Shown in pieces: positions 1-64,000 of a stretch of DNA of 64,000 nucleotides. The stretch's first letter is position 1. Every line of letters begins with the position of its first letter. The notes beneath the pieces were generated by a model. It had not been told where the DNA came from and did no database searches. It saw only the letters and a program-made list of their open reading frames with translations. The translations under genes and the position numbers were made by a program. Source of the DNA: Pseudomonadota bacterium (lineage in GTDB: Bacteria > Pseudomonadota > Gammaproteobacteria > Burkholderiales > Burkholderiaceae_C); NCBI GenBank assembly GCA_963204815.1, contig CAUJHQ010000048.1:45157-109156 (forward strand), in the 5' to 3' direction.

Positions 1-415
1 AACCAACCGCTCGCGCGCCGCCGGCGCCGACGGCTACGACGTGCGCGCGCCCGAAGACGACCCGCGCCGCGACTACCGCGCGGTGTTCGACGTCAGCGGC
101 GATTCGCAGATCCTCGACAAGCTCATCGCGCGCCTGGCGCCGGGCGGCGAGGTCGTGCTGGCCGGCTTCTACACCGACCCGCTGAACTTCGCGTTCGCGC
201 CTGCCTTCATGCGCGAGGCGCGCATCCGCTGCGCCGCCGAATGGCAACGGCCCGACCTGCTGGCGGTGGCCGAACTGGCCGAGACCGGCCGCCTCTCGCT
301 CGACGGGCTGATCACGCACCACGGCGAACCGATGCAGGCCGACACGGCCTACCGCACCGCGTTCGGCGATTCCGACTGTCTGAAGATGGTCCTCGACTGG
401 AGACATTGCCAATGA
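1..415 (+). CDS. bchC: Bacteriochlorophyllide a dehydrogenase BchC, C-terminal part (5' end outside window)
   Basis: ORF frame open from the window start; MDR-type C-terminus (RAVFDVSGDSQILDKLIARLAPGGEVVLAGFY); stop overlaps the bchX ATG (ATGA). Confidence 0.85.
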   Translation, partial: TNRSRAAGADGYDVRAPEDDPRRDYRAVFDVSGDSQILDKLIARLAPGGEVVLAGFYTDPLNFAFAPAFMREARIRCAAEWQRPDLLAVAELAETGRLSLDGLITHHGEPMQADTAYRTAFGDSDCLKMVLDWRHCQ

Positions 416-1416
416 CATCCACCGCCTCTCCAGTCATCTTCATGCGCGACGAGCGCCTGAAGGCCGAGGCCGCGATCGAACCCGATCCTGTGTCCACCTC
501 GCCGGCGGCGAAGACGACGCAGATCATCGCCATCTACGGCAAGGGCGGCATCGGCAAGAGCTTCACGCTCGCCAACCTCAGCTACATGATGGCCCAGCAG
601 GGCAAGAAGGTGCTGCTGATCGGTTGCGACCCGAAGAGCGACACCACCAGCCTGCTGTTCGGCGGCAAGGCCTGCCCGACCATCATCGAGACCAGCAGCA
701 AGAAGAAGCTCGCCGGCGAGGCGGTGGCCATCGGCGACGTCTGCTTCAAGCGCGATGGCGTCTACGCGATGGAACTCGGCGGCCCTGAGGTCGGCCGCGG
801 CTGCGGCGGGCGCGGGATCATCCACGGCTTCGAGACGCTGGAGAAGCTCGGCTTCCACGACTGGGGCTTCGACTACGTGCTGCTCGACTTCCTGGGCGAC
901 GTGGTCTGCGGCGGCTTCGGCCTGCCGATCGCGCGCGACATGTGCCAGAAGGTCATCGTCGTCGCCAGCAACGACCTGCAGAGCCTGTACGTGGCCAACA
1001 ACGTGTGCAGCGCGGTCGAGTACTTCCGCAAGCTCGGCGGCAACGTCGGCGTGGCCGGCATGGTGATCAACCGCGACGATGGCACCGGCGAGGCGAAGGT
1101 GTTCGCCGAACACGCCGGCATCCCGGTGCTGGCCACCATTCCCGCCAACGACGACATCCGCCGCAAGAGCGCCAGCTACGAAATCATCGGCCGCCCCGGC
1201 ACGCAGTGGGCGCCGCTGTTCGAGGAACTCGCGACCAACGTCGCCGAGGCGCCGCCGGTGCGCCCGAAGCCGCAGACGCAGGACCAGTTGCTGGGCCTCT
1301 TCAGCGCCGAGGTCACGGGCCGCGACTTCCAGATGGAGCCGGCCACCGTGTTCGACATGGTGGGCAAGCACGAGATCGTGAAGCCGACCCTCGAAGTGGT
1401 CTACGACGCGGCCTGA
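412..1416 (+). CDS. bchX: Chlorophyllide a reductase iron protein subunit BchX
   Basis: NifH-like P-loop [38 protein letters not shown]; followed by bchY/bchZ. Confidence 0.95.
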   Translation: MTSTASPVIFMRDERLKAEAAIEPDPVSTSPAAKTTQIIAIYGKGGIGKSFTLANLSYMMAQQGKKVLLIGCDPKSDTTSLLFGGKACPTIIETSSKKKLAGEAVAIGDVCFKRDGVYAMELGGPEVGRGCGGRGIIHGFETLEKLGFHDWGFDYVLLDFLGDVVCGGFGLPIARDMCQKVIVVASNDLQSLYVANNVCSAVEYFRKLGGNVGVAGMVINRDDGTGEAKVFAEHAGIPVLATIPANDDIRRKSASYEIIGRPGTQWAPLFEELATNVAEAPPVRPKPQTQDQLLGLFSAEVTGRDFQMEPATVFDMVGKHEIVKPTLEVVYDAA

Positions 1417-1420
1417 CGCC

Positions 1421-2887
1421 ATGAGCAGCTGCCACGCCGATCTCGAGAAGGCCCGCGCCGCGGGCGAAGCCACGCGCGAGACGCTGGACCGCTACGCCGC
1501 GGACTACCCGAAGGGCCCGCACGACCAGCCGCAGAGCATGTGCCCGGCCTTCGGATCGCTGCGCGTGGGGCTGCGCATGCGGCGCACCGCGACCATCCTG
1601 TCGGGCAGCGCCTGCTGCGTCTATGGCCTGACGTTCACGAGCCACTTCTACGGCGCGCGCCGCAGCGTCGGCTACGTGCCGTTCAACAGCGAGACCCTGG
1701 TCACCGGCAAGCTGTTCGAGGACATCCGCGAGGCCGTCTACAAGCAGGCCGACCCGGCGCAGTACGACGCCATCGTCATCATCAACCTGTGCGTGCCCAC
1801 CGCCAGCGGCGTGCCGCTGCAGCTGCTGCCGAAGGAAATCAACGGCGTGCGCGTCATCGGCATCGACGTGCCGGGCTTCGGCGTGCCGACGCATGCCGAG
1901 GCGAAGGACGTGCTCGCCGGCGCGATGCTGAAGTTCGCTCGCGGCGAGGCCGAGGCCGGCCCCGTGATGGCGCCGCGCACCGGCCTCAGCGACAAGCCCA
2001 CGATCACGCTGCTGGGCGAGATGTTCCCGGCCGACCCGGTGGGCATCGGCATGCTGCTCGAACCGATGGGCCTGGCCGCCGGCCCGGTGGTGCCGACGCG
2101 GGAATGGCGCGAGCTCTACGCCGCGCTCGATTGCGCCGCGGTCGCCGCGATCCACCCGTTCTACACCGCCAGCGTGCGCGAGTTCCAGGCCGCCGGCCGG
2201 GCCATCGTGCCGTCGGCGCCGGTCGGCCATGACGGCACCGAAGCCTGGCTGCAGGCCGTGGGCACGGCCGCCAACGTGCCGCAGGCGCTGATCGACGCCG
2301 CCAAGAACAAGTGGCTGCCGGCGGTGAAGGGCGCGCTCGCAAAGCAGCCCGTGAAGGGCCGCGTCACCGTGAGCGGCTACGAAGGCAGCGAACTGCTCGT
2401 CGCCCGCCTGCTCATCGAGAGCGGTGCCGAGGTGCCGTACGTGGGCACCGCCTGCCCGAAGACGCCCTGGAGCGCGCCCGACCTCGAATGGCTGCATGCG
2501 CGCGGCGTGCACGTGCAGTACCGCGCCTCGCTCGAGCAGGACATCGCGGCGATGCGCGAATGCAAGCCCGACCTCGCGATCGGCACCACGCCGGTCGTGC
2601 AGGCCGCGAAGGAAGCGACCGTGCCGGCGCTGTATTTCACCAACCTGATCTCCGCCCGCCCGCTGATGGGCCCGGCCGGCGCCGGCTCGCTGGCGCAGGT
2701 GGTCAACGCCGCCATCGCCAACAAGGCGCGCTTCGAGACCATGCGCGAGTTCTTCGGCGAGACCGGGCAGGGCGACCGCGCCGGCGTCTGGGAAGACACG
2801 CCCGTGCTGCGCCCGGAGTTCCGCGCCGAGACGAAGCGCCAGGTCATCAAGATCCAGAAGCGCCGCAAGGCCGAGGAGATGATCTGA
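1421..2887 (+). CDS. bchY: Chlorophyllide a reductase subunit BchY
   Basis: 488-aa [45 protein letters not shown]; NifD/K-like; operon position. Confidence 0.95.
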
Positions 2888-4377
2888 TGGCCGGCGCACC
2901 GATGAACTACGTCATCGACCACGACCGCGCCGGCGGCTACTGGGGTGCGGTCTACGTCTTCACGGCGATCAAGGGCCTGCAGGTCGTGATCGACGGCCCT
3001 GTGGGCTGCGAGAACCTGCCCGTCACGAGCGTGCTGCACTACACCGACGCGCTGCCGCCGCACGAGCTGCCGATCGTCGTCACCGGCCTCGCCGAAGAGC
3101 AGCTCGGCCGCGAAGGCACCGAAGGCTCGATGAAGCGCGCGCACGCCGCGCTCGACCCCGACCTGCCCAGCGTGGTGGTCACCGGCTCGATCGCCGAGAT
3201 GATCGGCGGCGGCGTCACGCCCGAGGGCACGACGATCGCGCGCTTCCTGCCGCGCACCATCGACGAAGACCAGTGGCAGTGCGCGAACCGCGCGATGTTC
3301 TGGCTCTGGACGGAGTACGGCCTGCGCAAGGTCCCGGCGCGCAAGCCTTTCGACCAGCGCGAGCCGGGCGAGAAGCCGCGCGTCAACATCATCGGCCCCT
3401 GCTACGGCAGCTTCAACATGCCGAGCGACCTGGCGGAGATCCGCCGCCTCGTCGAAGGCCTGGGCGCCGAAGTGAACATGGTGTTCCCGCTTGGCAGCCA
3501 CCTCGCCGACGTCGCCAAGCTCGTCGACGCCGACGCGAACATCTGCCTGTACCGCGAGTACGGCCGCATGCTCTGCGAGGCGCTTGAGCGCCCGTACCTG
3601 CAGGCGCCCATCGGGCTGCACAGCACCACCGCGTTCCTGCGCCAGCTGGGCGAACTGCTGCACCTGGACCCCGAGCCCTTCATCGAGCGCGAGAAGCACA
3701 CCACGATCAAGCCGATCTGGGACCTCTGGCGTTCGGTCACGCAGGACTTCTTCGCCACCGCGAGCTTCGGCGTCGTCGCCGGCGAAACCTACGCGCGCGG
3801 CCTGCGCCATTTCCTCGAAGACGAACTCGGCCTGCCGTGCAACTTCGCGGTGTCGCGCAAGGCCGGCAGCAAGACCGACAACGAGACGGTGCGCCAGCTC
3901 GTGCACACGAAGCCGCCGCTCGTGCTGTTCGGCAGCTACAACGAACGCATGTACCTGTCCGAAAGGTCAGGGGGCCACGGGCCGAAGCCGACCTACATCC
4001 CGGCCAGCTTCCCCGGCGCCATCATCCGCCGCCACACCGGCACGCCGTTCATGGGCTACGCCGGCGCCACCTACGTGGTGCAGGAGTTCTGCAACGCGCT
4101 GTTCGACGCGCTGTTCAACATCCTGCCGCTGGGTTCCGATCTCGACCGCGTCGACGCCACGCCGGCGCGCCAGCGCCAGGAACTGCCGTGGGCCGACGAC
4201 GCCAAGGCGCTCTTCGACCGACTGGTCGAGGCGCAGCCTGTGCTGGTGCGCATCTCGGCGGCCAAGCGTCTGCGCGACCAGGCCGAGAGCGAAGCGCGCC
4301 GCCACGGCGAAGACACGGTCACCGCGGCACGCGTCGCCGCGGCCGGCGGCGTGGCCGCACCGGGGGTGGCTGCATGA
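2887..4377 (+). CDS. bchZ: Chlorophyllide a reductase subunit BchZ
   Basis: ATG at 2887 overlaps the bchY stop; [63 protein letters not shown]. Confidence 0.95.
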
Positions 4378-4526
4378 CGCGCCGCCTGACCGCACCCACC
4401 TCGACCCGCTGCCCGGTGCAGCGGGCGTACCCGACGTCACGGCGCTCCGCCGCGACTGCCACCGCCGCGCGGGCATCGCGCGCGGCTGGCCGAAAGGCCA
4501 AGCTCAAGGAGATTTCCTATGGCTGA
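4374..4526 (+). CDS. Candidate 50-aa ORF bridging bchZ and pufB (possible coupling/leader peptide; may be non-coding)
   Basis: ATG at 4374 overlaps the bchZ TGA and the stop TGA (4524-4526) lies just inside puf[51 protein letters not shown]. Confidence 0.25.
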
Positions 4527-4665
4527 GAACAAGGGCTCGATCTCGGGCCTGACGGACGACGAGGCCCAGGAGTTCCACCGCTACTGGGTTCAGGGTTTCG
4601 TCGGCTTCACCGCCGTCGCGCTCGTGGCCCACATGCTGGTGTGGATCTGGCGCCCCTGGCTCTGA
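4519..4665 (+). CDS. pufB: LH1 (B870) beta polypeptide
   Basis: 48 aa [48 protein letters not shown]; AxxxH ligand and WRPW motif; SD AAGGAG. Confidence 0.95.
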
Positions 4666-4706
4666 ACGAACGACGCACTGCCTGACCTGGCAACAAGGGG
4701 AATTTC

Positions 4707-4931
4707 ATGGCCCGAGTCGAAAAAGTGATGCCGCAATCGATGGCGGCGAATGCATCCCGGGGTTTCGGGATCATCTTTGCCATCAGCTTCGTGGTGTTTC
4801 TCGCAATCGCCCTGTTCGGGCAATTGATCGGTTGGGACTGGCGTTCCGCATTGCCCGGCGCCGAGGGCGGCAAAACCGTTCTGGGCGGTGTCAAGGCGAG
4901 TGTTTATACCTTCATGTCGCATTTGCTCTAG
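4707..4931 (+). CDS. Uncharacterised 74-aa single-TM protein encoded between pufB and pufA
   Basis: ORF with SD-like AAGGGG; MARVEKVMPQSMAANASRGFGIIFAISFVVFLAIALFGQLIGWDWRSALPGAEGGKTVLGGVKASVYTFMSHLL; one hydrophobic helix. Confidence 0.75.
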   Translation: MARVEKVMPQSMAANASRGFGIIFAISFVVFLAIALFGQLIGWDWRSALPGAEGGKTVLGGVKASVYTFMSHLL

Positions 4932-4943
4932 GAGCTTGGAATC

Positions 4944-5144
4944 ATGTGGAGAATCTGGCGTCTCATCGACCCGTTGCGCGCTCTGGTCGTGCAAGGTGTT
5001 TTCCTGTTCGGCATCGCGGTGATGATTCACCTCATCCTGCTGAGCACGAACAAGTACAACTGGATGGATGGTCCGGCGAAAAAGGCGGTCGCTTCGGCGA
5101 ATTCGCCGACGCCGACGGCTGTCGCTTCGCTCACGGCGAAGTAG
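4944..5144 (+). CDS. pufA: LH1 (B870) alpha polypeptide
   Basis: 66 aa [43 protein letters not shown]; typical alpha N-terminus and His ligand. Confidence 0.95.
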
Positions 5145-5160
5145 GCCGCGTCCCGCACCG

Positions 5161-5203
5161 GGTCACGGGCGGGGCTGGTCAGTCCAGCCGGCTTCGCCCG
5201 ACC
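5161..5203 (+). promoter_or_regulatory. Intercistronic stem-loop between pufA and pufL (candidate mRNA stability element)
   Basis: CGGGCG(5166-5171)/CGCCCG(5195-5200) outer stem and GGCTGG(5173-5178)/CCAGCC(5184-5189) inner stem; GGT/ACC at the base. Confidence 0.65.
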
Positions 5204-5265
5204 ACCCACAGACATTCGCTGCTGTCGAGGCCCACTGAATTCGCCTCGCAGTCGGAGGAATCAAA

Positions 5266-6105
5266 ATGGCAATGCTGAGTTTCGAGCGGAAATACCGCGT
5301 GCGCGGTGGCACCCTCGTCGGCGGCGACCTGTTCGATTTCTGGATGGGCCCGTTCTACGTCGGATTCTTCGGCGTGACGACGGCCTTCTTCAGTTTCGTC
5401 GGCATCGCACTCATTCTCTGGGGCGCGGCGATGGGGCCGACCTGGAATCTGTGGCAGATCAGCATTGCACCGCCCGATCTTTCGTACGGCCTGCGCATCG
5501 CGCCGCTGCTCGAAGGCGGGCTGTGGCAGCTCATCACCGTCTGCGCGATCGGGGCCTTCGGTTCCTGGGCGCTGCGCGAGGTGGAGATCTGCCGAAAGCT
5601 GGGCATGCAGTACCACGTGCCGATCGCCTTCGCCTTCGCCATCGGCGCCTACGTCACGCTGGTCGTGATCCGGCCGCTGCTGCTGGGCGCCTGGGGGCAC
5701 GGCTTCCCGTACGGCATCTACAGCCACCTGGACTGGGTGTCCAACGTCGGCTACCAGTACCTGCACTTCCACTACAACCCCGCGCACATGATCGCGATCA
5801 GCTTCTTCTTCACGACGACGCTGGCGCTCTCGATGCACGGTGGCCTGATCCTGTCGGCCAGCAACCCGGCCAAGGGCGAGCTGGTGAAGACCACGGACTC
5901 GGAGGACACGTTCTTCCGCGACGCGGTGGGCTACTCGATCGGCTCGCTGGGCATCCACCGGCTGGGCCTGTTCCTGGCGCTCGCGGCGGTGTTCTTCAGC
6001 GCCGTCTGCATCGTCATCAGCGGCCCGTTCTGGACGCGCGGCTGGCCGGAATGGTGGGGCTGGTGGCTGAACATGCCGATCTGGTCGCATTGGCCCCTGA
6101 AGTGA
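5266..6105 (+). CDS. pufL: Photosynthetic reaction centre L subunit
   Basis: 279 aa [39 protein letters not shown]. Confidence 0.98.
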
Positions 6106-6120
6106 GCGGGAGGACACGAC

Positions 6121-7107
6121 ATGCCTGAATATCAAAACCTGTTCACCGCGGTGCAGGCCTCCGGGCCGGCCCACATGGGCGTGCCGCTGCCGCGGCGCGA
6201 CAGCCCGCGCACCGGCAAGACGCCGCTGAACATCCCGATCCTCGGCCGCCTGGGCATGGCCCAGGTGGGCCCGGTCTACCTGGGGGCGCTGGGCATCTGC
6301 TCGCTGATCTTCGGCGCGCTGGGCTTCGTCATCATCGGCTTCAACATGCTGGCCCAGGTCCACTGGGACCCGGTGCAGTTCGTGCGACAGCTGTTCTGGT
6401 TGTCGCTGGACCCGCCGTCGCCGAAGTACGGCCTGCACCTGCCGCCGCTCAACGAAGGCGGCTGGTGGCTGATGTCCGGCTGCTTCATCACCGTGTCCAT
6501 CCTGTTGTGGTGGACGCGCATGTACACCCGGGCCCGCTCGCTCGGCATGGGCACGCACGTGGCCTGGGCCTTCGCGGCGGCGATCTGGCTGTTCCTGGTG
6601 CTGGGCTTCATCCGCCCGGTGCTGATGGGCAGCTGGAGCGAGGCGGTGCCGTTCGGCATCTTCTCGCACCTGGACTGGACCGCGGCGTTCTCCATCCGCT
6701 ATGGCAACCTCTTCTACAACCCGTTCCACGCGCTGTCGATCGCCTTCCTCTACGGCTCGACGCTGCTGTTCGCGATGCACGGCGCCACCATCCTGGCGGT
6801 CAGCCGCTACGGCGGCGAACGTGAGCTCGAGCAGATCGTCGACCGCGGCACGGCCAGCGAACGTGCGGCGCTGTTCTGGCGCTGGACGATGGGCTTCAAC
6901 GCCACCACCGAATCCATCCACCGCTGGGCCTGGTGGTTCGCGGTGCTGTGCCCGCTGACCGGCGGCATCGGCATCCTGCTGTCGGGCACCGTGGTGGACA
7001 ACTGGTACCTGTGGTCGGTTCAGCACGGCGTGGCGCCGCCGTACCCGCCGGTGTTCGGCACCGTCGTCGATCCCGCCGCCGCGGCCCTGCCGGGAGTCAA
7101 GCCATGA
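6121..7107 (+). CDS. pufM: Photosynthetic reaction centre M subunit
   Basis: 328 aa [20 protein letters not shown]... Confidence 0.98.
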
Positions 7108-8477
7108 AGTCGATCTTCACCCGCTTCCTGCCGCTCGCGGCGCTCGGCGTCGCGGCGCTGCTGGCCGGCTGCGAACGCCCGCCGATCCAGTCGGTGCAGA
7201 CCGGCTATCGCGGCACCGGCATGCTGCAGGTCTACAACCCGCGCATCCTCAACGAGCAGATTCCGAACCACCAGCCGCCGGGCACGCCGCCTGTGCCGGC
7301 CTCGCCCGACGGCCCGCGCGCCAAGGACGTTCTGAAGAACGTGCAGGTGCTCGGCGACACCGGTGTCGCGGAGTTCACGAACCTGATGACGGCCATCACC
7401 GCGTGGGTGTCGCCGAAGGAAGGCTGCGCGTACTGCCACAACCTGCAGGACATGGCGGACGACTCCAAGTACGCCAAGGTCGTGGCGCGCCGCATGATCC
7501 AGATGACGCAGCACGTCAACGCCGACTGGAAGCCGCACGTGGCCGGTACCGGCGTCACCTGCTACACCTGCCACCGCGGCGAGCCGGTGCCGGCGCAGGC
7601 CTGGGTGACGGCGAAGTCGCAGGACAAGCGGTCCGACTTCATCGGCAACCTCGACGGCCAGAACCAGCCGGCGATGAGCGTCGGCCTCGCGTCGCTGCCC
7701 TACGACCCCTTCACGCCCTACCTGCTGAAGGGCGAGAAGATCGCGGTGCAGGCGACGAGCGCGCTGCCGCAGGGCCACGTGGCGTCGATCCAGGCCACCG
7801 AGGGCACCTATGCGCTGATGTTCCACATGTCGTATGCGCTCGGGGTGAACTGCACCTACTGCCACAACTCGCGCAGCTTCAACAACTGGCCGGAGAGCTC
7901 GCCGAAGCGCGGCATCGCCTGGCACGGCATCCGCATGGTGGGCGACCTCAACAATGCCTACCTCGAGCCGCTGACCAAGACCGTGCCGGCCACGCGCCTG
8001 GGCCCCGAGGGCGACATCCCGAAGGTGTCCTGCGCGACCTGCCACCAGGGCGCGTACAAGCCGGTCTACGGCGCGCAGATGGCGAAGGACTATCCGGCGC
8101 TGCTGGGCGCCCCGACGAAGGCCGCGGCCACTGCCGCGCTGCCGCCGCCGGTGGCCGAACCGACGCGCTCGGTGCTGTACTTCGGTGTCGGCTCACCGGT
8201 GCTGGACGCGGCGCAGTCCGCCGGCCTGGGGGCGCTGATCGAGCTGCTGAAGTCGTCGCCCAAGGTGATGGCCACGATCTCGGGCTTCCATTCGGCGGCC
8301 GGCACGCTGGCGCAGAACCAGGACCTGGCCAAGCAGCGCGCCTTCAACGTGCGCGACGCCCTCGTCGCGGCCGGCATCCCGGCGACGCGTGTCGCGCTCG
8401 CCAAGCCGCAGCAGACCGAGGCCAACGTCGCCGGCGAAGACCCGACGGCGCGCCGCGTCGAGGTGACGGTCCGCTAG
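7104..8477 (+). CDS. pufC: Photosynthetic reaction centre tetraheme cytochrome c subunit with C-terminal OmpA-like domain
   Basis: Lipobox LLAGC; four CXXCH (CAYCH, CYTCH, CTYCH, CATCH); C-terminus [74 protein letters not shown]...ARRVEVTVR resembles an OmpA C-terminal domain. Confidence 0.93.
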
Positions 8478-8516
8478 CCGCGCCGCGCAACCCCACCCAC
8501 ACGCCCGGCGTGCCGC

Positions 8517-9320
8517 ATGAAGCCCCAAGCCCTGCAGGCCCCGCTGTCGCCGGTGCACCGGACCCCGGCGCCGCCACCCGAGCCGCCGGCCCAGCCGGCG
8601 CCCGGCGGGCGCGGCGGCGCGCTGGCCGGGCGCACCGTGGGCACGGTGGCGGTGCTGGTGCTCGTCGACGTTCGCCACGGCGCACGCTGGTGGGCCTGGT
8701 CGCGCCTCGTGCTCGGCCGCTGGCCGCTGCGAGGCGTCAAGGGGCTCGGCTTCTCCAAGGTGCTGGGCAGCGGGGCGAACGGCGGCTTCGGCGTCACGCC
8801 GAGTGCCACCCACGGCGGGCTCTTCCTCGTCTTCGACGGTGAGCCGGCGGCGCGCGAGTTCGTCGAACGCTCGCCCGTGCTGGCCGGCTACCGCGCCCAT
8901 GCGCGCGAGTGCTGCGTCGCGATCCTGCGTGCCAGCGCCAGCAAGGGCACCTGGTCCGGCGCGTCGATGCTGCCGACCGCCGAAGCCCCTGCGCAGGGCC
9001 CGATCGCGGCGCTGACGCGTGCGTCGATCCGGCCGCGCCACGCGCGCGCGTTCTGGCGCCTGTCGCCGGCGACCGAGCGTGCGCTCGAAGCGGCGCCGGG
9101 CTGCCTGCTGGCCGCCGGCCTCGGCGAGGCACCGTTCCTGCGCCAGGCCACCTTCAGCCTGTGGCGCGATGCGCGCGCGATGGACGCCTACGCCCGCAGC
9201 GGCGCCCACGCCGAGGCGATCCGCAGCGCCTACGGCGGCGGCTTCTTCTCCGAGACGATGTTCGTGCGCTTCGTGCCGCTCGAAGTGCGCGGCACCTGGA
9301 AGGGCGTGCACCATGGCTGA
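8517..9320 (+). CDS. crtA: Spheroidene monooxygenase CrtA
   Basis: 267 aa; GLGFSKVLGSGANGGFGVTPSATHGGLFLVFDGE...ARAFWRLSPATERALEAAPGCLLAAGLGEAP; upstream of crtD. Confidence 0.9.
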   Translation: MKPQALQAPLSPVHRTPAPPPEPPAQPAPGGRGGALAGRTVGTVAVLVLVDVRHGARWWAWSRLVLGRWPLRGVKGLGFSKVLGSGANGGFGVTPSATHGGLFLVFDGEPAAREFVERSPVLAGYRAHARECCVAILRASASKGTWSGASMLPTAEAPAQGPIAALTRASIRPRHARAFWRLSPATERALEAAPGCLLAAGLGEAPFLRQATFSLWRDARAMDAYARSGAHAEAIRSAYGGGFFSETMFVRFVPLEVRGTWKGVHHG

Positions 9321-10893
9321 GGCCGCGCGCGAGCACCGCGTCGTCGTCGTCGGCGCCGGCATCGGCGGGCTCGTCAGCGCGCTGCTGCTCGCCCACCGCG
9401 GGCTCGACGTCACGCTGGTGGAGGCCGCGGCCACGCCGGGCGGCAAGATGCGCCAGCTGCACGTGGGCGGTGCGGCCATCGACGCCGGCCCCACCGTCTT
9501 CACGATGCGCTGGGTGTTCGAGCAGATCCTCGGTGCCGCCGACTTCTCGCTCGCCGACCTGCCGCGGCTGACGCCGCTGGACACGCTGGCGCGCCACGCC
9601 TGGCGCGGCCAGGCCGCCACGCTCGACCTGCACGCCAGCCAGGAGAAGAGCACCGAGGCCATCGGTGCCTTCGCCGGCGCCGCCGAGGCGCGCCGCTTCG
9701 TCACCTTCTGCGAGCAGGCGCGCCGCGTCTACCAGGCGCTCGAAGGCCCGTACATCCGCGCGCCGCGGCCGCAGCCGTACGCGATGGCCGGCGACCTCGG
9801 CCTGCGCGGCATGGCCGCATTGATGTCGCTGGGGCCGTTCGCGAGCCTGTGGCGCTCGCTCGGCCGCCACTTCCACGACCCCCGCCTGCGCCAGCTGTTC
9901 GCGCGCTACGCCACCTACTGCGGCGCGTCGCCCTGGCAGGCACCGGCGACGCTGATGCTGGTGGCGCAGGTCGAGATGGACGGCGTCTGGTCGGTCGACG
10001 GCGGCATGCACGCCGTGGCGCGCTGCTTCGCCGACCTGGCCGTGCGGCGCGGCGCGGTGCTGCGCTGCTCGAGCCCGGTCGAACGCATCCTCGTGCAGGG
10101 CGGCCGCGTGCGCGGCGTGCGGCTGGCCGGCGGCGAGGAACTCGCGGCCGACTCGGTGGTGTTCAACGGCGATCCGCAGGCGCTGGTGCAGGGGCTGCTG
10201 GGGCCGCAGGTCACGCACGCGGTGCCGCCGGTGCCGCCGGCGCGGCGCTCGCTGTCGGCGCTGACCTGGTCGATGCACGCCCCGACGGCGGGCTTCGAGC
10301 TCGCACGCCACAACGTCTTCTTCGACGACGACTACAAGTCCGAGTTCGACGACATCTTCCGCCGCCGGCGCCTGCCGCAGGCCGGCACCGTCTACGTCTG
10401 CGCACAGGACCGCGGCGCCGCCGCCGAGCCTGCCGCCGGCGCCCCCGAACGCCTGCTGTGCCTGGTGAATGCGCCGGCCGACGGCGACCGCCGCCCCTTC
10501 GACGCCCAGGAGACCGACCCATGCGAACGACAGAGCCTGGCGCTCCTGCGTGGCTGCGGCTTGCAGATCGACCCGACGCCGCAGGCGGTGCAGCGCACGA
10601 CGCCGGCGGACTTCAACCGCCTCTTCCCGGCCACCGGGGGGGCCTTGTACGGGCAGGCGACGCATGGCTGGATGGCGCCGTTCCGGCGGCCGGCCGCGAT
10701 CTGCCGGGTGCCGGGCCTGCTGCTGGCGGGCGGGGGCGTGCACCCGGGGCCGGGCGTGCCGATGGCGGCGCTGTCGGGCCAGCGGGCGGCCGTGACGCTG
10801 ATGGCGCACCTCGATTCGACCAGCCGGTCGCGGCGGGCGGCTATCTCTGGTGGTACGTCGACGCGATCAGCGACGACGGTCGCCACGCCTTGA
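9313..10893 (+). CDS. crtD: Carotenoid desaturase CrtD (hydroxyneurosporene/methoxyneurosporene dehydrogenase)
   Basis: VVVVGAGIGGLVSALLLAHRGLDVTLVEAAATPGGKMRQ; CrtI/CrtD family; C-terminal HPGPGVPMAALSGQ; the tail after about 10800 is non-homologous and overlaps crtC. Confidence 0.9.
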   Translation: MAEAAREHRVVVVGAGIGGLVSALLLAHRGLDVTLVEAAATPGGKMRQLHVGGAAIDAGPTVFTMRWVFEQILGAADFSLADLPRLTPLDTLARHAWRGQAATLDLHASQEKSTEAIGAFAGAAEARRFVTFCEQARRVYQALEGPYIRAPRPQPYAMAGDLGLRGMAALMSLGPFASLWRSLGRHFHDPRLRQLFARYATYCGASPWQAPATLMLVAQVEMDGVWSVDGGMHAVARCFADLAVRRGAVLRCSSPVERILVQGGRVRGVRLAGGEELAADSVVFNGDPQALVQGLLGPQVTHAVPPVPPARRSLSALTWSMHAPTAGFELARHNVFFDDDYKSEFDDIFRRRRLPQAGTVYVCAQDRGAAAEPAAGAPERLLCLVNAPADGDRRPFDAQETDPCERQSLALLRGCGLQIDPTPQAVQRTTPADFNRLFPATGGALYGQATHGWMAPFRRPAAICRVPGLLLAGGGVHPGPGVPMAALSGQRAAVTLMAHLDSTSRSRRAAISGGTSTRSATTVATP

Positions 10894-11741
10894 CCATCAT
10901 CGCGTTCGTGGGCAGCTGCTTCTCCCCCTACTACGCCTGGGCGCTCGGCCGGAACCCGGCCACCGCCGCGGAGAACCACTGCGCGGTCAACGTCGCGCTG
11001 TACGGCGACAGCGGCCGCCGCTGGACCATGACCGAGCGCAGCCGCCGCCACCTGCAGCGCAGCGCGCGCGAACTCGTCATCGGCCCCAGCCGCGTGCGCT
11101 GGGACGGCCGCTCGCTCGTCATCGACCTCGACGAGATCGGCGTCCCGATCCCGCAGCGCGTGCGCGGTCGCGTGCGCGTGTCGCCGCGCGGCTTGTCCAC
11201 CTTCAACACCGCGCTCGACGCCGCTGGCCACCACCGCTGGGGCCCGATCGCGCCGTGCGCGCGCGTCGAGGTCGAACTCAAGCAGCCGAACGCCCGCTGG
11301 AGCGGCGAGGCCTACCTCGACTCGAACGAGGGCGACGAGCCGATCCACACCCCCTTCGTCGAATGGGACTGGTCGCGTGCCGCGCTGAAGGACGGCAGCA
11401 CCGCCGTCATCTACGACGTGCGCGCCAAGCTCGGCGAAGACCGCGTGATCGCCCGCCGCTTCCGCCCCGACGGCAGCTCGGAAGCCTTCGTGCCGCCGCC
11501 GCGCCAGGCGTTGCCGCGCACCTTCTGGCGCATGCCGCGCACGATGCGCAGCGACGCCGGCGCGCCGCCCGCGCGCGTGGCGCAGACGCTGGAGGACACG
11601 CCGTTCTACGTGCGCTCGGTGCTCGAGTCCAGCCTGCTCGGCGAGCGAGTCACATCCGTGCACGAGACGCTGAGCGTGCCGCGCGTGGTGTCGCGCAGCA
11701 CGCGCTTCATGTTGCCGTGGCGCATGCCGCGGGTGCGTTGA
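10809..11741 (+). CDS. crtC: Carotenoid 1,2-hydratase CrtC (start codon not resolved)
   Basis: PRFDQPVAAGGYLWWYVDAISDDGRHALTIIAFVGSCFSPYYAWALGR...; no ATG/GTG/TTG in frame between 10521 and the TTG at about 10888. Confidence 0.85.
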   Translation, partial: PRFDQPVAAGGYLWWYVDAISDDGRHALTIIAFVGSCFSPYYAWALGRNPATAAENHCAVNVALYGDSGRRWTMTERSRRHLQRSARELVIGPSRVRWDGRSLVIDLDEIGVPIPQRVRGRVRVSPRGLSTFNTALDAAGHHRWGPIAPCARVEVELKQPNARWSGEAYLDSNEGDEPIHTPFVEWDWSRAALKDGSTAVIYDVRAKLGEDRVIARRFRPDGSSEAFVPPPRQALPRTFWRMPRTMRSDAGAPPARVAQTLEDTPFYVRSVLESSLLGERVTSVHETLSVPRVVSRSTRFMLPWRMPRVR

Positions 11742-11761
11742 CGACCGGAAAGCCGAAGGCC

Positions 11762-13210
11762 ATGAACCTGAACCGCGAAATGCTGCAACGCGTTGCCCGC
11801 CTGGCGCCGCGCTGGTTGCCGTTCGCGGACGCCGCGTCGCCCGAGATGCCGCTGCACCGGCTGCTGCGCCTGTCGCTGTTCCAGGTGTCGGTCGGCATGG
11901 CGCTGGTGCTGCTGGTGGGCACGCTGAACCGCGTGATGATCGTCGAGCTCGGCGTGCCGGCGTCGCTGGTGGCGGTGATGATCGCGCTGCCGGTGCTGTT
12001 CGCGCCGGTGCGGGCGCTGATCGGCTTCCGTTCCGACACCCACCAGTCGGCGCTCGGCTGGCGCCGCGTGCCCTTCATCTGGAAGGGCACGATGATCCAG
12101 TTCGGCGGCCTGGCCATCATGCCGTTCGCGCTGCTCGTGCTGTCGGGCGGCGGCAACGCGAACCAGTGGCCGGTGTGGATCGGCCAGCTCGGCGCCGGGC
12201 TCGCGTTCCTGCTCGTCGGCGCCGGCCTGCACATCACGCAGACGGCCGGCCTCGCGCTCGCCACCGACCTCACGAAGCCGGAGGCGCAGCCCAAGGTGGT
12301 CGGCCTGATGTACGTCTCCCAGCTGCTCGGCATGGGCGTGGCGGCGCTGGTGTTCGGCTGGCTGCTCGAGGACTTCAGTCCCGGCCGCCTGGTGCGCGTG
12401 ATCCAGGGCTCGGCGGTCGTCACGATCGCGCTCAACATCGTCGCGCTGTGGAAGCAGGAGACGCGCAACCCCGCGCGCACGCGCCGCGGCCAGCCGCAGC
12501 CCAGCTTCGCCGAGGCCTGGGCGCGCTTCCGCGAAGGCGAGCACGCGATGCGCCGCCTGGTGGCCGTGGGCCTGGGCACGATGGCCTTCGGCATGCAGGA
12601 CGTGCTGCTCGAACCCTACGGCGGCCAGGTGCTCGGCATGTCGGTCGGCGCGACCACGCAGCTCACCGCCACGCTTGCCATCGGGGGCCTGATCGGTTTC
12701 GGCTTCGCGTCGCACGTGCTGGGGCGCGGGGCCGACGCGTTCCGCATGTCGATCGCGGGCGTGCTGGTCGGCGTGCCGGCCTTCGCCATCGTCATCGCCT
12801 CGGCGCCGCTGGGCATGCCGGCGCTCTTCGCGTTCGGCGCCTGGCTCATCGGCATCGGCGGCGGCATCTTCGGCCATGGCACGCTGACGGCAACGATGCG
12901 GCTCGCGCCGCCGTCCCAGGTCGGCCTCGCGCTCGGCGCCTGGGGTGCCGTGCAGGCCACCGCGGCGGGCGTGGCGGTCGCCTTCGGCGGTGTCATGCGC
13001 GACCTCGTCAACACCTTCGCCGGCGGCGTGGCCGACGGCGCGCTGCACGCCGGGGCCACCGGCTATTCCGCCGTCTACGCGCTCGAGATCCTGCTGCTCG
13101 TCGCCACCGCGCTCGTCATGGCACCGCTGGTGCGCCGCTCGCCCCTCCCATTCCCCCAGAGCGCCCATGCCGATGCGCGCGCCACCCTTTCGCAAGAGGC
13201 CCTGAAATGA
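11762..13210 (+). CDS. pucC: PucC/LhaA/Bch2 (BCD) family MFS light-harvesting assembly protein, likely PucC
   Basis: MNLNREMLQRVARLAPRWLPFADAASPEMPLHRLLRLSLFQVSVGMALVLLVGTLNRVMIVELGVPASLVAVMIALP. Confidence 0.85.
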   Translation: MNLNREMLQRVARLAPRWLPFADAASPEMPLHRLLRLSLFQVSVGMALVLLVGTLNRVMIVELGVPASLVAVMIALPVLFAPVRALIGFRSDTHQSALGWRRVPFIWKGTMIQFGGLAIMPFALLVLSGGGNANQWPVWIGQLGAGLAFLLVGAGLHITQTAGLALATDLTKPEAQPKVVGLMYVSQLLGMGVAALVFGWLLEDFSPGRLVRVIQGSAVVTIALNIVALWKQETRNPARTRRGQPQPSFAEAWARFREGEHAMRRLVAVGLGTMAFGMQDVLLEPYGGQVLGMSVGATTQLTATLAIGGLIGFGFASHVLGRGADAFRMSIAGVLVGVPAFAIVIASAPLGMPALFAFGAWLIGIGGGIFGHGTLTATMRLAPPSQVGLALGAWGAVQATAAGVAVAFGGVMRDLVNTFAGGVADGALHAGATGYSAVYALEILLLVATALVMAPLVRRSPLPFPQSAHADARATLSQEALK

Positions 13211-13683
13211 TGAATCGCACCTTCTGGGGCACGCCCCACACCGAGACCGACATGAACGCCTTCGAGGCCGCGCTGCTGCACCGAGCGCCCGCCGTCGCCG
13301 CCGGCCAGTTCAGTGCCGCCGTCGCGGCCGACGATCTGCTCGAACGCGTCGTGCGGCGATCCGGCGCGCTGCTGCAGGCCGACGCGGTCTTCTCGATCGT
13401 GGCGTTGCTGTTCATCTACAAGTCGTCGACCGACGGGCTCGCCACCGTGCTCCTGCTGAACCGCTGGTCCTTCGGGCTCGCGGTGGCGGCGTGCGTGCTG
13501 CTGCTCACGAACCTGGGCCTCAGCTGGGCGCGCAAGGTCGGCGAAACCTACGCCGACCCGCGCGAGGCGTTCTCGTTCACGATGGACAGCTACCGCCGGC
13601 GCGCCTGGCGCTTCACGGTGTCGCTGTGGCTGTCGATCGCGGCCTTCGTGCTGATGCTGGTGGCGGTCTGGCAGTTGCCCTGA
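13207..13683 (+). CDS. Uncharacterised membrane protein, translationally coupled to pucC
   Basis: 158 aa; start overlaps the pucC stop (ATGA); several hydrophobic segments. Confidence 0.75.
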   Translation: MMNRTFWGTPHTETDMNAFEAALLHRAPAVAAGQFSAAVAADDLLERVVRRSGALLQADAVFSIVALLFIYKSSTDGLATVLLLNRWSFGLAVAACVLLLTNLGLSWARKVGETYADPREAFSFTMDSYRRRAWRFTVSLWLSIAAFVLMLVAVWQLP

Positions 13684-13706
13684 AACGGCACTTCCAGGCT
13701 TCGCTG

Positions 13707-13732
13707 AAAGGCCGGCACCTGCCGGCCTTTTT
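13707..13732 (+). terminator. Rho-independent terminator of the crtADC-pucC unit
   Basis: AAAGGCCGGC-acct-GCCGGCCTTTTT, perfect 10-bp stem followed by Ts. Confidence 0.9.
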
Positions 13733-13789
13733 CATGGGCGGCCTCGAACGGGGCCCGCCGCTTCGGCGCAGCGCCTCCTGAAACGAACC

Positions 13790-13820
13790 GGGGCCGGGAT
13801 CCTCGCGGATCACCGGCCCC
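13790..13820 (-). terminator. Hairpin terminator at the 3' end of pucBA
   Basis: GGGGCCGG(13790-13797)...CCGGCCCC(13813-13820) plus inner GGATC/GATCC; reads into a T-containing tract on the minus strand. Confidence 0.7.
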
Positions 13821-13850
13821 GTGCTTCTGGCGAACCAGAAGACGTCGAAG

Positions 13851-14069
13851 CTACTGCTTCAAGGGTGTCCCGGCCTGTGCGGTCACGGTGCTGGTGTCCA
13901 GCGCCGCGGCCTTCTTGGCCTTCATGCCACCTTCATGGTAGGCGGGCAGCCAGGTCGTGTGGGTGTACAGCATGTAGTGCACCATGAACGAGCTGACAGC
14001 CACGGCCGTCAGGAACAGGGGCACGCCGACCGTCGGCTTCACCACGCGCCAAATCTTGCCTTGGTTCAT
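13851..14069 (-). CDS. pucA: LH2 alpha polypeptide
   Basis: 72 aa MNQGKIWRVVKPTVGVPLFLTAVAVSSFMVHYMLYTHTTWLPAY... Confidence 0.93.
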   Translation of the reverse strand: MNQGKIWRVVKPTVGVPLFLTAVAVSSFMVHYMLYTHTTWLPAYHEGGMKAKKAAALDTSTVTAQAGTPLKQ

Positions 14070-14081
14070 TTGGTTTTCTCC

Positions 14082-14237
14082 TTAATGAAGCCAGGGCGAG
14101 TAGATGTACGCGAAGAAGTGCGCGAGCAGGGCGATCAGGCCGAACGTGCGGGTGCCGTCGACCAGTCCTTGCTGCAATTCTTCGGCTTCCGCCGTGGTCA
14201 AACCGGACGGCCAAACCCGATCGGGATCATTTGCCAT
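14082..14237 (-). CDS. pucB: LH2 beta polypeptide
   Basis: 51 aa MANDPDRVWPSGLTTAEAEELQQGLVDGTRTFGLIALLAHFFAYIYSPWLH; good SD AGGAG. Confidence 0.93.
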   Translation of the reverse strand: MANDPDRVWPSGLTTAEAEELQQGLVDGTRTFGLIALLAHFFAYIYSPWLH

Positions 14238-14308
14238 CTCGTATTCTCCTACTGTGACAATCCGTGCTGAACCCGCACGAGGGCTACTTGTGGCACGTTG
14301 CGCCACCT

Positions 14309-14335
14309 ATTTCCCTTCGGATCTGAAAGGGAAAT
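14309..14335 (-). promoter_or_regulatory. Inverted repeat upstream of pucBA
   Basis: ATTTCCCTT(14309-14317)/AAGGGAAAT(14327-14335), perfect 9-bp arms. Confidence 0.5.
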
Positions 14336-14439
14336 TCTCTTTGACCGACTGTAATCAGTCGGGTCGAATTCAATATGGTCTTCGTCAATGGAACGACATA
14401 TTCCAGACGAATATTCCGAGCCCAAACGGCAGCGCGCAT

Positions 14440-14589
14440 TCATTGCGAATTCCGTCCGCGCTCGCGTTGTGATTCGCGCCGGCGCCTCTCGCGTGCCAGG
14501 TCGCGCAATTGCCAGACCGCAAACCCCAGCACGACGCCGAACACGAGCACCAGCTCGACGAGGATGAAGGGCCAGTGGCCGTGGTCCAT
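14440..14589 (-). CDS. Candidate 49-aa single-TM protein between crtB and pucBA
   Basis: MDHGHWPFILVELVLVFGVVLGFAVWQLRDLARERRRRESQRERGRNSQ*; hydrophobic helix then basic tail; shorter than the ORF-track cutoff. Confidence 0.6.
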   Translation of the reverse strand: MDHGHWPFILVELVLVFGVVLGFAVWQLRDLARERRRRESQRERGRNSQ

Positions 14590-14595
14590 GGCGCG

Positions 14596-15642
14596 TCATC
14601 GGAAGGCGCGTTGCTGCGTGGCGCGGCGCTCCGTGAGCTCGATCATCCAGCCCACGCGGTCGTCGAAGCTGCGGCTGGCGGGCGCCTCGGGCGCCGGCGT
14701 GTCGACCGCGGCGTCGACGAGGAAACGCACCGCCGGCAGCACCGGCAGCGTGGCGCCGGCGTCGGCGGGCGCCACCAGGGCGGCGGTGCCGGCGCGCGCG
14801 ATCAACGCCAGCTTGCGACCTTTGCCCACCACCGCGCGCTGCGTGATGCTGTCGCAGCCGCGCCGTTCGAGCTCGCGGCCGATCTCCGCGTAGACCAACC
14901 GGGCGGCGTGGATGGCCGGGCGGCAGTCGCGGGGCAGCAGCGCCACGCCGTGCTCGGCGCGTGCATAGAGCGAGTCGGCCGCGGCGAGCAGGCGCTGCAC
15001 GACACCGGCGATGGCGGCGTCGAAGCGCGGCGCCGCGAGCCAGGCGTCGGCGTCGATGCCGGCTTCGGCGAGCCAGCGGCGCGGCAGGTAGAGGCGGCCG
15101 TTGCGGGCGTCCTCGCCGACGTCGCGGGCGATGTTGGTGAGCTGCATCGCGACGCCCAGGTCACAGGCGCGTGCCAGTGCGGCCTCGCCGCGCGCGCCCA
15201 TCACCAGCGCCATCATCGCGCCCACGGTGCCGGCGACGCGGGCGCCGTAGGCGTACACGTCGGACAGCGTCTCGTAGCAGCGGCCGGCAGCGTCCCAGAG
15301 GAAGCCTTCGAGCAGCGCGTCGAGCAGTTCGCGCGGGATGCGGTGGCGGTGCACCACGCAGGCGAGCGCGCGGTCGACGTCCACCTCGCGCGGCCGGCCG
15401 TCGTAGACGGCGTCGAGGCGCTGGCGCAGGCCGTGCATCGCGGCGGTGGCGTCGGTGCCGAGGTCGATCTCGTCGTCGGCCAGGCGGCAGAAGGCGTACA
15501 GCGCACTGGCCGGCGCGCGCACGCGTGCGGGCAGCAGCAGCGACGCGGCGAAGAAGGTCTTCGAGCCGCCGCGCATGAGCCGGCGGCAGGCCGCCAGGTC
15601 GTAGGGCGGCAGTGAGGCGGTGTCAGGCCAGTGCGTCGACAT
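14596..15642 (-). CDS. crtB: Phytoene synthase CrtB
   Basis: SKTFFAASLLLPARVRAPASALYAFCRLADDEID; squalene/phytoene synthase Asp-rich motifs. Confidence 0.95.
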   Translation of the reverse strand: MSTHWPDTASLPPYDLAACRRLMRGGSKTFFAASLLLPARVRAPASALYAFCRLADDEIDLGTDATAAMHGLRQRLDAVYDGRPREVDVDRALACVVHRHRIPRELLDALLEGFLWDAAGRCYETLSDVYAYGARVAGTVGAMMALVMGARGEAALARACDLGVAMQLTNIARDVGEDARNGRLYLPRRWLAEAGIDADAWLAAPRFDAAIAGVVQRLLAAADSLYARAEHGVALLPRDCRPAIHAARLVYAEIGRELERRGCDSITQRAVVGKGRKLALIARAGTAALVAPADAGATLPVLPAVRFLVDAAVDTPAPEAPASRSFDDRVGWMIELTERRATQQRAFR

Positions 15643-16465
15643 GGTCGCCTCCGTTGGGGGTTTCGCTCTTCAGGACGTTCTCGCGCCCGGCACCGTGCCG
15701 CACGCGCGCGGCGGCGCGGAGCGCCCAGCGCCACAGCGCCGTGGCATCCAGCGGCAGCACGAGCAGCCAGTGCTCGACGATCGCCAGCACCAGCAGCGTG
15801 GCGACGAGCAGTGCGCCGGCGAAGCGCGCGCTGCCGGGTGGCGCGGCCACCGCCTCGGCGATGACGAGCGCCGCCACCGCGGTGGCCAGCGTCACGGCCA
15901 GCGGGAACAGCCGGTTCATCGGCCGCCGGCGGAAGTAGCTGCCCAGGTACGCCAGATGCGGCGGCAGCAGCTCGATGCTGAGGTTGCGCACGCCGAGGAA
16001 GACGTTGAGCTTGGCGCTGATGCGCATCACCCACAGCACCGCGAAGGTGGCGGTGCCGACCTGGTTGGCTTCGCCCCAGGTGGCGGCGACGATGGCGGCG
16101 CCGGACGCCAGGATCGCGAGCTCGTGCCACAGCACGGCCCCGAAGGCCTGGTTGAAGCGAGTCCAGCCGCGCACGCCCTCGTCGGCGGCGCGCCGGCGCG
16201 GGCCGGTGACCCAGCCGGTGAGGAACGACAGCTCGTGCCAGCCCCACACCAGCAGCGCGCAGGTGAAGGCACAGTACGCGCCGGCCACGCTGGTCTGCGG
16301 CGCGGTGTGCACGAGGCCGACGTAGGCCCCCAGCGCAAGCAGCGTCGAGATCAGGTGGCTCCAGCGGAAGGTGGTGCGGGGCAGGCCGTCGAGCAGCAGC
16401 ACGATGCCGGTGGAGAACCACCAGACGAAGATCGCGAAGGCGATCGGGAGTGCGTACTCGAGCAT
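15623..16465 (-). CDS. puhE: Photosynthetic complex assembly protein PuhE
   Basis: 280-aa multi-TM protein MLEYALPIAFAIFVWWFSTGIVLLLDGLPRTTFRWSHLISTLLALGAYVGL; puh cluster context. Confidence 0.85.
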   Translation of the reverse strand: MLEYALPIAFAIFVWWFSTGIVLLLDGLPRTTFRWSHLISTLLALGAYVGLVHTAPQTSVAGAYCAFTCALLVWGWHELSFLTGWVTGPRRRAADEGVRGWTRFNQAFGAVLWHELAILASGAAIVAATWGEANQVGTATFAVLWVMRISAKLNVFLGVRNLSIELLPPHLAYLGSYFRRRPMNRLFPLAVTLATAVAALVIAEAVAAPPGSARFAGALLVATLLVLAIVEHWLLVLPLDATALWRWALRAAARVRHGAGRENVLKSETPNGGDHVDALA

Positions 16466-16490
16466 GGGCGTGCCGGGCGTCGCGTTCGGG

Positions 16491-17567
16491 TTACCAGGCC
16501 GGGGCCACGCGCACCTGCTCGGGCAGTGCGTGGCGCTTCACCGGCAGCAGGTACAGGCGGGCGAACGTGGCGGCGCCGGCCGCCGCGAGGCCGGCCTGGC
16601 GCAGCTTGCCGACGAGGCCGCCGCGCGCCTTGGCCGCTTCCATGCGCTGGGCCAGCTGGAACAGGCGGTCCATGCCGGCGCGGAAGGCCGGCGCGTCGGT
16701 GTCCAGCGAGATCGGGAAGACCTGCTTGGAGATCTCGGTCGTGATGTCGAAGACGCGGTAGTCGTAGGCGGTGGCGTCCAGGCCCATCGCCTGCTTCAGC
16801 ATCGGCCGCGTGTGGTCCCGCACGTACATCGTGGCGTACACCGCCAGCAGGAAGAAGCGGATCCACAGCGTGTTCGGGCCGCGCAGCAGGTGCGGGTGCG
16901 CGCGCATCATCAGCGCGAAGCTTTCGCCGTGGCGGAATTCGTCGTTGCACCAGCGCTCGAACCACTTGAAGATCGGGTGGAAGCGCTTCTCGGGGTGGCG
17001 CTCGAGCTGGCGGAAGATCGTGATGTAGCGCGCGTAGCCGATCTTCTCGGACAGGTAGGTCGCGTAGAAGATGTACTTCGGCTTGAAGTAGGTGTACTTC
17101 TTCGTGCGCTTCAGGTCGCCCAGGTCCAGGCCGAGGCCGAAGTCGCGCAGGCTCTGGTTGATGAAGCCGGCGTGGCGCGATTCGTCGCGCGCCATGTAGC
17201 GCATCAGCGCCTTGATGTCCGGGTTCTCGATGTTCTTCTGGATCTCGTTGTAGAGGATGCAGCCGGAGAACTCCGAGGTCACCGAGCTCACCAGGAAGTC
17301 GAGGAACTCCTGCCGCAGTTCGGGCGTCATGGCCTGCATCTGCGCGCGCGCCTCGTCGGCGAAGTCCGGCGTGCGCTGGAAGTGGTCGTGGTTGTTGTCG
17401 CCTTCGTACTCGGCCATCATCGCGTCCCACTCGGCGCGGATCGGGCCGACGTCGATGCGGTCCATCGCCTTGAAGTCCGTCGTGTAGAAGCGCGGCGTCA
17501 GCAGCGTCTGTTCCTTCGCCTTGGCGGCGGCGGCGTCGGGGCTGTCGATCGTGGTGGTCGCGAGCAT
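16491..17567 (-). CDS. acsF: Aerobic Mg-protoporphyrin IX monomethyl ester oxidative cyclase AcsF
   Basis: 358 aa; [44 protein letters not shown]; diiron motifs, DESRHAGF. Confidence 0.96.
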
Positions 17568-17587
17568 GACGTTTGTCTCCTGGCGGG

Positions 17588-18061
17588 TCAGCGCGCCGCG
17601 CCCTGCGGGGCGGCGCTGCGGTTCAAGGTGAGCAGCCGCGCGAACGTGGCGGCATTCGTGGGTCCGAACGATTCGAGGTCGATGCGCACGCCGGTGGCGG
17701 GGTCGTGCAGCGTCAGGCGGCCGTCGGCGCGCCCGATGAGCTCGAAGGCCGTCTCGGGGCCGAGGTCGCGCATGCGGCGTTCGCGCGTCAGGGCGCGCAG
17801 TGCGCCGCGCAGGAAGCCGGCTTCGCCCTGCACGCGCTCGACTTCGTGGCCGCTGCGGGCGTCGATCACGGCCACGCTGCCGTCGGCGCGGTCCTCGAAG
17901 CGCAGGCTGCGCGTGACGGCAGCACTGGCATCGGGCGCGTGGATCGAGACGCCGGACCAGCGCACCGCCGCCACCGCCAGCAGCGAGGCGAGCACCAGGC
18001 CGGCCATCGCGAACAGCAGGCCGTTGGGGATGGTTTCTTGGTGGTGGTGGGTGGCGCTCAT
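17588..18061 (-). CDS. puhC: Photosynthetic complex assembly protein PuhC
   Basis: 157 aa, one N-terminal [47 protein letters not shown]. Confidence 0.9.
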
Positions 18062-18070
18062 GGGGGCTCT

Positions 18071-18757
18071 CTAGCGGCCTGCGAGGGCGGGTTCGCTGCC
18101 GCGGTGGGCCTGCGCATCGGCGTCGGCCGGCGTGGCGACCAGGCCGGTCTCGCGCGACCACGCCTCGGCGAGCAGGCGCGCGACGGTCTGCGCTTCGGGC
18201 ACCGAGCGCAGCATCGGCTCGGGCCGGGCCAGGTGCCAGGGGCGCGCATGCGGCCACAGGTGCAGGTAGGCGATGCGGTCGCCCGGGCGCAGCGTCAGCG
18301 GGATCTCGCCGGTGCCGTCGGCTTCGAGCCGCAGGCCGGCGGCGGCGATGCGCTTGAACGGCAGGTTGAAGGTGAGCGTGAGCACGATGCCCACGCGCAG
18401 CACGATGCGCTTGTCGGTGATGGTGTAGACCGCCGTGCGCGCCGACAGCCAGGCCACCACCGCGAGCAGCCCGATGGCCAGCGCGCCCAGCAGCAGCATC
18501 CACAGCGCCGACACCGCCATCGCGCCGGCGCTCGCGCCGTCGCCGGCCAGCACCGCGACGCGCACCGCCGCGAGCACGCCGAAGTACACCGCGATCTTGC
18601 GCAGGTGGAAGGCGCGCACCGACAGCGCGCGCCAGTCGGGGCTGCCCTGCCAGAGCAGGTGTTCGCCCGCCGGCAGCGCCTGCGGCAGGCCGCGCTCGGG
18701 CTCGAACTCGTGCTCCTGCACGGCGGGGCCCTGGCGCACGGCGCGCAGTGCGCTCAC
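18071..18757 (-). CDS. puhB: Photosynthetic complex assembly protein PuhB
   Basis: GTG start overlapping the puhA stop; PH-like domain membrane protein ...[32 protein letters not shown]...[13 protein letters not shown]. Confidence 0.9.
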
Positions 18758-19509
18758 AGCAGCGGCTCCGAGCGCGAGGCCTCGGCGTACAGCGTGCCGC
18801 CGCCGTAGTAGGCCTGGATCTTCTCTTCCTCGAGCATCGTGACGGTGTCGCGCTCGCGCGTGCCCGGCACGCCCGCGAACTGGCCGCCGAGGATGGCCTT
18901 CACCTCGACGCCGTTGCGCCGCACCTTCGTGAAGTTCATCGGCACCAGCACGTTGCGCGAACCGTCGGCGAGCTTCACCTCGAGGTAGCGGAACAGGTTT
19001 TCCGAGATGTCGATCCAGAGGTCGACCACGGTGCCGCCGCTGACGCCATCGGCGCCCATCACCGGCAGGCCGCGCGGGTCGATGCTGCCGCGCTCGACGC
19101 CGAAGTCGGTCGCCACGCGCACCGGCTGGATCTTCGGCAGCCCTTCGTAGTCGGTGTCGGGGTGGTCGGCGCGCGGCGTCCAGGCGCCGGCGCCGACGCC
19201 GTCGCGCATCGGGTCGCCGGTGGGCACCAGCGGAGCGCCGGCCCAGCGGTGCGCCGGCGCGGCGGCCAGTGGCACGTCGTCCTTGTCGGCCTGCGGCACG
19301 ACGACGTCGCCGTGCACCGTCTTGAAGGTCTTCGGCTCCGGCACCGGCCAGCCGCCGATGACACCGCGACCGCTCTCGGTCTTCATCGGGTAGCCCTCGC
19401 GGTGGTTCTCGCGCACGAGGTAGTAGATCAACCCGGCGAAGAAGATCCAGAAGAGATACAGCACGAGTTGCGCGACGTCGATGCTTTGCGTGATGGCTCC
19501 GGTTCCCAT
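18754..19509 (-). CDS. puhA: Photosynthetic reaction centre H subunit
   Basis: 251 aa [45 protein letters not shown]. Confidence 0.97.
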
Positions 19510-19533
19510 GCGGGTCTCCTTCTGACGATGGGG

Positions 19534-20967
19534 CTAGCCTGGAAGATCGGCCAGGCCGAACTTGGCGCCCGCCGGGTGGGCGGGCGAGGCGATTGAACGA
19601 ACGAGCGGACCGATCGCGACCAGGGCCGCGAACAGCAGGTAGATCTCGATGTGGTAGACGAAGCTGTAGCCGGTGACCGCGCTCTGCAGCGCTTCGCCCA
19701 GGGCACCCTGGGTGGCCAGCGTCGACACCACGTCGCGCACCGCGCCGCCGGCGGCGAGGGCCGCACCGCCCGCGGTGGCCTGCACGGCACCCCAGGCGCC
19801 GAGCGCCAGGCCGGCCTGGCCCGGCCGTTCGAGCGACATCGCCGCCGTCAGCGTGCCGACGGCGAAGAGCCCGCTGCCGAAGCCGATCAGCACGGTGCCG
19901 GCGCGGAACATCCACGGCGCTTCGAGCGGTGCCGCGAAGACCACGGCGGCGAACGCGGGCAGGCCGGCGACGAGGCCCAGCGCGGCCAGGCGGTGCGGGT
20001 CGGCGCCGCGCGACAGGCGGTGCGCGGCGAGAGCGAAGGCGGCCAGCGCGCCGGCGGCCATCAGCGCGGTGAGCGCGCTCGTCGCGCCGACGCCCAGGCC
20101 GAGGATCTCGCCGCCGTAGGGTTCGAGCACGACGTCCTGCATGTTGAAGGCGGCGGTCCCCAGGCCCACGGCCCAGAGGAAGCGGCGCGCGCCCGGCTGC
20201 GCGATGAAGGCGCGCCAGCGGGGGCCGAAGGCCTCGGCCGGCTCGGCCTTGTGGCGGCGGCGGGTCGGGTCGCGCGCTTCCTGCTTCCAGGCGGAGATGC
20301 CGTTCAGCAGCACCGCCAGCAGCGCGGCGCCTTGCACCACCTGCACCAGCCGCGTCGGGCTGAAGTCGGCCAGCGCGGTGCTGAAGAACGCGCCGCCGCC
20401 GACCATGCCGACGAGCAGCATCACGTACATCAGCGAGACCACGCGCGGCCGCGATTCGGTCGTCGCCAGGTCGGTGGCGAGCGCCAGGCCGGCGGTCTGC
20501 GCGATCTGCAGGCCGGCGCCGGTGAGCAGGAAGGCGAGGGCGGCGGCCACCTGGCCGACCCACACCAGGCCGTGCTGGCCGCCGTCGGACAGCAGCAGCA
20601 GCGCGAACGGCATGATCGCGAAGCCGCCGAACTGCAGCATCGCGCCCAGGCCCATGAAGGGCACGCGGCGCCAGCCGATGGCCGACGCGAAGGTGTCGGA
20701 GCGGTGACCGACGAAGGCGCGGAAAGGCGCCGCCGCGATCGGCAGCGCGACCATCAGCGCCACCAGCCAGGCGTGCACGCCGAGCTCGACGATCATCACG
20801 CGGTTCAGCGTGCCGACGAGCAGCGCGGTGGCCATGCCCACCGCCACCTGGAACAGCGACAGGCGCAGCAGGCGCGGCAGCGGCAGGCCCTCGCTCGCCG
20901 CATCGGCGAACGGCAGGAAGCGCGGACCGAGCCGCTTCCAGTGGTGGGCCAGCTGCGGCAGCTTCAC
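19534..20967 (-). CDS. lhaA: LH1 assembly protein LhaA (BCD family MFS)
   Basis: MKLPQLAHHWKRLGPRFLPFADAASEGLPLPRLLRLSLFQVAVGMATALLVGTLNRVMIVELGVHA; upstream of puhA. Confidence 0.9.
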   Translation of the reverse strand: MKLPQLAHHWKRLGPRFLPFADAASEGLPLPRLLRLSLFQVAVGMATALLVGTLNRVMIVELGVHAWLVALMVALPIAAAPFRAFVGHRSDTFASAIGWRRVPFMGLGAMLQFGGFAIMPFALLLLSDGGQHGLVWVGQVAAALAFLLTGAGLQIAQTAGLALATDLATTESRPRVVSLMYVMLLVGMVGGGAFFSTALADFSPTRLVQVVQGAALLAVLLNGISAWKQEARDPTRRRHKAEPAEAFGPRWRAFIAQPGARRFLWAVGLGTAAFNMQDVVLEPYGGEILGLGVGATSALTALMAAGALAAFALAAHRLSRGADPHRLAALGLVAGLPAFAAVVFAAPLEAPWMFRAGTVLIGFGSGLFAVGTLTAAMSLERPGQAGLALGAWGAVQATAGGAALAAGGAVRDVVSTLATQGALGEALQSAVTGYSFVYHIEIYLLFAALVAIGPLVRSIASPAHPAGAKFGLADLPG

Positions 20968-21683
20968 GCGCGTTCCAGTTCCAGCGCTTGCGAGGTGTAG
21001 AAGCCGCTCGCCACACGCTCGCTGCGGCCGGCCTGCCAGCCGCCGAGCGCGGGGTCGTGGGCGAGCTTGCGGCGCAGCAGCTTCTCGGCCACCGGCTCGA
21101 TGGCCGGGGCGCGGTCGCCGCGCGGGAACAGGCGGCCGACGGCGTGCATCGTCGCCAGCACGGGCGTGCTCGGCGCGAAGGTGAAGATCATCGAGCGGCG
21201 GGTGCGCTGCGACCAGCCCTTCAGCACGCGCAGCGCGTCGTCGGCGTCGTAGTGGATCAGCGAGTCCATCGCGACGATGTGGTCGAACTCGCCGAGCGCG
21301 GGGTCGGTGAAGTCGCCGCTGCGCCAGTCGATGCGGCCGGCATGGTCGAACACGTCCAGGTTCTGGGCGACGCGGCGCACCGCCACTTCGACGAGCGCGG
21401 GCGAGAGGTCGATCGCCACCACCTGCGCACCGCGGCGGGCCGCTTCGGTGGCGAACGCACCGGTGCCGCAGCCGGCGTCGAGGATGCGCCGTCCGTGCAG
21501 GTCCTGCGGCAGCCAGTCGAGCAGTTGCTGGCGCATGCGGTCGCGGCCGGCGCGCACGGTGGCGCGGATGCGGCCGACCGGCGCGGTGGAGGTGAGCTGC
21601 TCCCAGGCCTTCATCGCGGTGCGATCGAAGTAGTGCTCGATCTCGCCGCGGCGCACCGCGTAGTTGGAAGTCTTCATGTCCAT
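20964..21683 (-). CDS. bchM: Mg-protoporphyrin IX methyltransferase BchM
   Basis: 239 aa; SAM motif ILDAGCGTGAFATEAARRGAQVVAIDLS. Confidence 0.95.
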   Translation of the reverse strand: MDMKTSNYAVRRGEIEHYFDRTAMKAWEQLTSTAPVGRIRATVRAGRDRMRQQLLDWLPQDLHGRRILDAGCGTGAFATEAARRGAQVVAIDLSPALVEVAVRRVAQNLDVFDHAGRIDWRSGDFTDPALGEFDHIVAMDSLIHYDADDALRVLKGWSQRTRRSMIFTFAPSTPVLATMHAVGRLFPRGDRAPAIEPVAEKLLRRKLAHDPALGGWQAGRSERVASGFYTSQALELERA

Positions 21684-21696
21684 GGTGGCGCTCCCT

Positions 21697-26283
<4,587 letters not shown>

Positions 26284-26312
<29 letters not shown>

Positions 26313-27873
26313 ACAGCGTTTCCACGGTGATGGTGGCGACGCCGCGCTCGGCGGCGAAGCGTTCGGTGTTGCGGCGGGCCTTGCCGCGCACGAAGAACGG
26401 GATCTTCAGCAGTTCCTTCTGCGCGTCGGGCGCCCACTCGGCGGCGCCGGGCGCGGCCGGCGCCGCTGGCACGACGATCGGTTCGGCGGCGCGCGCGCTC
26501 TCGGCCGCGGCGGCCGGCGCTTCGGCCTTCGGCTGCGCGTGGCCCAGGTGGGAGGCGGGCGCGGCGTCGTGGAACTCGAAGTCGCCGCGGAACATGGTGA
26601 GCAGGTGCTCTTCCAGGCCCATCATCAGCGGGTGCACCCAGGTGTCGAAGAGCACGTTGGCGCCTTCGAATCCCATCTGCGGCGAGTGGCGCGCCGGGAA
26701 GTCCTGCACGTGCACCGGCGCCGAGATCACCGCGCAGGGCACGCCCAGGCGCTTGGCGATGTGGCGTTCCATCTGCGTGCCCAGCACCAGCTCGGGCTGC
26801 AGTTCGGCGACCTTGGCCTCGACCTCGAGGTAGTCGTCGGTGATGAGCGCCTCGATGCCGTAGAGCTTGGCGGCTTCGCGCACTTCACGCGCGAACTCGC
26901 GGCTGTAGGTGCCCAGGCCGACGACCGTGAAGCCGAATTCCTGCTGCGCGACGCGCGCCGCAGCGATTGCGTGGGTGGCGTCGCCGAACACGAAGACGCG
27001 CTTGCCGGTGAGGTAGGTGCTGTCGACCGAACGCGCGTACCAGCCGGAGCGCGACAGCGCGTCGGGCAGCGGCGCTGCGGGGTCCAGCCCGGCGAGCGTG
27101 CGCACCTCGGCGATGAACTCTCGCGTGGCGGTGGCGCCGATGGGCACGGTCTTCGTGTGCGGCTGGCCGAAGCTGCGCTTCAACCAGCCGGCGGCGCTGG
27201 CCGCGACTTCCGGGTAGAGCACGACGTTGAAATCGGCGTCGCCCAGGCGCGCGATGTCGGCCGGCGTGGCGTCGAACGGCGCGACGACGTTCACTTCGAT
27301 GCCGAGCGCTTCGACCAGGCCGCGGATTTCGCGCAGGTCGTCGCGGTGGCGGAAGCCCAGCGCCGTCGGGCCCAGCAGGTTGCAGCGCGGCACCGCGCCG
27401 CGGGTGCGTTGCGTGCCGGGGGGCGGCACGTGCGGGCCGGCGAGCGTGCGCACGACCTGATAGAAGGTCTCCGACGCGCCGTAGTTTTCCTTGCGCTGGT
27501 ACGACGGCAGTTCCAGCGGCACCACCGGGATCGGCAGCGCGAGCGCCTTGGCGAGGCCACCCGGGTCGTCCTGGATCAGTTCGGCGGTGCACGATGAGCC
27601 CACCAGCATCGCCTGCGGCTTGAAGCGTTCGAAGGCTTGCTGGGCAGCGGTCTTGAAGAGCTGGGCGGTGTCGCCGCCGAGGTCGCGCGCCTGGAAGGTG
27701 GTGTAGGTGACGGGCGGGCGCTGGCCGCGCCGTTCGATCATCGTGAACAGCAGGTCGGCGTAGGTGTCGCCCTGCGGTGCGTGCAGCACGTAGTGCACGC
27801 CGCGCATCGCGGTGGCGATGCGCATCGCGCCAACGTGCGGCGGGCCTTCGTAGGTCCAGAGCGTCAACTGCAT
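26284..27873 (-). CDS. bchB: Light-independent protochlorophyllide reductase subunit BchB
   Basis: 529 aa [49 protein letters not shown]. Confidence 0.97.
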
Positions 27874-27874
27874 C

Positions 27875-29677
<1,803 letters not shown>

Positions 29678-29697
29678 CTAAGCTGCACTCGAAAAAG

Positions 29698-29731
29698 TGT
29701 CAACAGGGATTGACGTCAGTGGCACCTGACA
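29698..29731. promoter_or_regulatory. Two abutting PpsR/CrtJ-type palindromes (TGT-N12-ACG) between bchF and ppaA
   Basis: + strand TGTCAACAGGGATTGACG (29698-29715); - strand TGTCAGGTGCCACTGACG (29714-29731); overlaps a minus-strand TTGACA-N17-TAGATT promoter-like element. Confidence 0.7.
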
Positions 29732-29946
29732 CTAATCTAGCTTCGCGTGGGGTTTCCTGGGGCTTGACGGGGGATGGGCACGGAGATGACAGTCACCGCG
29801 AGTCAAAAGAGACAGCAGCCGGGTCCGAGGGCAGTAACAGGGGCTCCCGACCATGCCGGATGTCTGGCCGGCAGCTTGGGGGTTGCCCCGACGGCGCTGT
29901 TGCAGTCGGTGGACCCGGGGGCCGGCCCAACGCCAGGAGGTGGCGT

Positions 29947-30843
29947 ATGGACCGTCTGATTTCTTCCGGCCCCAATCCGCTCGCGAGCAATGCGCCCGAG
30001 TGCGCGATGCCCGGTTCCCTCTCGGAAGCGGAGGCCGCGCTCGGCACGCCCCAGCCTTCGCTGCAGGATCGCCTGGCGCGGATCGTTCGCACGATCGAAG
30101 CCGACATCATTCCGCGCCTGGTGCATGCGCACCGGCCGTCGCCGGCCGAGGCGCCGCAGGCACCTGCGCCGTTGCCGATCGAGCCGTCGCTCGTGGCGCC
30201 GTTCGTGCGCGACGTGATGGCCGACAACGACACCGCCTGGCAGCAGACCGTGGACCGGCTCAGCGAGCAGGGTGTGCCGACCGATGTCGTGTACCTCGAC
30301 CTGCTGGCCCCGGCGGCGCGCGAGCTGGGGCGCATGTGGGAAGACGACGAGGCCATGTTCAGCGACGTGACGGTGGCCGTCGGTCGCCTGCAGCGGGTGA
30401 TGCGCCGGTTGTCGCCGGCCTTCGGGCGCGAAGTCCACCACCCGGCCGATGGTCGCCGCGCCCTGCTGCTGCCGGCGCCCGGCGAGCAGCACACCTTCGG
30501 CCTCGCGATGGTGGCGGAGTTCTTCCGCCGCGGCGGCTGGGACGTCGTCTGCGACCTCGACGCCCGCAGCCTGGATCCCGTCGGCCTGGTGCGGGCCGAG
30601 TGGTTCGACGTCATCGGCATCTCGGCCGGCGGCGAGGCCCGGACCGACTGGCTAAAATCTGGCATCGCGGCGGTCCGGCATGCATCGCGCAACCGGGCCA
30701 TCGGCGTCATGGTGGGCGGCCCCGTCTTCGTGACCGCGCCCGAACGCGCCGTCGCGGTCGGCGCCGACGCCACCGCACCGGACGGCCGGCAAGCGCCGAT
30801 CGTCGCCGAACGTCTGCTCGACGAGCGGGCACGTCGGCTGTGA
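29947..30843 (+). CDS. ppaA: PpaA/AerR-type cobalamin-binding-fold photosynthesis regulator
   Basis: DVVYLDLLAPAARELGRMWEDDEAMFSDVTVAVGRLQRVMRRL...; adjacent to ppsR. Confidence 0.88.
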   Translation: MDRLISSGPNPLASNAPECAMPGSLSEAEAALGTPQPSLQDRLARIVRTIEADIIPRLVHAHRPSPAEAPQAPAPLPIEPSLVAPFVRDVMADNDTAWQQTVDRLSEQGVPTDVVYLDLLAPAARELGRMWEDDEAMFSDVTVAVGRLQRVMRRLSPAFGREVHHPADGRRALLLPAPGEQHTFGLAMVAEFFRRGGWDVVCDLDARSLDPVGLVRAEWFDVIGISAGGEARTDWLKSGIAAVRHASRNRAIGVMVGGPVFVTAPERAVAVGADATAPDGRQAPIVAERLLDERARRL

Positions 30844-30856
30844 CCGCGACCCTCTT

Positions 30857-30893
30857 CTTGCTCCGCATGGCGCCTGGCGCCGCGCGGAGCAAG
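30857..30893 (+). promoter_or_regulatory. Intercistronic hairpin between ppaA and ppsR
   Basis: CTTGCTCCGC(30857-30866)/GCGGAGCAAG(30884-30893), 10-bp perfect stem; inner GGCGCC-t-GGCGCC. Confidence 0.6.
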
Positions 30894-30935
30894 CTCGTTC
30901 AACGCTGTACTTGCCATTGAAAGGGCAGGTCTCCG

Positions 30936-32387
30936 ATGAGACCGTTTGGAGCACCGGAGGCCACCATCGGCAGCCTGAGCGCTGCGACTGCTGGTGAATT
31001 GCTGTGCGTCGCGAATGACCTCACCATCGTTCTCGACGATCAAGGCGTGATCCGCGATCTCGCGAGCGGCAACGAGGAACTGGCGCGCGAGACCTATTCG
31101 GAGTGGCTGGGCCATCCTTGGATCGACACGGTCACGGTCGAGAGCCGGCCGAAGGTCGAAAGCCTGCTGCGCGAAGCCGGCACAGCCACCGACACGGCCC
31201 GGCGTTGGCGCCAGCTGAACCAGTTGCTGCCCGGCGGCCGCGAATTGCCGCTGCTGATGACCGCGGTGACGGCCGGCCTGCGCAGCGGCAAGCCGCACTC
31301 GTTCGCGTTCGGCCGCGACCTGCGCGCCACCGCGGCACTGCAGCAGCGCCTGCTCGAAGCGCAGACCGCGCTCGAGCGCGACTACTGGCGCTTCCGCCAT
31401 GCCGAGACGCGTTACCGCCACCTGTTCCAGGTGGCCGCCGAGGCGGTGCTGGTGGTCGATGCGACGACGCAGAAGATCCTCGAAGCGAACCCGGCAGCGG
31501 CCCGCATGCTGGGCGATGGCGGCACCGCCAGCCTGGTCGGCCTGGCGTTCCCCGCTGGCGTCGACGCCCGCAGCGCCGAGGCCATCAACCCGCTGCTGGC
31601 CGGGGTTCGCGCGACCGGCCGTGCGGACGAATGCCGCGCCGACCTGCTCGACGCGCGCGGCGAGGTCACGGTGGCCATCTCCACCTACCGTCAGGAGCGC
31701 AACTCGCATTTCCTGGTGCGCCTGACGCGCGCGCTCCCCGAGGCACCGCTGGAGAAGGCGCCGAGCACGAGCTCGATGCTGCTGAAGCTGGTGCAGAGCG
31801 CGCCCGACTGCCTGGTCGTCACCGACCTCGACGGCCGCGTGATCTCGGCCAACATGGCCTTCATCGAACTGGCCCAACTCACCACCGAGGAGCAGGTGCG
31901 CGGCGAGACGCTGGACCGCTGGCTCGGCCGCACCGGCGTCGACCTGAGTGTGATGATCTCCAACCTGCGCCAGCGCGGCGCGGTGCGGCTGTTCGCGACC
32001 ACGCTGCGCGGCGAGTACGGTGCCGTCACCGACGTCGAGATCTCCGCCACGATGGTGCCGCACGGCGACCACCCGTTCCTCGGCTTCACGATCCGCGACG
32101 TCGGCCGCCGCCTGAACGGCCACGATGCGCGCGCCACGCGCGAGCTGCCGCGCTCGGTGGGCCAGCTCACCGAACTGGTGGGCCGCGTGCCGCTGAAGGA
32201 CATCGTCGGCGAGACCACCGACCTCATCGAGCAGCTGTGCATCGAGGCGGCGCTCGAGCTCACGCGCGACAACCGCGCGTCGGCCGCCGAGATGCTGGGC
32301 CTGTCGCGTCAGAGCCTGTACGTGAAGCTGCGCCGCTACGGCCTCGGCGACCTCGGCGGCGCGGCGGCCGAGAGCGAAGCGAAGTAG
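30936..32387 (+). CDS. ppsR: Transcriptional regulator PpsR/CrtJ (PAS domains plus Fis-type HTH)
   Basis: PAS-like YRHLFQVAAEAVLVVDATTQKILEANPAAARML; C-terminal HTH ALELTRDNRASAAEMLGLSRQSLYVKLRRYGLGD. Confidence 0.94.
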   Translation: MRPFGAPEATIGSLSAATAGELLCVANDLTIVLDDQGVIRDLASGNEELARETYSEWLGHPWIDTVTVESRPKVESLLREAGTATDTARRWRQLNQLLPGGRELPLLMTAVTAGLRSGKPHSFAFGRDLRATAALQQRLLEAQTALERDYWRFRHAETRYRHLFQVAAEAVLVVDATTQKILEANPAAARMLGDGGTASLVGLAFPAGVDARSAEAINPLLAGVRATGRADECRADLLDARGEVTVAISTYRQERNSHFLVRLTRALPEAPLEKAPSTSSMLLKLVQSAPDCLVVTDLDGRVISANMAFIELAQLTTEEQVRGETLDRWLGRTGVDLSVMISNLRQRGAVRLFATTLRGEYGAVTDVEISATMVPHGDHPFLGFTIRDVGRRLNGHDARATRELPRSVGQLTELVGRVPLKDIVGETTDLIEQLCIEAALELTRDNRASAAEMLGLSRQSLYVKLRRYGLGDLGGAAAESEAK

Positions 32388-32406
32388 CGCGCGCCGCGCC
32401 GCGGCC

Positions 32407-33936
<1,530 letters not shown>

Positions 33937-33966
33937 GGGTGTCAGCTTGGGGGATACGCGCAACAG

Positions 33967-33984
33967 TGTCAACTACGATTGACG
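33967..33984. promoter_or_regulatory. PpsR/CrtJ-type palindrome between crtI and bchG
   Basis: TGTCAACTACGATTGACG (TGT-N12-ACG); nearly the same as the site at 29698. Confidence 0.65.
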
Positions 33985-34015
33985 CATTGGAGTGTCAGGA
34001 GCAATATCGCGCTCC

Positions 34016-34900
34016 ATGGCACGCCCTGAGTTGTCCGCCGTCGCCGAGTTGCTGAAGCCGATCACCTGGTTCCCGCCCATGTGGGCCTTCGCCTGCGGTG
34101 TCGTCGCGTCGGGCGTGCCGATCACGCCGCAGTGGGGCCTGGTGCTGCTGGGCGTGCTGCTGGCCGGGCCGCTGGTCTGCGCCACCAGCCAGGCCGTGAA
34201 CGACTGGTTCGACCGAGAGGTCGACGCCATCAACGAACCTCAGCGTCCCATTCCTTCCGGCCGCATCCCCGGCCGCTGGGGCCTGTGGATCGCCATCGCC
34301 TGGACGCTGCTCTCGCTCGTCGTCGCCACCCAGCTCGGCCCCTGGGGCTTCGGCGCCGCGGTGGCGGGCCTGCTGCTCGCGTGGGCGTACAGCGCCCCGC
34401 CGATCCGCCTGAAGCGCAACGGCTGGTGGGGCAATGCGGCCTGCGGCGTGTCGTACGAAGGCCTGGCCTGGGTCACCGGCGCGGCGGTCATGGCCGGCGG
34501 CGCCATGCCGGCGTCGCATTCGCTCGCGCTGGCCGTGCTGTACAGCGCCGGCGCGCACGGGATCATGACGCTGAACGACTTCAAGGCCATCGAAGGCGAC
34601 CGCCGCATGGGCGTCGGCTCGCTGCCGGTGAAGCTGGGCGTCGACGGCGCCGCGCGCACCGCGTGCCTGATGATGGCGGCACCGCAGGTCGTCGTCGTCG
34701 CGATGCTCTGGCACTGGGGCAGCCCGTGGCACGCGCTCGCGGTGGCGCTGCTGCTGGTGGCGCAGGGTGTGCTGATGGCCTGGTTCATGAAGAAGCCGGT
34801 CGAGCGCGCGCTGTTCTACAGCGGCTTCGGCGTGCCGCTCTTCGTGAGCGGCATGATGGTCAGCGCCTTCGCGCTGCGCGCCGCGGGCGGTGGGGCATGA
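34016..34900 (+). CDS. bchG: Bacteriochlorophyll synthase BchG
   Basis: UbiA family; QAVNDWFDREVDAINEPQRPIPSGRIPGRWG. Confidence 0.95.
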   Translation: MARPELSAVAELLKPITWFPPMWAFACGVVASGVPITPQWGLVLLGVLLAGPLVCATSQAVNDWFDREVDAINEPQRPIPSGRIPGRWGLWIAIAWTLLSLVVATQLGPWGFGAAVAGLLLAWAYSAPPIRLKRNGWWGNAACGVSYEGLAWVTGAAVMAGGAMPASHSLALAVLYSAGAHGIMTLNDFKAIEGDRRMGVGSLPVKLGVDGAARTACLMMAAPQVVVVAMLWHWGSPWHALAVALLLVAQGVLMAWFMKKPVERALFYSGFGVPLFVSGMMVSAFALRAAGGGA

Positions 34901-36216
34901 AGTCGATCGGCTGGTTCGGCATCGTCCGCCTCGGGCTCGTGCAGGCGGCGATCGGCTCGATGGTGGTGCTGACGACGAGCACGCTGAACCGCGTGATGGT
35001 CGTCGAACTGGCGCTGCCGGCGCTGCTGCCCGGCCTGCTGGTGGCGCTGCACTACATGGTGCAGCTGCTGCGCCCGCGCATGGGCTTCGGCAGCGACCTC
35101 GGCGGGCGTCGCACGCCGTGGATCCTCGGCGGCCTGGCCGTGCTGGCCGTGGGCGCCGTGGGCGCGGCCTTCGCGACGGCGTGGATGTCGTCTTCGCGCG
35201 GCGCCGGCCTGGCGCTCGCGGTGCTGAGCTTCCTGCTCATCGGCGTCGGCGTCAGCGCGAGCGGCACGTCGCTGCTGGTGCTGCTGGCCAAGCGCGTCGA
35301 CGAGGGCCGGCGTGCGCCGGCGGCGACCATCGTCTGGATGATGATGATCGTCGGCTTCGCGGTCACCGCCGGCGTGGCGGGCAAGCTGCTGGACCCGTAT
35401 TCGCCGGCGCGGCTCGTCGGCGTGATGGCCGCGGTCTGCACGGTCGCGATGCTGCTGGCCGCCGCCGCGCTGCGCGGCCTGGAAGGCGAGGGCGCCAGCG
35501 CACCGCCCGCGCGCGAGGAGCGCGTGCCCTTCAAGGCGGCGCTCGCGCAGGTCTGGGCCGAGCCCGAGGCGCGCCGCTTCACCATCTTCATCTTCGTGTC
35601 GATGCTCGCCTTCAGCGCGCAGGACCTCATCCTCGAGCCCTTCGCCGGCACGGTGTTCGGCTTCACGCCGGGCGAGTCGACCTCGCTGTCGGGCCTGCAG
35701 CATGGCGGCGTGCTGGTCGGCATGATCGCGGTGGCGGTCGCCGGCAGCGGTCGCCTGCGGCATCGCCTGGGCTCGTTGCGCGCCTGGACGGTGGGCGGCT
35801 GCATCGCGTCGGCATTCGCGCTCGCCGGCCTGGTGGCCGGTGCCGCGATCGGGCCGGCGTGGCCGCTGAAGGTCACGGTGTTCGCGCTCGGCGCGGCGAA
35901 CGGCGCGTTCTCCATCGCCGCCATCGGCTCGATGATGCGGCTGGCCGGCCAGGGCCGCGAGCGCCGCGAAGGCGTGCGCATGGGCCTGTGGGGCGCGGCG
36001 CAGGCGGTGGCCTTCGGCATCGGCGGTGTCGTCGGCACCGGGGCGAGCGACATCGCGCACCGGCTGCTCGGCGACCCTTCCGCCGCCTACGCCACCGTGT
36101 TCGGCCTCGAGGCCCTGTTGTTCGTGGCTGCGGCGCTGCTGGCGTCGCGTATCGAGGCACCGGCGCCCGCGGCGCCGCATGCCGTGCTGCCGCCGATGGC
36201 GGCCGAAACGAGGTGA
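34897..36216 (+). CDS. BCD-family MFS transporter (Bch2/ORF428-like)
   Basis: MKSIGWFGIVRLGLVQAAIGSMVVLTTSTLNRVMVVELALPALLPGLLVALHYMVQLLRPRMGFGSDLGGRRTPWI; between bchG and bchP. Confidence 0.88.
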   Translation: MKSIGWFGIVRLGLVQAAIGSMVVLTTSTLNRVMVVELALPALLPGLLVALHYMVQLLRPRMGFGSDLGGRRTPWILGGLAVLAVGAVGAAFATAWMSSSRGAGLALAVLSFLLIGVGVSASGTSLLVLLAKRVDEGRRAPAATIVWMMMIVGFAVTAGVAGKLLDPYSPARLVGVMAAVCTVAMLLAAAALRGLEGEGASAPPAREERVPFKAALAQVWAEPEARRFTIFIFVSMLAFSAQDLILEPFAGTVFGFTPGESTSLSGLQHGGVLVGMIAVAVAGSGRLRHRLGSLRAWTVGGCIASAFALAGLVAGAAIGPAWPLKVTVFALGAANGAFSIAAIGSMMRLAGQGRERREGVRMGLWGAAQAVAFGIGGVVGTGASDIAHRLLGDPSAAYATVFGLEALLFVAAALLASRIEAPAPAAPHAVLPPMAAETR

Positions 36217-36219
36217 TGC

Positions 36220-37425
36220 ATGGACCCTCTCCAGACCTATGACGCGGTCGTCGTCGGCGGCGGCCCCGCCGGCGCCACTGCCGCGGCCGACCTGGCGCGC
36301 CTGGGCCGCAGCGTGCTGCTGCTCGACCGCGCCGGCCGCATCAAGCCCTGCGGCGGCGCGATCCCGCCGCGGCTGATCCGCGACTTCGGCATCCCCGACG
36401 AACTGCTCGTCGCGCACGCCACCTCCGCGCGCATGGTCTCGCCGAGCGACGTCAAGGTCGACATCCCGATCGAGAACGGCTTCGTCGGCCTCGTCGACCG
36501 CGAGGTCTTCGACGAGTGGTTGCGCACGCGTGCCGCCAACTGCGGGGCGGAGCGGCGCACCGGCACCTTCGAGCGCCTCGCGCGCGACGACGACGGCACC
36601 GCCATCGTCCACTTCATCGGGCGCGAGAAGGGCCAGCGCGGCGAAGGCCGGCCGATGGCCTTGCGGGCACGCGCCGTCATCGGCGCCGATGGCGCGCGCT
36701 CGGAGGTCGGCCGCCAGGCCATCCCGGGCGCGAAGGACACCGACTACGTGTTCGCCTACCACGAGATCCTGCGCGCGCCGCAGCAGCCGGGACCCGACTA
36801 CGACGGCAGCCGCTGCGACGTGTACTACCGCGGCACGCTGAGCCCCGACTTCTACGGCTGGGTCTTCCCGCACGGCGGCACGCTGAGCGTGGGCACCGGC
36901 AGCGCCGACAAGGGCTTCTCGCTGCGCAGCGCCACCGCCGAGCTGCGCAAGGCCGCCGGCCTGGAAGGCTGCGAGGTCGTGCGCCGCGAAGGCGCGCCGC
37001 TGCCGATGAAGCCGCTGCCGCGCTGGGACAACGGTCGCGACGTGGTGCTGGCTGGCGACGCCGCCGGCGTCGTGGCCCCGGCGTCGGGCGAGGGCATCTA
37101 CTACGCCATGGTCGGCGGCCGCTTCGCCGCCGAAGCGGTGCAGGAACTGCTGAAGACCGGCGAGGCGAAGTCGCTCTCGCTGGCGCGCAAGCGCTTCATG
37201 AAGGAGCACGGCCGCGTGTTCTGGGTGCTCGGCATCATGCAGCGCTTCTGGTATTCGAGCGATCGCCGGCGCGAGCGCTTCGTCAGCATCTGCAAGGACA
37301 AGGACGTGCAGACGCTGACCTTCGAGAGCTACATGAACAAGCGCCTCGTGCGCAAGAAGCCGATGGCCCACGTGCGCATCTTCTTCAAGGACGTGGCGCA
37401 CCTGCTGGGCCTGGCGCGCGTCTGA
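36220..37425 (+). CDS. bchP: Geranylgeranyl reductase BchP
   Basis: [56 protein letters not shown]. Confidence 0.95.
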   Translation: MDPLQTYDAVVVGGGPAGATAAADLARLGRSVLLLDRAGRIKPCGGAIPPRLIRDFGIPDELLVAHATSARMVSPSDVKVDIPIENGFVGLVDREVFDEWLRTRAANCGAERRTGTFERLARDDDGTAIVHFIGREKGQRGEGRPMALRARAVIGADGARSEVGRQAIPGAKDTDYVFAYHEILRAPQQPGPDYDGSRCDVYYRGTLSPDFYGWVFPHGGTLSVGTGSADKGFSLRSATAELRKAAGLEGCEVVRREGAPLPMKPLPRWDNGRDVVLAGDAAGVVAPASGEGIYYAMVGGRFAAEAVQELLKTGEAKSLSLARKRFMKEHGRVFWVLGIMQRFWYSSDRRRERFVSICKDKDVQTLTFESYMNKRLVRKKPMAHVRIFFKDVAHLLGLARV

Positions 37426-37432
37426 GCTCCGC

Positions 37433-37690
37433 ATGGGCCTGGTGACGCTGATCGAGGCGATCATCGTGCTCACGGTGCTGGAAGGGGTGGCGCTGGCGCT
37501 GTACCACCGCGCCACCGGGCGCGGCGTGGCGCCGGTGGAGTACGCGGCCAACCTCGCGTCGGGCGTGGCGCTGATGCTGGCACTGCGCGCCGCGCTGGGC
37601 GGCGCCGCCTGGGGCTGGGTGGCCGCCGCGCTGGCGGCCTCGGGCCTGCTGCACGCGGCTGACATCGCGCGGCGCTGGCGGCGCGGCTGA
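37433..37690 (+). CDS. Small (85-aa) membrane protein immediately downstream of bchP
   Basis: MGLVTLIEAIIVLTVLEGVALALYHRATGRGVAPVEYAANLASGVALMLALRAALGGAAWGWVAAALAASGLLHAADIARRWRRG; 7-nt gap after bchP. Confidence 0.75.
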   Translation: MGLVTLIEAIIVLTVLEGVALALYHRATGRGVAPVEYAANLASGVALMLALRAALGGAAWGWVAAALAASGLLHAADIARRWRRG

Positions 37691-37802
37691 CGGCAGGGCC
37701 GCAAGGCCGCGGCGGTTTCGGTGACGGCCGGGCCACGCGCACGGTTCCTTACAGGCGCCCGGCTTAAACTCCGCCGCTTCGTTTTCCGACCCCGTCGTTT
37801 CC

Positions 37803-40120
<2,318 letters not shown>

Positions 40121-40124
<4 letters not shown>

Positions 40125-41206
40125 ACCTGAAGGCGCTGCGCGTCCACGCAGGGCCGCGCGCGCTGGCCCGGCTGCGCGAACGCGGCCTCGTCGCCGACGA
40201 TGTGCGCGTCATCCCGGCGGCCGCCGGCGGGCCCAAGGGCCTGACGCTCAACCCGCTGGACCGCTACGTCTTCGGCCACTGGCTGCCGCACAGCCGGCAG
40301 ACGGTGCACCTGGTCGGCGCGTCGATCGGCGCCTGGCGCATGGCCTCGGCCTGCCGCGCCGACGCCGATGCCGCGCTCGCCACGCTGGCCGACGACTACA
40401 TCACCCAACGCTACGACCACGAGCCGGGCCGTCCGCCGACGCCGCGCACCGTGAGCGCAACCTTCGGCCGCAAGATCGAACAGCGCCTGGGCGCGCATGC
40501 GGTCGAGCTGCTGACGCACCCGCGCTACCGGCTGCACGTCGTCACGAGCCGCGGCCGCCACGTGCTGGGCCGGCAGGGCCGCTGGCGCACGCCGGCCGGC
40601 TATCTCGGCGCGTTCGTCGCCAACGCGGCGAGCCGGCGCGCGCTCGGCGCCTGGCTCGAGCGCGTGGTCTTCAGCGACCCGCGCGCGCCGTTGCCGTTTC
40701 CGCTGGACGACTTCCGCAGCCGCGCCGTGCCGCTGGATGCCGGCAACCTCGTGCCGGCGGTGCTGGCCAGTTGCTCGATCCCGTTCTGGCTCGACGCCGT
40801 GCACGACATCCCCGGCGCGCCGCGCGGCGCCTACTGGGACGGCGGCATCACCGACTACCACCTCCACCTGGACTACGCCGCCATGCACGACGGCCTCGTG
40901 CTGTACCCGCACTTCCAGTCGCAGGTGGTGCCGGGCTGGCTGGACAAGGCCTGGAAGCGGCGCCACCGCGCGAGCCCGCGGCTGGCCAATGTGGTGCTGC
41001 TGTCGCCGGCGCCGGATTGGGTGCGAACGCTGCCCGGCGGCAAGCTGCCCGACCGCGGCGACTTCAAGGCCTACGGCGACGACGTCGACGGCCGTGTGCG
41101 GCACTGGCGGCGCGCGCTCGCCGAGAGCCAGCGCCTGGCCGACGAGTTCGCGGAACTGGTGGCGTCGCCGCATGCCGCCGCCGCCGCGACCGGGCCGCTG
41201 GGCTAA
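40121..41206 (+). CDS. Patatin-like phospholipase family protein
   Basis: GTG start overlapping the tex stop; [15 protein letters not shown] oxyanion motif, GASIGAWR nucleophile elbow, DGGITD. Confidence 0.8.
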
Positions 41207-41256
41207 AATCGCTTCTTTCCGACCATTCCTGCAAGAGCGAGAAAGGCACACGGGTT

Positions 41257-41298
41257 ATGACACCGCGGACTACGACCTGCTTCTTTGCCGAGACCTAG
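41257..41298 (+). CDS. Candidate 13-aa leader peptide [13 protein letters not shown] of the thrS operon
   Basis: ATG ACA CCG CGG ACT ACG ACC TGC TTC TTT GCC GAG ACC TAG: five Thr and two Phe codons; SD-like GAGAAAGG upstream. Confidence 0.65.
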
Positions 41299-41300
41299 GC

Positions 41301-41358
41301 AGCCGCGCGTTCGTCCCCATCCATCTCGAACAAGGCGCGGCTCACCCCGCGCCTTGTT
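41301..41358 (+). promoter_or_regulatory. Candidate attenuator (antiterminator/terminator pair) upstream of thrS
   Basis: Terminator stem AACAAGGCGCGG(41329-41340)/CCGCGCCTTGTT(41347-41358); alternative AGCCGCGC(41301-41308)/GCGCGGCT(41335-41342). Confidence 0.65.
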
Positions 41359-41375
41359 GCTTTCAGAGGTTACCC

Positions 41376-43283
41376 ATGATTCACATCACGTTGCCCGACG
41401 GCTCCCGCCGCGAGTTCCCCGGCCCGCTGACGGTCGCCGAGGTGGCGGCCTCGATCGGCCCCGGCCTGGCCAAGGCGGCCCTCGCCGGCAAGGTCGACGG
41501 CAAGGTCGTCGACACCAGCTTCCGCATTGAGCGCGACGCCCAGCTCGCCATCGTCACCGAGAAGGACGCCGACGGCCTGGAGATCATCCGCCACAGCACG
41601 GCGCACCTGCTGGCCTACGCGGTGAAGGAACTCTTCCCCGAGGCGCAGGTGACGATCGGCCCGGTGGTGGAGAACGGCTTCTATTACGACTTCGCGTACA
41701 AGCGCCCGTTCACGCCCGAGGACCTGGCGGCGATCGAGAAGCGCATGGGCGAACTCGCCGCAAAGAACGAGCCGGTGGTGCGCCGCGTACTGCCGCGCGA
41801 CGAGGCCGTGGCCTACTTCAAGGGCCTGGGCGAGCACTACAAGGCCGAGATCATCGGCAGCATCCCGGCCGACCAGGACGTCAGCGTGTACCGCGAAGGC
41901 GGCTTCGAAGACCTGTGTCGCGGCCCGCACGTGCCGAGCACCGGGCGCCTGAAGCACTTCAAGCTGATGAAGGTGGCCGGCGCCTACTGGCGCGGTGACC
42001 AGGCGAACGAGCAACTGCAGCGCATCTACGGCACGGCCTGGGCCACGAAGGACGAACTGCAGGGCTACCTGCGCATGCTCGAGGAAGCCGAGAAGCGCGA
42101 CCACCGCAAGCTCGGCCGCGAGCTCGATTTCTTCCATCTCGACGAGCACAGCCCCGGCACGGTCTTCTGGCACCCGAAGGGCTGGACGGTCTGGCAGGAG
42201 GTCGAGCAGTACATGCGCCGCGTCTACCGCGACAACGGCTACCAGGAAGTGAAGGGGCCGCAGATCCTGGACCAGAGCCTGTGGGAGAAGACGGGCCACT
42301 GGGACAAGTACCGCGAGAACATGTTCACGACGGAATCGGAGAAGCGCCACTACGCGCTCAAGCCGATGAACTGCCCCGGCCATGTCCTGATCTTCAAGCA
42401 GGGCATCAAGAGCTATCGCGACCTGCCGCTGCGCTACGGCGAGTTCGGCAACTGCCACCGCAACGAGCCCACGGGCGGCCTGCACGGCATCATGCGGGTG
42501 CGCGCCTTCACGCAGGACGACGGCCACGTCTTCTGCACCGAGGACATGATCCTCGACGAGTGCGTGGCCTACACGGCGTTGCTGCAGAAGGTCTACGCCG
42601 ACTTCGGCTTCAAGGACATCATCTACAAGGTCGCGACGCGGCCCGACAAGCGCATCGGCTCCGACGAACTCTGGGACAAGGCCGAGTTCGCGGTGATGGA
42701 GTCGCTGCGCCGCTCCGGCTGCGAGTTCATCGTCTCCCCTGGCGACGGCGCCTTCTACGGCCCGAAGATCGAGTACACGCTGAAGGACGCGCTGGGCCGC
42801 CAGTGGCAGTGCGGCACGATGCAGGTCGACTTCAACACGGCCGAGCGCCTGGGCGGCGAGTACGTGGCCGAGAGCGGCGAACGCCGCCACCCGGTGATGC
42901 TGCACCGGGCGATCGTCGGCAGCCTGGAGCGCTTCATCGGCATCCTGATCGAGCAGCACGCCGGCGCGCTGCCGGCCTGGCTGGCGCCGGTGCAGGTGGT
43001 GGTGGCCTCGATCACCGACGCCCAGGGCGACTACGCCGGGGAAGTCGCGAAAATGCTGCAAAAACAAGGAGTTAGAGCCAGCCTTGATTTGCGCAACGAG
43101 AAAATCAACTATAAAATCCGCGAGCATTCGATGCAGAAGGTCCCGTTCATCCTGGTCGTCGGCGACAAGGAGAAGGCAAACGGGGCCGTTTCGGTGCGCG
43201 CCCGGGGCAACGTGGACCTCGGTGTGATGCCTCTCGCAGACTTCCAGCTGAAGCTCGCCAGCGACATCGCCCAGAAGGTGTAA
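41376..43283 (+). CDS. thrS: Threonyl-tRNA synthetase
   Basis: [43 protein letters not shown]; class II aaRS. Confidence 0.98.
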
Positions 43284-43359
43284 GGCGGCCTGTGCCCGTG
43301 CCGTTCGAGAATGTTTGGTGGCCGGCCTTGCCTTGCCGGTCACGCTAAGGAGTCGACAC

Positions 43360-43908
43360 ATCGCTACCTTCATGGACCGGCGCGTTCCCAACGTGGAGCG
43401 CAAGCACCGTCTCAATCGCGAAATCATGGCGCCGCAGGTGCGGCTGAACGGGGTGGAGAACGAACCCCTGGGCATCGTCGCCACGATCGAGGCGTTGCGC
43501 ATGGCGGGCGAACTGGACGTCGATCTCGTCGAGATCGCCGCCACCGCGGACCCGCCGGTCTGCCGGTTGATGGACTACGGCAAGTTCAAGTACCAGGAGC
43601 AGAAGCGCGCCGCCGAAGCAAAGTCCAAGCAGAAGGTCATCGAGGTCAAGGAAGTCAAGTTCCGCCCCGGCACCGACGAAGGCGACTACGCGATCAAGAT
43701 GCGCAACCTGCGCCGCTTCATCGCCGAGGACGGCGACAAGGGCAAGGTCACGCTGCGCTTCCGGGGCCGCGAGATCACGCACCAGGACATCGGCATGCGC
43801 CTGCTGGAACGGATCCGCGACGAGCTCGCCGACGTCTCGGTGGTCGAGCACATGCCCAAGCTGGAAGGGCGCCAGATGATCATGGTGCTGGCGCCGAAGC
43901 GGAAGTAG
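43360..43908 (+). CDS. infC: Translation initiation factor IF-3 (likely AUC start)
   Basis: [39 protein letters not shown] (43347-43352) 8 nt before ATC at 43360. Confidence 0.93.
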
Positions 43909-44028
43909 ACGAATCGAAGTTTCGACGGGTCGGTCTGGTCACCGGCCCGAAGAAGAGAAGCCGCTGCAGGCCAACAAGCACACCGGGAAGCCGGGGTCGC
44001 CTGCAGGGGTCACCAAGAAGGAGCAGTC

Positions 44029-44232
44029 ATGCCCAAGATGAAGACCAAGAGCGGTGCCAAGAAGCGGTTCCGCGTGCGTCCGGGGGGTACCGTCAAGCGC
44101 GGTCAGGCGTACAAGCGCCACATCCTCACGAAGAAGAGCACCACCCGCAAGCGTCAGCTGCGCGGCGCGGTGAACGTTCACGAGACCAACATGGGCCACA
44201 TCGCTGCGATGCTGCCCTTCGCTGGCCTCTAA
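44029..44232 (+). CDS. rpmI: 50S ribosomal protein L35
   Basis: [46 protein letters not shown]. Confidence 0.97.
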
Positions 44233-44256
44233 CCGCACGCACGAAGGAGCAGACAC

Positions 44257-44613
44257 ATGCCTCGCGTCAAACGCGGTGTAACCGCCCACGCCCGCCACAA
44301 GAAGATCCTGGCCCTGGCCAAGGGTTTCCGGGGCCGCCGCAAGAACGTCTTCCGCATCGCCAAGCAGGCGGTGATGAAGGCGGGCCAATACGCCTACCGC
44401 GACCGTCGCACCCGCAAGCGGGTGTTCCGCCAGCTCTGGATTGCCCGTATCAACGCTGCCAGCCGCGAGCTCGGCGTGACGTACAGCAAGTTCATGGCCG
44501 GCCTGAAGAAGGCGCAGATCGACATCGACCGCAAGGTCCTTGCCGACATGGCCGTCAACGACCCGGCTGCCTTCGGCAGCATCGTCGCGAAGGTGAAGGC
44601 CCAGCTCGCTTGA
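44257..44613 (+). CDS. rplT: 50S ribosomal protein L20
   Basis: [51 protein letters not shown]. Confidence 0.98.
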
Positions 44614-44657
44614 TGCCGCGCCGCCGGGGTCGCACCCGGCGGCACTTCGAGCATACG

Positions 44658-44695
44658 AAGGCCGTCACCTCGGGGCGGCCTTTTTTGTTTTCTTT
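44658..44695 (+). terminator. Intra-operon terminator/attenuator between rplT and pheS
   Basis: AAGGCCG-tcacctcgggg-CGGCCTTTTTTGTTTTCTTTT; preceded by GCCGCCGGG/CCCGGCGGC hairpin (44620-44643). Confidence 0.75.
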
Positions 44696-44708
44696 TCGTC
44701 TCTCGTCC

Positions 44709-45764
44709 ATGAACGACCTCGAACAGCTGGTGCAGGGTGCGGAGGCCGAGTTCGGCGCTGCGCCGAACCCGGCCGAACTGGAGAACGCAAAGGCACGCTA
44801 TCTCGGCAAGGCCGGCCGCGTGACCGAACTGCTGAAGGGACTGGGCGCTCTGCCGCCCGACCAGAAGAAGACCCGCGGCGCCGAGATCAACCAGGCGAAG
44901 GTGCGCATCGAAGCCGCGCTCGCCGCGGCACGCGACAAGCTCGCAGAAGCCGAACTCGCGGCCCAGCTGCAGGCCGAGGCGCTCGACGTCACGCTGCCCG
45001 GCCGCACCCGCGGCGCTGGCGGCCTGCATCCGGTGAGCCGCACGATCGAGCGCATCGAGGCCATCTTCGGCTCGATGGGCTTCGACGTCGCCGAAGGCCC
45101 GGAGATCGAGACCGACTGGATGAGCTTCACCGCCTTGAACAACCCGGAAAACCACCCGGCGCGTTCGATGCAGGACACCTTCTACGTCGACCTGAAGGAC
45201 AGCGAAGGCCGCTGGCTCAACCTGCGCCCGCACACCAGCCCGATGCAGGTGCGCTATGCGCGCGCACATGCCGCCAAGCACGCCGGTGCGATCGACGCCG
45301 GCCTGCCGATGCCCGAGATCCGCGTCATCGCGCCGGGCCGCACCTACCGCGTCGACAGCGACGCCACGCACTCGCCGATGTTCCACCAGTGCGAAGGCCT
45401 GTGGATCGGCGAGAACGTGAGCTTCAAGGACCTGAAGGTCGTCTTCAGCGAGTTCGTGCGCCAGTTCTTCGAGACCGACGACTTCGACGTGCGCTTCCGG
45501 CCGAGCTTCTTCCCGTTCACCGAGCCCTCGGCCGAGATCGACATCGCGTTCCGCAGCGGGCCGCTGGCCGGCAAGTGGCTCGAAGTGGCAGGCTCGGGCC
45601 AGGTGCACCCGAACGTGGTGCGCAACTTCGGACTCGACCCCGAGCGCTACATCGGCTTCGCCTTCGGCATGGGCCCCGACCGTCTGACGATGCTGCGCTA
45701 TGGCGTCGACGACCTGCGCCTCTTCTTCGACGGCGACCTCCGCTTCCTTTCGCAGTTCCGCTGA
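44709..45764 (+). CDS. pheS: Phenylalanyl-tRNA synthetase alpha subunit
   Basis: [46 protein letters not shown]. Confidence 0.97.
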
Positions 45765-45779
45765 ACTTCGGACACACGC

Positions 45780-48188
45780 ATGCAGTTCCCTGAATCCTGG
45801 TTGCGCGAGTTCTGCAACCCCCCGATCTCGACGCGCGAGCTGGCCGATCTCCTGACGATGTCGGGCTTCGAGGTCGAGAACCTGCACCCGGTGGCGCCGC
45901 CGTTCAGCGGCGTCGTCGTCGCCGAGATCCTCGAAGCCGTGCCGCATCCGCAGGCCGACCGCCTGCGCGTGTGCAAGGTGAGCGTCGGCGCGGGCGAGCC
46001 GCTGCAGATCGTCTGCGGTGCGCCGAATGCGCGCGCGGGCCTGAAGGCGCCGCTGGCGACCGTCGGCGCCGAGCTGCCCCCGGGCGAGGACGGCAAGCCG
46101 TTCAAGATCGGCGTCGGCAAGCTGCGCGGCGTGGAGAGCCGCGGCATGCTGTGCTCGGCGAAGGAACTGAAGATCGACGACGACCACGGCGGCCTGCTCG
46201 AGTTGCCGGCCGACGCGCCGGTGGGCACGGACATCCGCGCCCACCTGAAGCTCGACGACCACGTCTTCACGTTGAAGCTCACGCCGAACCTCGCGCACGC
46301 GCTGAGCGTGTTCGGCATTGCGCGCGAGGTGTCGGCACTGACCGGTTCGCCGCTCGTCACGCCGGCCATCGCGCCCGTGCAGCCGGCGCACGACCAGCGG
46401 CTGCCGGTCGAGGTGCAGGCGCCCGACCTGTGCGGCCGCTTCTCGGGCCGTGTCGTGCGTGGCGTGAACCCGACCGCGAAGACCCCGCAGTGGATGGTCG
46501 ACCGCCTCGCGCGCTGCGGCCAGCGCAGCGTGTCCGCGCTGGTCGACATCTCGAACTACGTGATGTTCGAGTACGGCCGCCCGTCGCACATCTTCGACCT
46601 CGACAAGATCCACGACAAGCTCGTCGTGCGCTGGGGCCGCAAGGGCGAACAGCTCAAGCTGCTGAACGGCAGCACGATCGAGGTCGACGCGCAGGTCGGC
46701 GTCATCGCCGACGCGAAGGAAGTCGAGTCACTGGCCGGCATCATGGGCGGCGACGCCACCGCGGTGTCCGACGACACGCGCAACATCTACGTCGAGGCCG
46801 CGTTCTGGTGGCCCGAGTCCGTGGCCGGCCGCTCGCGCCGCTTCAACTTCAGCACCGACGCCGGCCACCGCTTCGAGCGCGGCGTCGACCCGGCGCTGAC
46901 GGTCGAGCACATCGAGCGCATCACGGCGCTGATCCAGCAGGTCTGCGGTGGCGAGGCCGGTCCGATGGACGACCAGGTGCTGCGCCTGCCCGAGGCCAAG
47001 CCGGTCACGCTGCGCGTGGCGCGCGCGGCCCGGGTCATCGGCTTGCCGGTGACCCAGGCGCAGTGCGCGGGCGTGTTTCAGCGCCTGGGGCTGAAGATCG
47101 TCGAAGGCCCCGGCACCGTCACGGTGACGCCACCGAGCTGGCGCTTCGACCTCGCCATCGAGGAAGACCTGATCGAGGAGGTGATCCGCGTCCACGGCTA
47201 CGACAAGCTGCCGGTCGAGCCACCGCACGCGCCGCTGGTCGCGCGCGTGCGCAGCGAGACGCGACGCGGCATCTCCGCGGTGCAGCGCGCGGTGGCGGCA
47301 CTGGGCTACCAGGAGACGATCAACTTCTCGTTCGTCGAGGAGCGCTGGGAGCACGAACTTGCCGGCAACGCCGACCCGATCAAGGTGCTGAACCCGATCG
47401 CCGCGCCGCTGGCGGTGATGCGCTCCAGCCTCGTCGGCAGCCTGGTCGGCGTGCTGCGCCACAACCTGGCGCGCAAGGCTTCGCGGGTGCGGGTGTTCGA
47501 GGTCGGCCGGGTCTTCCGGCGCGAACCGTCGCACGGCGACGGCCCGCTCGCCGTGGCCGGCGTGCACCAGCCCACGCGCGTGGCGGCGCTGGCCTATGGC
47601 CCGGTCGATGCGCTGCAGTGGGGCACGAAGGAGCGGGCGGTCGACTTCTTCGACGCCAAGGGCGATGTCGAGGCGCTGCTCGCGCCGGCGCGGCCGGTCT
47701 TCGTCGCCAGCGCGCACCCGGCGCTGCACCCGGGCCGTTCGGCGCGCGTCGAACTGGACGGCCGCGTCATCGGCCATGTCGGCGAACTGCACCCGAAGTG
47801 GCGCCAGGCCTACGAGTTGCCGCACGCGCCGGTGCTGTTCGAGCTGGACCTTGCCGCCGTACTCGAGCGCCCGCTGCCCGACGTGCGGCCGCTGCCGCGC
47901 CAGCAGGCGGTGCAGCGCGACGTGGCGCTGGTGGTGCGCGACGACGTCCGCCACGACGCGCTGGTGGAGCGCCTGTCGGCCGACCCGCTGATCCGCGCCG
48001 CGACGCTGTTCGACGTCTACAAGCCGACGCAGCCGGTCCCCGGCATCGGTGCCGGCGAACGCAGCCTGGCCGTGCGCCTGGAGCTGCTGGACCGCGAGAC
48101 CACGCTCACCGACGAGCGCATCGAAGCCGCCGTGGCCGCCGCCGTGGCGCGTGCCGACGCGGCGTTCGGTGCTCGTCTGCGCACCTGA
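45780..48188 (+). CDS. pheT: Phenylalanyl-tRNA synthetase beta subunit
   Basis: 802 aa [33 protein letters not shown]. Confidence 0.98.
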
Positions 48189-48211
48189 TCGAAGGCCGTT
48201 GGAGGGAGACC

Positions 48212-48577
48212 ATGGCTGAAGAGAGAGAACCGACGAAGGAACGCGTGATCCTGCCGTCGCTGGAGACGCCCACGCTGACGAAGGCCGAACTGGCCGAGTT
48301 GCTGTTCGACCGCCTGGGTCTCAACAAGCGCGAGTCGAAGGACATGGTCGAGGCCTTCTTCGAGATCGTGCACGGCACGCTGGTGGCTGGCCAGGACGTC
48401 AAGCTTTCGGGCTTCGGCAACTTCAACATCCGGCGCAAGGCACCGCGGCCGGGGCGCAATCCGCGCACCGGCGAGTCGATCCCGATCAAGGCACGAAACG
48501 TCGTGACCTTCCACGCAAGTCACAAGTTGAAGTCAGTCGTGCAGGGTGACACCCCCGCCGAGGATGAGTTCGAGTAG
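48212..48577 (+). CDS. ihfA: Integration host factor alpha subunit
   Basis: [66 protein letters not shown]. Confidence 0.97.
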
Positions 48578-48611
48578 AGTCTAGATTTACTCGTCGATCC
48601 CATTGATTTCA

Positions 48612-49058
48612 ATGGAGAAAACGCTCCCAGCCATCCCCGCGAAACGCTACTTCACCATCGGTGAGGTGAGCGAACTCTGCGGGGTGAAGCCGTACGTGCT
48701 GCGCTATTGGGAGCAGGAGTTCACGCAGCTCAAGCCGATGAAGCGGCGCGGCAATCGCCGCTACTACCAGCACCACGAAGTGCTGCTGATCCGCCGCATC
48801 CGCGAACTGCTCTACGACCAGGGCTTCACGATCAGCGGTGCCCGCAACCGCCTGGCCGACGCGGGCTCGTCGCTGCGCCATGGCGCCGGCGAGAACGGCG
48901 CTGCCGAGTTCGACGGTGCCGGTGTGGCCTTCGCGGACGGTGACGACGGCCCGGCGATCGAGCCGCCGGCAACGGTCACGTTGGCCGACGTCGGCGAGGT
49001 CGATGCGCAGGCCCTGCGCGCCGAGTTGCTGTCGATCCGCGAACTGCTCGACGCCTGA
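48612..49058 (+). CDS. MerR family transcriptional regulator
   Basis: RYFTIGEVSELCGVKPYVLRYWEQEFTQLKPMKRRGNRRYYQHHEVLLIRRIRELLYDQGFTI. Confidence 0.92.
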   Translation: MEKTLPAIPAKRYFTIGEVSELCGVKPYVLRYWEQEFTQLKPMKRRGNRRYYQHHEVLLIRRIRELLYDQGFTISGARNRLADAGSSLRHGAGENGAAEFDGAGVAFADGDDGPAIEPPATVTLADVGEVDAQALRAELLSIRELLDA

Positions 49059-49098
49059 TCGAACCGGCCTCGCGAGGCCGTATAATCACAGGCTTCGT

Positions 49099-49175
49099 CG
49101 GGGTGTAGCGCAGCCTGGTAGCGCACTTGCATGGGGTGCAAGGGGTCGCGAGTTCGAATCCCGCCACCCCGACCA
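49099..49175 (+). tRNA. tRNA-Pro (anticodon GGG), CCA encoded
   Basis: CGGGGTG/CACCCCG acceptor, CTTGC-ATGGGGT-GCAAG anticodon arm, GTTCGAATC T-loop, ACCA end; TATAAT at 49081-49086. Confidence 0.95.
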
Positions 49176-49185
49176 TTGAACGGCA

Positions 49186-49216
49186 ACGGGCCGGATCTCA
49201 AAAGGATCCGGCCCGT
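49186..49216 (+). terminator. Terminator downstream of tRNA-Pro
   Basis: ACGGGCCGGATC-tcaaaag-GATCCGGCCCGT, 12-bp perfect stem, then pyrimidine-rich tract. Confidence 0.8.
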
Positions 49217-49292
49217 CTTCCTTTCCGGGGCCCCTTTCTCGGTCCGCACGCGCGCGGTCGCCGCGGCGCCTGCCCGTGGGTGGCACTCGCCT

Positions 49293-49721
49293 CTACTCGC
49301 GTGACGCGAGGATGGCCATCGTGATGCGTGACGTGCAGGTCAACTGCCCTTGCTCGTTCGTCAGTTCGATCTGCCAGACCTGCGTCGTGCGGCCGATGTG
49401 GACCGGCCTCGCCGTGCCATACACCCAGCCGCTGGAAGCGCCGCGGATGTGGTTGGCGTTGATGTCCAGCCCCACCGCGCGCTGGCCGGGCGCCGCTGCC
49501 GATGCCGCACCGCAGGAACCCAGCGTCTCGGCCAGCACCACCGAGACGCCGCCGTGCAGGATGCCGTAGGGCTGCCGGGTGCGCGTGTCGACCGGCACCC
49601 GCGCCCGGATGAAGTCGTCGCCGACCTCGAGGAATTCGATTCCCAGGCGTGCGACGGCGGTGTCGACGTGAAGCTCGGTCAGGCTTTGGACCGACACGGG
49701 TTGCTTCCAGATAGGGCTCAT
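49293..49721 (-). CDS. Hotdog-fold thioesterase (PaaI/MenI-like)
   Basis: QPYGILHGGVSVVLAETLGSCGAASAAAPGQRAVGLDINANHIRGA. Confidence 0.9.
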   Translation of the reverse strand: MSPIWKQPVSVQSLTELHVDTAVARLGIEFLEVGDDFIRARVPVDTRTRQPYGILHGGVSVVLAETLGSCGAASAAAPGQRAVGLDINANHIRGASSGWVYGTARPVHIGRTTQVWQIELTNEQGQLTCTSRITMAILASRE

Positions 49722-49783
49722 CGTTGCTGCGGTTTCGGTGGCTCGTGGCCGCAGTGTGACACCGGTTTGCCGGCGCCCGGGCA

Positions 49784-50482
49784 ATGGCGCCGGGCTTGCC
49801 CCGGATCAAGTTGCCGGCGGCCCGGCGCGGCATCATGCGCGCCATGCCGGCCACCCCAGCCCAAGGTCACGCCATGCCCGCGCCGGGCGCGCATCGCCAT
49901 TCCTGGTTCGACGATGCCCAGGGCCTCGTCACCGGCGTGCTGTTCGTTGCCGTGGCGCTGATGCTGCTGAAGACCGCGGGGCTGATGACCGGCGGCACCG
50001 CCGGCATCGCGTTCGTGCTGCACTACGCCACCGGCGCGCCGTTCGGCTGGCTGTTCTTCGCCGTCAACCTGCCGTTCTATGCGCTCGCGTGGCGCCGCCT
50101 CGGCCCGCGCTTCACGATCAAGACGGTGCTCGCGGTGACGTTGCTCGCGGTGCTGTCGGAGCAGATGCCGGCCTGGCTGCAACTCGGCCATGTCGAACCT
50201 TGGTTCGCCGCGGTCGCGGGTGGCCTGCTGCTCGGGGCGGCGTTCATCATCCTGTTCCGCCACCGGACGAGCCTCGGCGGGCTCAACGTGCTGGTGCTGT
50301 GGCTGCAGGACCGCTTCGGCTGGCGTGCCGGGCTGGTGCAGGGCGCCATCGACCTCTTGATCCTGCTGGCGGCGGTGCCCTGGCTCGACGCACGCCGGGC
50401 GCTGTGGTCGGTGGTCGGCGCGCTGGCGATGAACCTGGCGCTCGCCGTCAACCACCGCCCCGGCCGCTACAGCGCGCTCTGA
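49784..50482 (+). CDS. YitT family membrane protein (start uncertain)
   Basis: ALMLLKTAGLMTGGTAGIAFVLHYATGAPFGWLFFAVNLPFYALAWRRLG. Confidence 0.8.
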   Translation: MAPGLPRIKLPAARRGIMRAMPATPAQGHAMPAPGAHRHSWFDDAQGLVTGVLFVAVALMLLKTAGLMTGGTAGIAFVLHYATGAPFGWLFFAVNLPFYALAWRRLGPRFTIKTVLAVTLLAVLSEQMPAWLQLGHVEPWFAAVAGGLLLGAAFIILFRHRTSLGGLNVLVLWLQDRFGWRAGLVQGAIDLLILLAAVPWLDARRALWSVVGALAMNLALAVNHRPGRYSAL

Positions 50483-50494
50483 GCGCGGCCGCGT

Positions 50495-51298
50495 TCAGCG
50501 GCGGTGGCCGATCTCGAAGTCGTTGCGGCCGCTGCGGTCGACACCCTTCAGCAGCCACAGTGGGCGCCGCGCGAAGTTGACCGGCACGCCGCTCTTGCCG
50601 TCGACCGGGTTCAGGTCGCGTTCGAACACCGACGTCGCCGGCATGTAGCGCAGCGCGACGCCGGTGCGCCGCCGCTGCGAGCGATTGGCCGCTGCGCCGT
50701 GGATCATGTACACGTCGTGCAGCGACATCTGCCCCGGTTCGAGTTCGAGGTCGACCGCCGCGGACTCGTCGAAGGTGCCATCGGCCATGCGCTGGTTCAG
50801 CGTCAGGTCCTGGCGGTCTTCGGTCAGGTGCGGGTGCAGCACGCCGCCGGCATGCGAGCGTGGGATCACGCGCAGGCAGCCGTTCTCGCGCGTCGACGGT
50901 TCGAGGGCGACCCAGGCGGTGCAGGTGGCCAGCGGGCGGATCGGCCAGTAGTGGCCGTCCTGGTGCCACGGCGTCTCGTAGCCTTCGGCGGCCGGCTTGC
51001 AGAAGACGTGGCAACCCCAGAGGATGACGTCGTCACCGATCACGTCGGACACGAGGTCGACGATCTCGGGGTCGCGCGCCAGGTCCAGGAAGGCGCGGCT
51101 GCCGCGCACGCCTTCGCCGTTGTCGCCTTCGACGTGCGCCGACACCAGCTTCTCGGGCCGCACGCCCGGGTTCTGGCGCAGCAGGTCGTCGAGGGCGCCC
51201 TGCAGTGCGGCGACGCGCGCGGCCGAAAGACGAAAGGCCGGGATGACCCAGCCTTCCCGCGCGTACTGCTCGACCTCCGCTGCGCTCAGGTGGGCCAT
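50495..51298 (-). CDS. Phytanoyl-CoA dioxygenase family protein
   Basis: ETPWHQDGHYWPIRPLATCTAWVALEPSTRENGCLRVIPRSHAGGVLHPH; HxD...H iron-binding pattern. Confidence 0.88.
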   Translation of the reverse strand: MAHLSAAEVEQYAREGWVIPAFRLSAARVAALQGALDDLLRQNPGVRPEKLVSAHVEGDNGEGVRGSRAFLDLARDPEIVDLVSDVIGDDVILWGCHVFCKPAAEGYETPWHQDGHYWPIRPLATCTAWVALEPSTRENGCLRVIPRSHAGGVLHPHLTEDRQDLTLNQRMADGTFDESAAVDLELEPGQMSLHDVYMIHGAAANRSQRRRTGVALRYMPATSVFERDLNPVDGKSGVPVNFARRPLWLLKGVDRSGRNDFEIGHRR

Positions 51299-51329
51299 GG
51301 GCGCACGTGTCGCGACGGAGGCCGCCGGC

Positions 51330-53498
51330 TCACTGCGAAGCGGCGCTGGCCGCGGGCATTGCCGCCGGAGCCGCCGGCATGGCGGCCGGCGAGGCCGTCG
51401 CCGACGCCGCGGCCGGGGCGTGCGCCGCCTTCGCCGGGGTGACGGTCATCGGCAGCAGCGGCACGATCAGCAGCGCCACGATGTTGATGATCTTGATCAG
51501 CGGGTTGACGGCGGGGCCGGCGGTGTCCTTGTAGGGGTCACCGACCGTGTCGCCGGTGACGGCGGCCTTGTGCGCGTCGCTGCCCTTCTTGTGGGTCTGG
51601 CCGTCGGCGGCGGTGAAGCCCTCTTCGATCAGCTTCTTCGCGTTGTCCCAGGCGCCGCCGCCCGTGCACATGCTGATGCCGACGAAGAGGCCGGTGACGA
51701 TCGTGCCCATCAGCAGGCCGCCGAGTGCGGCCGGGCCGAGCAGCATGCCGACGAGGATCGGCACCACCACCGGCAGCAGCGACGGGACCACCATCTCCTT
51801 GATGGCGGCCGTGGTCAGCATGTCGACCGCGGCGCTGTAGTCCGGCTTCTTCTTGCCGGCCATGATCTCGCCGCCCTGGAACTGGCGGCGCACTTCCACC
51901 ACCACCGCGCCGGCGGCGCGGCCCACCGCTTCCATCGCCATCGCGCCGAAGAGGTAGGGGATCAGGCCGCCGATGAAGAGGCCGACGATGACCTTGTGGT
52001 CGCTCAAGTCGAAGCTCAGCACCATGCCGCGCGCTTCCAGCGCGTGCGTGTAGTCGGCGAAGAGCACCAGCGCGGCGAGGCCGGCGGAGCCGATCGCGTA
52101 GCCCTTGGTGACGGCCTTCGTGGTGTTGCCGACGGCGTCCAGCGGGTCGGTGATGTCGCGCACGCTGGCGGGCAGCTCGGCCATTTCGGCGATGCCACCG
52201 GCGTTGTCGGTGATGGGGCCGTAGGCGTCCAGCGCGACGACGATGCCGGCCATGCTCAGCATGGAGGTGGCGGCGATCGCGATGCCGTAAAGGCCGGCGA
52301 GCGCATACGACACCCAGATCGCGATGCAGATGAAGATCAGCGGCCAGGCCGTCGACTTCATGCTGACGCCCAGGCCGGCGATGATGTTCGTGCCGTGGCC
52401 GGTGGTCGAGGCCTGCGCGATGTGCTTCACCGGGCTGAACTGCGTGCCGGTGTAGAACTCCGTGATCCACACCATGGCGGCGGTCAGCACGAGGCCGACG
52501 ACGCAGGTGCCGAACAGGCGCATCTGCGTGCCGGCGCCGAGCGCGTCGTCGGGCACGACCATCTTCGTGACGAAGAAGAACGCGATCAACGAGATCACGC
52601 CGGCGACGACCAGGCCCTTGTACAGCGCCGGCATCACGTTCTTCATGCCGGGGCTGGCCTTGACGAAGTAGCAGCCGATGATCGACGCGATGATCGACAC
52701 GCCGCCCAGCACCAGCGGGTAGGTCACGGCCGCCAGCGGCGCCGCCGTCACCAGCAGCGCACCGAGCGCCATCGCGGCGATCAGCGTCACTGCGTAGGTC
52801 TCGAACAGGTCGGCCGCCATGCCGGCGCAGTCGCCGACGTTGTCGCCCACGTTGTCGGCGATCACGGCCGGATTGCGCGGGTCGTCTTCGGGGATGCCGG
52901 CTTCGACCTTGCCCACCAGGTCGGCGCCGACGTCGGCGCCCTTGGTGAAGATGCCGCCGCCCAGGCGCGCGAAGATCGAGATCAGGCTGGAACCGAAGGC
53001 CAGGCCAAGCAGCGGCTTCAGCGTCGCCGAGTCGGCCTTCGTGCCGCCGGTGAGGAACCAGAAGAACAGCGTCACGCCGAGCAGGCCCAGGCCCACCACC
53101 AGCATGCCGGTGATGGCGCCGCCCTTGAAGGCGACGTCGAGCGCCGGGCCGATGCCCTTGGTCGCGGCCTGCGCGGTGCGCACGTTGGCGCGCACCGAGA
53201 CGTTCATGCCGATGAAGCCGCAGGCGCCGGAGAGCACCGCGCCGAGCACGAAGCCGATGGCGGTGAGCGAGCCGAGGAAGACGAAGATCAGGACTGCGAG
53301 GATCACACCGACGATCGCGATCGTCTTGTACTGCCGGGCCAGGTAGGCGGCGGCGCCTTGCTGCACGGCGCCGGCGATTTCCTGCATGCGGGCGTTGCCG
53401 GCGTCCTGGCTCAGGATCCAGCTGCGCTGGATGAAGCCATAGAGCACGGCGGCAACTCCGCACGCCAGCGCTAGGTACAGCGCCATCGTGGTGGACAT
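51330..53498 (-). CDS. hppA: H+-translocating membrane pyrophosphatase (K+-independent type by GNTTK motif)
   Basis: 722 aa; [66 protein letters not shown]. Confidence 0.96.
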
Positions 53499-53712
53499 GG
53501 AAAGGGCTCCTTCCTCGTTTCGGGTCTTGTGATGGGGGCGCCCACGGCGATGCAGCCTGACGTGGGCGCGGCGATGCTAAGTGAAGGCTATCACGCACCG
53601 ACCGTGGGTTTTCCCTGCGCCGAAAGGGTCGCGCTGACGCAGATCAAGACGCGTCAGTCCGTGGCAAGGGCGGCCCGTAAAATCAGGCGCAGTCAACCTC
53701 GCGAGAATCCCC

Positions 53713-54249
53713 ATGAGTCTTCACAACGTGACGCCCGGGCCGAAGGCGCCCGAAGAGTTCAACGTGATCATCGAGATCCCGATGAACGCCGACCCGATCA
53801 AGTACGAGGTCGACGAAGACAGCGGCGCCCTGTTCGTCGACCGCTTCATGGCGACGTCGATGCACTACCCGTGCAACTACGGCTACATCCCGCAGACGTT
53901 GGCCGACGACGGCGACCCGGTCGACGTGCTCGTGATCACGCCGGTACCGCTGATCCCGGGCGTCGTCGTCACCTGCCGCGCGCTCGGCATGCTGAAGATG
54001 AACGACGAGGCCGGCGGCGACAACAAGCTGATCGCGGTGCCGATCGACAAGATCCTGTCGATCTACAGCCAGTGGAAGAAGCCGGAAGACCTGAACCCGC
54101 TGCGCCTGAAGACGATCCAGCACTTCTTCGAGCACTACAAGGACCTCGAGGTCGGCAAGTGGGTCAAGGTGCTCGGCTGGGAAGGCCCGGAGAGCGCGCG
54201 GGCCGAGATCGTGTCCGGCCAGGCGGCCTGGGCGGCCAAGCACCGCTGA
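53713..54249 (+). CDS. ppa: Inorganic pyrophosphatase (family I)
   Basis: [45 protein letters not shown]. Confidence 0.97.
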
Positions 54250-54271
54250 ACGATGTCGTCGCTGCGGCGCG

Positions 54272-55450
54272 TCAGCCGCTGCGGCCCTTGAACGGGTTGC
54301 GCTCGCGCAGTTCGTCGATGTAGTGCTCGATGCCTTCGCCCTCGCGGGCGAGGAAGTCGGCCACGGCGTCGGCGAAGCGTGCGTCGCGCAGCCAGTGTGC
54401 GCTGAAGGTGCGCACCGGCAGCAGGCCGCGCGCCATCTTGTGCTCGCCCTGCGCGCCGCCCTCGAAGCGGCGGTAGCCGTTCTGCAGGCACCAGGCCAGC
54501 GGCTGGTAGTAGCAGGCCTCGAAGTGCAGGCAGGGCAGGGGTTCGGTACAGCCCCAGTAGCGGCCCCAGGCGCTTCGCCGATCGGGGTCCACGGCGATCA
54601 GCGAGCAGGCGATCGGCGCGCCCTCGCGGTGGGCGACGAACATCACCCAGTGGCGCGCCATCGTCGACGCCATGCGGGCGAAGAAGTCGCGCGTGAGGTA
54701 GGGCGTGGAGTGGTGCGCGCGGTAGGTCAGCGTGTAGCAGTGGTGGAAGAAGTCCCACAGCCCGGCGTCGATGGCCGCGCCCTCGTGCACGGTGAAGTGC
54801 ACACCCTGCTCGGCGACGCGGCGCCGTTCCTGGCGGATCTTCTTGCGTTTTTCGCGCTGCAGGCTTTCGAGCAGCGCGTCGAAGTCGGCCAGCGGTGCGC
54901 TGTCGTCCTGCGTCCAGTGGAACTGCACGCCTTCGCGCAGCATCCAGCCGGCGTGTTCGAAGGCGGCGCGGTCGTCGTCGTCGACGAAGAGCACGTGCGC
55001 CGACGAGAGCTTGGCGTCGAGCGCGAGGTGGTGCACGGCGTCGACCAGCAGGGCACGCACCGCGTCGTCGCGCGCCAGGAGGCGCGTGCCCGGCACCGGC
55101 GTGAACGGCACGGCGCCGAGCAGCTTCGGGTAGTACTTCAGGCCATGGCGCCGGTAGGCGTCGGCCCAGGCCCAGTCGAACACGTACTCGCCGTAGGAGT
55201 GGCCTTTCAGGTAGAGCACGCAGCCGCCGACGAGCCGGCCGCCGTCCTCGATGGTGACGAACTGCGGCGCCCAGCCGGTCTCGGGTACCGCGCTCTCGGA
55301 CGCGTGCAGCGCGTGCAGGTACTCGTGGCGCATGAACGGCGTCGGTGCCGCCTGCCTGTCGAGCAGCGTGTTCCAGGCCTCGGCGTCGACCGCTCCCGGT
55401 TCCGCGTGGACCCGGATGACATAATCTTTCGCTGTGAGCTCGTGTGACAT
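54272..55450 (-). CDS. GNAT/peptidogalycan-biosynthesis-like (DUF482) protein
   Basis: FMRHEYLHALHASESAVPETGWAPQFVTIEDGGRLVGGCVLYLKGHSYGEYVFDWAWADAYRRHGLKYYPKLLGAVPFTPVPGTRLL. Confidence 0.85.
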   Translation of the reverse strand: MSHELTAKDYVIRVHAEPGAVDAEAWNTLLDRQAAPTPFMRHEYLHALHASESAVPETGWAPQFVTIEDGGRLVGGCVLYLKGHSYGEYVFDWAWADAYRRHGLKYYPKLLGAVPFTPVPGTRLLARDDAVRALLVDAVHHLALDAKLSSAHVLFVDDDDRAAFEHAGWMLREGVQFHWTQDDSAPLADFDALLESLQREKRKKIRQERRRVAEQGVHFTVHEGAAIDAGLWDFFHHCYTLTYRAHHSTPYLTRDFFARMASTMARHWVMFVAHREGAPIACSLIAVDPDRRSAWGRYWGCTEPLPCLHFEACYYQPLAWCLQNGYRRFEGGAQGEHKMARGLLPVRTFSAHWLRDARFADAVADFLAREGEGIEHYIDELRERNPFKGRSG

Positions 55451-55465
55451 TCAGGGGCGTGCGCC

Positions 55466-57124
55466 GTGAAGGTCGCGCTGGCGCAGATCAACGCGACGGT
55501 GGGGGACCTCGCCGGCAACGCGAAGCGCATCGCCGACGCCGCGCGAGCTGCCCATGCGCAGGGCGCGCGGGTCGTCGTCGCCCCCGAACTTGCGCTCACC
55601 GGCTACCCACCGGAAGACCTCCTGCTGCGGCCGGCCTTCATGCAGGCCTGTGCCGACGCCCTGGCGGCGCTGGCGAAGGAACTGGCGGATCTCGAGGGAC
55701 TGCATCTCGTGCTCGGGCACCCGCATCAGTTCGGCGAGCGGGGCGATGTTAGGTCCAAGTCGCACGCCGTGCAGCAGCGCTTCAACGCGGCCTCGGTTCT
55801 GGCGGGCGGTGCGGTGCGGGCCACCTACTGCAAGCGCGAACTGCCGAACTACCAGGTGTTCGACGAGCGTCGCTACTTCCAGTCCGGCCGCGAAGCGGGC
55901 GGCGGTGCCGTCGTCTTCGACGCTGGCGGTGTGCGCTTCGGGATCCTGATCTGCGAAGACGCCTGGTTCGACGAGCCGGCGCGCCTGGCGCGCGATGCCG
56001 GCGCGCAGGTGCTGTGCGTGCTGAACGCGTCGCCCTTCCATCTGGACAAGGCCGGCGAGCGCGAAGCGCGCATGGCCGAGCGTGCGCGGGCGGTCGGCCT
56101 GCCGCTCGTCTATTCGCACCTCGTCGGCGGCCAGGACGAGGTCGTGTTCGACGGCGCCTCGTTCGCGGTGAACGCGCAAGGCCACGTGATGGCGCGCGCA
56201 CCGAGCTTCGAAGAAGCGCTGCTCGTGCTGGAACTCGATGCCGCACACGCGCCGCGGGGGCCGGTCGCCGCGGTGCCTTCGCCCGAGGCACAGGCCTGGG
56301 CGGCGCTCGTCACCGGCGTGCGCGACTACCTCGGCAAGAACGGCTTCCCGGGCGCGATCATCGGCCTGTCGGGCGGCATCGATTCGGCGCTGGTGCTCGC
56401 CGTGGCGGTCGACGCGCTCGGCGCCGACAGGGTGCGCACCGTGATGATGCCGTCGCCGTACACGGCCGACATTTCGTGGATCGACGCCCGCGACATGGCC
56501 GAGCGCCTGGGCGTGCGCCACGACGAGATCGCGATCGCGCCGATGTTCGACGCCTTCCGCGAGAGCCTGGCGCCGCAGTTCGCCGGGCTTGCCGAGGACA
56601 CCACCGAAGAGAACCTGCAAGCGCGCATCCGCGGCACGCTGCTGATGGCGCTGTCGAACAAGACCGGCGCCATCGTGCTGACCACCGGCAACAAGAGCGA
56701 GATGGCCACCGGCTACTGCACGCTGTACGGCGACATGGCGGGCGGCTTCGCGGTCATCAAGGATGTCGCCAAGACGCTGGTCTACCGCCTCGCCGAGTGG
56801 CGCAACGCGCAGGGTGCCGAAGTGATCCCGCGCCGCATCATCACGCGGCCACCGTCGGCCGAACTGCGGCCGAACCAGACCGACCAGGACAGCCTGCCGC
56901 CCTACGAGGTGCTCGATGCCATCCTCGCGCTCTACATGGAAGAGGACCAGGGGATCGAGTCCATCGTCGCCGCCGGCTATGCGCGCACCGACGTGGAGCG
57001 CGTGACGCGGCTCATCAAGGTCAACGAGTACAAACGGCGTCAGGCGCCGGTGGGCATCCGCATCACGCACCGGGCCTTCGGACGCGACTGGCGCTATCCC
57101 ATCACATCGAAGTTCCGTGCTTAA
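55466..57124 (+). CDS. nadE: Glutamine-dependent NAD+ synthetase
   Basis: N-terminal nitrilase domain (KVALAQINATVGDLAGNAKRIADAARAA) plus IIGLSGGIDSALVLAVAVDALG. Confidence 0.95.
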   Translation: MKVALAQINATVGDLAGNAKRIADAARAAHAQGARVVVAPELALTGYPPEDLLLRPAFMQACADALAALAKELADLEGLHLVLGHPHQFGERGDVRSKSHAVQQRFNAASVLAGGAVRATYCKRELPNYQVFDERRYFQSGREAGGGAVVFDAGGVRFGILICEDAWFDEPARLARDAGAQVLCVLNASPFHLDKAGEREARMAERARAVGLPLVYSHLVGGQDEVVFDGASFAVNAQGHVMARAPSFEEALLVLELDAAHAPRGPVAAVPSPEAQAWAALVTGVRDYLGKNGFPGAIIGLSGGIDSALVLAVAVDALGADRVRTVMMPSPYTADISWIDARDMAERLGVRHDEIAIAPMFDAFRESLAPQFAGLAEDTTEENLQARIRGTLLMALSNKTGAIVLTTGNKSEMATGYCTLYGDMAGGFAVIKDVAKTLVYRLAEWRNAQGAEVIPRRIITRPPSAELRPNQTDQDSLPPYEVLDAILALYMEEDQGIESIVAAGYARTDVERVTRLIKVNEYKRRQAPVGIRITHRAFGRDWRYPITSKFRA

Positions 57125-58082
<958 letters not shown>

Positions 58083-58086
<4 letters not shown>

Positions 58087-58478
58087 GCTGCCCAGCGGTC
58101 GAAGAGCGCCGCCGCCCAGATGCCACCCGCGAGCAGCAGCGACAGCAGCACCGCGGCGCTGCCGTAGTCCTTCGCGCGCTTGGCCAGTTCGTGCAGGTCC
58201 AGCGAGATGCGATCGACCGCGGCCTCGACGGCGGAATTGAGCAGTTCGACGACCAGCACCAGCAGCACGCTGCCGGCGAGCAACGCGGTTTCAACCCAGC
58301 TGCGGCCGAGCCAGAAGGCCGCCGGCAGCATCAGCACCGCCAGCCAGAACTCCTGCCGGAAGGCGCTCTCGTGCCGGTGTGCGCTGCGCAGGCCATCGAG
58401 CGAGTAGCCGGCCGCGTGAACGATGCGGTCCAGGCCGGTGCGGCCCTTGTGCGGGTTCGGAGTCTGGGCGTCGGCCAT
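58083..58478 (-). CDS. dgkA: Diacylglycerol kinase
   Basis: [74 protein letters not shown]. Confidence 0.95.
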
Positions 58479-58488
58479 GGGGCCGATT

Positions 58489-59025
58489 CTATGGACGCGT
58501 CCGCGCGCGCGGAGGCGGCCGCCAGGTGACGAGCCGCGTGCCGCAAAGTGCGTCGTGCCAGTACTGGCGCTGCGGGTGCAGCAGCGTCAGCAGCGCGTAG
58601 GCGACCACGCCGCCGGCGAGCACGAGGCCGATCGTCGCCCGGTCGTGCGTGAGGCCAGCGCCCCACAGCAGCAGCAGCGCCGGCATGAACCACAGGTACG
58701 ACGCCAGATAGCGTGCCGCCGCGCGTGCCCGCGTCACCGGCCGGCCGTCGGCCCCGACGACGCGCACGTGCCAGGTCTGCATGGCCAGCGTCTGGCCGCT
58801 GCGCGACCAGAACCACGTGAAGTAGAGGCCGAGCACGATGAACAGGAAGGCGACTAGGCCGATGCGGCCCTGCAGCGCGTGTGTCTGCTGCGTCGCCAGC
58901 GAATACACGAAGCCAGCCCCCATGACGACACCGAACAGCAGCACGCCTTCGTAGAAGAAGCACGCCAGGCGCCGCCACAGCCCGGGCGTCGGCAGCGCGC
59001 CCGTGGCAGTTTCCGGCAGCGTCAT
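58489..59025 (-). CDS. RDD family membrane protein
   Basis: RRLACFFYEGVLLFGVVMGAGFVYSL...TWFWSRSGQTLAMQTWHVRVVGADGRPVT. Confidence 0.85.
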   Translation of the reverse strand: MTLPETATGALPTPGLWRRLACFFYEGVLLFGVVMGAGFVYSLATQQTHALQGRIGLVAFLFIVLGLYFTWFWSRSGQTLAMQTWHVRVVGADGRPVTRARAAARYLASYLWFMPALLLLWGAGLTHDRATIGLVLAGGVVAYALLTLLHPQRQYWHDALCGTRLVTWRPPPRARTRP

Positions 59026-59738
59026 TGGCGTGCGGTCGCCGGCGGCGCCTGCAGCGAGGCCGCTTGCGGGCCGCGCTGCGGCAGCAGCGTGTCCGGGTCG
59101 ACGAAGCCTTTCGTCGCCGCGATCTTCGGCAGGCCGGACTGCTGGTGCGATGGCGGCGGCGTCTTGGCCGTCAGCAGCGAAGTCGACGCACCCGGCTTGG
59201 CCTGCACGATGGTCGGCGCCACGCTCTTTGCAGGCGCCTGCCGCGTCGGCGAGACCACGTTGCGCTTGGGCGACGTGTCGGCCATCTGCGCCTCGGGCGA
59301 CGCGGCCGGCTTGGCGGGCGGCTTCTTCGCGCGCTGCACCAGCGCCTTGCGTTCGTCGTCGGGCAGGGCCCGGTAGGCCTCCCAACTGGCCTGGCGGTCT
59401 TCCGCGCTCAGCAGGCGTGATTCCTGGAACTGGAGGCGTGCGCGGCCGCGTTCGGCCGGCGTCATGCGCGCCCACTCGGCCATGCGCTCCTGGATGCGCG
59501 CGCGCTCGGCTTCGGGCAGGGTGGGGAAGCGGCGCGCCACCTCGAGCCACTTCTGCTTGCGCGGTGCATCGATCGACGACCAGTCGCGCTGAAGCGGCGC
59601 CAGCACGGTCTGCTGGCTGCGCGACAGCGACAACCAGGTCGGCGGCTGGTCCACCGGCACCGGCTCGGCCATGCCGACCAGCGCCGCCGTCAGCAGCGCG
59701 ACGCCGAAACCGAGGCGGACGACGCGGCCACCGCTCAT
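59022..59738 (-). CDS. DUF3106 domain protein
   Basis: WLSLSRSQQTVLAPLQRDWSSIDAPRKQKWLEVARRFPTLPEAERARIQERMAEWARMTPAER; signal-like N-terminus. Confidence 0.85.
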   Translation of the reverse strand: MSGGRVVRLGFGVALLTAALVGMAEPVPVDQPPTWLSLSRSQQTVLAPLQRDWSSIDAPRKQKWLEVARRFPTLPEAERARIQERMAEWARMTPAERGRARLQFQESRLLSAEDRQASWEAYRALPDDERKALVQRAKKPPAKPAASPEAQMADTSPKRNVVSPTRQAPAKSVAPTIVQAKPGASTSLLTAKTPPPSHQQSGLPKIAATKGFVDPDTLLPQRGPQAASLQAPPATARQ

Positions 59739-60163
59739 GGCTGCGGCGACTTCAGGTATTCGGCAAAGCCCGGGTCGGAATAGGCCTCGGGCGGCAGGTC
59801 GTCGGCCAGCAGGACGGCGTCGATCTCGGCGGCGGCTTCGACCTGTTCGTGCGCGACTCGCTCACTGATGAGCAACAAGCCGGCAGCCAGCACCAGCAGC
59901 GGCAGCACGGAGGCCGCGCGGTGCCACCAGGTCGCCGGCGCGCCGAGAACGGCGGCACCGCGGCCGGTGGACAGGACGGCCGGTGCGGCCTGCGCCTGGC
60001 GGCTTTCGCGCGCGCGCGCCAGCGCCTGCTCGCGGGCGAAGCGCAGGCGTTCGGAAATGTCGTGCGGGGTTGCCGCGGCGCGCTCGGTCAGACCGGCGGC
60101 CAGACGGCTCGCGAAGCGAATCTCGAGCGCTTCGGCGTCTTGGGGTAGGCGGGTCTTGGTCAT
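59735..60163 (-). CDS. DUF3619 family protein
   Basis: One TM; follows the sigma factor and overlaps DUF3106; DAEALEIRFASRLAAGLTERAAATPHDISERLRFAREQALARAR. Confidence 0.75.
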   Translation of the reverse strand: MTKTRLPQDAEALEIRFASRLAAGLTERAAATPHDISERLRFAREQALARARESRQAQAAPAVLSTGRGAAVLGAPATWWHRAASVLPLLVLAAGLLLISERVAHEQVEAAAEIDAVLLADDLPPEAYSDPGFAEYLKSPQP

Positions 60164-60789
60164 AGCGTGATTCCACGAATCCGCAGTGCCTTGGCCAGTG
60201 CATGAACGGCCCGTGAGCAGTGTGTCTTGACACTGCCCTCGGAGCAACCCATCACGGCGGCGGTCTCGGCGACGTCGAATTCCTCCCAGTAACGCAGCAG
60301 GAAGGCCTCCCGTTGACGGCCGGGAAGCGCCGCGACCTCGGCCTCGATCAGCGCCAGGACCTGGCCACGCGATACGGCATCCAGTGCACTCTCGGTGCCC
60401 AGGCTGCCGTCCACCACCTGCAGAGTCTCCAGCAAATCGAAGTCGCCGAGGTCGTCGGCGCCCTCGAAGTCCGAGAGGTTCTGCACGACCGCGTTGCGCA
60501 CCTTCTGGCGGCGGAACCAGTCCATCGTCGCGTTCGAGAGGATGCGCTGGAACAGCAGCGGCAACTCGGCGGGGGGGCGATCGGCGTACTTCTCCGCCAG
60601 GCGGATCATCGCGTCCTGCACGATGTCCAGCGCCGCATCGTCCTCGCGGACGGCGTAGGCCGTGCGCTTGAAGGCGCGTCTTTCGACGCTCTTGAGGAAG
60701 TCCGAGAGTTCTTTGTCGGAGGCCAACGAGGGCTCGGCGGCGGCGGCTCGCCCGGGTTGGGCGCGCGGGATTATGTCACCGCACTCCAC
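60160..60789 (-). CDS. ECF-type RNA polymerase sigma factor
   Basis: [45 protein letters not shown]...[49 protein letters not shown]. Confidence 0.93.
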
Positions 60790-60974
60790 TGGCGCGGGCG
60801 GACGAGGCGGCCGGTGTCATAATGCTGCCCCGCACAACGCTCTTTTTGGGTCTCAAGCCGGCCGCCCGACCTGGGTGGCGGCATTTTGACCGCGCAGGTT
60901 TCCGATTCCGCCTCAAGAGGGCGCGAGGAGGGGCACCGATGGTTTTTCGTCAGAGAAATTCACAAAGGTTCGAA

Positions 60975-62756
60975 ATGGACATGTCTGCCGCGGAAGTCAA
61001 GCGTGCCGCATCGGCACAGCCTTCTTCTCCCCACGCCAACGCTGCCGATCCCAACGGGTCGGAAATCCTCGTCCGCTGCCTTCAGGCCGAAGGCGTCAAG
61101 TTCCTCTGGGGTTACCCGGGGGGCGCGGTGCTGTACATCTACGACGCGCTGTACAAGCAGCACGGCATCGAGCACGTGCTCGTGCGCCACGAGCAGGCCG
61201 CCATCCACGCCGCCGACGGCTACGCCCGGGCCACTGGCGAAGTCGGGGTCGCGCTGGTGACCTCCGGTCCCGGTGTCACGAATGCCGTCACCGGCATCGC
61301 GACGGCCTACATGGACTCGATCCCGATGGTCATCATCACCGGCCAGGTGCCGACGCCGGCGATCGGCCTCGACGCCTTCCAGGAGTGCGACACCGTCGGC
61401 ATCACGCGTCCCATCGTCAAGCACAACTTCCTCGTCAAGGATGTGCGCGACCTGGCGCTGACCATGAAGAAGGCCTTCCACATCGCCCGCACCGGCCGAC
61501 CCGGCCCGGTCGTGGTCGACATCCCGAAGGACGTCTCGCTGAAGACCTGCAGCTTCCACTACCCCGAGTCGGTGGAGATGCGCTCGTACAACCCGGTGAA
61601 GAAGGGCCATGGCGGGCAGATCCGCAAGGCCGTCCAGCTGCTGCTGGCGGCCAAGCGCCCGTACATCTACACCGGTGGCGGCGTCATCCTGGGCAACGCC
61701 TCGGCCGAACTGCGCCAGCTGACCGACCTGCTGGGCTTTCCGGTCACGAACACGCTGATGGGGCTGGGCGCCACGGCGTCGTCGGACCCGAAGTTCCTGG
61801 GCATGCTCGGCATGCACGGCACCTACGAAGCCAACATGACGATGCAGAACTGCGACGTCCTGCTGGCGGTGGGCGCGCGTTTCGACGACCGCGTGATCGG
61901 CAACCCGAAGCACTTCGCGTCGGTCGAGCGCAAGATCATCCACGTCGACATCGACCCGTCGTCGATCAGCAAGCGCGTGAAGGTCGACATCCCGATTGTC
62001 GGCGACGTGAAGGACGTGCTGCAGGAACTGATCGCGCAGATCAAGGAAGCGCAGCAGCGCCCCGATGCCGCGGCGTTGAACACCTGGTGGAGCCAGATCA
62101 ACGAGTGGCGCAAGCGCGAGTGCCTGTCCTACAAGCACAGCAGCGAGGTCATCAAGCCGCAGATGGTGGTCGAGACGCTGTGGAAGCTCACGCGCGAGCG
62201 CGACACGTACATCACGTCCGACGTCGGCCAGCACCAGATGTGGGCGGCGCAGTTCTACCGCTTCGAGGAACCGCGGCGCTGGATCAACTCCGGTGGCCTG
62301 GGCACCATGGGCGTCGGCCTGCCGTACGCGATGGGCATCAAGCTCGCGAAGCCGGACTCGGACGTCTTCTGCATCACCGGCGAAGGCTCGATCCAGATGT
62401 GCATCCAGGAGCTCAGCACCTGCCTGCAGTACAAGACGCCGGTCAAGATCATCAGCCTGAACAACCGCTACCTCGGCATGGTGCGCCAGTGGCAGCAACT
62501 GGACTACGGCGGCCGCTATTCGCACAGCTACATGGACGCGCTGCCCGACTTCGTCAAGCTCGCCGAGGCCTACGGCCACGTCGGCCTGAAGATCGAGAAG
62601 CCGTCTGACGTGGAGCCGGCGCTCAAGGAAGCGATCCGCCTGAAGGACCGCACCGTCTTCCTGGACGTGCGCACCGATCCCACCGAGAACGTCTGGCCGA
62701 TGGTCCAGGCGGGCAAGGGCATCTCGGAGATGCTGCTGGGCTCCGAGGACCTGTGA
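60975..62756 (+). CDS. ilvB: Acetolactate synthase large subunit
   Basis: [58 protein letters not shown]; ThDP enzyme. Confidence 0.96.
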
Positions 62757-62910
62757 CGCCGTGAACCGGCGGGCGGGTGGCAGCGTGACCGCGCTGCCGC
62801 CGGGCGCCGCCGGGGAGCGGTCGAGCAGCCGAAGGGCATTTCCTCCAACGAATGCGTGGCCAAGCGCTGCCGGTTACCGCCGGCGGTCGTGAAGAGCGCG
62901 CCCCAAGACC

Positions 62911-63402
62911 ATGAAACACATCATTGCCGTCCTGCTCGAGAACGAGCCCGGCGCCTTGTCGCGCGTGGTGGCCCTGTTCTCCGCGCGCGGCTACAACATC
63001 GAGAGCCTGACGGTCGCGCCGACCGAGGACGCCAGCCTTTCGCGCATGACGATCGTGACCACCGGGTCCGACGAGGTGATCGAACAGATCACCAAGCACC
63101 TGAACCGCCTCATCGAGGTGGTGAAGGTCGTCGACCTCACCGAAGGCAGCTTCACCGAACGCGAGCTGATGCTCATCAAGGTGCGCGCCGTCGGCAAGGA
63201 ACGCGAGGAGATGAAGCGCATGGCCGACATCTTCCGCGGCCGCATCATCGACGTCACCGAAAAGAGCTACACGATCGAGCTGACCGGCGACTCCGGCAAG
63301 CTCGACGCCTTCCTCGTCGCGATCGACCGCGCGGCGATCCTCGAGACCGTGCGCACCGGTGCCTCGGGCATCGGCCGCGGCGAGCGCATCCTGAGGGTGT
63401 AG
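62911..63402 (+). CDS. ilvH: Acetolactate synthase small subunit
   Basis: MKHIIAVLLENEPGALSRVVALFSARGYNIESLTVAPTED; ACT domain. Confidence 0.97.
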   Translation: MKHIIAVLLENEPGALSRVVALFSARGYNIESLTVAPTEDASLSRMTIVTTGSDEVIEQITKHLNRLIEVVKVVDLTEGSFTERELMLIKVRAVGKEREEMKRMADIFRGRIIDVTEKSYTIELTGDSGKLDAFLVAIDRAAILETVRTGASGIGRGERILRV

Positions 63403-63453
63403 GTCGGAGAAGCGGGCCCAGAGGGCCCTTAACGATTTTTTCTGGAGAAGAGC

Positions 63454-64000
63454 ATGAAGGTTTATTACGACAAGGACGCCGACCTGTCCCTCATCAAGGG
63501 CAAGAACGTCACCATCATCGGCTACGGTTCGCAGGGCCACGCACACGCGCAGAACCTCAACGACAGCGGCGTGAAGGTCACCGTTGGCCTTCGCAAGGGC
63601 GGCGCGTCCTGGTCCAAGGTCGAGAAGGCCGGCCTGAAGGTCGCCGAGGTCGCCGAGGCCGTGAAGTCCGCCGACGTCGTCATGATCCTGCTGCCCGACG
63701 AGCAGATCGGCGCCGTCTACAAGAACGACGTCGAGCCGCACATCCGCAAGGGCGCCTCGCTGGCCTTCGCGCACGGTTTCAACGTGCACTACGGCCAGGT
63801 CGTGCCGCGCGAGGATCTCGACGTCTGGATGGTCGCTCCGAAGGCCCCGGGCCACACGGTGCGCAACACGTACACCCAGGGTGGCGGCGTGCCGCACCTG
63901 ATCGCCGTGGCGCAGGACAAGAGCGGCAAGGCGCGTGACCTGGCGCTGAGCTACGCCGCGGCCAACGGCGGCGGCAAGGCCGGCATCATCGAGACCAACT
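63454..64000 (+). CDS. ilvC: Ketol-acid reductoisomerase (3' end outside window)
   Basis: [50 protein letters not shown]. Confidence 0.97.

Follow-up and report, generated by a model that had tools for sequence, protein, structure and literature searches.

A conserved gene between pufB and pufA of phototrophic Burkholderiales encodes a putative LH1-beta paralogue without the BChl-ligand histidine

Introduction

An “ORF2” lies between pufB and pufA in the puf operon of Rubrivivax gelatinosus (Nagashima 1994, as relayed in PMC12817894). The relaying study asked whether the Gemmatimonas pufA2 might derive from ORF2, aligned ORF2 with PufA and noted its missing His. In Roseateles depolymerans, ORF74, also found between pufB and pufA, is carried by the major 1-kb pufBA transcript and ranks among the loci most strongly induced under starvation (PMC10037100). 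Neither PMC12817894 nor PMC10037100 assigns a function to ORF2/ORF74. PufQ, another small protein of puf operons, has a tail predicted to be cytoplasmic; it is absent from some purple bacteria, and how those regulate the branchpoint has been asked (PMC5725709).

Here, we analyse a 74-codon ORF located between pufB and pufA of a phototrophic member of Burkholderiales, in a window (i.e., the whole stretch of DNA that was analysed) of 64,000 nucleotides. Judging from its position, length and taxonomy, it is very probably the same gene as the ORF2 of Rubrivivax and the ORF74 of Roseateles, and it is called ORF2 hereafter.

Results

A small gene within the puf operon

The gene order in the window is bchZ–pufB–ORF–pufA–pufL–pufM–pufC, with the following features:

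4378..4518, + strand: bchZ–pufB gap of 141 nt, with no room for the U/PufQ-type gene found here in other purple bacteria
4519..4665, + strand: pufB, 48-aa LH1 beta of the short type, lacking the C-terminal tail (Pfam LHC: 2.1e-12; NCBIfam pufB_517_ASD: 4.2e-24)
4694..4701, + strand: Shine-Dalgarno (SD) sequence CAAGGGGA of the ORF at 4707-4931 (best anti-SD duplex)
4707..4931, + strand: ORF2/ORF74-type gene, 74-aa single-TM LH1-beta-like protein without BChl-ligand His
4821..4823, + strand: codon of Gln39, the residue aligned with the BChl-ligand His of PufB (joint alignment)
4839..4928, + strand: conserved tail W45-R..PGAE..GGVKASVYTFMSHLL (alignment A1, entropy)
4944..5144, + strand: pufA, LH1 alpha (66 aa; Pfam LHC: 4.2e-13; NCBIfam pufA_517_ASD: 1.7e-18)
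5166..5200, + strand: strong hairpin with a 14-bp stem, 3' of pufA (RNA fold of 5140-5265: −54.9 kcal/mol, z −1.9)
5266..6105, + strand: pufL (Pfam Photo_RC: 8.4e-97)
6121..7107, + strand: pufM (ORF and translation)
7104..8477, + strand: pufC, tetrahaem cytochrome with CxxCH motifs (ORF and translation)

The ORF runs from an ATG start to a TAG stop and encodes the protein MARVEKVMPQSMAANASRGFGIIFAISFVVFLAIALFGQLIGWDWRSALPGAEGGKTVLGGVKASVYTFMSHLL. pufB and pufA are spaced by 278 nt, and the ORF starts 41 nt past the former and ends 12 nt ahead of the latter. Its best anti-SD duplex (−7.6 kcal/mol) has about the strength of those of its neighbours (pufB: −8.5; pufA: −6.5 kcal/mol). The hairpin behind pufA would be of the type that bounds the abundant pufBA message. 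In puf operons, the segment up to such a hairpin usually makes the abundant LH1 message, and the hairpin would therefore place the ORF within that segment. AlphaFold2 predicts a helix at residues 13–47 and a second, low-confidence helix at residues 58–73, with a mean pLDDT of 64 (~92 at residues 21–30); outside the TM helix, the model is too uncertain to support a fold search. A preliminary description of this locus, made from the letters alone, had reported an SD-preceded, single-TM ORF in the gap between pufB and pufA; its coordinates prove exact, and the duplex and the predicted helix agree with it. It had also assumed co-transcription with the LH1/RC genes, which fits the transcript reported for the equivalent gene of Roseateles (PMC10037100).

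Two further observations concern the surroundings of the gene. The third codon positions of the stretch 4707-5144 are poorer in GC (GC3 of ORF2: 0.72; of pufA: 0.79) than those of bchZ, pufB, pufL and pufM (0.93–0.95), possibly because this is a recombined segment or because codon optimisation is weaker. Two more LHC-family genes, probably pucB/pucA (LH2), are found in the same cluster on the minus strand (~13947-14192).

Conservation and selection

Homologues with 31–68% identity occupy the same site in dozens of genomes, which means that the ORF is not due to chance. Protein searches recovered it from most phototrophic relatives: an initial search over 61 genomes, together with a GTDB-wide scan of genomes, yielded 57 puf operons with the ORF, nearly always preceded by pufB and followed by pufA on the fetched stretches. 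Across a sample of 300 Burkholderiales genomes, pufL was detected in 37, each of them in exactly one of three states: ORF2 (28 genomes, plus one with a divergent copy), a long PufB with a tail (five genomes) or a gene upstream of pufB, termed U and presented below (three genomes). Within the window's own genus, the ORF is present in 21 of 22 further pufL-bearing genomes. The preliminary description had implied that such an arrangement is rare, pufB and pufA being normally adjacent, which does not hold: pufB–ORF–pufA is the order usually found in Burkholderiales, and its description goes back to 1994 (PMC12817894).

Both conservation of the frame and dN/dS, two of the checks it had suggested, speak for a gene, dozens of relatives keeping the frame at this site and dN/dS being lower than 1 in 17/17 close pairs (range: 0.05–0.51). 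In the same comparison, one misaligned pufL pair (L005/L013) inflates the value for pufL. The ORF at 4707-4931 is a real gene, conserved and under purifying selection, even though its protein changes faster than that of pufB (pooled pN/pS: 0.37 vs. 0.14). An annotation of the ORF was sought in plasmid records, with no match.

An LH1-beta-like protein without the pigment ligand

When searched against the PDB with phmmer, the protein retrieves LH1 beta chains (8z81_B: 6e-8), while the confident matches of the ORF2 profile are LHC beta chains only, the best being beta chains with a C-terminal extension (8z81_B: 1.8e-16; 9m8m_B: 3.8e-13; 7xxf_B: 1.2e-12). Profile comparisons with hhalign likewise link ORF2 to long PufB (3.9e-21), be it from Burkholderiales (1.6e-26) or from other groups (1.9e-17), and a profile–profile match to the short PufB of the same operons is also obtained (2.8e-9). 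As a control, PufA reaches 0.05 with hhalign, and an origin of ORF2 from the alpha subunit was rejected on that score. With family models, the window protein has no Pfam match, being below the PF00556 cut-off, and among 56 ORF2 homologues six match Pfam LHC at E ≤ 1 (best: 0.0024) and 28 match NCBIfam pufB (best: 3.8e-5).

Profile similarity thus shows a common ancestry with PF00556, but the BChl-coordinating His of the TM helix is missing: in the joint alignment, it occupies this position in 75/75 PufB vs. 0/56 ORF2 (47 Gln, 3 Ala and others). The N-terminal EFH motif of PufB is lost too, and the Trp of the W-R pair is retained in 56/56 ORF2. Eight positions do not vary at all in alignment A1, composed of these 56 proteins (A35, W45, P50, G51, A52, E53, V62, V66), and mean entropy amounts to 0.56–0.62 bits in two tail blocks, 1.6 in the TM helix and 2.8 at the N-terminus. 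Conservation in ORF2 is thus highest in the C-terminal tail.

In a tree of 79 short sequences, 23 of the 24 ORF2 form a single clade (support: 100/100) adjoining the long PufB of Burkholderiales; the deeper forks are unsure because alignment columns are few. Altogether, the sequence comparisons identify ORF2 as a paralogue of long-tailed LH1 beta. The simplest history would be a duplication of a long-tailed pufB, followed by loss of the tail in the antenna copy and by loss of the pigment in the copy that retained the tail. PufB being the kin of ORF2, the comparison recently made between Rubrivivax ORF2 and PufA (PMC12817894) needs to be corrected. Within the open-access subset of the literature that was covered, neither the assignment of ORF2 as a pigmentless LH1-beta derivative nor its exclusion with a homologue encoded upstream seems to have been described before.

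PufX was rejected as a candidate, with no Pfam match (PF11511) in the ORF protein and pufC, not pufX, after pufM, and so were protein W and LH1 gamma, with no such chain among the PDB profile matches, which are LHC beta chains and one noise match. The guess of the preliminary description that the protein is an LH1-ring subunit or an assembly factor fits. The homology to LH1 beta, the absence of the ligand His and the exclusion with a PufQ-slot protein ahead of pufB (see below) had escaped it, and the likeness to PufX and protein W that it had drawn gets no sequence support from either Pfam or the PDB profile search.

Distribution of ORF2 and of its upstream counterpart

We use the label “U” for a His-less beta-like single-TM protein encoded upstream of pufB (alignment A2). 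It corresponds to an ORF of 70–95 aa between bchZ and pufB, at the PufQ position (e.g., L093:282-509; L115, minus strand, ~2519-2782; L122; L134), and occurs in many other Alpha- and Gammaproteobacteria as well as four Burkholderiales, i.e., three genomes of one genus (g67) and one genome of the window's own genus (G025). U has no Pfam family, but its profile matches a PDB beta chain (8z81_B: 8.7e-9), long PufB (2e-11) and ORF2 (1.1e-13). The ligand His is absent in 17/18 U proteins, which mostly have Arg where ORF2 has Gln, and the tail ends in motifs such as SVFGEAKAMAVSAIPFAFMG. Compared with the PDB, no tested beta fragment or PufL of the U-bearing loci is near-identical to a solved RC-LH1 entry.

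PufQ proper (Pfam PF05398) stands at the bchZ–pufB site in 9/9 genomes of one family (f268, Rhodobacteraceae-type), to which it is confined here; none was found above the Pfam cut-off in the ORF2 genomes and Burkholderiales searched. The PufQ profile matches neither the window protein nor anything in its genome at E ≤ 1, and the ORF sits between pufB and pufA, not directly upstream of pufB. U and PufQ give a weak, suggestive alignment (2.3e-4; 45%; 64 columns), and the match of ORF2 to bona fide PufQ hardly rises above noise (1.2e-3; 19%).

On a PufL tree of 104 puf operons, ORF2 is found in 65 and U or PufQ in 26; none has both and 13 have neither. The lengths of the bchZ–pufB gap, in a set where some loci were fetched twice, are disjoint, with 105–196 nt in 86 ORF2 operons vs. 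350–558 nt in 29 U/PufQ loci. When whole ORF2 genomes were searched with the U profile, no separate U gene turned up besides ORF2 and PufB, except in one genome of the window's genus (G030). The latter has U directly before a second pufL, without pufB or pufA (contig C167, L116:2334-2567), and a normal ORF2 operon on another contig; the genome may have two RC operons, or the assembly, which is in many contigs, may be mixed. The PufL tree implies at least 17 changes of state. In an independent-contrast test of the exclusion, the direction is never wrong, but just two phylogenetically independent ORF2/U exchanges have strong support, which is too few for a sign test, and the exclusion is thus a consistent pattern rather than a statistical proof. 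Some phototrophs of other classes (f258, G446, G926, G979) have neither ORF2 nor U/PufQ.

The five Burkholderiales without ORF2 or U (G216, G065, G290, G320, G202; loci L148, L149, L150, L151, L152) have a PufB of 76–78 aa with a U-like tail, which reads SMYEGIKAAVYNVVPYAFMG in G216. Scored on a model of the U tail, these tails reach 4.4–12.3 bits (four sequences), above both the median of −1.1 obtained for PufB in species with U and the 95th percentile of shuffled sequences (0.7). ORF2 tails score weakly on this tail-only model (median: −0.9), and the link between ORF2 and U is therefore drawn from whole-length profiles and position. The divergent ORF2 mentioned above (G088, L096:2772-3011) ends in ...SLFDGVRKAANSVIPLMFM and is intermediate between the ORF2 and U tail types, and one genus (g37) holds both the tailed-PufB state and the state with a short PufB and ORF2.

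Discussion

Possible roles of ORF2

We tentatively propose, though with somewhat less than even confidence, that ORF2, a derivative of LH1 beta without pigment, acts in LH1/RC biogenesis and corresponds, in Burkholderiales, to the protein of the PufQ slot. Since the pigment-holding residue is lost, ORF2 probably helps to build or shape the light-harvesting ring and does not catch light. The TM helix, the W-R-x-W interface and the tail are kept, and the majority of phototrophic Burkholderiales have the gene as a fixed puf-operon member. The protein would insert like a beta subunit, with its N-terminus in the cytoplasm (charge did not settle the topology), would be made together with beta and alpha, and would act with LH1 during the assembly of the RC-LH1 core. 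There, it may occupy a beta position or hold nascent alpha/beta, the tail being the putative working part, and it would do the job done elsewhere by U, whose gene immediately precedes pufB in the PufQ slot. Several points count against this explanation: the weak scores of ORF2 tails on the U-tail model, the near-noise match to PufQ, the small number of independent exchanges, the phototrophs of other classes with neither gene, and a conflict in topology, as a beta-like tail would be periplasmic, whereas that of PufQ is predicted to be cytoplasmic (PMC5725709).

The main rival to a biogenesis role is a low-copy ring or quinone-gate subunit, i.e., a stable component of the mature ring whose pigmentless beta-like helix would break or cap it for quinone passage, like PufX or protein W. 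Beta homology with loss of the ligand His, the conserved W-R-x-W and tail, and the transcript shared with LH1 (PMC10037100) suit such a subunit as well, and the long-tailed PufB that stands alone in some Burkholderiales indicates that the tail can sit on the ring. Nonetheless, we consider it rather unlikely: no PufX-type match was obtained, the counterpart occupies the PufQ slot and not the PufX slot, and a message at LH1 level (PMC10037100) would fit one subunit per ring only given lower translation or turnover. That neither phmmer nor the profile found a PDB chain corresponding to ORF2 is a weak objection, as no RC-LH1 from a near relative seems to have been solved (best L chain found: 515 bits vs. 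644 for self), and the structural record therefore cannot decide.

That ORF2 is the PufQ of Burkholderiales in the strict sense, diverting porphyrin from haem to BChl through ferrochelatase binding, is improbable in our opinion. The slot exclusion with U/PufQ, the weak alignment of U with PufQ and the branchpoint control asked about for purple bacteria devoid of PufQ (PMC5725709) would agree with it, but ORF2 is not recognisable as PufQ, either by alignment or by Pfam, and a beta-like topology puts the conserved tail away from the ferrochelatase side. Finally, ORF2 might be a decayed or superfluous beta duplicate that does nothing by itself and is kept because it spaces pufB from pufA or tunes translation. 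This would agree with the low GC3 and the faster protein change, yet is very hard to believe in view of the purifying selection in all pairs, the invariance of W45, P50–E53, V62 and V66 in 56 sequences and the fixed location in dozens of genomes.

More broadly, and with more doubt than for the biogenesis role itself, a shared slot in the puf operon of purple bacteria may be held by pigmentless descendants of LH1 beta (ORF2 in Burkholderiales and U elsewhere as two lineages, perhaps PufQ as a far-diverged third) that guide LH1 assembly or gate the ring, with the working tail on PufB itself in some species. If true, these proteins would account for how species devoid of PufQ or PufX manage. A pigment-binding antenna subunit that keeps its place in the operon after losing its pigment site would plainly illustrate how an antenna protein can become a helper. 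ORF2 becomes a named candidate for building and opening the LH1 ring without PufX in Burkholderiales phototrophs, as well as for a PufQ substitute in the species reported to be without it, and its role is testable in the culturable Rubrivivax gelatinosus and Roseateles depolymerans.

Comparison with known systems

PufX, protein W and LH1 gamma are, like ORF2, small single-TM accessory proteins of RC-LH1, but they are encoded elsewhere and no sequence similarity with them was found. PufQ and U share with ORF2 the nature of a small single-TM puf-operon protein and mutual exclusion, U being moreover homologous to ORF2 by profile; unlike ORF2, their genes are located upstream of pufB, and PufQ proper hardly resembles it in sequence. 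Long-tailed LH1 beta (8z81_B, 7xxf_B, 9m8m_B; PF00556) shows profile homology to ORF2 across the TM helix, the W-R-x-W motif and the C-terminal tail, from which ORF2 differs by the lack of the BChl-ligand His and of the SGLTxxEAxEFH N-terminus and by falling below the Pfam cut-off. While Rubrivivax ORF2 had been set against PufA, the alpha subunit (PMC12817894), the match of the window gene is PufB, the beta subunit. The closest system is ORF2/ORF74 itself, which occupies the same site in the same bacterial group, and whose name ORF74 fits the 74 codons of the gene in the window.
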